From the NCBI RefSeq assembly GCF_007992435.1, contig NZ_BKAG01000016.1, forward strand, positions 89,778 to 153,777: a stretch of DNA of 64,000 bases. The letters are read 5' to 3'. Every line of letters begins with the position of its first letter. The stretch's first letter is position 1. The notes below the pieces were generated by a model that was not told the origin of the DNA, did no database searches, and saw nothing but the letters and a program-made list of their open reading frames with translations. Positions 1 to 64,000 of the stretch are shown here, in pieces. Made by a program: the position numbers and the translations under genes. The DNA is from Prosthecobacter gellanilyticus (lineage in GTDB: Bacteria > Verrucomicrobiota > Verrucomicrobiia > Verrucomicrobiales > Verrucomicrobiaceae).

Positions 1-1
1 T

Positions 2-2473
2 GATGCCGAGGGCGACTGGTCACCGAATGGCACGAAGATGGTCTTCGCGAGCAATCGCCGAGCCTATGACAAGGAGCTCTCGAAAGAGGACAAGGAGCGG
101 CTGAAGATCGACAAGCAGTACTTCATGGACATCTACATCGCCGATGCGGATGGCACGAATGTGAAGCAGCTCACCGATGTGCCGGGCTATGATGGCGGAC
201 CGTTTTTCAGCGCCGATGGCAAGAAGATCTGCTGGCGGCGCTTCACGCCGAAGGGCGATGTGGCCGAGGTGTGGACCATGAACATCGACGGCAGCGACCA
301 GAAGCAGATCACCAAGCTGGGAGCGATGAGCTGGGCGCCGTATTTCCACCCGAGCGGCGAGTATCTCATCTTCACCACGAACCTCAACGGCTTCGCCAAT
401 TTCGAGCTCTACATCGTGGATGCCGCCGGCAAGCGCGAGCCCGTGCGCGTGACCACTACGGATGGTTTTGACGGCCTGCCGGTCTTCACCCCAGATGGCA
501 AGAAACTTGCCTGGACCAGCGGTCGCACCGCAAATGCACAGAGCCAGATCTTCATGGCGGAATGGAATCATGAAGCCGCGAAAAAGGCCCTGGAAACCAG
601 CGGCCCCGCCAAGGAGGACAAGGTCGCCAAGACCGCCCAGGCACCGGACGCAAGCCTAACCAAGGGTGAGATCACTCCGGAGGACATGCGCCAGCATGTG
701 ACGTATCTCGCGAGTGATGAACTGGATGGTCGTCTGACCGGCACGGAAGGCGAGAAACTGGCCACGCAGTATGTGGCAGATGTCTTCAAGAAGATCGGGC
801 TGCAACCCTATGGTGATGAGGAGTGGTTTGAACCCTTTGAGTTCACCGCAGGAGTGGCTTTGGGCGAGGGTAACAAGCTCGTGCTCACCGGTGGTGATGC
901 CGCTGAGCTGAAGGCGGATGTGGACTGGCGCCCGCTGTCGTTTTCCCAGCTCGGTGAGATCAAGCCGAGCAGCATTGTCTTTGCCGGATACGGCATCGAG
1001 ACACCGGATGAAGCCACCGGCAATGATGGCAAGAAACTGGAGACCTACAGCAGCTACGCGCACCTGGATGTTAAGGACAAGTGGGTCATGGTCCTGCGCT
1101 ATCTGCCCGAGGGCATCAGCAAGGAGCGTCGCGATGACCTGGTGCGCTATGCGAGCCTGCGCCACAAGGCGCTGGTGGCCCGGCAGAAGGGCGCGAAAGG
1201 GCTGATCTTTGTCAGCGGGCCTAACAGCAAGGTTGCCAACCAGCTCGTGCCCATGAGCTTCGATGCCTCTCTCGCGACCTCCGGCGTGGCAGCGATCAGC
1301 ATCACCGATGCGCTGGCGGACAAGCTGCTCAAACCGGCCGGCAAGACGATCAAGGAACTCCAGGACAAACTGGACACCGGAGATCTCATGGGCGGTATTG
1401 ACTGCGCAGGACTCACCCTGGCGGCGACGATCGACATCCGTCAGGAAAAGAAGACCGGCCGCAATGTGCTGGGCGTGCTGCCTGCGAAGGACAAGCCTGA
1501 TCCGCATGTGGCGCCGCTCATTGTTTGCGCGCACATCGACCACCTCGGCAGCAAGGGCGGCGGCAACTCACGCGCGAAGGGCGATGACCTGAACAAGATC
1601 CACCACGGCGCGGATGACAACGCCAGCGGTGTGGCCGGTGTGATCGAGATCGCCCAGTATCTGGCGGACCAGAAGAAGCAGGGGAAGATCAAGCTGACGC
1701 GTGATGTGATCTTTGCCGGATGGAGCGGTGAGGAGCTGGGCCTGCTGGGCAGTAATCACTACGTCGAAGCTTTGGCGAAGATGTTCCGCGGCGATCCGAA
1801 CGGCAAGCTGACCGGCATGTTCGCCGCCTGCCTGAACATGGACATGATCGGCCGCTTTCAGAAGACGCTGGTGCTTCAGGGCGTGGGCTCCAGCTCCATC
1901 TGGGCCAAGGAAATCGAGAAGCGCAACGCACCGATCGGCCTGCCGATCACGACGCAGAACGATGCGCACCTGCCGACCGACAGCACCACCTTCTATCTGC
2001 GCGGCATCCCGACGCTGAATGCCTTCACCGGCAGTCATGAAGACTATCATCTGCCGAGCGACACAGCGGACAAGATCGACTACGAGCACGCGGCAAAGAT
2101 CGCGAAACTCATGGGCCTGATCGCCCGCGGTGTGGCGACCTCGGACACGAATCCGGATTATGTGACCATGGAAGCCCCTAAGAACCAAGGCACCCGTGGC
2201 GGCATGCGCGCCTATCTGGGCACCATCCCCGACTATGCGCAGGGTGACACGAAGGGCGTGAAGCTCAGCGGTGTCTCACCCATCGGACCTGCCGCGAAAG
2301 CAGGCGTGAAAGGTGGCGATGTCATCGTGAAGCTCAGCGGCAAGGATGTGCTGAACATCTATGACTACACCAGCCTCATGGGCGAGCTGAAGATCGGCGC
2401 CGAGACGACCATCACCGTGCTGCGTGACGGCAAAGAGGTGGAGCTGAAGGTGACACCGGGGTCTCGCGAATGA
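2..2473 (+). CDS. TolB-like propeller / M28 zinc aminopeptidase / PDZ protein (5' truncated)
   Basis: The reading frame is open from base 2, so the start lies outside the window. The visible 823 residues have three parts. The first 190 or so contain TolB/WD40-like propeller repeats (WSPNGTKMVF, FFSADGKKICW, FHPSGEYLIF, FTPDGKKLAW). The centre is an M28 peptidase, probably with an inserted PA-type lid: HIDHLG, HHGADDNASG, WSGEELGLLGS, NMDMIGR and GSHEDYHLPSD supply the His/Asp/Glu residues expected for two zinc ions. The last 85 or so residues form a PDZ domain (SPIGPAAKAGVKGGDVIVKL). Family knowledge suggests a secreted or periplasmic aminopeptidase; the signal peptide would lie upstream and cannot be seen. 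It converges on the DUF1549 gene, with a hairpin between them. The substrate is unknown. Confidence 0.88.
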   Translation, partial: DAEGDWSPNGTKMVFASNRRAYDKELSKEDKERLKIDKQYFMDIYIADADGTNVKQLTDVPGYDGGPFFSADGKKICWRRFTPKGDVAEVWTMNIDGSDQKQITKLGAMSWAPYFHPSGEYLIFTTNLNGFANFELYIVDAAGKREPVRVTTTDGFDGLPVFTPDGKKLAWTSGRTANAQSQIFMAEWNHEAAKKALETSGPAKEDKVAKTAQAPDASLTKGEITPEDMRQHVTYLASDELDGRLTGTEGEKLATQYVADVFKKIGLQPYGDEEWFEPFEFTAGVALGEGNKLVLTGGDAAELKADVDWRPLSFSQLGEIKPSSIVFAGYGIETPDEATGNDGKKLETYSSYAHLDVKDKWVMVLRYLPEGISKERRDDLVRYASLRHKALVARQKGAKGLIFVSGPNSKVANQLVPMSFDASLATSGVAAISITDALADKLLKPAGKTIKELQDKLDTGDLMGGIDCAGLTLAATIDIRQEKKTGRNVLGVLPAKDKPDPHVAPLIVCAHIDHLGSKGGGNSRAKGDDLNKIHHGADDNASGVAGVIEIAQYLADQKKQGKIKLTRDVIFAGWSGEELGLLGSNHYVEALAKMFRGDPNGKLTGMFAACLNMDMIGRFQKTLVLQGVGSSSIWAKEIEKRNAPIGLPITTQNDAHLPTDSTTFYLRGIPTLNAFTGSHEDYHLPSDTADKIDYEHAAKIAKLMGLIARGVATSDTNPDYVTMEAPKNQGTRGGMRAYLGTIPDYAQGDTKGVKLSGVSPIGPAAKAGVKGGDVIVKLSGKDVLNIYDYTSLMGELKIGAETTITVLRDGKEVELKVTPGSRE

Positions 2474-2496
2474 CGCGGGACTTTTGATTCATGATT

Positions 2497-2521
2497 CTTG
2501 AATCCTGATTCAGGAATCAAG
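2497..2521. terminator. Palindromic hairpin between convergent genes
   Basis: An almost perfect 25-base palindrome: CTTGA and TCCTGA arms pair with TCAGGA and TCAAG around a single A/A mismatch and a one-base centre. It lies 23 bases after the stop of the peptidase gene and overlaps the stop codon of the minus-strand gene. There is no strong T tract, so a bidirectional terminator role is inferred from position. Confidence 0.5.
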
Positions 2522-4037
2522 GGATGAACATGAACTCCTTGGTGTTCAGGAGCGCCCAGGCAATGTCTTCGGGGGAGGCCGTGTTTTCGGCGATGGAAGC
2601 GAGCTCCTGCCCGGAGGGTTTGCGACCTAACAAATTTAAAAATAAGTCCTCAGCGCTGCCTGCTTGAGGGGATTTGGGGTGGATGGAGCCACCATGGATC
2701 ATGAGACGGGCAATCTCATGGGAGATCGGGGTGGAGCTGGAGGCTGCCCACTCACGATTGCCGCGGCCCAAGAAATGAAGGGGATGAGCAGCGGGCGAGA
2801 CTTGGGAAAGTTCACCCGCGTTCTCCGCGGACAAAGTGCTCCAGATGACTTCGGCAGGAAGGCGGCGGATATGGGGAGCGGGAGCGAGGTAGCAGCCGTT
2901 CCAGCTCACATTGTAGGCGATGCTAGTGCGCTGGTAGGCCTCTGTGCAAGCGAGGATACGCTGAAACTCACCGATGCGGCCGCCTGTGCGGAGGAACTCA
3001 TCCGTAAGCGCTTTGACAGGGATGGAAGATTCGTCGGGACTGTAGAGCTCGGTATCGATCCAGGTGATGTTCTGGCGCGTGCCTTCACCGAAGCAGTTGC
3101 TGCTTATTTTGCCGATGACCTTCGGGTGCACATCATGCCATGGTGTTGCTTCAGACACACCTCCCAGAGCAGGATTGATCAGCATGCCGGGCATGCCGAA
3201 CATGTGGCTCCAGAGGCGCAGAGCAGCCACCCTGGCATAACGATGGCTAGGTTCATGAATGATCCAGCCGGCAACCAGCTTGCGTGTCTCCTGCCCCTCT
3301 GCAATCGAAGGCAGTTTGTCGCGAGTCAGCGGCAGCAGCTTCGGCTTCACGACGTCTCCGGGACTGGCATCATTATAAGCGTAGTCCTTCGGCAGCTTGA
3401 ACTGGCCAGCCTTGTCCGGTGACACAAAGCAGGCCGCAAATTCATAAGCCTGGCGCTGGGTTGCGTCTGCGTAGGGGTGATCATGGCAGAAAGCACAATG
3501 CAGATCTGTCCCAAGCACAGCAAAGGCAACGGCGGATCCTGAACGCAGTGGGTTGTCTGCGTCCCGGCGGCTGAGATAGGTGCCGCTGACCATGTGCTGG
3601 ATGACTTGATCAAAGGGCAGATCATCACGCGCTGCCTGCCGCAGCCAGGAGACGGTCTCCGCATCGTCTTCGACACGAAAGAGCTCGGCCAGCATCTGGA
3701 AGCGAGCTTCGGCAGCAGCGGGCTCTTTCACCAGAGCATCGGTTAGGCGAGCACGTTTGCCGGGACTGGAGTCGGCGAGGAAGGCGCGTGCTTCTTCCGC
3801 CCTGGGCAGGCGGCCCGCGAGGTCCACACAGGCCCGGCGGAGGAAGGTGGCATCATCCGCAGCGGACGGCAGCGTGGGGAGCGGTGTGTGATTCGGCTTC
3901 TGCCGGCTTTTCTGAACGAGATCATACTCGGCCATCAGAGCGGCATCGATGCGGGCCTCGGGGCTTTGTCTCTTCTGCAGAAGAACAAGAGCCAGGGCCA
4001 GCAAGATCAAGATACCCAGCGGCAGGCGAGTTTTCAT
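2517..4037 (-). CDS. DUF1549/DUF1553 (PSCyt2/PSD1-type) membrane-anchored protein
   Basis: 506 residues. A short N-terminal hydrophobic segment (LGILILLALALVLL) suggests a membrane anchor or uncleaved signal. FLRRACVDLAGRLPRAEEA is the start of a DUF1549 domain, and the CAFCHDHPYAD motif near residue 179 matches the CxxCH(D)HP signature of that family. The C-terminal half (LRLWSHMFGMPGMLINP, LTDEFLRTGGRIGEF) looks like DUF1553. Such proteins are abundant in Planctomycetes and Verrucomicrobia and often sit beside a DUF1501 gene; here no DUF1501 gene is adjacent (the nearest is about 44 kb away). The biochemical role is unknown; involvement in extracellular polymer degradation has been proposed for the group. 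The CxxCH could bind haem, but this is not shown. Confidence 0.8.
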   Translation of the reverse strand: MKTRLPLGILILLALALVLLQKRQSPEARIDAALMAEYDLVQKSRQKPNHTPLPTLPSAADDATFLRRACVDLAGRLPRAEEARAFLADSSPGKRARLTDALVKEPAAAEARFQMLAELFRVEDDAETVSWLRQAARDDLPFDQVIQHMVSGTYLSRRDADNPLRSGSAVAFAVLGTDLHCAFCHDHPYADATQRQAYEFAACFVSPDKAGQFKLPKDYAYNDASPGDVVKPKLLPLTRDKLPSIAEGQETRKLVAGWIIHEPSHRYARVAALRLWSHMFGMPGMLINPALGGVSEATPWHDVHPKVIGKISSNCFGEGTRQNITWIDTELYSPDESSIPVKALTDEFLRTGGRIGEFQRILACTEAYQRTSIAYNVSWNGCYLAPAPHIRRLPAEVIWSTLSAENAGELSQVSPAAHPLHFLGRGNREWAASSSTPISHEIARLMIHGGSIHPKSPQAGSAEDLFLNLLGRKPSGQELASIAENTASPEDIAWALLNTKEFMFIP

Positions 4038-4110
4038 GCTGACCTAACGGGCAGAGCCACGACACGATTAGAGTCGAATCACAAGAGTGACTCTTGGCTG
4101 CGCGTGTCAG

Positions 4111-5238
4111 CTATTTTTCCATTGTCGCGATCACCGCTTCGGCGGCACGGCGATAGGCTCCGCCTTCACCGAGGGTGGCGACGACATCCGCGAGGTCTTT
4201 TTCCAAAGCGGCGCGGCGATCGTGATCGGTGAGCAGGCTCGCCATCTCAGCGGCGAGTGAATCACTGGTGAGCTCGGCCTGCACGAGTTCACGCACGACA
4301 TCACGTTTTGCGAGAATGTTCACGATGCCGATGCGCTCGATCTTCACCACCAGCTTCGCGGCCATGTAGGTGAGCTGGTTCACGTGATAGACCAACGCAT
4401 ACGGCAGGCCAAAACAGGCGGCTTCCAGTGTGGCAGTACCACTTGCCACAGCGCCGACCTGACAGCGCTGCATCAGATCATAGACAGTGCCGACTTCGAT
4501 CCAGGCTTTCGCCTCCGGCATGGCCGCAGCCTCCGCCATGTCACGCATCTGCTGCGCGAGGCGCTCGTTCGCGGCGGAGGCCACAAAGCGCGCGTTGGGC
4601 ACCTGCAGACGAATGGCCTTCGCGGCCTGAAGCATCGTGGGGAAAAGCTTCCTCACCTCGTTCAGGCGGCTGCCAGGAAACCAGCCCACGAGATTCGGTT
4701 CGCGCTTCCACTCCCGGCGCAGCGAATGCACGCGGTCCACCATGGGATGCCCGCCGAAGACGGTCGGCAGGCCGCTCTTCTCATAGAAATCTTTTTCGAA
4801 GGGGAAGATGCAGATCATGAGGTCCAGCACCTTGGCCATCACTTTCACACGACCTTTCTTCCAGGCCCAAACCTGCGGGCTGATGTAGTAGATGATCTTG
4901 CCCGTGTAGCCACCGGCGCGCACGGCCTTGGCGAGGCGCAGGTTAAAACCCGGGTAATCCACCAGCACCACGGCATCGGGTCGCTCACGCAGGATCTGCT
5001 CCGTGGAGGAGGTCATCTTGCCTTTGAAGTAGGAGTACATCTTCAGCACCTCCCACAGGCCCACCACACCCGCCTTCTCCACCCAGTCCTCGATCCCCTG
5101 CCCTGCGGCCTCGCGCATGCGCTGGCCGCCGAGTCCGGTGAAACGCATCTCCGGTTGCAGGGTCTGCAGTTCGCGGATCAAACCGGAAGCATGGGTGTCC
5201 CCGCTGATCTCTCCGGCAATGATGTGAAGATGGGGCAT
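4111..5238 (-). CDS. lpxB: Lipid-A-disaccharide synthase
   Basis: 375 residues, close to the usual 380. LpxB joins UDP-2,3-diacylglucosamine and lipid X to make the lipid A disaccharide at the cytoplasmic face of the inner membrane. Diagnostic motifs are GEISGDTHASGLI near the N terminus, GLGGQRM, VLVDYPGFNLRLAKAV, YYISPQVWAWKKGRV, FPGSRLNEVRKLFP and ASGTATLEAACFGLPYALVY. The frame stays open upstream to 5289, but homology begins at MPHLHIIAGEISGD, so the ATG at 5238 was chosen. It is monocistronic here; the rest of lipid A synthesis is not in the window. Its presence shows a lipopolysaccharide-bearing outer membrane. Confidence 0.95.
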   Translation of the reverse strand: MPHLHIIAGEISGDTHASGLIRELQTLQPEMRFTGLGGQRMREAAGQGIEDWVEKAGVVGLWEVLKMYSYFKGKMTSSTEQILRERPDAVVLVDYPGFNLRLAKAVRAGGYTGKIIYYISPQVWAWKKGRVKVMAKVLDLMICIFPFEKDFYEKSGLPTVFGGHPMVDRVHSLRREWKREPNLVGWFPGSRLNEVRKLFPTMLQAAKAIRLQVPNARFVASAANERLAQQMRDMAEAAAMPEAKAWIEVGTVYDLMQRCQVGAVASGTATLEAACFGLPYALVYHVNQLTYMAAKLVVKIERIGIVNILAKRDVVRELVQAELTSDSLAAEMASLLTDHDRRAALEKDLADVVATLGEGGAYRRAAEAVIATMEK

Positions 5239-5402
5239 GAAGGAAATTTCGGGGGGCTGAAGGGGAACGGCACGATACAAAGCCATCACCGGGAAGGGTC
5301 AACCCACACAGAGGCTTTTTTTTGGTGCGTTCCTAAACGGCGTGTCTATCATCGCGCCGCTTCCACGAAAAAAGCACCCCAGAACTCTGCGCAACCACCA
5401 TC

Positions 5403-6431
5403 ATGAGCAACTCCGCACCCAAACTCCATAACGCGATGTGGCCCGGCCTCGTCGGCAAAGGCGACGGCGAAGGCCAGGAACCCCCGATCAGTCTCGAGCA
5501 CATGCTCGACCTCACCGCCGCTGCGGACGTGAACGGCCAGAAATTTGAGGGCATCGACTACTTCCTTTTCCATCCGCACACCGACCCGAACGCCAGTGAT
5601 GACGAGATCAAGCGCATCGCGGATCTCATCGCCTCCAAAGGTTTCGTCGTCGGTTCCCTCGTGGCGCCTGTGTGGCCCGGCACCGTGGGTGACTCCTCCA
5701 TGGGTGATGACGCCCAGCAGCAGAAGTTCCTCGATGCGGTGAAGGTCGCCTGCCGCATCGCCAAGGTTTTCAACAACCACGGCATCCGCAAATACGGTGT
5801 CATCCGCATCGACTCCGCCGAGTTCGGCATCGCCAAATGGCGTGAGAACCCGCAGGCCAACACCGCTCGCATCATCGACACCTTCAAGAAGGCCGCGCAG
5901 ATCGCCAAGGACAATGGCGAGCGCCTCGCCGCTGAAGGTGAAATCTGCTGGGCAGGCATGCACTCCTGGAAGGACATGCTGGATGTGCTGGAAGGCGTGG
6001 GCATGCCCGAGTCTCTCGGCTTCCAGGCTGACCTGGCCCACACCTACCTCTACACCCTCGGCTACAATGCTCCTGAGCATGCCCTTCTGAAGGAAGGCTA
6101 CAGCGAGGCCGAGTTCTACGCCGCTTATGAGAAGATGACGGATGCTCTGCGCCCCTGGACCATCGACTTCCACGTGGCTCAGAACGACGGCACCGTGCAC
6201 GGCGCCGGCAGCCACGACAAGACGGGCAAGCACTGCCAGGCGGATGATCCGAACGGCAAGCTCGACATCGTGAAATGCGCTGGCTACTGGCTGAAGGACG
6301 CTCCTTCCCGCGGCATCAAGCACATCTGCTGGGATGGCTGCATGTTCCCGAACGCCGTGCTCGAAACACCGAAGACCTGGAACACCATCCTGGACACCAT
6401 GATCAAGGTGCGCAACTCGCATGGCTGGTAA
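5403..6431 (+). CDS. Sugar phosphate isomerase/epimerase-like TIM-barrel protein
   Basis: 342 residues without a signal peptide. The sequence fits the xylose isomerase-like (AP endonuclease 2) TIM-barrel superfamily: likely metal-binding positions are the Glu in [12 protein letters not shown], the Asp and His in FQADLAHT, and the His in [14 protein letters not shown]. Related proteins isomerise or epimerise sugars, or act on inositol-type substrates; the substrate cannot be read from sequence. It is divergent from lpxB and ends in a strong Rho-independent terminator, so it is probably a single-gene unit. Codon use is strongly biased to C/G third positions, which hints at good expression (inference). 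Confidence 0.82.
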
Positions 6432-6468
6432 GCCGCGACACTTCCGCATCATTGGTTAGCTCATCTTT

Positions 6469-6499
6469 AGCCCCGCTGGTCACCCGGCGGGGCTTTTTG
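6469..6499 (+). terminator. Rho-independent terminator
   Basis: The stem AGCCCCGC (6469-6476) pairs perfectly with GCGGGGCT (6487-6494), with an inner GG/CC pair in the loop, and is followed by a T run. It lies 38 bases after the stop of the TIM-barrel gene. Confidence 0.9.
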
Positions 6500-6536
6500 T
6501 TGGCTTGACCTCGGGATCTCTAACCGGTCATGATGC

Positions 6537-6971
6537 ATGTCTATTCTCCCGCCTATGGACACTGGCTCTTTGCTTGATCTCTCTCTGCCTCCGGACAGCC
6601 CGAGCAACACGCCTCTCCGCCCCACACGACTGGCCAAATGGGGAGCATGGCTGCAGCTGGCACCGTTGATCGGAGGCTTTTTCACCTCTTTCGCCATGGT
6701 GAGGGTCTTTTCCCACATCAGTGCCACGGGTGAACTGCGCGACAAGGAGGCAGGCGACCCCGCCAAATTGAGTGAAGGCATCGGCTGGGCCTTGATGGGC
6801 ACTCATATCGGTCTTGTCGTGAGCCTGGTCGGTTGCATCCTGCTCTGCCTCGCGATTTTCAAGCAGGGCAGCCAGCCGCTATGGGTGAAGATTTTGTTCG
6901 GCATTTCCACCATCCCTGCCCTGGCCGCTCTTCAGATGCTGGTCTTTCTGCTGGCTCGAGCAACGGCCTGA
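6537..6971 (+). CDS. Small membrane protein with three hydrophobic segments
   Basis: 144 residues; not recognised with certainty. After about 35 polar residues there are three likely membrane helices (APLIGGFFTSFAMV, ALMGTHIGLVVSLVGCILLC and ILFGISTIPALAALQMLVFL). The second resembles the helix around the conserved segment of ExbB/TolQ/MotA proton-channel proteins, but the usual length and partner genes (exbD, tonB) are missing, so that link is only a guess. A second ATG at 6555 is an alternative start. It converges on the next gene with an 18-base gap. Confidence 0.65.
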   Translation: MSILPPMDTGSLLDLSLPPDSPSNTPLRPTRLAKWGAWLQLAPLIGGFFTSFAMVRVFSHISATGELRDKEAGDPAKLSEGIGWALMGTHIGLVVSLVGCILLCLAIFKQGSQPLWVKILFGISTIPALAALQMLVFLLARATA

Positions 6972-6989
6972 GACATCCCGCAAGCGGTA

Positions 6990-7382
6990 TCATGGCCGTC
7001 GCGGATGCAGCCCCTTCACCAGCCAGACGACCAGCAGGAAGACGGAGATCAGCACCAAGCTGGTGATGTTTTCACGCCATGAAGGCGGGAACACAAGGAC
7101 GTAGCCCGCATCCTTCACCAGGGCCGCGAAACTGGAGACGCAGAAGGGCATGAGGAAGAGACGAAACATGACCCATGGATCCATCCTCACGCGCGGCCCG
7201 ACGGAGGACTGCGTGCTGATGATCAGCGCCAGGCCGATGATGCCACTCAGGCCCAGCGAGGTTAACCAAATGCGTGGCGTGGGATCAAAGTGATTCACCA
7301 CACTCAACGACCACCAGATGAAGTAGCACCAGAGGATGGTACGGCCTGTGGAGAGATTCTGCAGGTAGCGGAAGAGAGGCAT
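6990..7382 (-). CDS. Hypothetical four-helix membrane protein
   Basis: 130 residues with about four hydrophobic segments (ILWCYFIWWSLSVV, LTSLGLSGIIGLALII, MFRLFLMPFCVSSFAALV and TSLVLISVFLLVVWLV) and a basic tail (KGLHPRRP). No family was recognised. It ends 18 bases from the convergent small membrane gene and starts about 68 bases from the end of rnd on the same strand, so it could be read from the coaE-rho-rnd transcript. Confidence 0.6.
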   Translation of the reverse strand: MPLFRYLQNLSTGRTILWCYFIWWSLSVVNHFDPTPRIWLTSLGLSGIIGLALIISTQSSVGPRVRMDPWVMFRLFLMPFCVSSFAALVKDAGYVLVFPPSWRENITSLVLISVFLLVVWLVKGLHPRRP

Positions 7383-7449
7383 GCGGGTCGGGTGGAGACT
7401 GGTTCCTCATGCCTGAAGAAGCGTCAACCGTGCCAGACAAGCCATTGCA

Positions 7450-8640
7450 TCAATCAGCTGGCTCCGTGCCATTCCTGCCAGCAACAGAAACCTCCGACAT
7501 GACGGGACGCAGGAGGGCTTCCTGCCATTCCATCAGCGGGTTCTCCGTGGCCGGGTCGACAATGAGCTGCTCAAGGTCACTGCGTGAACCGAGCAGGCTG
7601 CCTTCGACATCAAGGCCGAGGGCGATCTCATCACGCTTCGTGCAGAGCTTGTCCACGGCATCGCGCTGGCTGTCGGTCATGCGGCTCTTCACGCGCTTCA
7701 GGCGCTGCGGCCATGAGGCCTGACCTGCACGGAAGACAGCGGCGACAAGGTCATGAAACTCTTTCTTCCAGCGGGGGCGCCAGCCTCCGGGAGGATTCAT
7801 CACGCCACCGAGCTCGAAGGCCTCCGCGTAGGAGACCATCTGCTTGTTCGACATGATGCGGTAGCATGGGATGTCACGCTCCTGGGCGATGCCCTCACGC
7901 CACTCCCACATGGCCTTCAAGATGGCGAGGCCCTTGGCATTCAAGCGGCCGCTGCCCTGCACACGCCAGGGGTCTTCACGCGGTGCCATGCTGCGCTGCG
8001 CCACTTCCTTCTGAAGGGCTCCACAGCTCTGCTCAAACCAGGACACGCGGTTCTTGGACCGCAGGATGGCCAGAAAATGATCCGCCACCTGGAGGAGGTA
8101 GCGCACATCATCCACGGCATAGGAAAGCATGTGCACTGGCAGCGGACGGCGGCTCCAGTCCGCCTTCTGCGGGGCCTTGCAGATGGTCAGGCCTAACACA
8201 TTTTGCAAAAGAGCAGCCAGGCCGAACTGGCGTGCGCCGGCGAGACGGGCGGCAATCTGCGTGTCACGGATCATGCGCGGCTCCCAGTTGTAGGTCCGGC
8301 GCAGCATGGTCAGGTCATAGTCCGCGCCATGGAACCACAGCTCATAGCGGTCCAGCAGAGCCAGCAGCGGGCTGACATCGGCAATCGCCAGAGGATCCAC
8401 CAGCGCGAAACGGCCACCACAGGCCACCTGCAGGAGGCAAAGTTTCTCGTGGTAGTGATGCAGGGAGTCCGCCTCGGTGTCCAGGCACACGCGGGTTTCG
8501 CCCGTGGCCTGGAGATGCGCCTCGCTGTCCTTCACCCACGTCTCAAGATGCTCCGGGGTGGAGATGAACTCGAAGTCTGCGACTGGCGTGACTTCCACAC
8601 TTGGAGTTGGGCTGCTGATGACCTCGCTCATCGGATTCAC
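7450..8640 (-). CDS. rnd: Ribonuclease D-like 3'-5' exonuclease with HRDC domain
   Basis: 396 residues. The DEDD exonuclease motifs are clear: LDTEADSLHHY (DxE), FHGADYDLTML and the Exo III motif LSYAVDDVRYLLQVAD. KAPQKADWSRRPL is the usual RNase D signature. The C-terminal half (LAILKAMWEWREGIAQERDIP, read in two parts around residue 250) is HRDC-like. Family role: 3' trimming of tRNA precursors and other structured RNAs in the cytoplasm. The start is GTG at 8640, overlapping the rho stop codon as GTGA; an ATG at 8631 is an alternative. The overlap implies translational coupling with rho. Confidence 0.9.
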   Translation of the reverse strand: MNPMSEVISSPTPSVEVTPVADFEFISTPEHLETWVKDSEAHLQATGETRVCLDTEADSLHHYHEKLCLLQVACGGRFALVDPLAIADVSPLLALLDRYELWFHGADYDLTMLRRTYNWEPRMIRDTQIAARLAGARQFGLAALLQNVLGLTICKAPQKADWSRRPLPVHMLSYAVDDVRYLLQVADHFLAILRSKNRVSWFEQSCGALQKEVAQRSMAPREDPWRVQGSGRLNAKGLAILKAMWEWREGIAQERDIPCYRIMSNKQMVSYAEAFELGGVMNPPGGWRPRWKKEFHDLVAAVFRAGQASWPQRLKRVKSRMTDSQRDAVDKLCTKRDEIALGLDVEGSLLGSRSDLEQLIVDPATENPLMEWQEALLRPVMSEVSVAGRNGTEPAD

Positions 8641-10133
8641 TTCAAGCCGGTCAGCAGGATCTCGGCGTTGTTGCCGGTGCGGTTAATGTTACGGATGAGA
8701 AGCTCCAGGGCCTCCGTCGCAGGCACCTGGGCGAGCTGACGGCGGATGGCCATGATGCGGCGGAACTCATCGGGATGGTAAAGCAGGTCGTCCTTGCGGG
8801 TGCCGGACTTGAGCAGGTGGATGGCGGGGAAGATGCGGCGCTCGGCGATCTCGCGATCCAGCGTGGCCTCCATGTTGCCCGTGCCCTTGAACTCCTCAAA
8901 GATGACCTCGTCCATCTTGCTTTCCGTCTCGATGAGCGCGGAGGCGATGATGGTCAGGCTGCCGCCTTCTTCCACGTTACGTGCGGCACCAAAAAACTTC
9001 TTCGGCTTCACGAGCGCCTTGGTGTCCAGACCGCCGGATCCCGTGCGGCTGCCTTTGCCGCTGCCCATCATTGAATTGTAACCGCGGGCCAGACGTGTGA
9101 GGGAATCCAGCAGGATCACCACATCTTTCCCCAGCTCGACCAGGCGGCAGGCGCGCTCGCGGACGAGCTCGGCAAGCTGGCAGTGGCGCTTCGGACTCTC
9201 GTCAAAGGTGCTGCTGTAGATCTCGCAGCCAGAGACGGACTCCTCGAAATCCGTGACTTCCTCAGGACGCTCGTCCAGCAGCAGGATGATCAGCGTGATC
9301 TCCTTGTGGTTATGCACGATGCACTTGGCGATGTCCTTCAAGATCATGGTCTTGCCGGAGCGGGGCGAGGCATTGATCAAACCACGCTGGCCTTTGCCCA
9401 GCGGGGCCATGAGGTCCATGATGCGCGCGGACACCGGGCAGGGCTTCGGCGTTTCCAGAATGATGCGCTGCTTCGGGAAGGTGGCGGTCAGTTTGTCGAA
9501 ATGAGTCGGCGACTGGTAGTTGTCGATCTCCAAGCCATCCACATGAGTGATGCGGTCGATCGCGAGGTACTTGTCCTTGTCCTTCGGCGCACGGGCGATG
9601 CCACGGATGCTGTTGCCAGGACGCAGGCCGAATTTGCGGACCAGGAAGAGGGGGATGAAGACATCCTCCGGCAGCGCATTGAAGCTGTATTTGGGATAAC
9701 GGATCAGGCCGAAATTCTCCGTGCCGATCTCCAGCACACCTTCCACCAGCACCCGGGTGCGGTGGTCCGCCATCCAGGAAAGCACATCATAGATGAGCTG
9801 GTGCTTCGTGCGGGCGGCATTGATCTTGTAATTCACGCTGGCAGCCAGTGCCTGAAGTTCGGCCAGGCTCATGTCATGGAGCGAGTTCAGCGAGATCTCG
9901 ACCGGGAAAGGCGGCTCTGGTGGCGGTGAGGAAGGGCGCTCCTGCAGAGCTTCAGCACCAGGGGTATGGGTGGCGTTGCCAGCATCCTCTGAAACAGCGG
10001 CCCCCGAGCCTTCAGCCCCGGAAGTTACGGGAGAAGCAGCGGCCTCGTCTTGAGAGGAAGCGGGAGCGCTGCGGGAGCTGTCTGCGGTCGTTACGGACAT
10101 CTCGGAGGGTGCGGGTTGGTCGGTGGGATTCAT
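8637..10133 (-). CDS. rho: Transcription termination factor Rho
   Basis: 498 residues. Rho is a hexameric RNA-dependent ATPase that terminates transcription. About 85 disordered Ser/Ala/Pro/Glu-rich residues come first, then the Rho N-terminal helical domain ([16 protein letters not shown]), the RNA-binding cold-shock fold ([19 protein letters not shown]) and the ATPase core. The P-loop reads [11 protein letters not shown] near residue 258, a variant of the usual PPKAGKT. Walker B is [17 protein letters not shown], and the Q/R-loop region ([14 protein letters not shown]) is present. The ATG at 10133 overlaps the coaE stop as ATGA, and its own stop overlaps rnd. The N-terminal extension is longer than in E. 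coli Rho (419 residues). Confidence 0.97.
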
Positions 10134-10738
10134 GCTTGCCTTAACTGTCTTGCCAGTGTCAGCGCCTGGGCCTCCAGGGCGGTCAGGTCACCTTCATTCC
10201 AGATGACCGTATCCGCTCTTTCGACCTTGGCTTCGATGGGCCACTGAGACCTGAGAATGCGCTCGATCATTGCTTCATCGAGGCCTCGACGTTCCATCAA
10301 CCGCCTGGCTTGCATCGTGCGGCTGGCAGCCACCACAATGATCAAGTCTGCTTCTACTGTGGCCCCTATTTCATAGTAAAGCGGCACCTCCGCAAGGAAA
10401 AGTTCAGCCCCCGCCTCCCGGGCGGCCTTCCGGCCGGTCTCCAGGTCCGCCAGCACGGCAGGATGGGTGATGCCCTCCAGCTTCAGACGGGCTTTCTCAT
10501 CCTGGAAGACAATCTCGCGCAAAGCAGCGCGGTTGACTTCCTGCCCGCTTTCAGCGGCCGTGAGCACCTGCGGCCCAAAAGCCTTGAGGAGAGCCGCCTG
10601 GACGGCCGGAAGCTGCAAAATGCGGGCCACGGATTCATCCGAGGAAAAGCGGCTGGTTCCAGGGACCAAAGCGCACAGTTTTTCCGTGAGAGTGCTTTTC
10701 CCACAGCCGACACCACCAGTGACAATCCAGGAGATCAT
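10130..10738 (-). CDS. coaE: Dephospho-CoA kinase
   Basis: 202 residues, the usual size. CoaE phosphorylates dephospho-CoA on the 3' ribose hydroxyl, the last step of coenzyme A synthesis. The P-loop VTGGVGCGKSTL is at the N terminus, followed by FSSDESVARIL, the lid segment (ITHPAVLADLETG) and VPLYYEIGATVEADLIIVV. The frame can open two codons earlier at a TTG (10744), but that lies in the upstream terminator's T tract, so the ATG at 10738 is preferred. It is the first gene of a coaE-rho-rnd unit with 4-bp overlaps. It lies directly behind the pilus-operon terminator, so it needs its own promoter or read-through. Confidence 0.93.
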   Translation of the reverse strand: MISWIVTGGVGCGKSTLTEKLCALVPGTSRFSSDESVARILQLPAVQAALLKAFGPQVLTAAESGQEVNRAALREIVFQDEKARLKLEGITHPAVLADLETGRKAAREAGAELFLAEVPLYYEIGATVEADLIIVVAASRTMQARRLMERRGLDEAMIERILRSQWPIEAKVERADTVIWNEGDLTALEAQALTLARQLRQA

Positions 10739-10740
10739 AT

Positions 10741-10777
10741 CCAAAAAAAAGAAGGCAGGAGATTTGCATCTCCTGCC
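10741..10777 (-). terminator. Rho-independent terminator of the pilus operon
   Basis: GGCAGGAGAT and ATCTCCTGCC (10754-10777) form a 10-bp stem with a four-base loop. On the minus strand the hairpin is followed by TTC and a run of eight T. It lies 26 bases after the secretin stop codon and directly in front of coaE. Confidence 0.93.
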
Positions 10778-10803
10778 TCCAAGTGAAGCGGTTTTGTCAG
10801 GGA

Positions 10804-13311
10804 TCAGTTACCACCGACGGAAGGCAGCAGCGTTGGATCAGCACCGTCTGTTGGAGCCACCACAGTCGTCTGCTTGATGCGCTGGCCAGCAGGGTCGATG
10901 AGCGTCGCGGTGACGAAGATCATGAGGTTGCGCTTGAAGTGGTCTTCCACTTCGGAGCGGAACAGACGGCCGAGGATCGGCACGTCACCCAGCACGGGGA
11001 GCTTGTCTTCCACGTCCTGCACGTCTTCGCGGATCAGACCACCGAGAGCGACGGTCTGACCGTCCCACACCGTCACCGAGGTCTTCACCTTGCGGGTGGA
11101 GAAGATCGGCTGGTTGATGACGTTCGGCGTCAGTTCCACGCGGGAGGCTGGCTGAAGGATACCACCGATGAAGCTGGCTGGAGTCACGCTGTAGATCGGG
11201 CTGCCGTAGTTCACGAAGCCATCGAATTCGGTGACTTCAGGAAGCAGGTTGAGATCAATCGAACCGTTTTCACCGATGACAGGGTCAACTTCCATGCGAA
11301 CACCCACAGGGCGCATTTCGAAGGCTGTCGGAGTCGTGGGAGTCACAGGAATAGCTGTGGCACCACCACCGTTGATACCACCACCCGTGTTACCGCCGCC
11401 GACGTTGGTCGGGATCTGTGGTGGATCGAACTCCGTTGGATAGATGAATTCGCGAATCACTTCCACGGTGGCCTGTTGACCGCCCTTGGTGGTGACGCTC
11501 GGAGCGCTCATGAGGTCCACGCCCTTCTTCTGAGCCAGCGCACGGATCACAACGCCGAACTGAGGATCGGTGAAGATACCAGCGACGGAGAGGATGCCAG
11601 GAGCGACGGTGTCAGCCGTGGCGTCCACAGGAGTGAACAGGGAGTCGATGCTGTCACCGCGGATGGCACGGGTGCCAGTGCGCAGACCGCGGGTCACAGG
11701 AGACACTGCACCGCCAGTGACCAGATCGGCCACGCTGCCAGAGTAGGTCACACGACCACCCCAGTTACCATTAGTGCCGCCGCCGACGACGACGTTGTCA
11801 GCCGTCATGCCGAGGCCGCCAAGGAGCCAGTCGAAGCCGAGTTCGTCGGTGTTCTTCTGGGTCACTTCCACGAACTTGGTTGTGATGTAGACCTGCTTGG
11901 TGACCTGATCCTGGATGGACTCCACAAAGGACTCCACAAGGTCAAGGTTAGGCTGGGTGTTCTTGACGATGAGCTGGGAGGTCACCTTGTTGAACACAGC
12001 CGTGGCACCTTCAGGGAACGGAATGCCCTGGCCTTTCAAGATGTCGAGAGCACTCTGGCGGCTGATGAGGCCAGAAACACCTGCGGCAGGAGCACCGCCA
12101 GCTGCAAACGGATCGGCAGGAGCTGCAGCAGGGGCGGCATCGCCTGTGCTATTACCCATGGTTCCGAAATCCGGCGGCACTTTGTAGATGCGGGTGAACT
12201 GCTCAGTGGTCGTCTCAGTGACTGGGACGATCAGCACGGCGAAGGGCTCAACCTTGAACTTCATGCCAGCGAGCTCAGTCACGTAACGGAGGGCTTCCGT
12301 CATCGGGACATCCTTCAGGTCGAGGCTGATGGAAGCCGTTGGTGCGTCAGCACCAGCCTTCAAGATGATGTTCACGCCTTTGCGGGCAGGGTCGGTCTCA
12401 AACACGTCCAGATCGCGGCTCTTCACGCGGAGGAACTCCACGGCTTCCTCGATGCTGGCGCCCGAGAACTGAACCTGCGGGAAGACGATCTTCTGCATCT
12501 TCTGGCTCAGATAGACAGTCGGGGCCTTGTTTCCGCCGCCTGAGCTTTCCATCTGCAGGCCCTTGACGGCTGGCTTGTGCTCCCACGCCTCATTCACCAT
12601 GTTCAGCATGCGGGCACGCTGGTGGTCATAAGAGCTCTTGAAATAGTCACCGCGCTTGCGCTCGGCCAGCTCCATGCCACGGCGGGCAGCGGAGTTGTAA
12701 GGGTCGATGCGAAGGACGTCCTCGTAGGTTTCGAGGGCTTTGTCATAGTCACCGATTTCAACGGCGCTAGCGCCGACGAAAAGGCCCTGCTTCACCTTGC
12801 CCACGTTTTCCACGTGCTCAGCGGTGAGAGCTGGCGGCCAGCGATCTGGATCATCCAGCTGGGCGATGAAGATCAGAGCCTTCTTGTGACCAGGGACAGA
12901 GGCCAGAGCCTCGGCCAGCAGTTCACGGGCCTTCACATAGTCGCCCTTGGCAGCCTTCTCACGAGCGACCACGACAGCGCAGTCAGCAAACTTGAGGTTG
13001 GCGAGATCGCGCCAGTCTTGAATGAACGGAGCGTTCGGAAGCTGGTCAAAGATTTCCTTGGCAGCACGATACTGGGCCAAAGCACCCTCATGATCACCCT
13101 GGGCAAAGAGCTCGTCACCACGTTCCATGGCTTTCTGTGCATCCTGGATGCGGGCCAAGCGGCGGGCAATTTCGCGCTCGGCAATGCCAGGGACGCTACC
13201 AGCGCCGGCACCGCCTTCGCCTGCGTAAACGTGCAGGTTCGCCATTGGAAGGGCGGTCGCTGCAACCATCAGTGCAATTGGGTGTTTAGTCATTCGTGAA
13301 ATCTGGGACAT
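10804..13311 (-). CDS. PilQ-like secretin, Amuc_1098-type pilus outer-membrane protein
   Basis: 835 residues. A signal peptide (ALMVAATALPMANLHVYA) precedes a Gly-rich stretch and TPR-like helices (MERGDELFAQGDHEGALAQY; EIGDYDKALETYEDVLRIDP). A secretin N0-like domain follows (SISLDLKDVPMTEALRYVTE), then an N1-type domain. The C-terminal secretin domain ends with the family signature around residues 735-790 (VKTSVTVWDGQTVALGGLI, KLPVLGDVPILGRLFRSE, NLMIFVTATLIDP). Secretins form the outer-membrane gate of type IV pili and type II secretion. The TPR-plus-secretin layout and gene order match Akkermansia Amuc_1098. It is the last gene of the operon, before a terminator. MTKHPIALM, six codons in, is an alternative start. 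Confidence 0.92.
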   Translation of the reverse strand: MSQISRMTKHPIALMVAATALPMANLHVYAGEGGAGAGSVPGIAEREIARRLARIQDAQKAMERGDELFAQGDHEGALAQYRAAKEIFDQLPNAPFIQDWRDLANLKFADCAVVVAREKAAKGDYVKARELLAEALASVPGHKKALIFIAQLDDPDRWPPALTAEHVENVGKVKQGLFVGASAVEIGDYDKALETYEDVLRIDPYNSAARRGMELAERKRGDYFKSSYDHQRARMLNMVNEAWEHKPAVKGLQMESSGGGNKAPTVYLSQKMQKIVFPQVQFSGASIEEAVEFLRVKSRDLDVFETDPARKGVNIILKAGADAPTASISLDLKDVPMTEALRYVTELAGMKFKVEPFAVLIVPVTETTTEQFTRIYKVPPDFGTMGNSTGDAAPAAAPADPFAAGGAPAAGVSGLISRQSALDILKGQGIPFPEGATAVFNKVTSQLIVKNTQPNLDLVESFVESIQDQVTKQVYITTKFVEVTQKNTDELGFDWLLGGLGMTADNVVVGGGTNGNWGGRVTYSGSVADLVTGGAVSPVTRGLRTGTRAIRGDSIDSLFTPVDATADTVAPGILSVAGIFTDPQFGVVIRALAQKKGVDLMSAPSVTTKGGQQATVEVIREFIYPTEFDPPQIPTNVGGGNTGGGINGGGATAIPVTPTTPTAFEMRPVGVRMEVDPVIGENGSIDLNLLPEVTEFDGFVNYGSPIYSVTPASFIGGILQPASRVELTPNVINQPIFSTRKVKTSVTVWDGQTVALGGLIREDVQDVEDKLPVLGDVPILGRLFRSEVEDHFKRNLMIFVTATLIDPAGQRIKQTTVVAPTDGADPTLLPSVGGN

Positions 13312-13407
13312 AAGAGAGGTCAGGAGAGAGAAATTTGGCCGGGAATGGGCGTGTTTATCAGGTTTAAGTGAAATATGGCGAGATGTTTTTTCTCTTTTGG
13401 TGCGTTT

Positions 13408-14379
13408 TTAGCCTTTTTTGACCGTAAGGGGTTCGCCTTTCGTTTGAGTGCCGTCGACAGGGACGATGGTCGCCTGATTTTCTTCGATGGAGAGCACCTT
13501 GAAAGTCACGCCAAGGCCCGGAATCTGGAAGGTTTCACCTTCACGCACCTTGCGCACTTCTGGCGTGCCGATGCGGAACTCGAACTCAGCTTCGTAGTCA
13601 GCCAGATTGGTCTCCTTGCCCTTGATCAAAACGAACTCACGCTTGGTGGAGATGTCCAGGCACTTCAGCTCGGACACGTCAGTCTCCAGACCGGTGGTGG
13701 GGTTCTTATCCGTCTTCTGAGCGAACTCCAGCGCCTTGAAGCGGGCAGGACCTGTCCTGTCGAAGCCGAACTCATCACCAGGAGAGACGAACTTGCTGGC
13801 CTTGGGATCAGGCTTCATGCGCTGCACCTGGTAGGGCGGCGAGCTGCTGTTCAGCTTGATGATGTAGTCATGCGTGATGCGTGACTTCAGGAAGAGCTTC
13901 TGCGTCACCGGTGGGTGAGAGGCGGCATCACGCGGATCGGTCTTTTGCTCGAACTCCTCCAGATTGTTAAAGCCGTCATTGTCCGGGTCAAGATCGCCGA
14001 TGTTGGGGGACTCGATGCTCGGCAGGTCATTCTTCACCAGGTACTCGTTCGTCATGGGCGGACGAAGCACCGGATCAGCCACCTGCAGGTCGAAGAGCTG
14101 GTCACCCTTTTGCAGCAACAGCACCGACTTGTTCAGGGGCACTGGCTTGCCGTTGATGACAGGGGAAACCCAGGTGACCTTTTCCTGCAAGCGCTGGAGG
14201 ATCATCTTCACGCCGTCCGTGGGAGGCGGGTTCATGTTGCTCTTGGGCGCCACGGTCTTGAGAGCCAGCCGGTCAGACAGGCTCTGGCTGTCATAGATCG
14301 TGTAACCCACGGCGCCAAACGCCAGCAACGCCGCCAGGATCAGGATCGTTTTTTCGTAATTGCCGTTCTTTTTCTGCAT
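13408..14379 (-). CDS. Amuc_1099-type pilus-like protein (PilP position)
   Basis: 323 residues. One N-terminal membrane helix (TILILAALLAFGAVGYTIY) is followed by a periplasmic domain. DLDPDNDGFNNLEEFEQK is a thrombospondin-type-3/EF-hand-like calcium motif. The C-terminal 60 residues (VREGETFQIPGLGVTFKVL) look like a small beta domain. Placement between the Amuc_1100-like gene and the secretin equals Amuc_1099 in Akkermansia. It is also the place of pilP in the pilMNOPQ operon, so a role linking the inner-membrane complex to the secretin is likely (inference). A 96-base gap separates it from the secretin start. Confidence 0.8.
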   Translation of the reverse strand: MQKKNGNYEKTILILAALLAFGAVGYTIYDSQSLSDRLALKTVAPKSNMNPPPTDGVKMILQRLQEKVTWVSPVINGKPVPLNKSVLLLQKGDQLFDLQVADPVLRPPMTNEYLVKNDLPSIESPNIGDLDPDNDGFNNLEEFEQKTDPRDAASHPPVTQKLFLKSRITHDYIIKLNSSSPPYQVQRMKPDPKASKFVSPGDEFGFDRTGPARFKALEFAQKTDKNPTTGLETDVSELKCLDISTKREFVLIKGKETNLADYEAEFEFRIGTPEVRKVREGETFQIPGLGVTFKVLSIEENQATIVPVDGTQTKGEPLTVKKG

Positions 14380-14407
14380 GGTCTGGAAAGGGGGGAAGAG
14401 TTCAGAC

Positions 14408-15394
14408 TCAGTGACCGGCTGCAGCGGTCTGCGGGTTCAGGAATTTGACGAGATCAATCTCGATGTAAGCGCGGAGAGTCTCACGACCCAGCACCACCAT
14501 GGAGTCAACAGGAGCCGGCTGGATGCCTACAGGAGCAGGCTTCGCAGCAGCGCCGTCAGCACCAGGGGCGGGAGCTGCACCTTCCTCAGGCGCAGCGGCG
14601 GGTGTCAGGGCTGTCCGCACCGGGCCTACCTGCACTTCATTCTCGATGCGCACCAGACGGGCCACCGTGAAGAAGGGCATGTCAGAAGGGCTGGTCAGAC
14701 CGCTGAGCAGAGCCTGGAGACCAGCCTGATCTGTGCGGACGGTGAGACGGACCTGACGACGCTCCGTGATGCTCACGGGAGCTGCGGCAGCTTGTCTCTG
14801 CTGGCCTTTGGCATTGCCTTTGGGCCTGGCAGCCGGCTGCGGCCTTGCGGGTTGATCACCCTTCTCGGAGGCCAGCAACGAGCGATCCAGCATGTCCACC
14901 GTGCGGATGCCGCTCTTCAGCGCCAGACGGACGATGGAGTCCACGGAATCCAGGTAGGTGGAGAGCTCTGCGGCGACCTGGTCATTCTTTGGCAGTTCGC
15001 TGGTATATTGATCAAAGCCGAGATTGAACTCAGCGGGAAGATGCCCGGAGCCATCTTTCTTGATCTCAGCCACCTTGGTCTTCAGCTTGGCTTGAAAATC
15101 GGTGTTGGTTGTCGGCTTGTCATCAGGCTGCAATTTATACAGCACCAAGGAAAGCTGGCCGACAGCCTTTTCATAATCACCCACCAATGCCTGTTTCTGG
15201 GCCAGATTTTCCGGCGTGGGAGCCAGGCTGGCGCTCTTCAGGTTGGCAAGGCTTGTGTTGACGGAGTCAAACTGCTCCTGGGAGGCAGAAGCTGCCGACC
15301 AGGTGTTGAAAAGAACGACGCCGAGTCCCACCACTCCGGCCCCTGTGAGGCCGAGGATGGCGGCTGGCACTTTGTTGTCTTGGATCCAGCTCAT
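14408..15394 (-). CDS. Amuc_1100-type pilus-like protein (PilO position)
   Basis: 328 residues. It begins MSWIQDNKVPAAILGLTGAG, like the Amuc_1100 start, and has a single N-terminal membrane helix. A coiled-coil region (QEQFDSVNTSLANLK) is followed by two ferredoxin-like-sized domains (FNLGFDQYTSELPKNDQVAA; VSITERRQVRLTVRTDQAGL) and an Ala/Pro-rich linker before the final strand (RETLRAYIEIDLVKFLNP). Akkermansia Amuc_1100 is 317 residues and is known as a host-signalling outer-surface protein; its fold has been compared with PilO/GspM-type proteins. Here it is in an apparently non-gut relative, so a structural pilus-complex role is more basic (inference). Four bases separate it from the upstream pilM-pilN gene. 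Confidence 0.85.
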   Translation of the reverse strand: MSWIQDNKVPAAILGLTGAGVVGLGVVLFNTWSAASASQEQFDSVNTSLANLKSASLAPTPENLAQKQALVGDYEKAVGQLSLVLYKLQPDDKPTTNTDFQAKLKTKVAEIKKDGSGHLPAEFNLGFDQYTSELPKNDQVAAELSTYLDSVDSIVRLALKSGIRTVDMLDRSLLASEKGDQPARPQPAARPKGNAKGQQRQAAAAPVSITERRQVRLTVRTDQAGLQALLSGLTSPSDMPFFTVARLVRIENEVQVGPVRTALTPAAAPEEGAAPAPGADGAAAKPAPVGIQPAPVDSMVVLGRETLRAYIEIDLVKFLNPQTAAAGH

Positions 15395-15398
15395 TAGG

Positions 15399-17132
15399 TC
15401 AATCTCTGAATTTCATGGGCTGCTTGAGGGGCAGCGTGATGTTGAAAGTGTAGGCGTAACGGTCTTCCTCAATACCGCTCTGAGCACTGACGTACTCAGC
15501 GTTCTTGGCCTCGAAGTTCTCGATCGCAAACCAGGGCAGTTTGGCGAGGGCGGCCGCGTATTTGTACACGATCTGCTCACCCTGGTCGTTTTTGCGATAC
15601 AGTCCCTGGATCTTGATGGAATAGACCGGCTCGGTTCCTGCCGCCGCCTCGTCCTTCTTCTCGGACTTGGCCTCCTGTCCCACCAAGGAAGGTGTGATGG
15701 ACTGGCCATTCTTGAGTGGCTCGACGACTGTCAGCCAGATCATGTCGTTTTCGAACACCCTGTTGAGGTCGGTCAAAAGACGAACCCAATAGGAGCGCTC
15801 TGCCACGGCCTGCTCAAGCTGGGAGCTGAGAGCCGCATACTGAGTCTGTTTGGCATCCAGCGCAGCGATCTGGGAACCGATGCCTTGCAGCTTCTGGTTC
15901 TCCACATTCATCGTGGCCAGGCGTTCCTGGATGACACGATCCGTGTTTTGATAGTAGACAATGCCAGCGCCAAGAGCACCCCAGGCAACCAAGGCGGCGA
16001 GCAGCAGCGCCGGTGTCCGGCGGGCGGCATCACGGGCATTGGCCACGGGTGTGGGGACGAGTTCCACCTCACTCGGCGAGCCGCCGGAGGAGCGGAGGGC
16101 CAGACCCACAAGTTCACCCAGGAAGGGGGAGTCAGCATGGGCGACGTCAGACTTCAGGCTGCGATCCACCTGCACGCCGCGAAGAGGATTGAAGATCTCG
16201 ACCGGAGTCTTGAGCTTCTCTTCGAGGAAGGAGGCCATGTTGCCGAGCAGCGCACCACCACCGGTGATGAAAACACGCTTTGGCTGGGAACCGCCCTGCT
16301 GGCTGCGGTAGGCCGTGATACGGCGCATGACCTGCGTGTGCAGATTGCTCGCGGCATTGCGGATGACCTTGGAAAGCGCGGCGATCTCTGGATCAGCATG
16401 ATCCTGGACAGCCCCGCCAGGAGCCACGAAGCCGCGAGCGCATTTCTGTGCCTCGGCATCGCTGAAGCTGATGTTGAACTCCTTGGAAACCGCAGAGGTG
16501 ATGGAAGCTCCACCCACCAGGAAGTTGGCGATGAAGAAGCGGCCCTGCTCCACGAAAACGAGGTTGGTCGAACGAGCGCCGAGATCGATCAGCACGGCGG
16601 GCTCATCAACATCCGGATAGCTGTAGCGGAAGGCATTGTAGAGGGCGAGCGGAGCCACATCCACACCGCTGGTGGAGACCTTGGCGGACACCACCTGCTC
16701 ATGGATTTCATTCAAGGCATCCGACTTCATGGCCACGATGACCACTTCCGTCTCACCGCTGCCTTCGCTGGCAAATTCATAATCCCAGACCACTTCATTG
16801 ATCGGGAATGGCACGTTCTGGCGGGCCTCGAACTCGACGATCTGCGCCACGCGATCTCCCTGCACGGGAGGCAGTTTCACGAAGCGGTTGAAGACCGTAT
16901 GACCGGCCACGGAGAACCAGACGGCGGAATTTTTGATCTTGAGACGTTCCACCAGCTCCTGAAGTCCGATCTTGAGCTGAGGAATGCGGGTGGCGTCCAC
17001 AGTGGGATCCCCCGGCATGTCCACGAACTCATAACGCTTCAAAACGAGGTCGCCCCCGGATCGGGAAAAAATGGCTCCTGAGAGACGCTGGGAACCCAGG
17101 TTCAGGACCGCGATGCTTTTGCTGTCTGCCAT
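15399..17132 (-). CDS. pilM: PilM-PilN fusion protein of the pilus inner-membrane complex
   Basis: 577 residues. Residues 1-345 are a PilM/FtsA-like actin fold: SIAVLNLGSQRLSGAIF, IKNSAVWFSVAGHTVFNRFV, VEFEARQNVPFPINEVVWDY, AVLIDLGARSTNLVFVE and RVFITGGGALLGNMASFL. Then comes a membrane helix near 373-392 (LLLAALVAWGALGAGIVYY), a coiled coil, and a PilN-like periplasmic region (SYWVRLLTDLNRVFENDMIW). Canonical systems encode PilM (about 350 residues) and PilN (about 200) separately; here they are one chain. The gene lies between the Amuc_1102-like and Amuc_1100-like genes, as Amuc_1101 does. PilM normally binds the cytoplasmic tail of PilN. Confidence 0.88.
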   Translation of the reverse strand: MADSKSIAVLNLGSQRLSGAIFSRSGGDLVLKRYEFVDMPGDPTVDATRIPQLKIGLQELVERLKIKNSAVWFSVAGHTVFNRFVKLPPVQGDRVAQIVEFEARQNVPFPINEVVWDYEFASEGSGETEVVIVAMKSDALNEIHEQVVSAKVSTSGVDVAPLALYNAFRYSYPDVDEPAVLIDLGARSTNLVFVEQGRFFIANFLVGGASITSAVSKEFNISFSDAEAQKCARGFVAPGGAVQDHADPEIAALSKVIRNAASNLHTQVMRRITAYRSQQGGSQPKRVFITGGGALLGNMASFLEEKLKTPVEIFNPLRGVQVDRSLKSDVAHADSPFLGELVGLALRSSGGSPSEVELVPTPVANARDAARRTPALLLAALVAWGALGAGIVYYQNTDRVIQERLATMNVENQKLQGIGSQIAALDAKQTQYAALSSQLEQAVAERSYWVRLLTDLNRVFENDMIWLTVVEPLKNGQSITPSLVGQEAKSEKKDEAAAGTEPVYSIKIQGLYRKNDQGEQIVYKYAAALAKLPWFAIENFEAKNAEYVSAQSGIEEDRYAYTFNITLPLKQPMKFRD

Positions 17133-17183
17133 GCTAAAAAGTGGGTTGAGGCCTTGCTTGGAAGTGAATCCGGCCGCTCCTGA

Positions 17184-17798
17184 TTACTTGGACTTGGTGG
17201 GAAGGTCGTAGTCACCCCACAGAATATCAAAGGGGGTCTCCTTGCGAGGAAGCACCACATTTTCAGTGGCCTCAAAGGCGTCGGTCTTCTCCCACCATTT
17301 GCCAGGAATGGAGGTCTCACCTCCCACCACCTGACCATCCACCACGATTTCAATGGCAGAGGCCTTCACATCAGAAGCTGCCGTGAACTGGTCCTTTTCC
17401 AGGATGCGGCGCAGCGTGGAAGGAGTGATGTAGGCCAGCGCATGGCAGCGCTCACCCGCAGGCACATCCACATAGTTGATCGTTCCCTTGAGAAGGTGGT
17501 ACTTGTTGTCCTTCGTCTGGGCATTCAGGGCGACATAATAATTGACCGTCATGGAGGACAGGCTGCCATTACGTCCGCCAGCTGCTGGAGGAAGGGTGAT
17601 CTGCAGTTCCGTGTCAAACTCCAGCCATTCTTTCGGACGCCAGTTCCTGTTCGGCGTGTTGCCAGCCTGGAACTGAGGTGTCTGGATGTTGATCACCTTG
17701 GGGGCGCTCACCTTGACTTTGACAGCAGGTGCGGTTTGGGCCTGCAAACCAGACAGCCCAAGAGAAAGGGCCGCGAGAACGAGGATGGATGACTTCAT
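17184..17798 (-). CDS. Amuc_1102-type secreted pilus-like protein
   Basis: 204 residues. A clear signal peptide (ILVLAALSLGLSGLQAQ) is followed by a mostly beta-strand domain (VINIQTPQFQAGNTPNRNW; YYVALNAQTKDNKYHLLKG; AIEIVVDGQVVGGETSIP) ending FDILWGDYDLPTKSK. The position first in the operon, 51 bases before pilM, equals Amuc_1102. No prepilin peptidase motif or hydrophobic pilin helix is visible, so it is unlikely to be a pilin. Function is unknown; family assignment rests on size, fold class and gene order. Confidence 0.75.
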   Translation of the reverse strand: MKSSILVLAALSLGLSGLQAQTAPAVKVKVSAPKVINIQTPQFQAGNTPNRNWRPKEWLEFDTELQITLPPAAGGRNGSLSSMTVNYYVALNAQTKDNKYHLLKGTINYVDVPAGERCHALAYITPSTLRRILEKDQFTAASDVKASAIEIVVDGQVVGGETSIPGKWWEKTDAFEATENVVLPRKETPFDILWGDYDLPTKSK

Positions 17799-17894
17799 AG
17801 GAAAGGGGGGGTGGTCACAGACTGGGTTGGGTCGGTTGGGCCGCAGCTCGGTCTTGTGAATTAATGATGTTTTATTCGTAAATCGCGCCGGGCA

Positions 17895-18848
<954 letters not shown>

Positions 18849-19023
18849 GGGTACGTATTGGGGCAAAAGAGGCGCGAGTCTGGGACTTTTCCCCCAGGGG
18901 GGCAAGCCGGATTTCCCAACTTCTCGACCGGCGGAAAACCGCTGCCTGATACCACGAACGGGCCAGCAAAACACAAAGGAGTGGACAGCCTCCCCTGCCC
19001 TGTGGCGTTCTTTCCACCCCGCC

Positions 19024-19932
19024 ATGCCCATTTCCTTCCCCCCGCTTTCCCGCCGTCAATGGCTCAAAGGTTCCCTCGCTGCCGCCCTCACCCCGGGTGT
19101 GGTTTCTGCGGCTGCGGAGCACAATCCCGAGCTCTGGGTGCTGTTTTCCGACCCGCACATCGACGCCGATCTGAAGCTGGAGGCCCGAGGCGCCGTGATG
19201 GCGGAGAATCTGACCCGCTGCGTGAACCAGGTGCTGAAGGTCGGCCAGAAACCTTTCGGCGTGCTGGTGAACGGTGACTGCGCCTACCTGGACGGCAAGC
19301 AGACGGACTATGATGCCTTTGTGAAGCTCATCGAGCCGCTGCGCGACTCCGCCATCCAGGTGCACTGCACGCTGGGCAATCACGATGACCGGAAGAATTT
19401 CATCGGCGCCATGACGAGCCCCCAGGACCCGCGCCCGGTGGAGGGGAAGCATGTGGAAGTGCTCAGCAGCGCCACCATGAACTGGGTGCTGCTGGACTCC
19501 CTGCAAGAGGTGAACAAAACCCCCGGTGAGCTCGGCGAACTCCAGCTCGGCTGGCTGGACCGCACCCTGGCCGCCTGCCCGAACAAGCCCACGGTAGTGA
19601 TGTCTCACCACAACCCGCAAGGCCCGCTGGCCGAGGGCAAGAAGCCCACGGGCTGTGTGGATAGTGACGCCATGTTTGCCATCCTGGCGAAGCACAAGAA
19701 GGTGAAGGCCTTCGTCTACGGCCACACCCACACCTGGGAGCACAAGAAGCATGAGGCGACTGGCATCCAGCTCATCAATCTGCCACCCGTGGCTTATGTT
19801 TTCAGCCAGGAGAGACCCAATGGCTGGGTCACCGCGCGTGCCACGCCTGAAAAGCTGGTGCTTGAGCTTCGTGCTCTGAACCCGGCCCACAGCCAGCATG
19901 GTGAGAAAGTGGAGATCCTCTGGAACGCCTGA
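19024..19932 (+). CDS. Exported calcineurin-like metallophosphoesterase
   Basis: 302 residues. The start at 19024 gives a Tat-type leader ([19 protein letters not shown]) ending near AAA. All metallophosphoesterase motifs are present: FSDPHID (DxH), [10 protein letters not shown] (GD), [11 protein letters not shown] (GNHD), VMSHHNP and [10 protein letters not shown] (GHxH), which bind two metal ions. Related exported enzymes hydrolyse phosphate mono- or diesters; the substrate is unknown. The frame extends upstream to 18649 through the divergent uxs gene, but that part is antisense. The sigma factor gene follows after 53 bases. Confidence 0.88.
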
Positions 19933-19985
19933 GCCTGCTGACTGCAAACTGTTCACCGTCTACCGCCCACCGTTCACTGCTGCCC

Positions 19986-20693
19986 ATGTCCTTCCCCGAC
20001 ACCCGCTGGTCCATCCTGGAGATCGCCACGGCCAGTGGCGATACCGTCGCCCGGGCAGCGCTGGATGATCTCTGCCAGCGCTACTGGCAGCCGGTGTTTG
20101 CGGTCATCCGGGGTCGGGAGGCCTCCATTGAGACGGCACGGGATCGCACGCAGGCCTTCTTTGCCTCGCTGCTGGAGAAATCCACGCTGCGCCGGGCTGA
20201 GAAAACCCGCGGGCGGTTTCGCACCTTCTTGTTAACCGTGCTCTGGCGCTTCCTGCGGGATGAGCGAGAGCGCGACTCCGCTGAAAAACGCGGCGGTGAT
20301 ACGGAAAACTATGCGCTGGAGGAGGTGGAGAACGAGCTGATCGCCTCGGAAAACCCGCTGGCTGAGACCCTGGACCGCGAGTGGGCGCTGATGATGCTGG
20401 AGCGCGCTGTGGCGGCCGTGCAGGCGGAAGTGGTGACTTCCCGTGGTGAGCCTGCGTGGCAGGTGCTGCGTGCCTTTTTGCCCGGCAGCACAGACACTCC
20501 GGACCTCGTCGCGGCGGCGAAAACGCTCGGCATTGGAGACAGCGGCGTGCGCACAGAAATCCACCGGCTGCGCAAACGCTGCCGCGAGGCGCTGCGGCGC
20601 GAGCTGATGAGCACTGTCTCATCTCCCGATGAACTGGATGACGAAATCGCCTATCTTGGCCGCGTGCTGAGGCGCGAACTGGCATCTTCGTGA
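19986..20693 (+). CDS. ECF-like RNA polymerase sigma factor
   Basis: 235 residues. The region-2-like part reads TRWSILEIATASGDTVARAALDDLC, split here around residue 10-35, followed by RYWQPVFAVIRGREASIE and ARDRTQAFFASLLEKSTL. RGRFRTFLLTVLWRFLRDERER is the end of region 2. A helix-turn-helix-like region 4 lies at 165-215 (VAAAKTLGIGDSGVRTEIHR). This type, with an atypical N terminus, is common in Planctomycetes and Verrucomicrobia. It sits 38 bases before a Ser/Thr kinase gene, a recurrent pairing that suggests the kinase controls the sigma factor or shares its pathway (inference). Confidence 0.85.
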   Translation: MSFPDTRWSILEIATASGDTVARAALDDLCQRYWQPVFAVIRGREASIETARDRTQAFFASLLEKSTLRRAEKTRGRFRTFLLTVLWRFLRDERERDSAEKRGGDTENYALEEVENELIASENPLAETLDREWALMMLERAVAAVQAEVVTSRGEPAWQVLRAFLPGSTDTPDLVAAAKTLGIGDSGVRTEIHRLRKRCREALRRELMSTVSSPDELDDEIAYLGRVLRRELASS

Positions 20694-20731
20694 AACACCG
20701 CTGCGCATTCTCCCAATCCTACTCATGAGAC

Positions 20732-23700
20732 ATGCCGGACCCGACCGCCAGTCACCTCTGCCCTGAATGCCACACACCGCTGCCTGCCGGACGGTTGGAG
20801 GGCATGTGCCCGGCCTGCTTCTTTGATTCCGCAGGTGAAGGAGATGATCTGGCAGGGCTGCATCGGGGAGACGAGATCGCCCGCGGCGGCATGGGCATAG
20901 TTTATGAGGCGCAGCAGTTTGAGCCGAAACGCATCGTGGCCCTGAAAATGATGCGCCCGCAGTGGGCGGAGAACGAGCAGGCGCGTGAGCGCTTCCGCCG
21001 CGAGGCCCGTGCCATGGCCAGCCTGGAGCATCCGGCCATCCTGCCCGTGTATGATGTGGGTGAGAGTGATGGCCTGCCCTGGTTCACCATGAAGCTCGCC
21101 GCCGGTGGTTCGCTGGCCTCGCGCATCCGTGGTTATGCTGGCCGCTGGAAACAGACCGCCGATCTCATGGCCCGTATCGCCCGCGCCTTGAGCTTCGCCC
21201 ATGAGCGCGGTGTGCTGCACCGGGACGTGAAGCCGGGGAACATCCTCTTTGATGCGGATGACCACTGCCATCTCGCAGACTTCGGTCTGGCGAAACATCT
21301 TGTCATCGAGCCTGAGGACTTCTCGCTGACTCTCGGCGCGGAGGTGCTCGGCACGCCTCATTATCTCGCGCCAGAGCTGGCTTCTGGCGAATCACGAACC
21401 GCCACCACGGCGAGTGATATCTACAGCCTCGGCGCGGTGCTTTACGAGCTGCTCTCCGGCGTGCCGCCGTATCAAGGCACCAGCCTGCCGGCCCTGCTGC
21501 GCCGTGTGGCGGATGAAAAACCACGCCCGCTCTCGGAATTCCAACCGCCGCGTGATCTCCGCGCCATTTGTGAGAAGGCCATGTCGCGCGAGCCTGAGCA
21601 GCGCTACGCCACGGCCCGCGAGATGGCGGATGACCTGGAGCGCTTTCTACGTGGCCAGAGCGTGCAGGCCTGCCAGCCGGGGTGGATCGAGTCCGCCTGG
21701 CGTTGGTGTCGCAGGCATCCTGCGGTCGCCGCCCTGCTGGTGGTCGTGTTCGCCCTGCTCGCCACCTTGGCCATCGGCTCTTCCCTGGCGGTCGTGCATA
21801 TCAGCAAGGCCTCCCGTGAGGCCATGGCAGCCCGTGACAAGGCAGAGACCAGCGCACGCCGGAGCACGCTGTCTTCCGCGGAAGGTCTGCGCCGCGCACG
21901 CCAGCCCAGGTTTCGCGTGCATGCGCTGGACCGGGTGATCGCAGCAGCATCGCCAGATGAAAGTCCGGAAATGCGGGTGGACCGTCGTGCCGAGGCCATC
22001 GCCAGCCTGGCCTTCCCCTATCTGCATGAGCATGACATGCCCCAGCATGAGCCGGGCTGGAGTCTCGCCAGTGTTTCATCCGGCCAGGAGTTTCATGCCT
22101 GGCGCGGCAAAGAGGGCTGGCGCGTGACCAGCGGTCGTGACGGGCGCATCATCTCTCATTCACCGCAGCTCAGCCAGCCTCTTTGTCTGAGCCGCAATGG
22201 TCAGTGGCTCGCTGCGCAAGCTCCGGAGGGCAAGAGCTGGCAGCTTTGGGATCTCTCAAAACCCGAGGCACGGCTCGAAGCCACCCTTCCAGGTGTGCCG
22301 CAGGACCTCAGCGATGATGGCGGGCTCATCGCCTTCTATCATCAGGGTGAAAAGACGGGGCACATCATCGCCGAGGTACGCGAGACGGCCGGAGGCAAGC
22401 CGCGCTTCCATCTCGATTTCCCGCAGGTCTCTCTCAAGATGCGCTTCAATGCCGAGGCCAGCTTGTGCGCCATCGCACCGAGCTCGTACCTGAATGACTC
22501 TGACTTCCCGTACTCGGTGAGGCTGCATCGCTGCACGGATGGCAGCGTGGCCCGTGAGATGACCGCAGGCATGGCGAACTGCATCTGGTCTCTGGCCTGG
22601 AGCCGTGATGGCAGCCTGCTCGCAGCGGGCGAGCGCGGCGGCCGTGCGGTGATCTGGAGCACGAAGACAGGTCAGGCGCATCATTTGTTACGCGGCACAG
22701 GCTCGGACATGTGGCTCATGGCCTTCAGTGAGGATGGCCGCCACCTCGCCACAGTCAGTGATGACCGGCTCATGAGTGTGTTTGATGTCGTCAGCGGTCT
22801 GCCCATCGGTCGCGGTTACGAATGGATCCCGCACGGAGTGCCTCAGATGAGCTGGTCAGCCTCGCAGCCAGACGTCTTCGGCCCCATCTCCGCAGATGCC
22901 AAGAACATGTATGTGCGCGTGGGAGACTGCGCCTTTGACACCTTCTCCGCGCATGATTCGAATGGCCGCGCGCTCGGCATCGCCGTCTCTCCCGGCGGGC
23001 GCTGGCTGGCCGTGGGTGACTCGCGTCATGCGCGCCTGTGGGACCTGCATCAGCGCAACAGTCACAGCATCTTCGCGGCGGGTTTGTGGAATGACTTCAC
23101 CTTCTCGCCAGACGGTCGCTGGCTCTATGGCGCGGGCGAGCATGGCGTGGTGAGATGGGAGATGAACAACGAGGGTGTGATCACCTCCACGATTCATGAG
23201 TTGCTGCCGCCTGGCCGGCATAACAGCCTCTCGCTCGATCCCACCGGTCAGGTGCTCGCGGCGGAAACAGCGAACACAGGCCAGGTCAGTGTTTTCCAGT
23301 CACCCAGCACAGAGGCCGTGAAGCGTGACATCCCGCGGGCGAAAAACGGCGCGTGGCTTTCCCTCACCACGAAAAGCGGGCTCGTCGCCGCCGCATCACG
23401 CTCAGGCGTGGAGGTGTGGCATGCAGAAACCGGCAGGCTGGTGCATCAGCAGAAGAAGCCCGCGCTCTGGGCCACCTTCAGCCCGGATGATCAATGGCTG
23501 GTGCTGGGTCGCGAACGCTATGAAATCTGGCGCACCTCAGACTGGCAGCATGTGGACACGCTGGACATGCGCACCATCGATCCTGATCAGGCGCACTTCA
23601 CCTTCAGCGCGGATGGCAAGTGGCTGGCCACCGGACATCCCTTTGGCAAAATCTCTCTCTGGTCCGTGCCGCAGTGGAAGCGCTTCGCCATCCTGGAAAG

Positions 23701-23842
23701 CCCGAACAGCCAGCCCGTGGGCCGGTTTGTCTTCACCCCGGATGCCAGCAAGATCTACATCGCCAGCACCAGCGGAGTGGTGGAGGCCTGGGACCTGCGC
23801 CTGCTGGATGAAGAGTTGAAAAAGCTCAAGCTGGAGTGGTAA
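20732..23842 (+). CDS. Membrane Ser/Thr protein kinase with WD40-like propeller tail
   Basis: 1036 residues. A zinc-ribbon-like start (CPECHTPLPAGRLEGMCPAC) leads into a Hanks-type kinase: ATP loop ARGGMGIVYEA, VALKMM lysine near residue 70, catalytic HRDVKPGNIL near 162, DFGLAK near 183 and LGTPHYLAPELASGE. One membrane helix follows near 334-352 (AALLVVVFALLATLAIGSSL). The remaining 650 residues are WD40/propeller repeats (SLAWSRDGSLLAAGERGG, MAFSEDGRHLATVSDDR, FTFSPDGRWLYGAGEHG, FTFSADGKWLATGHPFG), presumably outside the membrane as a sensor. The first Gly of the GxGxxG loop is Ala. It probably forms an operon with the upstream sigma factor. Confidence 0.92.
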   Translation: MPDPTASHLCPECHTPLPAGRLEGMCPACFFDSAGEGDDLAGLHRGDEIARGGMGIVYEAQQFEPKRIVALKMMRPQWAENEQARERFRREARAMASLEHPAILPVYDVGESDGLPWFTMKLAAGGSLASRIRGYAGRWKQTADLMARIARALSFAHERGVLHRDVKPGNILFDADDHCHLADFGLAKHLVIEPEDFSLTLGAEVLGTPHYLAPELASGESRTATTASDIYSLGAVLYELLSGVPPYQGTSLPALLRRVADEKPRPLSEFQPPRDLRAICEKAMSREPEQRYATAREMADDLERFLRGQSVQACQPGWIESAWRWCRRHPAVAALLVVVFALLATLAIGSSLAVVHISKASREAMAARDKAETSARRSTLSSAEGLRRARQPRFRVHALDRVIAAASPDESPEMRVDRRAEAIASLAFPYLHEHDMPQHEPGWSLASVSSGQEFHAWRGKEGWRVTSGRDGRIISHSPQLSQPLCLSRNGQWLAAQAPEGKSWQLWDLSKPEARLEATLPGVPQDLSDDGGLIAFYHQGEKTGHIIAEVRETAGGKPRFHLDFPQVSLKMRFNAEASLCAIAPSSYLNDSDFPYSVRLHRCTDGSVAREMTAGMANCIWSLAWSRDGSLLAAGERGGRAVIWSTKTGQAHHLLRGTGSDMWLMAFSEDGRHLATVSDDRLMSVFDVVSGLPIGRGYEWIPHGVPQMSWSASQPDVFGPISADAKNMYVRVGDCAFDTFSAHDSNGRALGIAVSPGGRWLAVGDSRHARLWDLHQRNSHSIFAAGLWNDFTFSPDGRWLYGAGEHGVVRWEMNNEGVITSTIHELLPPGRHNSLSLDPTGQVLAAETANTGQVSVFQSPSTEAVKRDIPRAKNGAWLSLTTKSGLVAAASRSGVEVWHAETGRLVHQQKKPALWATFSPDDQWLVLGRERYEIWRTSDWQHVDTLDMRTIDPDQAHFTFSADGKWLATGHPFGKISLWSVPQWKRFAILESPNSQPVGRFVFTPDASKIYIASTSGVVEAWDLRLLDEELKKLKLEW

Positions 23843-23855
23843 ACAGGGTAAAGTT

Positions 23856-23924
23856 GGCAGACGAATGGGGGCAGGCGAATGCTCTGATGTGTTTCAATCA
23901 TTCGCCTGCCTCTATTCGTCTGCC
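23856..23924. repeat. Two-tier long inverted repeat after the kinase gene
   Basis: An 11-bp outer stem (GGCAGACGAAT, 23856-23866, with ATTCGTCTGCC, 23914-23924) and a 12-bp inner stem (GGCAGGCGAATG, 23870-23881, with CATTCGCCTGCC, 23899-23910) are separated by a 3x3 internal loop, around a 17-base loop. Inner and outer arms are themselves near-copies. It follows the kinase stop by 13 bases and could terminate transcription, but the sequence looks like a nested repeat unit; the outer 11-mer recurs at 41593-41617. Confidence 0.85.
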
Positions 23925-24027
23925 CTTTCAGCAGCCTCCCCACCCGACAGAGGATTTTCACTGAAAGTGTATTTTCTTTGAAACGCTGATCCCGGCATTC
24001 CCAAGCAGTGGGTTGAATCCCCCCATC

Positions 24028-27000
24028 ATGCCCGCCTTTCGCTTCATCGCTCTCCTCTGCCTGCTAGGCCTCGCCGCGCAGGCTCAATTGCCGTCGTTTC
24101 ATGCGCCCGCGCAGTCCACGGGCTCCATCACGGTCAAGCTGCACCCGATGGAGAACGTCACGACAGGCACACCGACGCTGGTGACCTTTGGAGTGCCCTT
24201 CACCCGGGGCTCCATCACCTCCACCGGACTGAACACGGTGCGCGTGCTGCACAACGGCACGGAGATCCCGGCCTTTGTGGAGCAGCTCACACCGTGGCGG
24301 CACCTAACCAACAATAGCATCGACGGCCAGTCGGTGCGCGTGGCGCGCATCCAGATCCGCCACAGCTTCAGCGCGGCCTATCCGGCCTCTGAAGACATCA
24401 CGGTGCAGTGGGGCAGCACCGCACGCACGCAAAGCATCCTGACGTTCACAGACCCGCTTTCCGCCTGGCACACCGTGACTTCGGGCACTTACGTCGCGGC
24501 CGATGGCGTGCAGGAACCGGATGTGTATGCGCTGCTGCCGAAGAGCATGCTTTCCCAAGGGGTGCTGAGCCTGCGCCGGAGCGAGCCCTTTGCGGATCAC
24601 ATCCCGGAAGCACGCGACAACCCGAACATCACCGATGCCACCGAGCACTGGCCCGGTTATGAGGAAGCAGATCGCGCCTTCAAAAACTTCTTCTACACCA
24701 ACATCAACCAGGATGATCCGCTGGTGACAGGTTATGAGAGCGGCCAGCTGGTGGACTACAAGAATGAGTCGGAGCCCTGGCTCTATGATCGCAGTTCCAC
24801 TTTCTTCCAGCTCTACATCAAGACCGGCTTCCTGCGCCCGCTGCGCGAGGCTGTGCGTGCCACGCAGTTCTACAAGACGAAGCTTTATGGAACTGCTGTG
24901 GCAGATCCGTACCGCGGTGTGTTTCGCCTCAAAGCACCGACGCTGGGTGATGTGACCGCTGGCAATACCTCCATGTATTCCTATGCGGAATGCTTTGCCT
25001 ATGATCACTGGCTCACCGGCCATCCGGGCGATATCGAACCCGTGCGCTGGGTGGTGAACACGCATGAAGGCCTGACCGAGCAAACACGCTGGAGCCCGAC
25101 CGCAGGTGAGTGGACGGAGCGCCACACGGCTTTCCGCACCTTGGCAAACATCGTGGCCTTCGAACTCACCGGCGAGTCCGCTTTCAAGCTGAGAACGCTG
25201 AGCCAGATGGGTGACTACATGTGGCATCAAAACGGCGCGGATGGTCAGGTGCCCGCGAATCGTCAGGACGGCGGTCTCTACCACTACGGCAGGCAGCATG
25301 GTGATGGCGTCTTCACCGAACTGATCGGCTCACCGTGGATGCTGTCGCTCCTCATGGATGCAATGCTCCGTGGTTATGGCATCTCCGAAGATCCCGCCGT
25401 GGCGAACTTTATTCGTCGTGCGGCGAAGTTCCAGGCCGTGGCGACTCATTACAATGACGACCACATCTATGAGTACTCTGGTGCGCTGAGGTACCCTTAT
25501 TACCTCTCGCGCTTTGATGGCGCTCCGGATGCCGCCGACGGTTATGACAACTCCTCCATCGAGCACTCCAAGGAAGTGCTGACCACCATCGCGTGGGGAA
25601 ACTATTTCCAGCATCTGATTCAAGGCGTGCCTGATCCGATGATGGAGGCCAATGCACGTGACCTGTATCTATCTTATGACATCGGTGTGAACCACTGGAC
25701 GCGGCCCGCTGCCCCACCACTGGGACTCACGGCCTTCCGCAGTATCCCGCCGCGCAAACTAGCCTGGGAAAACCGGCCTTCGGCCAGCCTGACGTGGATC
25801 ATGAGCTTGATCGATACCATCTCGCCACCACCGACGGTGGTCATCACCTCGCCCGTGGTGAACCAGTTGTTCACCGCTCCTGCGAACATCCTGATCGAAG
25901 CCACGGCCACCTCGCCCAATGCGACCATCACCAAGGTCGAGTTCTTTGATGGAGCCGTGAAGATCGGTGAAGACACCACCGCGCCTTATTCACTGCAGTG
26001 GAATGGCATCATCGCTTCCCTGCCAAGTCATGTGCTCACGGCGAAGGCCACGACCTCACTCGGTGTCGTGGGCAACTCACAAGCGGTGGGTCTCGATGTG
26101 CGCTCACCCACCCAGCCATCCCTCACCATTGTGAATCCAGCCCCCGGCACCGTGTTTGATGCACCGGCGAACGTCGTCATCGCGGTCAATGCCACGCCCC
26201 AGGGAAACAGCACCATCACCCGTGTGCTCATCACGCAGAGCTACCAGTTCATCGCCGAGGACACCACCGCCCCCTATACCCACACGGTCACCGGCCTGAC
26301 GCATGGCACGCATGGTTATGAGATCTGGGCCTGGGATAACAATGGTGGTTATACCATGCAGATCCTGGACATCCGCGTGCAGTCCACCACACCACCGACG
26401 GTGAACCTGACCTCACCCACGCTGGGCACCACCACCACGAACGGCGCCACCCTGCATCTCGAAGCCACCGCCTCCGCTCCTGGCAGCGCGATCACCGAGG
26501 TGGTCTTCTATGCCGACAGCACACCCGTGGGCAGTGATGACACCGCCCCCTACACCTATGACTGGACCATCTCCTCCCGCTGGGCCGTGGGGCAGCACAC
26601 CCTCACCGCACGTGCTTTTGAAACGAACGGCTCCTTTGCCAGTTCCTCCACCACGTTCGAACTCGCGTCCTTCGAGCCAATGACAGCAAGCTTTGACTCC
26701 CCGGCGCAGAATGCGGTCTTCCCCTTCCCCGCCGCCATCCCGATGCAAGCCAGTGCCACCGCTCCGGGAAGCAGCATCGTCCGTGTCGATTTCTACGCGA
26801 ACAATACATTCGTCAGCTCCGACACCGAAGCCCCTTACACCGCGAACTACACACCGACTTCCATCCGCCAGTGGGAACTCATGGCGCGAGCCGTGGATGG
26901 CATGGGACGAACCGCTGAGGCACGCCGCACGGTGCATGTGACTGGGCCGACCATTCCCAATGTGACCATCACCTCGCCAACTGCCGGCGGCATCCTGGTG

Positions 27001-28215
27001 GTTCCTGCTACGACCACCATCACGGCAGATGCCTCAGCGAACTTCGCCACCATCACACGCGTGCAGTTCTATGATGGCGGGACACTGCTGGGTGAGGACA
27101 CAGACGCCCCCTTCAGCTTCACCACACCTCCGTTGAGCCTCGGTGATCACACGCTGTATGCGGTGGCGACTTCATCCACCGGCACCACGGGCACATCCCC
27201 TAGCGTGCCTGTGACGGTCGGAGGTGCGAATGCCCCTGTCGCAGTGGTCACGGCACCACGCTATTCAGGACCGCAGTTTGCGGCTTCCTTCAGCACGGTG
27301 CGCTTTGCCGCAGGTGCGATGCATACCGGCGGACTGGGCATCCAGCGTGTGGAGTTCTACCTCGACAACGTGCTGCTGGCGCAGGACACCCAAGCTCCGT
27401 ATGAGATGGACTGGACCGTCGGGCCTAACACAGGTTACCATGAACTCGTCGCGCGTGCCGTTGACGTGAACAATGCTTTCGCGAACTCCAGTCGAGTCGG
27501 CTTTGAGCTCATCATCCCGCCGGCCATCAGTCTTACGACACCTGTCAATGCCGCGCAAGTGACGCCGGGAGATGCCCTCACTCTCACGGCCGCTGTTTCG
27601 CGCGGAACCTACAGCATCGAGGAGGTGCGTTTCTATGTCGGCAGCACGCTCATCGGCACCGACTCCACGGCACCTTACTCTGTGTCATGGACCCCAGACA
27701 CCCAGGGAGCCAAAACGATCTCCGCCATGGTCCGGGACACCCGCTTCGTGGATGTGTGGTCGCAAAACGTGATCGTCAACTCAGCCTTTACGGTGCTGCA
27801 AAGCTGGCGCATCGAGCACTTCGGCAGTCACAGCAATCTCGGCAATGCCGCGGACGATGCGGATCCTGATGGCGACCTGCTGCCAAACATCATCGAGTGG
27901 ATCATCGCCACGGATCCTGAAGTCTCCGAGGCGCATCTGCACCCAACCATCAATGCACAAACCAGTGATGTGGTCTGCACCTTCACCCGCAATGATGAAG
28001 CGGAAGGCTCATCCACTCTGACCTTCCAATGGAGTGGTGATCTTACGATCTGGAATGATGTGATGCTGCCCGCAGCAAGTGCCGGACCAGACGGGCAAGG
28101 CGTGCGTGTCAATGTCGTCGAAAATGGCACATCACCCGACACGATCACGGTTAGCCTCCCAAAGTCCAACGGCCCTGATGGGAGACTCTTCACCAGGTTG
28201 AAAGGCGGTCAGTGA
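24028..28215 (+). CDS. Large secreted protein with RIFT-like N-terminal region and seven Ig-like repeats
   Basis: 1395 residues. Signal peptide FRFIALLCLLGLAAQAQ. Residues 20-590 resemble exo-rhamnogalacturonan-lyase-type catalytic scaffolds: a beta-rich start (ITVKLHPMENVTTG) then an alpha/alpha-like region (TELIGSPWMLSLLMDAML). Seven Ig-like (Big_7-like) repeats of about 95 residues follow, with recurring V(E/D)F(Y/F)...D(T)TAPY (for example VEFFDGAVKIGEDTTAPY, VQFYDGGTLLGEDTDAPF, VEFYLDNVLLAQDTQAPY). The C terminus, WRIEHFGSHSNLGNAADDAD then PDGDLLPNIIEW, is a common verrucomicrobial extracellular tail. A polysaccharide-binding or degrading role is inferred. The ATG at 24028 is preferred over an in-frame TTG at 24013. 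Confidence 0.85.
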   Translation: MPAFRFIALLCLLGLAAQAQLPSFHAPAQSTGSITVKLHPMENVTTGTPTLVTFGVPFTRGSITSTGLNTVRVLHNGTEIPAFVEQLTPWRHLTNNSIDGQSVRVARIQIRHSFSAAYPASEDITVQWGSTARTQSILTFTDPLSAWHTVTSGTYVAADGVQEPDVYALLPKSMLSQGVLSLRRSEPFADHIPEARDNPNITDATEHWPGYEEADRAFKNFFYTNINQDDPLVTGYESGQLVDYKNESEPWLYDRSSTFFQLYIKTGFLRPLREAVRATQFYKTKLYGTAVADPYRGVFRLKAPTLGDVTAGNTSMYSYAECFAYDHWLTGHPGDIEPVRWVVNTHEGLTEQTRWSPTAGEWTERHTAFRTLANIVAFELTGESAFKLRTLSQMGDYMWHQNGADGQVPANRQDGGLYHYGRQHGDGVFTELIGSPWMLSLLMDAMLRGYGISEDPAVANFIRRAAKFQAVATHYNDDHIYEYSGALRYPYYLSRFDGAPDAADGYDNSSIEHSKEVLTTIAWGNYFQHLIQGVPDPMMEANARDLYLSYDIGVNHWTRPAAPPLGLTAFRSIPPRKLAWENRPSASLTWIMSLIDTISPPPTVVITSPVVNQLFTAPANILIEATATSPNATITKVEFFDGAVKIGEDTTAPYSLQWNGIIASLPSHVLTAKATTSLGVVGNSQAVGLDVRSPTQPSLTIVNPAPGTVFDAPANVVIAVNATPQGNSTITRVLITQSYQFIAEDTTAPYTHTVTGLTHGTHGYEIWAWDNNGGYTMQILDIRVQSTTPPTVNLTSPTLGTTTTNGATLHLEATASAPGSAITEVVFYADSTPVGSDDTAPYTYDWTISSRWAVGQHTLTARAFETNGSFASSSTTFELASFEPMTASFDSPAQNAVFPFPAAIPMQASATAPGSSIVRVDFYANNTFVSSDTEAPYTANYTPTSIRQWELMARAVDGMGRTAEARRTVHVTGPTIPNVTITSPTAGGILVVPATTTITADASANFATITRVQFYDGGTLLGEDTDAPFSFTTPPLSLGDHTLYAVATSSTGTTGTSPSVPVTVGGANAPVAVVTAPRYSGPQFAASFSTVRFAAGAMHTGGLGIQRVEFYLDNVLLAQDTQAPYEMDWTVGPNTGYHELVARAVDVNNAFANSSRVGFELIIPPAISLTTPVNAAQVTPGDALTLTAAVSRGTYSIEEVRFYVGSTLIGTDSTAPYSVSWTPDTQGAKTISAMVRDTRFVDVWSQNVIVNSAFTVLQSWRIEHFGSHSNLGNAADDADPDGDLLPNIIEWIIATDPEVSEAHLHPTINAQTSDVVCTFTRNDEAEGSSTLTFQWSGDLTIWNDVMLPAASAGPDGQGVRVNVVENGTSPDTITVSLPKSNGPDGRLFTRLKGGQ

Positions 28216-28279
28216 GGCTGACGGATTCGTTTCACGAAGCCGAATGCGCGGGAGCATGAAGCACGCTTCATAGCGGCGC

Positions 28280-29461
28280 ATGCCTCCGCGCACCCACACA
28301 CAGGCCACGATCAGTCATCGCACCCAGGACGCCCTCTTCAGCCGTGTCCATGGCGGGAACCTCGTCTACAACACCTGCTGGGAAGATCCCCGGCTGGATC
28401 GTGAGATGATGAATCTCCAACCGGACAGCCGCGTGGTCATGATTACCAGCGCTGGCTGCAACGCACTAGATTATTTGTTAGACGGCCCGGCGCAGATTCA
28501 TGCGGTGGATATGAACCCACGGCAGAATGCGCTGCTGCAACTCAAGATCGCGATGATCCAGCGCGGCCATTTTGAAGATATCTTCCAGCTCTTCGGCCAG
28601 GGCTCGCATCCGCAGTTCAAAGAGCTGTTGGAGGAGCTGAAGCCTGCGCTGCATCCCTTCGCCAGCCGCTATTGGAAGGCGAAGAACTATTACTTCCGTG
28701 CCTCCTCGCTGAATCCTTCGTTTTATTATCGTGGCACAGCGGGACAGATGGCATGGATCGCCCTGCATACTTTTCTGGGCAGCAGCAAGGTCCGCGACTA
28801 CATGGATGCGCTGCTACAGGCCAGCGGCGTGGAGGAGCAGAAGCGACTCTACCAACACATCAAGCCCGTGCTTTGGAGCGGCTTGGTGACCTGGCTCATC
28901 CGTCAGCCAGTGGCGATGACGATGCTCGGTGTGCCACGTGCCCAGGTGCGCTTGATCGAAACGCAGTTTCAAGGCGGACTCACCGGCTACATTCGCTCGA
29001 AAATGGAGCATGTGCTGACCGAGATTCCCTTCAGCGAAAACTACTTCTGGCGCGTGTATCTCACGGGGCACTACTCCAAATCATGCTGCCCGAACTACCT
29101 GCGCGAGGAGCATCAAGCCACCTTGCAGCAGCGAGTGAACCGCATCACCACGCACAGCACGACCGTGGCGAATTTCCTGCGTGAGAATCCCGGTGACTAC
29201 AGTCACTATGTGCTGCTGGATCATCAGGACTGGCTGGCTGCGCACAAGCCACAGGCGCTGGAAGAAGAGTGGAAGCTCATCCTGGAGAACAGCCGTCCCG
29301 GCACCAGCATCCTCATGCGCTCGGCGAGTCCGGTGATTGATTTCATCCCTGAGTTTGCGCTTGAGCGCTTGAAGGTCGACACCGAGCTCGCGGATCGCCT
29401 TCACCCGATGGATCGCGTGGGCACCTATGGCCGCACACTCCTCGCCCACGTCCAAGCATGA
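28280..29461 (+). CDS. btaA: S-adenosylmethionine:diacylglycerol 3-amino-3-carboxypropyltransferase (BtaA-like, DUF3419)
   Basis: 393 residues. BtaA transfers the aminocarboxypropyl group of SAM to diacylglycerol, the first step in making the betaine lipid DGTS. Typical motifs: VHGGNLVYNTCWEDPRLDRE, VVMITSAGCNALDYLLD and IHAVDMNPRQNALLQLK (SAM site), SLNPSFYYRGTAGQMAW, ENYFWRVYLTGHYSKSCCP and a C-terminal DRVGTYGRTLLAHV. No signal peptide or clear membrane helix is seen; activity at the membrane surface is expected. The stop overlaps the next start as ATGA, coupling it to the methyltransferase. Confidence 0.88.
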   Translation: MPPRTHTQATISHRTQDALFSRVHGGNLVYNTCWEDPRLDREMMNLQPDSRVVMITSAGCNALDYLLDGPAQIHAVDMNPRQNALLQLKIAMIQRGHFEDIFQLFGQGSHPQFKELLEELKPALHPFASRYWKAKNYYFRASSLNPSFYYRGTAGQMAWIALHTFLGSSKVRDYMDALLQASGVEEQKRLYQHIKPVLWSGLVTWLIRQPVAMTMLGVPRAQVRLIETQFQGGLTGYIRSKMEHVLTEIPFSENYFWRVYLTGHYSKSCCPNYLREEHQATLQQRVNRITTHSTTVANFLRENPGDYSHYVLLDHQDWLAAHKPQALEEEWKLILENSRPGTSILMRSASPVIDFIPEFALERLKVDTELADRLHPMDRVGTYGRTLLAHVQA

Positions 29462-30081
29462 GCCTCGCCACCGCTGAAAACCAGTCGTCACTCGCCGGAT
29501 ACTACCGCTGGCATGCGCAGATCTATGATGCCACGCGGTGGGCCTTTTTGTTCGGCCGGAACACGCTGGTGCGTCGCGCCGCCACTCAGATGGCCATGCC
29601 ACGGCGGATCCTGGAGATCGGCTGCGGCACCGGGAAGAACCTGGTGGACCTCGCGGAGAGGTTTCCGAAGGCGCAGATCATCGGCCTGGATCTTTCCAAG
29701 GACATGCTGGATGTCGCGAAGAAAAAGGTGCGTGCTTATGGATCACGTGTGGGTCTCTTGCAGCGCCCTTATGATGCTCCTGTCGCCGTGGGAGAGAAGT
29801 TTGACCTCATTGTGATGAGCTACTCGCTCTCGATGATCAATCCAGGTTTTGATGAGGTGATCCGTCTTTGCCGTCAGGATCTGAGTGAGCGTGGCATGGT
29901 GGCCGTGGTGGATTTTCATCAGAGCCGCTGGACCTGGTTCCGCCGCTGGATGGGTGTGAACCATGTGCGCATGGAAGGTCAGATCCTGGAGAAGCTACGC
30001 CAGCATTTTGAACCTCTGGTTTGCGAGGTGAGGCATGGGTATGGGGATCTTTGGAGGTATCTGGTTTATGTGGGGAAGTGA
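29458..30081 (+). CDS. btaB: SAM-dependent N-methyltransferase (BtaB-like)
   Basis: 207 residues. The class I methyltransferase fold is clear: ILEIGCGTGKNLVDLAE (SAM loop), IIGLDLSKDMLDVAKKK, LIVMSYSLSMINPGFDEV and MVAVVDFHQSRWTWFRRW. The N terminus YYRWHAQIYDATRWAFLFGR is typical of BtaB, which methylates the BtaA product three times to yield diacylglyceryl-trimethylhomoserine. It has a 4-bp overlap with btaA. Alternative: methylation of another lipid head group; the btaA neighbour makes the betaine-lipid role most likely. Confidence 0.87.
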   Translation: MSLATAENQSSLAGYYRWHAQIYDATRWAFLFGRNTLVRRAATQMAMPRRILEIGCGTGKNLVDLAERFPKAQIIGLDLSKDMLDVAKKKVRAYGSRVGLLQRPYDAPVAVGEKFDLIVMSYSLSMINPGFDEVIRLCRQDLSERGMVAVVDFHQSRWTWFRRWMGVNHVRMEGQILEKLRQHFEPLVCEVRHGYGDLWRYLVYVGK

Positions 30082-30149
30082 GGGCGATTGGGATGGCGTT
30101 GCTTCCGCAGAACATCTTTTGTTATGCTAAAACGCAGTGTGCGTACGAG

Positions 30150-30218
30150 AGCGGTGTCGACGATGCACGGTGGCCCGTGCATCTCTGCCACCGCACTCCG
30201 GGACGCTTCGCGACTTCG
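30150..30218 (+). repeat. 69-bp REP-like palindromic element, copy 1
   Basis: 67 of 69 bases are identical to copy 2 at 48107-48175. It folds as a 6-bp outer stem (GCGGTG/CACCGC), a symmetrical 5x5 internal loop, a 9-bp inner stem (GATGCACGG/CCGTGCATC) and a TGGC loop, followed by a GC-rich tail (CTTCGCGACTTCG). The two differences from copy 2 (T30164, A30181) pair with each other in the inner stem. It ends 4 bases before the stop codon of the minus-strand sialidase-like gene and lies between convergent genes. Confidence 0.93.
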
Positions 30219-30222
30219 CGGG

Positions 30223-31464
30223 TCACTCGGCGCCGAGTTTGGCATCCAGCTCGGCGAGCTTGAAGCGGACGCTGACGACGTAGGCGGGTTCGTTTTCGGT
30301 CCAGTGACCGTAGGTAGTGGTGACGATGGTGTCATCTGGCAGCACTTCCACGCCGGGATAGGTGCAGTCGGAACCTTTGGTGTTGTCCATGATGCGGACG
30401 CGATACTGGCCTTCGGTGCCGTTGACGATGTCTTCATACTTGCCGACCCAGCCTACCCAGTCGCCCTTGGTGGTGCTGACGTGGGTGGTATCACGGAAGC
30501 TGATGAAGAGACGACCATCCTTCGTGTACTTCGCCGTGTGGCGATCACCGGTAAGCGCGGCAGGAAGCTCTTTCGGCTCGCTCCAGCTCAGGCCTTCATC
30601 ATTGGAGAAGATGACGAACGAATTGTATTTCCGTGAGTTCTCGCGCAGCAGCACGGCGATCTGTTTGCCATCCGGAGAGCGCAGCGCGCCGGGCTCGCAG
30701 AGGCTGGCATCTGGCAGCATGGCGATGGGAGCCGGCATGCTCCAGTTGAGTCCGCCGTCCTTGGAAAGGCAGGTGTAGACCCAGAAGCGCCAGGGCTTGG
30801 CCGTGGTGCACATGTAGTCCGGGGAGTGCGGGCTTTTGACGAAGTATTTCTGCTCTTCACCGCCACGGATGAAGCGGCCGTCGTCATGGAAGAAGGCGAG
30901 ATAGTGACCAGGGGTCTTGAGATCGATCACGGTGGACATGGTCACCACGCCGCCGAAGTCGCCGATGGGTTTCAGATCACTCCAGTTCGCGCCATCATCC
31001 TCCGTCACGGCCATGCGGATGGGATAGAGGCCACTGAACATGATGATGCGCTTCTTCCCTGCGGCATCCACCACGCGATGCAGGGTGGGCACCTCGAGCG
31101 AGGTCTCCCAGTTCTTGGGTGTGGGCAGGCGCTCACTCCAGGTCAGGCCGGCATCGTTGCTGCGCTTGTACTGAATGGCACCGCGACCATGACCTTTCGG
31201 ATAAACGGTGAGCATGGTCTTGTTATCCTCCAGCAGCACGGTGGTGGGATGGCCGAGGTACTGGCCTGCCTCGCGGTCGACGATGACCTGGCGCGATTTG
31301 TCACCGCTGATGTCCACAACGGGGATGGTGTAACCGAGCGGCAGCTTCGACTTGATGTTCTTTGGCGGCGCGAGGACGACATCCTTCTTTTGAAGCGAAG
31401 TTTGTTGGGCGTGAAGAGAGAGGCAGAGACAGCCGAGCGCGGTGGTGAGGAGGGTGACTTTCAT
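30223..31464 (-). CDS. Secreted sialidase/BNR-repeat family protein
   Basis: 413 residues from the ATG at 31464. Signal peptide LLTTALGCLCLSLHAQQ. At least four Asp-box-like repeats (S-x-D-x-G-x-x-W): SNDAGLTWSE, EDDGANWSD, SKDGGLNWS and SNDEGLSWSE, typical of the six-bladed sialidase propeller. LEDNKTMLTVYPKGHGRGA and LCEPGALRSPDGKQIAVL are typical of the exo-alpha-sialidase-like family in Verrucomicrobia and Planctomycetes. The substrate may be sialic acid or another acidic sugar. The frame extends to 31566, but the added residues lack a signal and lie in non-coding DNA. Confidence 0.85.
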   Translation of the reverse strand: MKVTLLTTALGCLCLSLHAQQTSLQKKDVVLAPPKNIKSKLPLGYTIPVVDISGDKSRQVIVDREAGQYLGHPTTVLLEDNKTMLTVYPKGHGRGAIQYKRSNDAGLTWSERLPTPKNWETSLEVPTLHRVVDAAGKKRIIMFSGLYPIRMAVTEDDGANWSDLKPIGDFGGVVTMSTVIDLKTPGHYLAFFHDDGRFIRGGEEQKYFVKSPHSPDYMCTTAKPWRFWVYTCLSKDGGLNWSMPAPIAMLPDASLCEPGALRSPDGKQIAVLLRENSRKYNSFVIFSNDEGLSWSEPKELPAALTGDRHTAKYTKDGRLFISFRDTTHVSTTKGDWVGWVGKYEDIVNGTEGQYRVRIMDNTKGSDCTYPGVEVLPDDTIVTTTYGHWTENEPAYVVSVRFKLAELDAKLGAE

Positions 31465-31831
31465 ACGCCGACTACCAACGGACGGGCTATCGCAGCTTTC
31501 ACTGGTCTGAATTTTGGACCAGATTGGCAAAATGCCCTTCATATGAAATCCAGATGTGTGGTGCATGGGGGGGAACGCCTCCGAAGTTCGGACGGTGAGA
31601 TTGGCTGTGGTAGCGAACTCGGGGTCTCGTCCCTCGACCCCGGGCTATTCACAGAGAACACCTGACGGGGTTCGCACACCATCTGCCGGTGCTCGAAATG
31701 AGCTCCCGCTGAAGTGCGGCGCACCACGGAGCCGGGTAGCTAATGCTTAAGAGTAATGAACAATTAACAAGTCGGAGTTGCTGATTTGCTAAAATTTGAT
31801 ATTTTATATAATAATAAGAATTTTAAAGGTT
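31465..31831. other. Non-coding stretch between divergent genes, with hairpins and an AT-rich promoter region
   Basis: No gene is supported. Visible structures: CTGGTC/GACCAG (31502-31522) just upstream of the sialidase-like gene; CGGGGTC/GACCCCG with a 9-base loop (31620-31642); and GTGC/GCAC (31714-31724). The first 280 bases are GC-rich and look repeat-derived; the last 90 are strongly AT-rich, with no similarity to the other repeats that could be seen by eye. Confidence 0.6.
31786..31812 (+). promoter_or_regulatory. Sigma-70-type promoter candidate of the exopolysaccharide cluster
   Basis: A perfect TATAAT at 31807-31812 lies in an AT-rich run. TTGCTA at 31786-31791 could be the -35 box with a 15-base spacer, shorter than ideal. 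Transcription from here would begin near 31819, after the farthest upstream possible start codon (TTG 31796), which argues for a downstream start. Confidence 0.4.
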
Positions 31832-32806
31832 TTGTCCTCTCGCTTCCAACAGCTTAAACAGGCTGCCAAATCGGCAGTTTTGGTGGCTTTTGGCCTGAGC
31901 TTGGTGGCCCGGACGAAGCTTTCCGGGCAGGGGGCCGTCCTCACTTTCCACGGTTTATGCGCCGATGGAGCCCCCACAGGGGTCCTGGACAGCAGCCTGC
32001 ACCTGCCAGTTTCGGTTTTCCGGTCTGTGTGCCAGCATCTCAAAAAGACCTGCGAGGTCCTGCCGCTGTCTGAGATGGTGCGGCATGTAAATGCGGGGAA
32101 AACCCTGCCGCACAATGCGGTGGCGATCACTTTTGATGATGGGTTGGGCTCGAACTACCACCTGGGTTATCCCATTTTAAAGGAACTCGGCCTGCCTGCG
32201 ACGATCTTTCTAGCCACGGGCTTCGTGGATGGCACGCATCCGCTCTGGTTTCAGGAGGTGGACCGGGCTTTGAGAGCACGTGGAGCATCCACAGCGGAAT
32301 TGTTTGCAAAACTGGGCCAGCTCAAGAGGCTGCCGGATGCTGAAATGCGCGCCGAGGTGGCGAAGCTGACGGCGGATTGCGCTGCGGCCCATCCTGAAGT
32401 GACCTTGCCGATGCGCTGGGATCAGGCACGTGAAATGAAGGCGAGCGGACTCATCGAGTTCGGCGGACACACGCATAGTCATCCGATCCTGGCCCGCTGC
32501 ACGGTGGAGCAGCAGGCGGAGGAGATCCGGCAGTGCTGTGATCGCATCACGGCTGAGCTGGGTGCTGCGCCGACGCTTTTTGCTTATCCGAACGGCGGGC
32601 CGACTGACTTCACAGCGGACACGCAGCGACTTCTTGCCGAGCACGGATTCGAAGCGTCTTTCACGATGATGCCTGCGAGGCTGGTTTCCGGCCTAACAAC
32701 ACAGGCATTGCCGCGCTATGGCAACCCGACCTCCATGCTAGAGGCCGAGGCCACGGTGTCGGGAGCCTTTGAATTACTCAAACAATGGAGAGGGGGTGCT
32801 GCATGA
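31832..32806 (+). CDS. Polysaccharide deacetylase (NodB-type, carbohydrate esterase 4)
   Basis: About 324 residues. The NodB motifs are VLTFHGLC near the N terminus, AITFDDGLGSNYHLGYPI (TFDD with the catalytic and metal Asp), FGGHTHSHPIL (HxxxH metal site) and LFAYPNGGPTDF. The domain de-N-acetylates or de-O-acetylates polysaccharide, probably at the envelope. The start is uncertain: no ATG exists upstream of the domain. A TTG at 31796 gives the longest frame but lies within the promoter candidate, so the TTG at 31832 was chosen. Its stop overlaps the next ATG as ATGA. First gene of the exopolysaccharide cluster. Confidence 0.85.
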   Translation: MSSRFQQLKQAAKSAVLVAFGLSLVARTKLSGQGAVLTFHGLCADGAPTGVLDSSLHLPVSVFRSVCQHLKKTCEVLPLSEMVRHVNAGKTLPHNAVAITFDDGLGSNYHLGYPILKELGLPATIFLATGFVDGTHPLWFQEVDRALRARGASTAELFAKLGQLKRLPDAEMRAEVAKLTADCAAAHPEVTLPMRWDQAREMKASGLIEFGGHTHSHPILARCTVEQQAEEIRQCCDRITAELGAAPTLFAYPNGGPTDFTADTQRLLAEHGFEASFTMMPARLVSGLTTQALPRYGNPTSMLEAEATVSGAFELLKQWRGGAA

Positions 32807-34161
32807 AGATCTATTTTCCTTGGACGATGGGGCTAGGCGCACATCTGCCCGCAGCGCGCAAGCCGCGTCTGGCGACTTTGGTGGCATGGCTGATGGCGGC
32901 AGGTCCGCCTCTGCGGCGTGCCTGGAGGCGGCTGCACTTCTTTTCCAAACAGGACACGAGCCATACGATGGAGCACGGTGGTGACCATGCCTCGGGCACG
33001 GACCACGTGACCGCTTTCCCCTATTTCACGGGGGTGAAAACCATCGCGCATTTCATCGCCGCGCCTGGTGGTGGTGGTGCGGAGGCCATGATGCGAAATC
33101 TCGTGGGGGCCATGGATTCCAAGCATTGGCGCACGGTGGTGATCGTCATGGATGGTCACTCCTGGCCCAAAGAAATGGCGGAGCTGCGCGCGGCTGGCGC
33201 GGAGGTGCACGATCTGGCGGAAGGCGCCTATCTACGCAAAGACACGCTGGTGAAGCTGGTGAAGCTGCTGCGCAAGGTGAAGCCGGATGTGCTGCAAACG
33301 TGGATGCATCATGCAGACTTCGTCGGCGGCTGGTGTGCGCGAGTGGCTGGCTTGAAGAACGTGGTGTGGGGCATCCACTGCCGTGAGATTCACCGCAACC
33401 CGCATGACTCCGAACTGAAGATGAAGGTCTTCAAGACACTGGTGGGCGGAAGCTCGCAGGTGGTGCCGGCGAGCATCATCTCCTGCTCGGATGCGGCGAT
33501 GTGTGATCATGTGCCGATGGGGTATCCCAAATCACGCATGGTGTGGGTGCCGAACGGGATCGATACCTCGCGCTTCGTGCCGGATGTGGAGGCACGCACG
33601 GCGCTGCGTCACGCGCTGCATATTCCGGACAAGGCTCCGCTGGTGGGCTTCATCGGCCGCTTTCATGAGATGAAGGACCTGGCCACGTGGCTGCGAGCCG
33701 CGGCGCTTTTGCAGGCACGACATCCGGAGACGCACTTTTGGTTATGCGGCGGTGAGAAGCATGAGCTTGGGCCCTGTGCCAGCGCCGCGCTTTCGGTGAT
33801 GCCGCACCGCACGCAGGTGCATTTCACGGGCTTCCGATCTGATCCGCAGCGCGCGTATCCGGCGCTGGATGTGTTTTCACTCTCCTCACGCACCGAAGCC
33901 TGCCCGATGACGCTCATGGAGGCGCTTTCCTGCGGTGTGCCCTGTGTGACGACGGATGTGGGCGACTGCGCGCGCCTGCTGGAAGGTGTGGGCAAGGTGG
34001 TGCCTGCACGCGATCCGGATGCGCTGGCCCGTGCCTGGGAGGAGGCGATCCTGCATCCGACGGCTCCTGAAGTGCTGCGCAAGGCGGCCGTGGAGCGTTT
34101 TGACATCTCCACCGCAGCGCGGGGTTATGAAAAAGTTTACGCGGAGGTACTGCGAGGATGA
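32803..34161 (+). CDS. GT4 family glycosyltransferase
   Basis: 452 residues. GT-B fold: N-terminal half from VKTIAHFIAAPGGGGAEAMM, donor half from VWVPNGIDTSRFVPDV, with PLVGFIGRFHEMKDL and the EX7E-type segment SRTEACPMTLMEALSCGVPC typical of GT4. It transfers a sugar from a nucleotide donor, retaining configuration. About 80 residues before the first fold element (LATLVAWLMAAGPPLRRAWR) are unusual and may be a membrane-associating helix. Both gene ends overlap neighbours by 4 bp. Confidence 0.9.
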   Translation: MKIYFPWTMGLGAHLPAARKPRLATLVAWLMAAGPPLRRAWRRLHFFSKQDTSHTMEHGGDHASGTDHVTAFPYFTGVKTIAHFIAAPGGGGAEAMMRNLVGAMDSKHWRTVVIVMDGHSWPKEMAELRAAGAEVHDLAEGAYLRKDTLVKLVKLLRKVKPDVLQTWMHHADFVGGWCARVAGLKNVVWGIHCREIHRNPHDSELKMKVFKTLVGGSSQVVPASIISCSDAAMCDHVPMGYPKSRMVWVPNGIDTSRFVPDVEARTALRHALHIPDKAPLVGFIGRFHEMKDLATWLRAAALLQARHPETHFWLCGGEKHELGPCASAALSVMPHRTQVHFTGFRSDPQRAYPALDVFSLSSRTEACPMTLMEALSCGVPCVTTDVGDCARLLEGVGKVVPARDPDALARAWEEAILHPTAPEVLRKAAVERFDISTAARGYEKVYAEVLRG

Positions 34162-35897
34162 GGAAGGCCTGCTGCCTCCTTCTCACGAGCCTTGCGCTGC
34201 CGCTTTGCGCGGAGGTGCAGATCGCCCGTGTGGATGCGATGACGCGCGTCATGCGAGTCCAGGAGGTCAGCGACCTGGAGTCGGCGATGGAAGCGGCGCG
34301 CGGAGAGAGCGAGTCATTGCAGATCGTGATCAGTGGCAAGCCCGAGGATCTGCTCAGCCTGCAGCTGGATGCCACGCATCTCACCGGGCCGGAGGGATCC
34401 ATGATCCCGGCCCCAGACGTGCTGCGCGAGCAGTATGTGAAGGTCAGCAAGTCCACGCCGATGTCTCCCCTGCCCCTGGGTGACTATCCGGATGCGCTGG
34501 TGCCGCAGGAGTTTCCCTGGCAGAAGCTGCCGAACGAAAAGCATGTCAACCAGCCCTGGTGGCTGGACTTCCATGTGCCCTACAGCATCAAGGCAGGGCT
34601 TTATGCCGGTGAGCTCTCCGCGAGAAACACAAAGGGGGTGGTGGTGGCGCGCACGAAGCTGATGCTGCGCGTGTCTGACTTTGACATGCCGGCGGTGCCT
34701 CGACTGAAGTCCTCCATGATGACGACTTACCGCCGCATGCTGGATGTGCATGGGTATGATTCGAAGAAGGATCCCCCCAGTGACGCAGGCATCGCGCTGG
34801 TGGAGAAGTACTATGACTTCATGGTGGATCACCGGCTGGCTTTTGATCAGAGCCGCCAGACCTATCCCGATCCCAAGACAGGGAAGCTGAACCCGGATCG
34901 TATGGAGAAGGCCATGCGCCAGCATCTGCTGCACAGGCATACGGGAATGATCGCGCTGCCGCTCTGGCCTTCGTGGCCGTTTGCTGACTCGCTGGGCAAG
35001 GACCGCAAGGAGGCCATGCAGTACTGCGCAGACTGGATGAAGCTGCTGCACAAGATTCACTGCGGCGAGCGAGGCTACATCATCCTCGCCGAGCTGGATG
35101 AGCCTAATAGCGCGGAGGCGTATTCGTTTGTGCGACGCTGGGGAGATTTCTTCAACGAGGCTGAAGCGACTCATGATGTGAGACTGCCGCTGCTCGTCAC
35201 TGAGCAACCGACGGCGGAGTCCGGCTGGTGGGGCACGCTGGAAGGGTTTGTGGACATCTGGTCGCCGCATGTCGGCAGTGTCTTTGAGGACATGGAGTCC
35301 GCGAAGGGGCGAAAGGACATCGCGCGGCGCATCAAGGCCGGTGACGAGGTCTGGTGCTACACGGCTCTGGTTCAGCCTTCGGATTCGTGGATGAAGGAAC
35401 ATGGCCAGCCGAAAGTGCTGAAGGAGTCCAATCCGCCCGTGTGGTGCCTGGATTATCCGGCAATGAATCATCGCGTGATGGCCTGGGTGATGCCGCGGCA
35501 TCACATCACCGGCTTCACTTATTGGGACACCCTGCATGCCGCGGAGGGCGTGGATGTCTGGAAAAGCGCTGACAGCTTTCATGCCGGTGATTCTGACGCG
35601 GTCTTCAATGGTGATGGATCCCTCATCTATCCGGCCACGCGCAAGCGACATGGCCGCGACATGCCGGTGGCGAGCATCCGCCTGAAATGGCTGCGCGAGA
35701 TGGCGGATGATTATGATTACTTGATGCTGGCTCGCGATCTCGGTCTGGAAAAGGAGGCGCTGGAACTCGGGGCCACCTTTGCGCGCGGGTTTGGCGACTG
35801 GAAAGATGACATGCCCGCCCTCTACTCAGCCCGCCGTTCGATCGCGGCGCTCATCACACAAACCAAGGCCGCCATGGCCAAAGGAGGTGCTCGATGA
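34158..35897 (+). CDS. Secreted DUF4091 (GH123-like) protein within the exopolysaccharide cluster
   Basis: 579 residues. Signal peptide MRKACCLLLTSLALPLCAE. An N-terminal beta domain (QIVISGKPEDLLSLQL) precedes a TIM-barrel-like DUF4091 region with its typical end, GDGSLIYPATRK and ASIRLKWLREMADDYDYLML. DUF4091 proteins are related to GH123 N-acetylgalactosaminidases; AELDEPNSAEAYSFV near residue 315 may hold an acidic catalytic residue. It overlaps both the glycosyltransferase and the GNAT gene by ATGA, so it is translated with the assembly enzymes and may trim or edit the polymer outside the cytoplasm (inference). Confidence 0.82.
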   Translation: MRKACCLLLTSLALPLCAEVQIARVDAMTRVMRVQEVSDLESAMEAARGESESLQIVISGKPEDLLSLQLDATHLTGPEGSMIPAPDVLREQYVKVSKSTPMSPLPLGDYPDALVPQEFPWQKLPNEKHVNQPWWLDFHVPYSIKAGLYAGELSARNTKGVVVARTKLMLRVSDFDMPAVPRLKSSMMTTYRRMLDVHGYDSKKDPPSDAGIALVEKYYDFMVDHRLAFDQSRQTYPDPKTGKLNPDRMEKAMRQHLLHRHTGMIALPLWPSWPFADSLGKDRKEAMQYCADWMKLLHKIHCGERGYIILAELDEPNSAEAYSFVRRWGDFFNEAEATHDVRLPLLVTEQPTAESGWWGTLEGFVDIWSPHVGSVFEDMESAKGRKDIARRIKAGDEVWCYTALVQPSDSWMKEHGQPKVLKESNPPVWCLDYPAMNHRVMAWVMPRHHITGFTYWDTLHAAEGVDVWKSADSFHAGDSDAVFNGDGSLIYPATRKRHGRDMPVASIRLKWLREMADDYDYLMLARDLGLEKEALELGATFARGFGDWKDDMPALYSARRSIAALITQTKAAMAKGGAR

Positions 35898-37039
35898 CTC
35901 TCGACATCATCACGACTGAGGCCGCCTTTACCGCGCTGGAACCTGTGTGGGACCGGCTGCTGGACTCATCCGCGACTCACAGCCCCTTCCTGGCCTGGGA
36001 CTATGTGCGCCTGTGGTGGGAGCACTGTGGCAATGAGTATCGAATGCAAATCGGCGTGGTGCGTGATGAGCGCGCCGAGGTCGTTGGCATCGCGCCGTTT
36101 GTGATTGGCGCGGATCGTGGGGACTCGCGCCAGCATCTGCGGCATCTCGGCTTCATGAACGGCCTCGGTGATGTGCAGGGCGAGCGCATGGACATCCTGG
36201 TGCCTGCGGGCCGTGAGGCGGAGATCACGCCGCTGCTGGCTTCCATCATTTCCAAAACGAGCGGCTCGTGGGATGTGGTGAGGCTGAACAAGGTGCCTGA
36301 GGACTCACCGAACTTCCCGTATCTGCTGGAAGAAATGCGCCGTGCCGGAACGACGGCGGGTGTGCTGAATCAATCTGAGTGCCGCTGCTTTGATCTGCCG
36401 CCGACCTGGGATGAGTATGAGAAGAGCAAGACGGGGAACTTCCGCCGCAACGTGAAAAGGCACTGGGTGCAGCTCTTTGAGCGTCATCAAGCCGAAGTGG
36501 TGCGCGACATGGATCTGGATGAGCGAGTGAAGCATTTCTTCGCGCTGCACTCCATGCACTGGCCGGACGGGGTCAGCTCCTTCCTGCGGCCGCCTGGAAA
36601 CAAGATTCATGAAGCGCTGATCAAGAAGTGGATTCCCGAGGGCAAGGTGATCATGCCTTTCATCCTCATCAAAGGCCAGCCTGCGGGCTCGGTGTATGTC
36701 TTCTGCCACAAGAACGAGATGCTCATCTACCAGCTCGGCTGGGACAAGCAGTACATCAGCCTCAGCCTGGGGAACAATGCCGTGCGCGCCGGGGTGATGG
36801 AGGCGATCGAGCGAGGCTTCACGATGGCGGATTTCCTGCCGGGTGAGTATCGCTACAAACGCGAATGGAGCTCGTACGCCCGGTTTGTGTCCGACCTGGA
36901 ATGTTTCCATCGCTGGCATCCGCGCTCCGTGGTCTTCCGCATCCTGCGGGCAGCCAAGCGCCGGCTGGCCCAAGCCCAAGCTGATCCTGTGAAACCTGCT
37001 GCTGCCGAGAATCCTGAACCTGAGGCCGAATCCGCATGA
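35894..37039 (+). CDS. GNAT-fold acyltransferase, CelD/BcsL-like
   Basis: 381 residues. The pattern of two GNAT halves fits the cellulose-biosynthesis CelD/FemAB-like acetyltransferase group: FLAWDYVRLWWEHCG, VGIAPFVIGADRG, the central NFRRNVKRHW, the acyl-CoA-site region AGSVYVFCHKNEMLIYQLGW and MADFLPGEYRYKREW. It probably acylates a sugar of the exopolysaccharide precursor in the cytoplasm. The last 35 residues are Ala/Pro/Glu-rich. It overlaps both neighbours by 4 bp. Confidence 0.83.
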   Translation: MTLDIITTEAAFTALEPVWDRLLDSSATHSPFLAWDYVRLWWEHCGNEYRMQIGVVRDERAEVVGIAPFVIGADRGDSRQHLRHLGFMNGLGDVQGERMDILVPAGREAEITPLLASIISKTSGSWDVVRLNKVPEDSPNFPYLLEEMRRAGTTAGVLNQSECRCFDLPPTWDEYEKSKTGNFRRNVKRHWVQLFERHQAEVVRDMDLDERVKHFFALHSMHWPDGVSSFLRPPGNKIHEALIKKWIPEGKVIMPFILIKGQPAGSVYVFCHKNEMLIYQLGWDKQYISLSLGNNAVRAGVMEAIERGFTMADFLPGEYRYKREWSSYARFVSDLECFHRWHPRSVVFRILRAAKRRLAQAQADPVKPAAAENPEPEAESA

Positions 37040-38271
37040 AAGTCCTCGTCCTCACTGCTGACGCCAACACCCTGATTTATCATCGCGGAGACCTCATCCG
37101 CGACTTCGCCGCGAATGGCTGCGAGGTGGTGACCTCCGCCGCGGAGGATTACCCGCATGTGCAAAAGTTTGTTCGCGAGATCGGCGCCCGTCACGTGCCC
37201 ATCCGCATGGTGCGCAGCCGCGTGAACCTGGCGAAGGACTGGATCACCTGGCTGGACATGTTCCGCCTTTTTCAGCGCGAGGTGCCGGATGCGCTCTTTG
37301 CGTATACGATCAAGTCCGTGGTGTATGGATGCGTGGTCGCACGTCTGGCCAAGGTGCCGAAGGTGTATGCGCTTCTGCCAGGGCTGGGCTTCACCTTTGT
37401 GAAGCCGGAGACGCTGAAGCAGTCTCTGGTGCAGTGGATCTCGAAGGCACTGCATCGCTTCGCGCTGAAGCGCGCGGATGTGATCTTCATGCAGAACAAG
37501 GACGACGTGCAGCTCTTCACCGAGATGAAGATGCTGCCTCCTGGAGTGCCGGTGCATGTCACAGCGGGCAGCGGCGTGAACACGGATGAATACCCTCATG
37601 TGCCGATGGAGGGAGATGCGGGCATCGCTGAAGGCAGGATCCGCTTTGTGCTGGTGAGCCGCTTGCTCATCAGCAAAGGCGTGCGCGTGTTTGCGGAAGC
37701 GGCGCGGAAGATCAAAGCCAAGTATCCGAAGGCTGAATTTCATCTGGTGGGACCTTTTGATCCGAACCCGAATCGCGTGGAGGAGAGTGAAGTGGAGCAG
37801 TGGGTGAAGGAAGGCACGCTGGTGCATCACGGCATGGTGCGGGACATCCCAGCACTGCTGAAAACCATGCACGTCTTCTGCCTGCCGACCTGGTATCGTG
37901 AAGGAGTGCCGCACGCCACATTGGAGGCGCTTTCCACCGGACGAGGCATCATCACCACGGAGTCCGTGGGGGCCAAGGAGTGCGTGGCCCTGACTCCAGG
38001 GGCCAAAACACTGCCTTCCGGCGCCAAGCAGGGCGTGAATGGCTTCCTCTGCCCGACCAAGGACGTGGATGCGGTGGCGGAGGCGATGCAATATTTCATC
38101 GATCACCCGGACCAGGTGGCCGTCATGGGCCGGGCCAGCCGAAAACTGGCCGAAGAGGTCTTCGACGTGCGTATTGTGGATGAAATCATCCTCCGGGCCA
38201 TGAATCTCATTCCCGCGACTGCTGCGGAAACAAGTCACGCCACGCCTTGCCCCGAGATGGCAAGTGCATGA
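37036..38271 (+). CDS. GT4 family glycosyltransferase (second)
   Basis: 411 residues. MKVLVLTADANTLIYHRGDL and FAYTIKSVVYGCVVARL begin the acceptor half. VSRLLISKGVRVFAEAARKI, FHLVGPFDPNPNRVEE and PTWYREGVPHATLEALSTG form the donor half with the GT4 signature. The opening resembles PglA-type enzymes that add N-acetyl-hexosamines to undecaprenyl-diphosphate sugars. FALKRADVIFMQNKDDVQLF is typical of this subgroup. It is the last gene in the run of 4-bp overlaps, and the Wzc-like gene follows after 21 bases. Confidence 0.9.
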   Translation: MKVLVLTADANTLIYHRGDLIRDFAANGCEVVTSAAEDYPHVQKFVREIGARHVPIRMVRSRVNLAKDWITWLDMFRLFQREVPDALFAYTIKSVVYGCVVARLAKVPKVYALLPGLGFTFVKPETLKQSLVQWISKALHRFALKRADVIFMQNKDDVQLFTEMKMLPPGVPVHVTAGSGVNTDEYPHVPMEGDAGIAEGRIRFVLVSRLLISKGVRVFAEAARKIKAKYPKAEFHLVGPFDPNPNRVEESEVEQWVKEGTLVHHGMVRDIPALLKTMHVFCLPTWYREGVPHATLEALSTGRGIITTESVGAKECVALTPGAKTLPSGAKQGVNGFLCPTKDVDAVAEAMQYFIDHPDQVAVMGRASRKLAEEVFDVRIVDEIILRAMNLIPATAAETSHATPCPEMASA

Positions 38272-38292
38272 TATTTCTGCCCCGTTTCTCCC

Positions 38293-40683
38293 ATGGCCTA
38301 CCGCCTCGTGCTCGATCCCAACTCCTCCTCCCCGCTTCTGCCGGGTGGACAGGGATCACGCGCGCTGGTGCCGCATGCGCCGAGCCATGGCCCCAATACC
38401 CTGGGCCTGCCGATCCAGCTGCCGAATGTGGATCACAGCCCGTTTCTGTCCACGCCAGCGCCGCAGTTCAGCGAGGCGCTGATCAGCATCAGCGATCTTT
38501 TGGGCTACCTGAGGCGCTTCGGGATCTACGGCATGCTCCTGGCCCTGCCGCTGGCGGCGGGTGTCTTTTACTACCTCGGCATGGGGGCAAAGGTCTATGA
38601 GGCGGAGGCCAAGCTCAGGCTCCGCATCGGCGAGAACAATGTGCTGAACCTGCCGGACTCGGTGAGTCATGGACCCGGTGAGCTCAGCGCACCGCAGCTG
38701 GTGAACAATCATCTCACCGAGATGAAGTCACACCGCTTCTCAGAGTTCCTCTACGATCACATTGACCCCGCCAAACGTGATGCCTGGTGCGCACGACTGC
38801 TGGCGAATCCTGGGCGGAAAGCTGAGATCCTCAAGCTCTTCGGGCTCTACACGCCCGGTGAGAAGCCGGAGATGAAGGGCTACTTTGTGGATCAACTGCT
38901 GGCCGCCGTGATGGTGGAGCCGCTGAAGGATTCCCACATCCTGCGCATTATTGTGCGTGATGGTGATCCCGCGATGGCCGCCGAGATCGCGAACTCTTTC
39001 GCGGAAAGCTACATCCGCTTTTACGGGATCCAGGAGTCCGGCCTGACGGTGAAGGATCAAGCCTACCTGGAAAAGCAGGCCGCTGAACTGCGCAAGAAGT
39101 TCGAGACAAGCGAGCGCCAGCTCGCCGAATACAGCAAGAGCGCGAACTTCGTGGACTCCACGGGCAGCAATGGTGTGGACCGGGCGCGCATGACGCAGTT
39201 CAACACAGCCATCACGGATGCCGAACAAAAATTGATCAAAGCGCGCAGTGACCTCCAGAGCATCCGCACCACGCAGCAGGCGGGACGCGACCTGCAGGAA
39301 GTGCGCATCGTAGGTGAAAACGTGGACGTGGCCTTCCAGCGGCAGAAACTGGATGAGAAGACCACGGCCAAGCGCGCGCTGGAGCCGCTGTGCGGACGGC
39401 GTCATCCGCAGATGCTGGCGCTCAGTGACGAGATCGATGCCCTGAAGCGAAGCATGGGCAAGGCGATCGATGCCGTGGTGACGCGTGCTGAAACCGAGGT
39501 CGTGACGCTGGAAGCGCAGATCAAGGACTACGAGAAGATGCTGGATTCCGCACGCGGCATGGCGGTGGATCAAAGCGGCAAGAAGGTGGAGTACAATCTG
39601 CTTTTGGAGCAGGTGAACGCTGACAAGCTGACCTACCAAAAGATCGTCAACAGCCTGAGCAATGCCAAGATCACCGGCGGCTTCACGGACAGCAGCGCTC
39701 TGAGCCTGGCGGACACCTCTGGTGTGCCTGAGAAGCCGGTGAAGCCGAACAAGCCGGTGGCGGCGATCGCGAGCCTGATGCTCTTTGGCATCATCTCCAT
39801 CGGCTTCCCCGTCGGCTGGGGTCTGCTGGACCAGCATGTGCTGAAGATCATGCGCCAGGGCGGATCTCCCTCCGCCAACATTCCTTCTGCCAATGATGTG
39901 CCGCACGTTCCCGTGGGCCAGCCCATGCCGCCGGTGATCCAGCGTTCGCCCACCTCGCGGCTTCTGGCATCGCCCCCGGTGATGCCGCCTGTGGCTCCGC
40001 TCACCATTCCAGGGCTGGGCAGCGCGCCTGTGATCGCCCGGCTGCCCGCCATTGGCAGTGCCAATCCTGAATTTATGTTAGGCCAGCTTTTGAAGCCGGA
40101 GCCCGTGGGTGCGGCTGGTGCGCTGAGCCAGATCACGACCACGCTGGAGATGCAGGCGCTGAAGCGCAGCGGTCTGGGTGGCATCATTCTCATGACGAGC
40201 GCTGAGTCTGGCGAGGGCAAGACGGCGGCGGCCGCGGCGCTCGCGGCGGCTTTCTGTCATCAGGGCCGCAGTGTGTTCATGATGGAGTGCAACGCGGTGT
40301 CACCGACGCTGCACGAGTGGTTCCCGCACTCGAACAATCACAGTTCCTGGGCGCATGATCTGGAATCTCTGCGTTATGGGAACACGCATCTCTTCCTGCT
40401 GCCGGCGCATGACCTGCCTGCCTATGCGACGAATGAACTGCTGGACGGGTATCGCGCGTGGATTGACCGCGCCCGTCATCACGTGGACTGGATCATTCTG
40501 GATGCCGGACCGGTGCTGAGAAATTTCGCCGATGTGGCGCCGCTGGCACCGCTGGCCACTGATGTGCTGTTGGTGAACAATCCCGTGATCGCGAATCCCG
40601 CGAAGCTCAAGGCGACGCTGAACCTGCTGCAGCCGATGATGAGCAGCAGCGCGTTCCGAGGGCTGATTGTGCAGGGAGTGTGA
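38293..40683 (+). CDS. Wzc-like chain-length determinant with degenerate BY-kinase domain
   Basis: 796 residues. Wzz domain: helix 1 near 77-96 (IYGMLLALPLAAGVFYYLG), a periplasmic coiled-coil segment 110-480, Pro-rich end motif VPEKPVKPNKP, and helix 2 near 495-515. A Pro-rich linker of about 90 residues leads to an ATPase domain with Walker A SAESGEGKTAAAAALA near 635 and Walker B VDWIILDAGP near 733. Walker A' is VFMMECNAVSPTLHEW instead of the usual LLIDADLRRPTLH, and no C-terminal tyrosine cluster exists; the chain ends GLIVQGV. It probably controls polymer length or export with altered or lost autokinase activity. Confidence 0.87.
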   Translation: MAYRLVLDPNSSSPLLPGGQGSRALVPHAPSHGPNTLGLPIQLPNVDHSPFLSTPAPQFSEALISISDLLGYLRRFGIYGMLLALPLAAGVFYYLGMGAKVYEAEAKLRLRIGENNVLNLPDSVSHGPGELSAPQLVNNHLTEMKSHRFSEFLYDHIDPAKRDAWCARLLANPGRKAEILKLFGLYTPGEKPEMKGYFVDQLLAAVMVEPLKDSHILRIIVRDGDPAMAAEIANSFAESYIRFYGIQESGLTVKDQAYLEKQAAELRKKFETSERQLAEYSKSANFVDSTGSNGVDRARMTQFNTAITDAEQKLIKARSDLQSIRTTQQAGRDLQEVRIVGENVDVAFQRQKLDEKTTAKRALEPLCGRRHPQMLALSDEIDALKRSMGKAIDAVVTRAETEVVTLEAQIKDYEKMLDSARGMAVDQSGKKVEYNLLLEQVNADKLTYQKIVNSLSNAKITGGFTDSSALSLADTSGVPEKPVKPNKPVAAIASLMLFGIISIGFPVGWGLLDQHVLKIMRQGGSPSANIPSANDVPHVPVGQPMPPVIQRSPTSRLLASPPVMPPVAPLTIPGLGSAPVIARLPAIGSANPEFMLGQLLKPEPVGAAGALSQITTTLEMQALKRSGLGGIILMTSAESGEGKTAAAAALAAAFCHQGRSVFMMECNAVSPTLHEWFPHSNNHSSWAHDLESLRYGNTHLFLLPAHDLPAYATNELLDGYRAWIDRARHHVDWIILDAGPVLRNFADVAPLAPLATDVLLVNNPVIANPAKLKATLNLLQPMMSSSAFRGLIVQGV

Positions 40684-40722
40684 AGTGAGCGCGAGCGGGG
40701 TGAATTCGGCAATTTTGGTTGG

Positions 40723-40789
40723 GCGAACCGGAGGCTCGATGGCCGGCAGCCAGTGGTGAAATGAGCGTTAGCGAATGAGAACCACCGGA
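40723..40789 (+). repeat. 67-bp repeat element, left copy
   Basis: Aligned by hand to the reverse complement of 40935-41001 it shows about 79% identity with one single-base gap. Shared blocks include CCGGAGGCTCG, GGTGAA, GAGCG and GAGAACC. Its own hairpin is imperfect. Confidence 0.8.
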
Positions 40790-40934
40790 CATGAGAAGAG
40801 CCAGCCTAGATCTGGCTCGCGCCTCAGAGAGACGCTGGAAAGAAGCGCCATCTCTTGGGTGGCGAATAGGATTTGATGCGGGCTTCCGGCATCCCTCCGG
40901 GACGCCTGTCTGAACTCGATGCACGGGGTTCTCT

Positions 40935-41001
40935 TCCGGCGGTTCTCGGTCGCTTCGCTCCCTTCACCGACGGCTACAGGCCAGCGAGCCTCCGGCTCGC
41001 G
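40935..41001 (-). repeat. 67-bp repeat element, right (inverted) copy
   Basis: The reverse-complement partner of 40723-40789. It contains a perfect hairpin GCGAGCC-TCC-GGCTCGC at 40984-41000. The distal end lies 21 bases from the cytochrome gene's stop codon. Confidence 0.8.
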
Positions 41002-41021
41002 AGACCTTCCATACTGGAACC

Positions 41022-41480
41022 TTACTCCAGCGGCTCGGTGCGGTGGATGAGGGACAGCGGGTAGATGAAGCCATCCGGATTGTCGGGCCAGTGGGCACCG
41101 TCTTCGATCCATTCGTAGAGGGCACCCATTTCGTAGTCGCTCAGGCCGCCGGCGACGAGCGGGGTGGTGCGGGGATGGCTGCCGCCGGGTTCGAGGGCGG
41201 TGAGGAGAAGGCTGGCGGAGGGATCGCCAGGGACGACGTAGGCTTTGTTACGCTTCTTCGGCGCATACAGGCCGCTGCGCTGGACGAGCGAAAGACCTGC
41301 GGGAGGATACGCACCCTCATGGCAGGACACGCAACGCATGGCGAAGATGGGCTTGATGTAGCGCAGGAAGTACTCCGTGTCCGCGATGGCGACCTTGGGC
41401 TTCTCCGGGGTGGGACCTGATTTGCACGCGCCAAGTGTGGCGAGCAGGGAGAGGCAAAGGAGGGCGCGGACCGGGGGCAT
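41022..41480 (-). CDS. Cytochrome c-type (PSCyt1-like) lipoprotein
   Basis: 152 residues. The leader MPPVRALLCLSLLATLGAC ends in a lipobox-like LGAC, so a lipid-anchored protein is likely. FAMRCVSCHEGAYPPAG contains one CxxCH haem site. The overall pattern (IKPIFAMRCVSCHEG, SASLLLTALEPGG, LSDYEMGALYEWIEDGAHWP) matches the planctomycete-type cytochrome C (PSCyt1) domain, here as a stand-alone short protein. It may carry electrons in the periplasm; the partner is unknown. Confidence 0.85.
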   Translation of the reverse strand: MPPVRALLCLSLLATLGACKSGPTPEKPKVAIADTEYFLRYIKPIFAMRCVSCHEGAYPPAGLSLVQRSGLYAPKKRNKAYVVPGDPSASLLLTALEPGGSHPRTTPLVAGGLSDYEMGALYEWIEDGAHWPDNPDGFIYPLSLIHRTEPLE

Positions 41481-41573
41481 GATTCAGTGCATTAGCCGGG
41501 GGAGTGCCCTTTGTGACAGACGTAGGGGAAAATCAGCGGGATCTGGCAAACGCATCGGGGCAACCGAATGGAA

Positions 41574-41617
41574 GAATGATTGATCTATTTTCATTCGTCT
41601 GCCTTCATTCGTCTGCC
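41574..41617. repeat. Degenerate hairpin and tandem 11-mer related to the 23.9 kb repeat
   Basis: GAATGA/TCATTC (41574-41596) forms a short hairpin, and the 11-mer ATTCGTCTGCC occurs twice in tandem (41593-41603 and 41607-41617). The same 11-mer is the outer arm of the 23856-23924 inverted repeat. It ends 14 bases before the esterase start. Confidence 0.7.
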
Positions 41618-41631
41618 CAACTACTTTCGCC

Positions 41632-43458
41632 ATGCGATTGCTCCTACTGCCTCTCTTCCTGCTCAGCATCGCCATTGCTGCCGAGCCGGAGTTTCCTCTG
41701 ACGGCTGACTCGCAACCGCAGGCGGGTGTGCCGAAGGGCACGATGCTCAAGGACAGCTACAAGGCGCGGGATGGCAGTGTGTTTCCGGGGACGGAGCGGG
41801 AGTATCAGATCTATTTGCCTGCGGGGCATGACAAGACGAAGCCCGCCGCCTTCATGGTGTTTCAGGACGGGGTGATTTATCAGGCGCCGGTTGTCTTTGA
41901 TAATCTGATCGCCAGGAAGGACATGCCGCCGCTGGTGGGGATCTTCATCAAGCCGGGGGTGGTGCCTGCGGCGAATGAGAATGCCCTGCCCCGCTACAAC
42001 CGCAGCTATGAGTATGACAGCATCACGCCGACGTATTCGGAGTTTTTGATCGATGAGTTTCTGCCTGCGATTGAGTCGAAGCATGGCCTTAAGCTGAGCA
42101 CAGATCCGAATCAGTCCGCGATCTCTGGGAACAGCAGCGGCGGCATCTGTGCCTTCATGGTGGCGTGGCATCGGCCGGACCGTTTTCGCCGGGTGTTTAC
42201 CGGTGTGGGGACCTATGTGGGCATTCATGGGGCGGACCAGCTGCCGGTACTGGTGCGCAAGTTTGAGCCGAAGCCGCTGCGCGTGTTTCTGCAAAGCGGC
42301 ACGGGGGATAACAACCTCTACTGCGGTGACTGGTGGATGGCGAACCAGATGATGGAGCGCAGCCTGACCTGGGCGGGTTATGATGTGAACCATGCCTGGG
42401 GTGAAGGCGGGCATAACCAAAAGCATGCTTCACAGATTTTTCCCGAGGTGCTGCGCTGGCTCTGGCGCGACTGGCAGACGACGATGGAGGTGAAGGCGAA
42501 TCCCCGAGGTGATTCGAAGTGGAAGGGGTATGAGGTGGTGGGGGATGGGGAGTGGAAAAATATTGCTTCCTTTCCGCCAAAAAAACTTCCAAACGTCCTT
42601 GGCAACTCGAATCCCCTGCCGCAAACCACCGCGCTCGCGACGAGCATGTCTGGTGAGGTTTATATTTTGTTTGGCCACGAAATCAAAGTTCTTCCACTTG
42701 ATGGTCCCTTGATCGACCATGCAGTGGTCCCCCCCAAAGGTCAGTTTGTTTATGACATTGCCATCGGCAACGATAACCAATGCCATGTGCTCCTTTCTGG
42801 CCCAGAAGACTACCTGCCAAAACTCGGCACCTTCAGCCGGGCCGACAAGAGCCATATCCAAGTTTATCACACCGACCTCCGCGGAGAGAGTTTCTGCATC
42901 GGCCAAAATCAACGTGTCTATGTCACAAGCACACTTCGGCAGACCTATAACGACTCACCGTTGGGAGTGGAGCTGATCAAGGCAGGTCAACCCAGGGATA
43001 GCATGTTTGCTTCAGCCGGTCGTCCACTCCCCTACGGTGGAGCACCTGCAGCACTGACTCTCTCTCCAGATCAGACGCAGTTGTATGCGGTGGATTCTGC
43101 TTCCAACCACCTGTGGTCGTTCAGACTTGATGCCAGCGGTAAGCCTTCCAATGGACAGATATATCATCTCTTAGACGAAGACTGGAATGGACGCACCGAG
43201 AAAGGTGGGCTCTGCGTAGATACCAACGGCTGGCTCTACGTGGCGACTTCGCTTGGCATCCAAGTGCTCGACCAAGCGGGTCGTGTGAACTTCATCATCC
43301 CCACACCCAAAGCTGCTCTGGACGTTTGCTTCGGTGGCAAGGATCTCAGCGAGTTGTTCATTGCGTGTGGAGACACGATCTACAAGCGTGCCACGAAGGC
43401 CAAGGGGGTGGTGAGCGGGCAGCAGGCGCCGATCAAGCCGCCGGCACCGAAGCTGTGA
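41632..43458 (+). CDS. Exported esterase (enterochelin esterase-like) fused to an SMP-30-like propeller
   Basis: 608 residues. Signal peptide LLLLPLFLLSIAIAAE. Residues 25-290 are an IroE/Fes-like alpha/beta hydrolase: YQIYLPAGHDKTKPAAFMVF, the nucleophile elbow ISGNSSGGICAF (GxSxG-like), and the likely catalytic His in WGEGGHNQKHA. Residues 300-590 resemble a gluconolactonase/SMP-30 propeller (ALTLSPDQTQLYAVDSASNH; GLCVDTNGWLYVATSLGIQV). The DNA for the propeller part (about 42541-43320) has roughly 53% GC by hand count, against about 62% in sampled lines of the esterase part and neighbours, so the gene may be mosaic. The substrate is unknown. Confidence 0.87.
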   Translation: MRLLLLPLFLLSIAIAAEPEFPLTADSQPQAGVPKGTMLKDSYKARDGSVFPGTEREYQIYLPAGHDKTKPAAFMVFQDGVIYQAPVVFDNLIARKDMPPLVGIFIKPGVVPAANENALPRYNRSYEYDSITPTYSEFLIDEFLPAIESKHGLKLSTDPNQSAISGNSSGGICAFMVAWHRPDRFRRVFTGVGTYVGIHGADQLPVLVRKFEPKPLRVFLQSGTGDNNLYCGDWWMANQMMERSLTWAGYDVNHAWGEGGHNQKHASQIFPEVLRWLWRDWQTTMEVKANPRGDSKWKGYEVVGDGEWKNIASFPPKKLPNVLGNSNPLPQTTALATSMSGEVYILFGHEIKVLPLDGPLIDHAVVPPKGQFVYDIAIGNDNQCHVLLSGPEDYLPKLGTFSRADKSHIQVYHTDLRGESFCIGQNQRVYVTSTLRQTYNDSPLGVELIKAGQPRDSMFASAGRPLPYGGAPAALTLSPDQTQLYAVDSASNHLWSFRLDASGKPSNGQIYHLLDEDWNGRTEKGGLCVDTNGWLYVATSLGIQVLDQAGRVNFIIPTPKAALDVCFGGKDLSELFIACGDTIYKRATKAKGVVSGQQAPIKPPAPKL

Positions 43459-43606
43459 GGTGGTCGAAATTCCAGCCAGCAGCGCATTTTTGGCAAATGC
43501 GTCTGCATTTTCACTTTTCCTGTCCGGTTCCCTGCCCTGGGGCGGGATGCTCTTCCCGAAAGGTTGCGTGGCTCCGCCCGTAATCTCCGCCCCCCGACCT
43601 GAATTC

Positions 43607-46600
43607 ATGAAACCCAGCCTCGTCTCCTTCCTCGCTGCCCTGGCGCTTGCCGCTCCGGCCTCCGCGCAGCTCGAACTCAAAACTGGCGATTCGATTGCCA
43701 TCCTCGGCAACGGTGTGGCCGACCGCTCCCAGCACTATGGATGGCTGGAGGGAATGATCGTGGCAGCGAACCCGGAGAAAGACCTGACTTTCCGCAACCT
43801 GGCCTTTGCGGGTGATGAGGTGCAGACCTGGCATCGCGTGGATGACTTCGGCAGCCGCAACGAGTGGCTGGCGAAGGTGAAGGCGGATGTGATCTTTGCC
43901 TTTTACGGCTACAACGAGTCCTTCAAGGGCTATGAAGGCATCGAGACCTTCAAGAAGAACCTGGCGCAGTTCATCGAGGACACGAAGAAGCAGAACTACA
44001 GTGGCAAGGGCAATCCCCGCATCGTGCTGTTTTCGCCGATCGCGCTGGAGAAGCTGGAGAACCCGAGCCTGCCGCCTGTCACTGACAAGAACACGAACAT
44101 CCAGAACTACACCGCCGCCATGAACGAGGTGGCCACGGCCGCGGGCGTGACCTTGGTGAACCTGTATGAACCGACGCTGAAGGCCTATGAGGCAGCCAAG
44201 GAACCGCTGACGCTGAACGGCTTGATGCAAAATTCGCCGGGTGACAAAGCCATCGCGGCGGCAGCCTTCAAGGCACTGACGGGCAAGGATGCGCCGGAGG
44301 TGAGCGACAAGCTCCGCCAAGCCATCCTGAGCAAGAACTGGGAGTGGCATCAGCGCTACCGCACGGTGGACGGCTACAATGTGTATGGCGGCCGCAGCGG
44401 GCTGGCTTATGCGGCGAACATCGGCGGCTTCAAGCAGAACGAGAAGAACCCTGAGAAGCCGTATGTCTCCAACTACCAGACGATGAAGCAGGAGATGACT
44501 CAGCGTGATGTGAAGACCGCGAACCGCGACCTGCGCGTGCAGGCGATCGCCAAAGGTGGTGATCTGGAAGTGAAGGACGACAACCTGCCGGCGGTGGATC
44601 CCGTGGGTTCGAACATGCCAGACCCGAAGTCGGGCAAGGAGTTTAACAAAGTGCCGATGACCGGCATGACCTTCACCGAAGATGGTTTGATCGCGATTCC
44701 AGATGCGAAGGCATCGATGAAGGACATCCAGGTCGAAAAGGGGCTGAAGCTCACTCTGTTTGCCGATGAGAAGATGTTCCCCGAGCTGGTGAACCCGGTG
44801 GCGATGCAGTGGGACACGAAGGGCCGCCTGTGGGTCAGCGCCTGGCTGAACTACCCTGAGCGCACGCCGACCAGCAAGAAGGGCGACAGCCTGCTGATCT
44901 TTGAAGACACGAACAACGATGGTGTGGCTGACAAGATGACGGAGTTTGCCGATGATCTGAACTGCCCCACGGGCTTCCAGATTTACAAGGATGGCGTGAT
45001 CGTGATGCAGAGCCCAAGCTTGGTGTACATCGCTGACACTGACGGCGATGGCAAAGGTGACAAGCGCGAGCGCATCCTCACCGGTCTATGCGCGGCTGAT
45101 TCACACCATGAGACGTGCTACCTGAGCTATGACAATGGCGGTGCGATCTACCCAAGCGATGGTGTGTTCCATCGCTCGCAGGTCGAGACGCTCTATGGAG
45201 CCGTGCGCAACACGAATGGCGCGATCTATCGCTATGATCTGAACCGCCAGAAGCTGGAGCGCTTCACCACGGATGCCTGCGTGAACCCGCATGGCAAGAT
45301 CTGGGATCGCTGGGGCAATGCCTACTTCACCGATGCAACGGGCAATGTGAACACGTTTGCGGAGGCCTCCTCCAGCTACCTGCCGATCGAAGGTGGTGGC
45401 AGCGCGAAGATGAAGGAATTCTGGGTGCGCCCTGCGCGCCCGAGCCCGGGGAACATGATCATCAGCAGCCGTCATTTTCCTGACGACTGGCAGAACAATT
45501 TCCTCAACACGAACGTCATCAGCTTCCAGGGCATCTGGCGTGTGCCGCTCAGCCAGGATGGCGCTGGCATGAAGGGTGAAGTGAGCAACGAAATGGTGAA
45601 GGCTGATCCTGCGGTCTATCCAACTTTCCGACCATCCTGCATCAGCGTGGGCCTGGATGGCGCGATGTATTTCTGCGACTGGTCGAACGCCACGATCGGC
45701 CACATGCAGCACCACCTGCGTGACCCGAACCGTGACCACAAGCACGGCCGCATTTACAAGCTGACCTATGAGGGCCGCGAGCTGCTGAAGCCGAAGAAGA
45801 TCGCGGGAGAGAGCATCGCCAATCTTCTGGAGCTGCTGAAGGAGTGGGAGGACATCACCCGCCAGCTTGCCAAGGTGGAACTGGCCAAGCATGACCGCAA
45901 GGAAGTGGCCGCTGCCACCAAGAAGTGGGCCGCGAACCTCGACAAGAATGACAAGGAGTATGAGCATCATCTCCTGGAAGCCTTGTGGGTGCACCAGTGG
46001 GTGGATGTGGTGGATGAGGATCTGCTGAAGCAGGTGCTGAAGTCCCCTGAACCACGTGCCCGTGCCGCTGCCACGCGCGTGCTCTGCTACTGGCGTGACA
46101 ATGTGCCGGACGCACTCACTCTGCTGAAGAGCTCCGTGAATGATGACGACATGCGTGTGCGCATGCATGCCGTGCGCGCGCTGAGCTTTTACCAGCCGAC
46201 GGACAAGGCGCAGCAGGCTCTGGAGATCTCCTATGATGTGCTGAAGCACCCAAGCGACTACTACATCGACCATGTCTTCTCCGAGGCTCGCAAGGGTCTG
46301 CAGTCTGTGATCAAGAGCAAGGTGCTGCCTCAGGATCCTGCGGCTCTGGCGGAGTTCATTTCCAAGAGCACTGACGGCGACCTGAACGGCCTGCCTGACA
46401 TCGAGCCGGTGCTGATCGAGAAGCTCACCCGGCCAAAGCTGAGGGCCGATGTGCGCCTGAGCGCCATGGATGCGCTGGTGAAGCTGAAGGGCAATGACCG
46501 CCCCGTCGAGATCCTCAACATCCTGAAGCTGCTGGATGCCAGGGAAGGCAGTGGCAGCACGGCGGATGAGATCGGCAAGATGTTCCTCACGGACAAGCCG

Positions 46601-47572
46601 GGCATCATCACGCGCCATGGCCTAACCTTGAAAGCTCTCGCGAAGGAGGCGAAGACCGTGCAGGTGAAGCGCGCGGCTTTTGCAGCGCTCGTCTACGCGG
46701 CTCGCGGTCCAGATGAGATCTGGAAGGAAAACGCCAGCGATGGCGGCCAGCTCAACTACCTGGTGGAATCCATCGCCAACCTGCCCGCCAGCGAAGCCGC
46801 GCTGCGTGCGAAGTTCCAGCCACATCTCAGCGCCCTGCTTTCTGATGGCAAACTGAATGGAGGCCGTCTCCGTGCCGTGCTGACCGCGCTGCCTCTGACG
46901 GGGCCTGAGAATGCCGCCACGAACTTCAAGCTGGTGGCGCAGCACCTCATCGACGGCAAGGAGCGCAACACGGCCGCGAAAGCGCTGGTGAAGTTCCCGA
47001 AAGCCAGCTGGGATGCGTCCTTGGCCAAGCCTGTGACTGACAGCGTGCTGGCCTATGCGCAGACTGTGAAGCCTGCGGATCGCAGCCAGCCGGAGTATGT
47101 GGAAGTCATCGCCGCAGCGAAGGAGATGGCCGCGCTGCAGGGTGATGCTGGCAAGGCGGTGCTGGATCAGATCCGCGCCGTGAGTGTGGATGTCTTTGTG
47201 GTGCACACGGTGCACGAGCAGCTTCGTTTTGATGCCACGAAGATCGAGGTGAAGGCTGGCAAGAACTTCGAGGTGATCTTTGAGAACGACGACGGCATGC
47301 CGCACAACTTTGTGATCGTGCCACCGGGCAAGCATCTTGAGATTGGCAATGCCGCCATGACCATGACGCCGGACAAGCTGGACAAACAGGGCCGCGCCTT
47401 CATGCCTGCAGCCTTCGAGAAGGAGATCATCGCCGCGACGAAGCTGCTCGAGCCTGGTCAGAGGGAGACGCTGAAGCTCAAGGCTCCTGGGCAGCCCGGT
47501 GAGTATGAGTTTGTCTGCACCTTCCCCGGCCATGCACTGATCATGTGGGGGACGCTGAGTGTGACGAAGTGA
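43607..47572 (+). CDS. Multidomain PVC-type dehydrogenase: SGNH-like, propeller, HEAT repeats, cupredoxin
   Basis: 1321 residues from the ATG at 43607 (signal peptide SFLAALALAAPASAQ); the frame is open to 43460 but that adds no signal. Domains: SGNH-hydrolase-like 20-240 (FRNLAFAGDEVQTWH, IFAFYGYNESF), with the nucleophile block reading ILGNGVADR; a PVC membrane-bound-dehydrogenase propeller about 370-720 (WDTKGRLWVSAWLNYPERTP; FEDTNNDGVADKMTEF); HEAT-like helices 760-1190; and a C-terminal cupredoxin (DDGMPHNFVIVPPGKH; FVCTFPGHALIMWGTL) with His, Cys, His and Met of a type 1 copper site. No CxxCH haem motif was found. It probably oxidises a sugar-related substrate in the periplasm. Confidence 0.87.
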   Translation: MKPSLVSFLAALALAAPASAQLELKTGDSIAILGNGVADRSQHYGWLEGMIVAANPEKDLTFRNLAFAGDEVQTWHRVDDFGSRNEWLAKVKADVIFAFYGYNESFKGYEGIETFKKNLAQFIEDTKKQNYSGKGNPRIVLFSPIALEKLENPSLPPVTDKNTNIQNYTAAMNEVATAAGVTLVNLYEPTLKAYEAAKEPLTLNGLMQNSPGDKAIAAAAFKALTGKDAPEVSDKLRQAILSKNWEWHQRYRTVDGYNVYGGRSGLAYAANIGGFKQNEKNPEKPYVSNYQTMKQEMTQRDVKTANRDLRVQAIAKGGDLEVKDDNLPAVDPVGSNMPDPKSGKEFNKVPMTGMTFTEDGLIAIPDAKASMKDIQVEKGLKLTLFADEKMFPELVNPVAMQWDTKGRLWVSAWLNYPERTPTSKKGDSLLIFEDTNNDGVADKMTEFADDLNCPTGFQIYKDGVIVMQSPSLVYIADTDGDGKGDKRERILTGLCAADSHHETCYLSYDNGGAIYPSDGVFHRSQVETLYGAVRNTNGAIYRYDLNRQKLERFTTDACVNPHGKIWDRWGNAYFTDATGNVNTFAEASSSYLPIEGGGSAKMKEFWVRPARPSPGNMIISSRHFPDDWQNNFLNTNVISFQGIWRVPLSQDGAGMKGEVSNEMVKADPAVYPTFRPSCISVGLDGAMYFCDWSNATIGHMQHHLRDPNRDHKHGRIYKLTYEGRELLKPKKIAGESIANLLELLKEWEDITRQLAKVELAKHDRKEVAAATKKWAANLDKNDKEYEHHLLEALWVHQWVDVVDEDLLKQVLKSPEPRARAAATRVLCYWRDNVPDALTLLKSSVNDDDMRVRMHAVRALSFYQPTDKAQQALEISYDVLKHPSDYYIDHVFSEARKGLQSVIKSKVLPQDPAALAEFISKSTDGDLNGLPDIEPVLIEKLTRPKLRADVRLSAMDALVKLKGNDRPVEILNILKLLDAREGSGSTADEIGKMFLTDKPGIITRHGLTLKALAKEAKTVQVKRAAFAALVYAARGPDEIWKENASDGGQLNYLVESIANLPASEAALRAKFQPHLSALLSDGKLNGGRLRAVLTALPLTGPENAATNFKLVAQHLIDGKERNTAAKALVKFPKASWDASLAKPVTDSVLAYAQTVKPADRSQPEYVEVIAAAKEMAALQGDAGKAVLDQIRAVSVDVFVVHTVHEQLRFDATKIEVKAGKNFEVIFENDDGMPHNFVIVPPGKHLEIGNAAMTMTPDKLDKQGRAFMPAAFEKEIIAATKLLEPGQRETLKLKAPGQPGEYEFVCTFPGHALIMWGTLSVTK

Positions 47573-47754
47573 CGCTCGTCATGCTTTTTCGCCGCATCAC
47601 CGGAATGTTGTGCCTCGCCATGGCCATGCTCAGCCTCGCGGTTGGCCTCTTTCCGGGCGGCGAGCTGATGGCTTTCAATCCCTTCACTTTTGGGTTTTTG
47701 ATCCTGGGATTGATGCTGGTGGTGTTTGCGTTGGTGTTGTTGAGGCCGGGGTGA
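47569..47754 (+). CDS. Small two-helix membrane protein
   Basis: 61 residues from the GTG at 47569, which overlaps the upstream stop as GTGA; an ATG at 47581 gives 57 residues. Two hydrophobic segments (GMLCLAMAMLSLAVGLFP and FGFLILGLMLVVFALVLL) with a short polar turn. No family was recognised. The overlap suggests co-translation with the dehydrogenase. Confidence 0.5.
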   Translation: MTLVMLFRRITGMLCLAMAMLSLAVGLFPGGELMAFNPFTFGFLILGLMLVVFALVLLRPG

Positions 47755-47806
47755 GGCAGTTTGCTTTCTCTACGAACGCGCTTGATTGGCCAAACTACTC
47801 CTTCCG

Positions 47807-48049
47807 ATGAATAACCTCGCTGACGCTTTGGTCTATGCAGTCGCCTATATCAATCTTGCCCCAGGAGATGATGATTGCGGTGCGCTGGAGTCTATCATGG
47901 GTTTCTTGCATGGGGCGACGCGCGATGAGTTGCAGGCGGTGCGAGAGGCTTTGGAGCGTGCTGTGAAAGCTGAGGAAGCATCTGGATCTCCCAGGCTGGA
48001 TGTTTTGAATGCTTACAACGAGTTGAGAGACTCTTTGCAGAGTGAATGA
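47807..48049 (+). CDS. Small hypothetical protein
   Basis: 80 residues from the ATG at 47807 (a TTG at 47786 would add seven). No signal peptide; mostly helical and acidic (LADALVYAVAYINLAPGDDD; RDELQAVREALERAVKAEEA). No family was recognised. Codon use is less biased than in neighbours. It is followed by a 69-bp repeat copy and a bidirectional terminator. Confidence 0.55.
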   Translation: MNNLADALVYAVAYINLAPGDDDCGALESIMGFLHGATRDELQAVREALERAVKAEEASGSPRLDVLNAYNELRDSLQSE

Positions 48050-48106
48050 TAAGGATAGGCGTGACGTAGAAAATCTTGGCTGATGCGAAGGTGGCGCGTG
48101 CGCGCT

Positions 48107-48175
48107 AGCGGTGTCGACGACGCACGGTGGCCCGTGCGTCTCTGCCACCGCACTCCGGGACGCTTCGCGACTTCG
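48107..48175 (+). repeat. 69-bp REP-like palindromic element, copy 2
   Basis: Identical to copy 1 (30150-30218) except C48121 for T and G48138 for A. These two positions pair in the 9-bp inner stem (GACGCACGG/CCGTGCGTC), so the hairpin is kept by a compensatory change. It lies between convergent genes, 10 bases before a terminator. Confidence 0.93.
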
Positions 48176-48185
48176 ACGCCTAACA

Positions 48186-48215
48186 AAAAGAGGAGCACTG
48201 ATGTGCTCCTCTTTT
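48186..48215. terminator. Bidirectional Rho-independent terminator
   Basis: AAAAGAGGAGCAC and GTGCTCCTCTTTT form a 13-bp stem around TGAT, with A and T tracts on opposite sides, so it can end transcripts from both convergent genes. It is 25 bases from the stop of the DUF1501 gene. Confidence 0.92.
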
Positions 48216-48240
48216 GCAGATCGAGTTTCTCTTGATTGGA

Positions 48241-49536
48241 TCAACCGAAGAGGGCTGTGACGGGCTTGCCTTTGTCGGTGACGGTGAAGGGGCGCTTCGA
48301 GGGGGAGTAGAGGACCGCATCAAGCGGGAGGCCGAGCGCGTAACCCACCGTAGCGTTGAGATCAGGGACGTTGACGGCGTTCTCAGCCACCTTGTGACCC
48401 ATTTCATCCGTGGCGCCGTAGACCTGGCCGCCGCGGATGCCGCCACCGGCGAGGACGCAGCTGAAGCCGGCGGGATGGTGATCGCGTCCGTCGTTCTGAT
48501 TGATCTCCGGCGTGCGGCCGAACTCGGTGGCAAGCACCACCATCGTCTCATTCAGCATGCCGCGGGAGTCGAGGTCCTGAAGCAGGGTGCTGAGGGCAGC
48601 ATCGAGCTCATCGGTGAGCTCAGGCACGCGGGTGAAGTTGGCGTTGTGGGTGTCCCAGCTGCCGAAGGTGACTTCGACGAAGCGGACACCGTGCTCGACG
48701 AGGCGGCGTGCGAGGAGGCAGCCCTGGCCGAAGCGGTCGCGGCCATACTTGTCACGCAGTTTGTTATCCTCGGCATCGAGATCGAAGGCCTTGAGTTCCT
48801 CGCTCTTCATCATCTTGATGGCGTCGTCATACATGTCACTGTAGGCGCGCACGTTCTTGACGTTGTAGGTCTCGGCAAACTTGGCATCCAGGCCCTTCGC
48901 GACCTGCAGGCGGTTCATCATGCGGTCCTCGGTAAACCAGGCATTCGGGCGCACGTTGGCGATGCCGCTCTCCGGATCGTTGATCATGAGCGGGGCGAAC
49001 TTGGCCTCAAAGAAGCCTGCGCCTGGATGGCGGCTGTCATTGCCGATCATGACGCTGCCGGGGAGTGTGGGATTGCCACGGCCCTGGAATTTCTCAAGCC
49101 AGGCGCCCATGGAGGGGTGCTTGATGCTGCTGCGCTGGGTGTAGCTGGTGTGCTGATAGTACTGGCCCTGCTCATGCGCGCCCTGGGTGGAGGTCATGCC
49201 GCGAACGATGGCGATCTTGTTCGCCTGACGGGCCATGAGAGGGAGGTTTTCGCTGAGGCGGATGCCATCGACATTGGTGTTGATGGTCTTCGTGAGGCCC
49301 ATGACCTCGGCGTTGTCCGGCTTTGGATCCCAGGTGTCCAGATGGCTCATGCCGCCGGTCATGTAGAGGTAGATCACATTACGTGCCGTGGGCACCTGCT
49401 TCAGCGGGCTGGTGTTCTCACCCGGGATGGCCAAGGCCTTGCCGCCGCCGAGCTGGCTCAGGGCGGTGACGCCGAGGAAGGACTGCGCAGCCTTGGTGAC
49501 AAAGACGCGGCGTGAGAGATCGTGAGAAAGGGCCAT
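48241..49536 (-). CDS. Tat-exported DUF1501 protein
   Basis: 431 residues from the ATG at 49536. Tat-type leader SRRVFVTKAAQSFLGVTAL. The DUF1501 core is related to alkaline-phosphatase/sulfatase folds: NVIYLYMTGGMSHLDTWDPK, IAIVRGMTSTQGAHEQGQ, LARRLVEHGVRFVEVTFG, SWDTHNANF, VVLATEFGRTPEINQNDGRD and DHHPAGFSCVLAGGGIRGG. Its place downstream of a DUF1800/DUF1501 pair on the same strand suggests one secretory group. Biochemical activity is unknown. The frame continues to 49587 without adding a signal. Confidence 0.88.
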   Translation of the reverse strand: MALSHDLSRRVFVTKAAQSFLGVTALSQLGGGKALAIPGENTSPLKQVPTARNVIYLYMTGGMSHLDTWDPKPDNAEVMGLTKTINTNVDGIRLSENLPLMARQANKIAIVRGMTSTQGAHEQGQYYQHTSYTQRSSIKHPSMGAWLEKFQGRGNPTLPGSVMIGNDSRHPGAGFFEAKFAPLMINDPESGIANVRPNAWFTEDRMMNRLQVAKGLDAKFAETYNVKNVRAYSDMYDDAIKMMKSEELKAFDLDAEDNKLRDKYGRDRFGQGCLLARRLVEHGVRFVEVTFGSWDTHNANFTRVPELTDELDAALSTLLQDLDSRGMLNETMVVLATEFGRTPEINQNDGRDHHPAGFSCVLAGGGIRGGQVYGATDEMGHKVAENAVNVPDLNATVGYALGLPLDAVLYSPSKRPFTVTDKGKPVTALFG

Positions 49537-49661
49537 GGGGGGTGTGTGGTCGGCGCTGTTAACGAACGGTTTGGGGCCAGTTTTCACAAATCTTAACCAC
49601 TCTGCCTCTCAGCCGGATTTTACATAGGCGAGGCCGATTGAAGCCATCGCCGCTCCGTGGC

Positions 49662-50231
49662 TCATTTGAACTCCAGATCCGGCGGGAAATTGCGGATGAG
49701 GTCGTCATCGGTGTAAGGGAGCTTGTCCGGGCCCTCGTAGATGAGCTGGAAGGCGCAGCCGCTGCTGGAAATGACATGCAGGTGAATGCCGGGGGCATCA
49801 GGCTTCGGGCGGAAGGTATTCGTGGCGAGGGCTGGGTGCTCTTTGGGCACGAGGGCGAGCTCCTTGCGGTTCTTGCCGGCGAGCTGCTCGCGGATCTCCT
49901 CCCAGGTGCCGCCATCAGGCAGGCTGCGCACGCTGGTCCAGTAGTCGATCAGCATCTGGCCCACGACCTGGGTCTGCTGCTCGGGGGTGAGGTCGGGTTT
50001 CAGAAGCTCGTTCAGCGGGCCGTCGGGCAAACCGGCGAGCGGATCAGGCTCGGGCAATCCGGCCTTCAGCACCGGATCGGAGGGATCGAGCTTGTAGCTC
50101 TGCTTGCCGAACAAACTTTGAATATCGGCCCACAGACCGCTGATGCCGCCGCCCTTGCCCATGATGAGGCCAAAGAGCACTGCCAGCAGCAGGGCGAGGC
50201 CGAAAAGGATGGGACGGAGGAAGCGCTTCAT
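49662..50231 (-). CDS. Membrane-anchored protein with pilin-like C-terminal motif
   Basis: 189 residues from the ATG at 50231. An N-terminal membrane helix (ILFGLALLLAVLFGLIMG) is followed by Pro/Leu-rich linkers (PDPLAGLPDGPLNELL). The last 40 residues (AFQLIYEGPDKLPYTDDDLI) resemble the GPDGxxxTxDDI C-terminal loop of type II secretion pseudopilins such as GspG, but no prepilin leader is present. Not recognised as a named family. It lies between two DUF1501 genes on the same strand. Confidence 0.65.
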   Translation of the reverse strand: MKRFLRPILFGLALLLAVLFGLIMGKGGGISGLWADIQSLFGKQSYKLDPSDPVLKAGLPEPDPLAGLPDGPLNELLKPDLTPEQQTQVVGQMLIDYWTSVRSLPDGGTWEEIREQLAGKNRKELALVPKEHPALATNTFRPKPDAPGIHLHVISSSGCAFQLIYEGPDKLPYTDDDLIRNFPPDLEFK

Positions 50232-50276
50232 GCCGGGGAAAGCATCCGCACAGGAAACTGCGCGGAGCACATCACA

Positions 50277-51686
50277 TCATGCAGGCTTCATGAAGCCGAG
50301 GTCCGCATCGAAGTTGATGATGTTCGGGAACACATCGCGGATCTGGGAGTCACTGAGGCCAAACCACTTCGCCATGGTGGCGGCGTATTGATCCACACTT
50401 GTGGTAGGGATCCAGTTGCCACGACCGGTGTTCAGCGGATGGCCAGCAAGATTGATGTCAGGATCTGGGAAGGAGCCGTAGACCTTCTGGCCGACCAAGT
50501 CGCCGCCCATAACGATATGGTGAGAGCCCCAGCCATGGTCAGAACCACGGCCGTTGGAGTCATAGGTGCGGTTGAAATCGCTGGCGGTGAAGCTCGTCAC
50601 GGAATTGCCCATGCCGATGGTTTCAAGACCGTCCTGGAAGCCTTTCATGGCAGCACTGACTCCGCCGAGCAGGTTCGCATGATCGTCAAGCTGCGGGCCG
50701 TGGGTATCAAAGCCGCCGGTGGCCACAAAGAAGATCTGGCGCGTGATGCCGAGAGGCCCCTGGGCCTGGATCATCTTCGCCACCGTACGCAATTGCTCGC
50801 CCAGGCCCGAGTTCGGGATCGTGGGGAAATTGGAAGTGCCCGCCAGCGCCGCATTGATGGTGTCAGCCTCGATGATGGACTTGTTGGAGAGATCCGCGAA
50901 GGCATCCTCCATGAGGTTCGCATACTCGGCATTCAGCACATTGCGGAAGGCCGTGTAGCGCGTCACATCCTGCGAGCTGCTCCCCTGCCCCAGACGGAAC
51001 ACAGGCGTGCCTCCCGGACCTGGACGGAAGGGCAGCATGGTCTTGCCGACCTGGAAGAAGTTGTTGCCGTTCAGCGAGACGAGCATGGACACCGAGGTAC
51101 GCTGCTGCGTGCCGACCAAAGCTTCCGCCATGCGCGCGCCCCAACCCGTCTGGTTGTAAGCCGCGTTCATCGTGCTGGCGGAGGTCTGCCACTGCATCTG
51201 CTGGTCGCTATGGGAGAAAAGGTTCTCCGGAATCGCTGGGGTACGGTTGCGGTAGTCGTTCATCGTCGCCGGAGCGATGAGCGTGCCCACATTGGTGATC
51301 AGCGCGGCCTTGCCGACATTGTAGAGATCACGAATGCCCGTCATGCGCGGATGGATGCCGAGCTGGAGGCCATTGTCGTTCAGTGTGTTCAGCGCCAGGA
51401 TCTGGTTCTGCGGAATGGTCAGCACGGAGCGCGCCGCCGCATACTTCGCATGCGCGCTGCTTTCACGTGGCATCACCTCGTTGTTGGCATCATTGCCGCC
51501 GTAAAGGAACACGCAGACGATGGCCTTGTAAGGCGTGCCGGGTGCCAGCACATCCGCCGCCTGCGCATTCATATGGCGCAGCGTGAGGATGGTGTTCAGC
51601 AGGCAGGTCGTGGACATCGCCGAGCAGGCACTGCCGCCCAGGAAATTCCGGCGGGTGAGCAGAGTGGGCATTTCAGGGGCGTTCAT
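50277..51686 (-). CDS. DUF1501 protein paired with DUF1800
   Basis: 469 residues from the ATG at 51686. Twin-arginine leader TRRNFLGGSACSAMSTT. Core: YKAIVCVFLYGGNDANNEVM, FFVATGGFDTHGPQLDDHAN, FNRTYDSNGRGSDHGWGSHH and HHIVMGGDLVGQKVYGSFPD, typical of the DUF1501 subgroup that accompanies DUF1800. It lies 40 bases downstream of the giant DUF1800 gene. The gap contains CTAACCACGAATGAACA, resembling a motif at the end of the window. Confidence 0.9.
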   Translation of the reverse strand: MNAPEMPTLLTRRNFLGGSACSAMSTTCLLNTILTLRHMNAQAADVLAPGTPYKAIVCVFLYGGNDANNEVMPRESSAHAKYAAARSVLTIPQNQILALNTLNDNGLQLGIHPRMTGIRDLYNVGKAALITNVGTLIAPATMNDYRNRTPAIPENLFSHSDQQMQWQTSASTMNAAYNQTGWGARMAEALVGTQQRTSVSMLVSLNGNNFFQVGKTMLPFRPGPGGTPVFRLGQGSSSQDVTRYTAFRNVLNAEYANLMEDAFADLSNKSIIEADTINAALAGTSNFPTIPNSGLGEQLRTVAKMIQAQGPLGITRQIFFVATGGFDTHGPQLDDHANLLGGVSAAMKGFQDGLETIGMGNSVTSFTASDFNRTYDSNGRGSDHGWGSHHIVMGGDLVGQKVYGSFPDPDINLAGHPLNTGRGNWIPTTSVDQYAATMAKWFGLSDSQIRDVFPNIINFDADLGFMKPA

Positions 51687-51726
51687 GAGAATCAAGAAAA
51701 GGTCTAACCACGAATGAACAAAAGGA

Positions 51727-58212
<6,486 letters not shown>

Positions 58213-58493
58213 GCCGGAAGTTAAATGCAGCAAATTGTAATATAATTTTTAGAAAACGAGAAGGATAATGTCATCCTTTTTCGTCACAACTTCGGCTCTC
58301 TTAATGACATACAACTGTCAGCCATCGATAAACAATAAGTAATAAAGTCGTAAGGTCAGACCCGACCCTATTTTGGAATTTATCATCACAAACCGCGTCG
58401 CAGCCCCCGCCGGGATGAAGGATGAGATCACAGAACTGCACTTTCCCCTACCCGTGGCGAGGTGGGTCTGCTACAAAACCGGACTTTTCTCGC
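58213..58493. other. Divergent intergenic region with AT-rich promoter and inverted repeat
   Basis: 281 bases, AT-rich next to the DUF1800 gene. AAGGAT/ATCCTT (58261-58278) is a 6-bp hairpin that could be an operator or weak terminator. ATGTCAT (58268-58274) recurs inverted as ATGACAT (58304-58310). TATATT-like -10 sequences can be read on the minus strand near 58238, but no convincing -35 box. Confidence 0.35.
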
Positions 58494-60176
58494 ATGACTC
58501 GGACTCGGTGGTTGATCGCAGGGCTCTGGCTGCTGGCCTTTTGGCTGGCGGCGGCCCTGGTCGTCGCGCCGAAGCTGCAGAGAGATCTGGAGGCGGCGGC
58601 TCATGCGGCCACCCGGGATCTGCCCACCGGCTATCAGGCGCCTGAGGTCAGGGTGGCTGGCCTGGAGGCGACCGTCAGCGGCCGGGTGCGCCAGCACGCG
58701 CAACGGGCGGAGATTCTGGCCACAGTGAAGGAGAAGGTCCGCGCCGAAGGTCCGCTGGGGGGTGACCTGAATCCCATCCAAAAGGTCCATGATGCCCTCG
58801 AAGTAGTCCCCTACCCTCCCGGCTGGCTCATGATCGCCGCGAATGGAACCCGCGGGCAATTGCTGGGTGAGGCGGCCACCGAATACGAGGCCCGGGATCT
58901 GGGCACCCTGCTCGGTCAGAAGTGGAGTGAGAAGGGCGGGTATCTGGACAATCGCATCAAGCCCAACCCCGGGCTCTACGACGAGTCTCTGACCGCACAG
59001 ACGACCACCCTGGCCCGCCTGCCCCTGCCCCGCACGGATGTGAGCGGAGACAGCGCGCAGATCCAGCTGGCCCGCATCGGCGGTGACTGGCAGCGCTTGG
59101 TGCTGGATGCGAAGGACGAAAGCTTGCGAGAAAAAGTCATCGCGATGGGGATCGAACCTTCTGACTGGGAGAAGTCCATCCAGCCTGCCCTGCAAAACGT
59201 GCGGAACTACCAGTCGAACCAACGAGCGATAGCAGCCGAGGCGGAGCGCCAGGCCAAGCTGCCGCCGCCGCATCTCTTCCTCGCGGCCCGTGACAAGCGT
59301 CTGCTCGTCCGTGGCGAGGTGGCCACACTGGCACTCAAGCGCGAGCTGCTGAATGCGCTCATCGATGTCTTTCCCGAATGGCGGGTGCTGGATGATGTGC
59401 GCGTGAATGCGCAGCGCCGCGCCGTGGCGGACTTTGGTCCCATCAGCGAGGCACTGCTGCCCTCCGAGACGAACGAGGACCTGCGGCTTGCAGGCAAATC
59501 ACTCGTTCTCGGCCTGCCAGGAGCGGCTTGGAAAAAAGTGGACTTTGAAGTCGGGGGAGAAGCGCAGCCCTGGAAGGACCTGCTGCCCAAAGACCTGCCA
59601 CCCGCGATGCTCCAGGATGACAGCCGCATGGTGGTGGAATGGCTGCAAGGCAGCGCCAAAGGCATCCCCAAACTGCCTGTCAGGCTCCAGCCGAGCTTCA
59701 TCACGCTCACCTTGCTCCCTGACAAAGTCATCCTCGCCGGACAACTCGCTGAAGAGCCTGCACGGACGCAGATCATCGAAAGCGCGCGCCAGAAGTATGC
59801 TGGCCGGGCCGTGGTGATGGCGGAGTCCCTGCTGGCCCGCGGCACCTGTGAGCCCAGCGGCGACCTACAGCAGACTTTGCGCAGCTTTCCTGATCTGCCT
59901 GAGATGGGCAGCCAGGGCGTGATCGCCTTCAGCAGGCCGGGGCAGGCCTGGAAAAGCATCCCCGCGAGCGAGAAGCTGCTGGAGCCTGGCGCCGTGGCTG
60001 CCAGCGGCTTGCTGCCGCAGGAGTTTCCAGCAGCGATGGCGGAGGACACCTTCCTGGACGGATTCGATCACCTGCGCCACCACTGGAAGAGCCTGACGAC
60101 TGCCCCCCCACCGGCCCCGGCCACCCAGCCGCCTGAATCACGAACCGGGAACAGCAAACCCAATACTGCGAACTGA
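58494..60176 (+). CDS. Inner-membrane anchored protein with BON-like segments
   Basis: 560 residues from the ATG at 58494 (the frame opens at 58422 without a signal). One N-terminal helix (WLIAGLWLLAFWLAAALVV) anchors a large, probably periplasmic chain. PEVRVAGLEATVSGRVRQ near residue 50 and PSFITLTLLPDKVILAGQLA near 405 resemble BON-type repeats of envelope proteins; FLAARDKRLLVRGEVATL may be another. The tail is Pro/Thr-rich. No enzyme motif was seen. Four bases separate it from the following coiled-coil gene, so the two are co-transcribed. Confidence 0.68.
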   Translation: MTRTRWLIAGLWLLAFWLAAALVVAPKLQRDLEAAAHAATRDLPTGYQAPEVRVAGLEATVSGRVRQHAQRAEILATVKEKVRAEGPLGGDLNPIQKVHDALEVVPYPPGWLMIAANGTRGQLLGEAATEYEARDLGTLLGQKWSEKGGYLDNRIKPNPGLYDESLTAQTTTLARLPLPRTDVSGDSAQIQLARIGGDWQRLVLDAKDESLREKVIAMGIEPSDWEKSIQPALQNVRNYQSNQRAIAAEAERQAKLPPPHLFLAARDKRLLVRGEVATLALKRELLNALIDVFPEWRVLDDVRVNAQRRAVADFGPISEALLPSETNEDLRLAGKSLVLGLPGAAWKKVDFEVGGEAQPWKDLLPKDLPPAMLQDDSRMVVEWLQGSAKGIPKLPVRLQPSFITLTLLPDKVILAGQLAEEPARTQIIESARQKYAGRAVVMAESLLARGTCEPSGDLQQTLRSFPDLPEMGSQGVIAFSRPGQAWKSIPASEKLLEPGAVAASGLLPQEFPAAMAEDTFLDGFDHLRHHWKSLTTAPPPAPATQPPESRTGNSKPNTAN

Positions 60177-60180
60177 ACCG

Positions 60181-61305
60181 ATGGAAGGCTTTCTCTGGCT
60201 CGTCACCCAAATGACCCTGCTGCTCACCGGAGCCGCGGTGATATTCTTCTGGTTAGGCTGGCGCTGGCGCGCGCAGGATGCGCGGAAGCTGGAAACGGCG
60301 CTGAACACACGCATCGATGCCGAGACATCCACCGCACGCTCGGCCCAGGAGGACCGGGACGCCGCACGCATGAAGGATCATCTGCATCTGGCCACGCAGA
60401 CAAAGCTTGAATCCGATTTGCTGGAAGCCAACGATCATCGCCGCAATCTCGAGCGCGAGCTCATCCGCGTGCATGACGATCTGAAGATCGCCAAACGGGA
60501 TGCGGATCAGCGCGCGGAGGATGCCACCACCGCGAAAGCAGAGCTGGTGCCCGTGCAAAACGAGGTCACCAAGCTATCCTCAGAACTCAGCCAGGCGCAG
60601 CGAGACAAGGCGCGCCTTGAGAAAGAGATCACCGAGCTTCGCGCGCGGCCTGTCGTGGTGGAAACGGCTCCAGTTCAAACGACGGTCGCTCCAACAACAG
60701 AGACCGAGGCATCCGAGCCTGCACCTGTCACCAAGCCGAAGCGAGCTCGCAAGACACCTGCCGAACCGAAGCCGAAAGCCCCCAAGGAGACGAAGAAGAG
60801 CAGCAAGGCTGTTGTCGATGCTCAAACCACCCTGGCCAGGCTGGAAACCGATCTCAACGCCAAACAAACATTGCTCAATGCCGTGAAGCAGGAGCAGGAG
60901 GAGTGGCAGCGCCGTGTGGCGACTTTGCGTGAGAAGGGCAAGGATCCCGCAGGACTCGGCCTGGCGCAGAAGAGCCTGGCGCGAGCCGAGTCAGATGTCA
61001 GCGTGGCCGCAAATGCCGTGGCGCATCTCCAGCATCAGCAGACGGCTCTGCGCCACAGCCTGGAGCAGGCGGCCACCATCACCCAGGACGATGACCTGAC
61101 GCAGATCAAAGGCATCAAGGCCGTGCTCAAGGATCAGCTTCACGTCTTCGGCGTGCGCAGCTTTCAACAGATCGCGGCGTGGTCCGATGACGATGTGGAG
61201 GCTTTCAGCGAGCTTCTGGCCTTCAAAGACCGTGCAAAACGCGATGAATGGGTGAAGCAAGCCCAGGAGCTGATTTCGAAGGCACCCGGACAGACAAATT
61301 CCTGA
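60181..61305 (+). CDS. Membrane-anchored coiled-coil protein with C-terminal helix-hairpin-helix
   Basis: 374 residues. N-terminal membrane helix (LTGAAVIFFWLGWRW), then about 130 residues of charged coiled coil (NDHRRNLERELIRVHDDLKI), a Pro/Lys/Ala-rich linker (KPKRARKTPAEPKPKAPKE), a second coiled coil, and a C-terminal domain near 300-370 (DLTQIKGIKAVLKDQLHVFG; FQQIAAWSDDDVEAFSELL; FKDRAKRDEWVKQAQELI). That domain is the HhH-like module seen in ribosomal L21-related annotations and in envelope coiled-coil proteins. It may tether a cytoplasmic partner, possibly DNA, to the membrane (inference). Confidence 0.75.
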   Translation: MEGFLWLVTQMTLLLTGAAVIFFWLGWRWRAQDARKLETALNTRIDAETSTARSAQEDRDAARMKDHLHLATQTKLESDLLEANDHRRNLERELIRVHDDLKIAKRDADQRAEDATTAKAELVPVQNEVTKLSSELSQAQRDKARLEKEITELRARPVVVETAPVQTTVAPTTETEASEPAPVTKPKRARKTPAEPKPKAPKETKKSSKAVVDAQTTLARLETDLNAKQTLLNAVKQEQEEWQRRVATLREKGKDPAGLGLAQKSLARAESDVSVAANAVAHLQHQQTALRHSLEQAATITQDDDLTQIKGIKAVLKDQLHVFGVRSFQQIAAWSDDDVEAFSELLAFKDRAKRDEWVKQAQELISKAPGQTNS

Positions 61306-61400
61306 CAAGGCGCGCCGCTTTTCGGTGCTTCAGGTTTCGATTTGTCATTCCATCGCACCCCACCCTTGCGAGTCGGTAATCACAGCCTAGTCTCGACCTC

Positions 61401-62213
61401 GTGATCGCCATTGCCACGGCCAGTCAAAAAGGAGGAGTCGGCAAAACCACCCTCTGCATCAACCTTTCCTATTCCCTCGCCAAGCGCGGGTGGTCGACGC
61501 TGCTTGTCGACACCGACCCGCAAGGCGGTGTGGGCCTTTCCCTGGCACGCTCGACCCGGTCGAAGCTGGGGTTTTATGATTTCCTCTGCGGAGCGGAGCG
61601 TGACCTGAACCGTCTCGTGCTCGCCACGCGGCTTCCGGAACTGCAGATCCTGCCTGCGGGTCAGTATGATGCCGCAGCCCGGCGCGGCTGGGCTCCGCAG
61701 GATGTGCCGACTCGTCTCGCAGACCTGCTTCGCGCAGCGGAGCTCCGCGGAGTCGACTGCCTGATCATGGACACCGCCGCCGGTCTGAATGCCATGACCG
61801 AGTCCGTGGTGAAGGCCTGTGACCACGTCATCCTGCCGCAGCAGGCGGAGCCGCTGGCCGTGCGCAGCGTGCCGCACATGCTGGAGACGCTTTCCCGTTT
61901 CCGCAGTGAAGGCGCGGGCGTGAAGGTGGCGGGCATCCTCCTGACCATGGTCATGGGTGAGAGCAAGATCAGCCAGAAGGTGGTGAATGAACTGCGCACC
62001 CTGCTGCCGCCGGACATGATGTTCGAGCAGAACGTGCCACGCCTGAACTCCTTCCTCGAAGCCAGCGCCATGGGCGTGCCCGTGGCCCTTTTGAAACGCA
62101 ACCCGCCTCCCGAGGCTCTGATTTTTGACCAGATCGCCGCTGAGATCGAGCAGCGCACCGGACTCGTCCAGGATCGCGAAGCCAGCCATTCCCATGCAAG
62201 TCTCCTGGATTGA
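61401..62213 (+). CDS. Orphan ParA/MinD-like ATPase
   Basis: 270 residues, starting at GTG 61401. The deviant Walker A (ASQKGGVGKTTLCINLSYSL), DTDPQGGVGLSLA and the Walker B-like CLIMDTAAGLNAMTESV mark the ParA family. The C terminus (PRLNSFLEASAMGVPVALLK) is also typical. ParA ATPases form gradients that position DNA, pili or other cargo. There is no parB gene and no obvious chromosomal-origin gene nearby; its partner is probably the overlapping acidic protein. Upstream lie two membrane-protein genes on the same strand, 95 bases away. Confidence 0.88.
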   Translation: MIAIATASQKGGVGKTTLCINLSYSLAKRGWSTLLVDTDPQGGVGLSLARSTRSKLGFYDFLCGAERDLNRLVLATRLPELQILPAGQYDAAARRGWAPQDVPTRLADLLRAAELRGVDCLIMDTAAGLNAMTESVVKACDHVILPQQAEPLAVRSVPHMLETLSRFRSEGAGVKVAGILLTMVMGESKISQKVVNELRTLLPPDMMFEQNVPRLNSFLEASAMGVPVALLKRNPPPEALIFDQIAAEIEQRTGLVQDREASHSHASLLD

Positions 62214-62970
62214 TGAAACCGACATGACGGCCCTGCTGGGACGTCTGCGAGATCCTGTGCCCTCCACCAAGGCAGACCAGGAGTTTGGCGATGCCGGCAC
62301 ACTCTTTGAGGAGCCTGCTGTCATCCAACCCGCTGCTGCGCCAGCTCCGCTGCCAGCGCCTGTGAGGGAAGAGGTCATGGAGACCAAGGCGGAAGCCCAT
62401 CCTGATCTGGAAGACTTCCGTTCGCGCCTGCAGGCCATCCGCGAACGCGCGATGGGTGCGGGTCTGCTGCCACAGCCCGTGGCGCTGCCGCCTGAGGAGA
62501 TCCATGATGAAGAGGACGAGCCTGAGGAGTATCATCCACCTGTAGTGGATGATACTCCTCAAGTCATCCCGCAGAGCACTGCCTGGCAGGCTTTTGAACC
62601 GCGCGGCAGCTCGGCCATGGAGCGGCTCGCAAGTTTCGCGGCTTGGGCCGAACCAAATCTTCGGGAAAGCGAGTTCTTCGTGATCGACGACCAGGGTGAC
62701 ATGCTCTGGGGAAGCTCCTCGCATCAGGAACTGGTGCTGACCATGGTGATGGCCTGGGTGGCGTCCTCCCGGATGAGCGCGGTGTTTGCCTTCAACCATG
62801 CGCCGCTGCTGCGCCGGGCCATGGCCAGTGGCGGGCATTTGCTCGCCATCCCCTGCCCCACCCGCCTTGGCCTTCTGCATCTGGCCGTCACCAGCGCGGA
62901 GCCGCTTTCTGACGATCATCTGCCGGAGCTTCGTCATGCGCTGATCGCGGCGATGGAAGCAGCCGAATGA
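62194..62970 (+). CDS. Acidic ParA-partner candidate with C-terminal roadblock-like domain
   Basis: 258 residues if it starts at the ATG at 62194, which overlaps parA by 20 bases; an ATG at 62224 is an alternative. The first 140 residues are Pro/Glu/Ala-rich and probably disordered (EEIHDEEDEPEEYHPPV). The C-terminal 110 residues (FFVIDDQGDMLWGSSSHQEL; GGHLLAIPCPTRLGLLHLAV) look like a roadblock/LC7 or profilin-like fold. Such domains act with small GTPases or ATPases in polarity systems. No name can be given; pairing with ParA is inferred from overlap. A perfect 17-bp inverted repeat lies inside the coding sequence. Confidence 0.72.
   Translation: MQVSWIDETDMTALLGRLRDPVPSTKADQEFGDAGTLFEEPAVIQPAAAPAPLPAPVREEVMETKAEAHPDLEDFRSRLQAIRERAMGAGLLPQPVALPPEEIHDEEDEPEEYHPPVVDDTPQVIPQSTAWQAFEPRGSSAMERLASFAAWAEPNLRESEFFVIDDQGDMLWGSSSHQELVLTMVMAWVASSRMSAVFAFNHAPLLRRAMASGGHLLAIPCPTRLGLLHLAVTSAEPLSDDHLPELRHALIAAMEAAE
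62523..62561. repeat. Perfect 17-bp inverted repeat inside the parA-partner gene
   Basis: TGAGGAGTATCATCCAC (62523-62539) and GTGGATGATACTCCTCA (62545-62561) pair over all 17 bases with a CTGTA loop. It encodes part of the disordered acidic region. Candidate parS-like site, operator or RNA hairpin. Confidence 0.93.
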
Positions 62971-63036
62971 CACAAAAGCACCGGCTGTGAATCCATGTGA
63001 GTCTAAGAGCTTCTGATTTTTTTTCGTACCTGAATT

Positions 63037-63948
63037 ATGTCCCCTCTCGATCTTCAGGTTAACGGTTACGCAGGAACTGATTTCAACCGCGACGGCCTCA
63101 CCGCCGAAGCGCTCCATCATGCTTGTGAATGCCTTGTGGAGGACGGCTGTGACAGCATTCTGGCCACCTTCATCACGGACAGTATCGATGCGATGAGTGA
63201 GCGCATGAGCCGCCTGGTGGAACTGCGTGAGCAGGACAGCCTCGCGCAAAAGGTGATCGCCGGCATCCATATCGAAGGCCCCTTTACCAACCCCGAGAAG
63301 GGCTACGTGGGAGCGCACCCCCCGCAGCACGTCAAGCCAGCGACCCTGGAGGACGCCAAGCGCCTGCTGGACGCCGCCGGAGGCCTAACAAAAATCGTGA
63401 CCCTGGCGCCGGAGTTCGACCAAAAATTTCACACCACGGAGTTCCTAGCCAACAATGGAGTCACCGTCTCCGCCGGGCATTGCAATCCGAGTCTGGAAGT
63501 CCTGCGCGCCTCCACCGAACATGGCCTGAGCATGTTCACCCATGTCGGCAATGGCTGCCCGATGACGATGCACCGTCATGACAACATCATCCAGCGCGCT
63601 TTGTCCCTGCGTGACAAACTCTGGCTCTGCTTCATCCCCGATGGTGTGCACATCGAGTTCTTCGCGCTGGTGAATTACCTCCGCACGGCCGGTCTGGAAA
63701 AGACCATCTTCGTCACCGACGCCATCTCAGCTTCCCGTCTCGGACCTGGCAAGTACACGCTCGCAGGCTGGGACATCGTGATCGGTGAAGATCTCGTGGC
63801 ACGCAGCCCGGATGGCTCGCACTTCGTCGGCAGCACGGTCACCATTCCGCGCATCCTCACGAACGGCCAGCAACACCTCGGTCTGAGCAAGGCTGAGCTG
63901 CAGCTGCTGCTCGACACGAATCCCCGCAAGGCCGTCGGATTGACGTGA
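63037..63948 (+). CDS. NagA-like N-acetylglucosamine-6-phosphate deacetylase, short form
   Basis: 303 residues, against about 380 in E. coli NagA. It starts directly at the barrel (LDLQVNGYAGTDFNRDGL), and an in-frame stop lies two codons upstream, so the N-terminal beta-sandwich strands are truly missing. Metal and catalytic motifs: GIHIEGPFTNPEKGYVGAH, SAGHCNPSLEVL, CFIPDGVHIEF and FVTDAISASRLGPGKY (catalytic Asp). The usual THLYNAM reads MFTHVGNGCPM. It probably deacetylates an amino-sugar phosphate or a related compound in the cytoplasm; substrate identity is not certain. There is a 66-base gap after the previous gene. Confidence 0.85.
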   Translation: MSPLDLQVNGYAGTDFNRDGLTAEALHHACECLVEDGCDSILATFITDSIDAMSERMSRLVELREQDSLAQKVIAGIHIEGPFTNPEKGYVGAHPPQHVKPATLEDAKRLLDAAGGLTKIVTLAPEFDQKFHTTEFLANNGVTVSAGHCNPSLEVLRASTEHGLSMFTHVGNGCPMTMHRHDNIIQRALSLRDKLWLCFIPDGVHIEFFALVNYLRTAGLEKTIFVTDAISASRLGPGKYTLAGWDIVIGEDLVARSPDGSHFVGSTVTIPRILTNGQQHLGLSKAELQLLLDTNPRKAVGLT

Positions 63949-64000
63949 GTGGGAGACAGGTTAGCAGACGGTTTTACCACTAATGGACACTGATAAGCAC
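63949..64000. other. Window end: intergenic DNA with a repeat-like motif
   Basis: After the NagA-like stop the last 52 bases contain TTAGCAGACGG and ACCACTAATGGACACTGA. The latter resembles ACCACGAATGAACA at 51709-51722. No gene is visible before the window ends. Confidence 0.3.

What the first reader, a model, noticed from the sequence alone, without database searches (positions are those of the whole stretch)
10804..17798. An Amuc_1098-1102 block that also reads as pilM-N-O-P-Q, with PilM and PilN fused
Seen: five minus-strand genes with small gaps, ending in a strong terminator. The products are a secreted beta protein, a 577-residue PilM actin-like domain continuing into a PilN-like helix and coiled coil, a one-helix protein starting like Amuc_1100, a one-helix protein with a calcium-type motif, and a TPR-secretin. 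Known: Akkermansia Amuc_1098 to Amuc_1102 have this composition and order, and Amuc_1100 is a host-signalling protein. Inference: the block is a diverged pilMNOPQ alignment complex in which Amuc_1100 is the PilO counterpart and Amuc_1099 the PilP counterpart. The immune-active protein would then be an ancestral pilus part kept in verrucomicrobia without an animal host.
Basis: partly seen in the sequence, partly recalled or inferred. Interest (0 to 1): 0.75.

Follow-up and report, generated by a model that had tools for sequence, protein, structure and literature searches.

The report
Pilus alignment scaffold with Amuc_1100 relative
Five neighbouring genes in this relative of the gut bacterium Akkermansia match the five known Akkermansia genes that include the host-signalling protein Amuc_1100, and they likely build the scaffold that guides a type IV pilus through the cell envelope, which would make Amuc_1100 an old pilus part rather than something evolved for an animal host.

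The parts
17184..17798 (-). Amuc_1102 counterpart, probably secreted beta protein, 204 aa, first gene; no pilMNOPQ counterpart
   Evidence: NF042424 173.3 bits; solved Amuc_1102 7dsz E 3.4e-17 alone, E 1.3e-46 with the family profile
15399..17132 (-). Amuc_1101 counterpart, PilM joined to a PilN-type tail, 577 aa
   Evidence: NF045709 759.2 bits, TIGR01175 139.3 bits; family profile hits PilM 3jc8_Ma E 1.1e-71 at 1-351 and PilN 3jc8_Na E 9.9e-11 at 355-484
16053..16067 (-). PilN-type docking motif V356-E-L-V-P360, right after the PilM domain
   Evidence: L358 and P360 invariant in 41 aligned proteins; lines up with INLLP of Myxococcus PilN
15951..16016 (-). single membrane helix of the PilN part, about residues 373-394
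   Evidence: hydropathy scan
14408..15394 (-). Amuc_1100 counterpart, PilO-type protein, 328 aa
14441..14983 (-). predicted alpha-beta-beta-alpha-beta-beta (ferredoxin-like) domain, residues 138-318
   Evidence: secondary structure of the model
13408..14379 (-). Amuc_1099 counterpart, PilP-type protein by predicted fold, 323 aa
13954..13989 (-). calcium-type loop D131-x-D-x-D-G...E142
   Evidence: invariant in A2, 78 sequences; full pattern in 127 of 148 surveyed members, no form of it in 14; metal binding itself not tested
13411..13899 (-). PilP-like beta region, residues 161-323, with about 95 residues beyond the PilP core
   Evidence: VIA alignment range 161..323 with 65-68 residues aligned
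10804..13311 (-). Amuc_1098 counterpart, TPR-secretin (PilQ counterpart), 835 aa
   Evidence: NF042912 1024.7 bits; TIGR02515 PilQ 118.7 and TIGR02517 GspD 150.6, both under their cut-offs
10751..10780 (-). intrinsic terminator closing the block
   Evidence: 13-pair stem, 4-base loop, T run

Best explanation
The block likely encodes the alignment complex of a type IV pilus, that is the scaffold predicted to join the motor at the inner membrane to the secretin pore in the outer membrane. Shown by sequence: all five genes belong to the Amuc_1098-1102 families, the 577-aa protein is a PilM domain continuing into a PilN-type tail, and the last gene is a TPR-secretin. Shown by prediction only: the Amuc_1100-like protein has the PilO fold and the Amuc_1099-like protein the PilP fold. 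Inferred mechanism: the PilM part sits in the cytoplasm next to PilB/PilC, its own covalently attached PilN tail crosses the inner membrane, the PilN part pairs in the periplasm with the Amuc_1100-like protein as PilN pairs with PilO, the Amuc_1099-like protein reaches from that pair to the secretin as PilP does, and the pilus built by PilB/PilC from a pilin coded elsewhere passes through the secretin. The calcium-type loop of the Amuc_1099-like protein may set the geometry of that bridge (untested). The Amuc_1102-like protein would be an added secreted part. On this reading Amuc_1100 is held by an inner-membrane helix and lies in the periplasm, and its effect on host cells would come from released protein.
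Confidence: 0.8

Rival explanations
1. The block is a type II secretion-like system rather than a pilus machine: the same folds occur as GspL (PilM-N like), GspM (PilO like), GspC (PilP like) and GspD.
For: The secretin scores higher with GspD than with PilQ (150.6 against 118.7 bits, both under cut-off); PF05134 T2SSL is matched at E up to 1 by 11 of 41 Amuc_1101 proteins; PulL/PulM is the next pilus-type structural match after PilO; a GspM-type protein on contig 28 weakly matches the Amuc_1100 model (E 0.009).
Against: The 577-aa protein passes the PilM subfamily cut-off and its tail finds PilN; PilO and PilP, not GspM or GspC, lead the structure lists; the window's genome has a separate T2SS-like set; PilT-family ATPases, marks of a retractile pilus, are over cut-off in 275 of 288 genomes of the phylum.
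Confidence: 0.1
2. The block is a glycan-binding attachment and uptake device (mucin utilisation locus 2) in which Amuc_1102 is the working filament, and the pilus-like parts are borrowed.
For: PMC13174399 (first of two parts of the text read; passages) proposes a type IV-like pilus attaching to fucose-rich glycans, with Amuc_1102 similar to an archaeal type IV pilin.
Against: Not exclusive of the alignment-complex reading; here the Amuc_1102 family finds only its own solved structure, and no Amuc_1102 relative was found in 15 of 80 unnamed-genome loci, some of them cut by contig ends and some perhaps missed by the profile.
Confidence: 0.25
3. Only PilM, PilN and the secretin are true relatives; the Amuc_1099- and Amuc_1100-like proteins reached similar small folds by convergence.
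For: No sequence profile for PilP and a weak one for PilO; ferredoxin-like and small beta folds are common (recalled).
Against: Both proteins sit in the pilO and pilP positions and each has the right family at the top of its structure list once Amuc_1100 itself is set aside.
Confidence: 0.12

Closest known systems
Amuc_1098 to Amuc_1102 cluster of Akkermansia muciniphila (MUL2 locus; NCBIfam NF042912, NF042425, NF038287, NF045709, NF042424)
   Same: All five families over cut-off, same order, same strand
   Different: Host is a Prosthecobacter-like bacterium (nearest named proteins); 20-24 % identity to Amuc_1100 over the structure alignment
Type IVa pilus alignment subcomplex PilM-PilN-PilO-PilP-PilQ (Pseudomonas, Myxococcus, Thermus)
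   Same: Order, one-helix membrane proteins, PilM domain, PilN motif, predicted PilO and PilP folds, secretin last
   Different: PilM and PilN are one chain; PilO and PilP counterparts are 323-328 aa; calcium-type loop in the PilP counterpart; TPR repeats on the secretin; an extra first gene; the PilN, PilO, PilP and PilQ family models are not passed
Type II secretion GspL-GspM-GspC-GspD
   Same: Related folds and architecture
   Different: A separate T2SS-like set stands on contig 28 of the same genome; weaker matches than the pilus proteins except for the secretin

Membership tests
Amuc_1098-1102 families (NCBIfam) | each protein over the curated cut-off of its equivalog model, in cluster order | tested here: met
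   five of five; order
PilM | actin-like PilM domain over the family cut-off | tested here: met
   TIGR01175 139.3 bits against 133; PF11104 107.5 against 27
PilN | N-terminal docking motif, one membrane helix, coiled coil, homologous to PilN | tested here: met
   profile E 5.5e-7 to 3jc8_Na over positions 3-131 of the tail; helix
PilN | PF05137 over its cut-off in the window protein | tested here: not met
   no PF05137 hit for the window protein; 5 of 41 relatives match at E up to 1; hence called a PilN-type tail, not a PF05137 member
PilN | ferredoxin-like periplasmic domain | not tested
PilO | one membrane helix, coiled coil, ferredoxin-like PilO core | tested here: met
PilO | PF04350 over its cut-off | tested here: not met
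   0 families for the window protein, PF04350 in 2 of 76 members at best E 0.027; hence a PilO counterpart by fold, not a PF04350 member
PilP | PilP beta-sandwich | tested here: met
PilP | PF04351 over its cut-off | tested here: not met
   PF04351 is not among the 24 families found for 78 members; hence a PilP counterpart by fold only. The model rings in 0 of 14 control genomes
PilP | lipoprotein anchor (recalled for proteobacterial PilP) | tested here: inconclusive
   a membrane helix is predicted near the N-terminus; no lipobox search was run
PilQ | secretin domain, gene at the end of the block | tested here: met
   PF00263 116.5 bits; last gene
PilQ | TIGR02515 cut-off | tested here: not met
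   118.7 against 284.35; hence a PilQ counterpart by place and domain
Type IVa pilus machine | complex formation and a pilus made | not testable with these tools
   no complex prediction or experiment available

The most novel reading that the evidence does not exclude
Amuc_1100, treated as an outer-membrane surface protein, is the PilO of a phylum-wide pilus scaffold: it is inner-membrane anchored and periplasmic, paired with the PilN half of a PilM-PilN fusion and linked by a calcium-braced double-module PilP to a TPR-secretin, and its immune activity comes from shed machine parts. In this lineage the classical separate PilN, PilO and PilP are gone and this is the only alignment complex that Akkermansia has.
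Probability: 0.5. Interest if true: 0.7.

Novelty: new variant of a known kind. Interest (0 to 1): 0.55.

Why it matters
Amuc_1100 is studied as a therapeutic protein, yet its job in the bacterium is unsettled and papers describe it as an outer-membrane or pili-like protein. If it is PilO, its cellular place (inner membrane, periplasm), its partners and the phenotype of its deletion become direct predictions, and relatives outside the genus Akkermansia, such as the one in this window, become models for it. It also gives a case in which two partners of the pilus machine, known (recalled) to dock through a short motif, have been fused while the motif stayed.

Tried and rejected
Single-sequence search of the Amuc_1100-like protein against the PDB found nothing useful; the family profile was needed. 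Foldseek with the Amuc_1099 model gave no match under E 0.001 and unrelated top rows; the second-look aligner was needed, and it only re-aligns Foldseek's own 1000 best, so families missing from it (GspC among them) are not excluded.

Profile-profile comparison with 11 PilO-family proteins from Verrucomicrobiota (11 of the 16 readable among 30 loci; their profile does find PilO in the PDB, E 2.5e-10, but some may be GspM) was weak; the Amuc_1100 family against the Amuc_1101 tail gave a 20-column match only; Amuc_1099 against Amuc_1100 matched only in the membrane helix. Halves of the Amuc_1099 beta region against each other gave E 0.0021, probability 13 %: a hint of two PilP-like modules, not more. 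The one PilP hit of the phylum (L249, under cut-off) lies in a separate stretch with a PilC-like and a secretin-like frame (read by eye) and did not help.

Reading the block as an FtsA-type division protein (the old annotation of Amuc_1101, PMC5332112) was rejected: PF14450 43.2 bits against PilM 107.5.

Co-occurrence with PilT: 218 of 275 PilT-positive and 5 of 13 PilT-negative genomes match the Amuc_1100 family, Fisher p 0.0022, but the 8 double negatives fall in two families, so this is not independent evidence. The regular expression for the PilN motif in 149 of 154 proteins is loose and counted for little. A homologue search with E. coli HofO returned 90 proteins, by their names and identities HofO itself.

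Gene-order counts are from loci chosen because they match: 80 picked by hand over many genera from the genomes, none weaker than E 2.4e-13, and the best 80 of 583 loci. In the first set 61 loci hold four further block genes, 16 three and 3 two. Rows outside the canonical count include contig ends, ORF-calling overlaps, and 15 of 80 loci without a found Amuc_1102. With gaps of at most 350 bases the counts are 58 of 80 and 58 of 80. coaE and rho follow the block in 37 of 47 named loci with enough sequence, but coaE in 5 and rho in 4 of 21 unnamed ones. Script one search stopped with an error and gave nothing used.

Full report
What is there. Five minus-strand ORFs between 10804 and 17798 match, each over its curated cut-off, the five NCBIfam families named after Amuc_1098, 1099, 1100, 1101 and 1102. 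The block ends in a 13-pair terminator and is followed by coaE and rho. The nearest named proteins belong to Prosthecobacter; the habitat of this genome is not shown by any search.

PilM and PilN in one chain. The 577-aa protein passes the PilM subfamily model. A profile of the window protein and 40 of the 78 other family members found finds PilM chains at positions 1-351 (3jc8_Ma E 1.1e-71; 2ych, 7-351, E 2.1e-51) and Myxococcus PilN at 355-484 (E 9.9e-11) in the same search. The tail alone (38 sequences) still finds PilN first, E 5.5e-7, with the next chain at 0.064. The match starts at the docking motif (V-E-L-V-P here, I-N-L-L-P in PilN; that this motif docks PilN on PilM in other bacteria is recalled knowledge), runs through the membrane helix at about 373-394 and into the following coiled region. 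So the motif survives right behind the domain that it would dock to. Against: Pfam's PilN model does not hit the window protein and hits 5 of 41 family members at E up to 1.

The secretin. It passes the Amuc_1098 model (1024.7 bits) but not PilQ (118.7 of 284.35) or GspD (150.6 of 351.35). In A. muciniphila the protein was located in the outer membrane by immunogold and named PilQ (PMC4960237, passages).

Amuc_1102. Its only solved relative is Amuc_1102 itself (7dsz). PMC13174399 (first of two parts of the text read; passages) calls it similar to an archaeal type IV pilin. It has no place in pilMNOPQ.

Spread and order. The Amuc_1100 family matches in 223 of 288 genomes drawn over the phylum, 30 of them over the model's cut-off; the control rang once under cut-off in B. 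subtilis, so the weakest matches may be false. In 80 of these genomes, chosen by hand and none weaker than E 2.4e-13, each hit has at least two further block genes beside it. All five genes lie in this order on one strand in 61 of 80 unnamed-genome loci and 63 of 80 named loci; many exceptions are contig ends. PMC13174399 already reports the conserved synteny in Akkermansiaceae and often in Verrucomicrobiales. That the block is kept outside the genus Akkermansia is thus both shown here and in print; that it is ancestral to the phylum is inferred from the spread, no tree was made.

What else is in the genomes. The window's genome has 10 secretin matches and 14 T2SSE ATPase matches, 13 of these over cut-off, a PilT/PilU pair over cut-off, and on contig 28 a tandem PilB/GspE-type pair, a PilC/GspF-type protein and a pilin-like gene (ATPases and PilC under the NCBIfam cut-offs), a protein with the only PF05137 match (GspL-type by place), a weak GspM match (20.3 bits of 60) and a secretin. 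It has no PF04350 or PF04351 match. Genus g5 of the survey is Akkermansia: G113 encodes an Amuc_1100 identical to the solved A. muciniphila protein over 287 residues. Eight g5 genomes are simpler: two secretins each, the second being an Amuc_1098-family paralogue in the two that I scanned, a PilB/GspE-type pair and a PilT-type pair, PF05137 0 of 8, none among the 35 genomes with PF04350. In the one locus read in full (L269) pilB1-pilB2-pilC-pilin stand without a secretin or any frame that I recognised as GspL or GspM beside them; these genes are the best matches of contig 28's. So in Akkermansia the Amuc block is the only alignment complex that these models can see. The models ring in 2, 2 and 0 of 14 control genomes and also miss most of the block's own proteins, so a second diverged set is not excluded.

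How it would work. See the best explanation. Steps shown: families, order, PilM-PilN fusion, presence of PilB-, PilC- and PilT-type genes and a pilin-like gene in the genomes. Steps predicted: PilO and PilP folds. Steps inferred: pairing of the PilN tail with Amuc_1100, the bridge to the secretin, use by PilB/PilC, a role for calcium, the place of Amuc_1102.

A conflict worth testing. Amuc_1100 was reported on the outside of A. muciniphila by immunofluorescence on fixed cells, with cell-to-cell variation (PMC5332112, passages). PilO is held in the inner membrane (recalled knowledge). Leakage through fixed envelopes or shed complexes could reconcile the two (inference). In the same paper all proteins of the cluster were at least ten times more abundant in one fraction than in the other, as a joined machine would be.

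Novelty. In the held library I found no paper that calls Amuc_1099 PilP or Amuc_1101 a PilM-PilN fusion (searches; mostly listings seen, passages of seven papers). One 2020 crystal-structure paper on Amuc_1100 is not held; the other and the 2023 mucin-locus paper I know only as citations and did not look up, so either statement may exist there. I rate this a new variant of a known kind.

Noticed in passing
L204:10845-12464 (Rubritalea marina): One 539-aa frame joins the start of the Amuc_1100 counterpart to the second half of the secretin, with Amuc_1099 not found; a real deletion or an assembly misjoin.
   Followed up: partly
L077, L103, L127: Tandem second copy of the Amuc_1098-type secretin at the end of the block.
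   Followed up: no
L098:4907-6307, L108:5209-6570: In one lineage (family f24) the fused protein is 453-466 aa: the actin-like PilM part seems to lack a stretch, the PilN part with IDLIP / IDLVP motif is kept.
   Followed up: partly
L047 (G000 contig 7), L267, L270: A second, unlinked Amuc_1098-family secretin in the window's genome and in two Akkermansia genomes, partner unknown.
   Followed up: partly
G000 whole genome: Ten secretin-domain and fourteen T2SSE-type matches in one 7.6 Mb genome, with at least two stretches that look T2SS-like by gene content (contigs 28 and 2).
   Followed up: partly
genus g5 (Akkermansia) genomes: Every genome of this genus in the sample matches the Amuc_1100 family, some much diverged (E 1e-21 to 1e-33), whereas PMC6828834 reports it absent from A. 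glycaniphila and PMC9415379 reports it produced there (passages).
   Followed up: partly
members L097, L100, L105, L106, L109, L114, L115, L116, L117, L120, L134, L136 of the Amuc_1099 family: These twelve relatives of the same class or nearby lack the calcium-type loop; what replaces it was not looked at.
   Followed up: no
G116, G136, G204, G207, G280: Five genomes match the Amuc_1100 family but have no PilT over cut-off: possibly a pilus without retraction, weak false matches, or incomplete assemblies.
   Followed up: no
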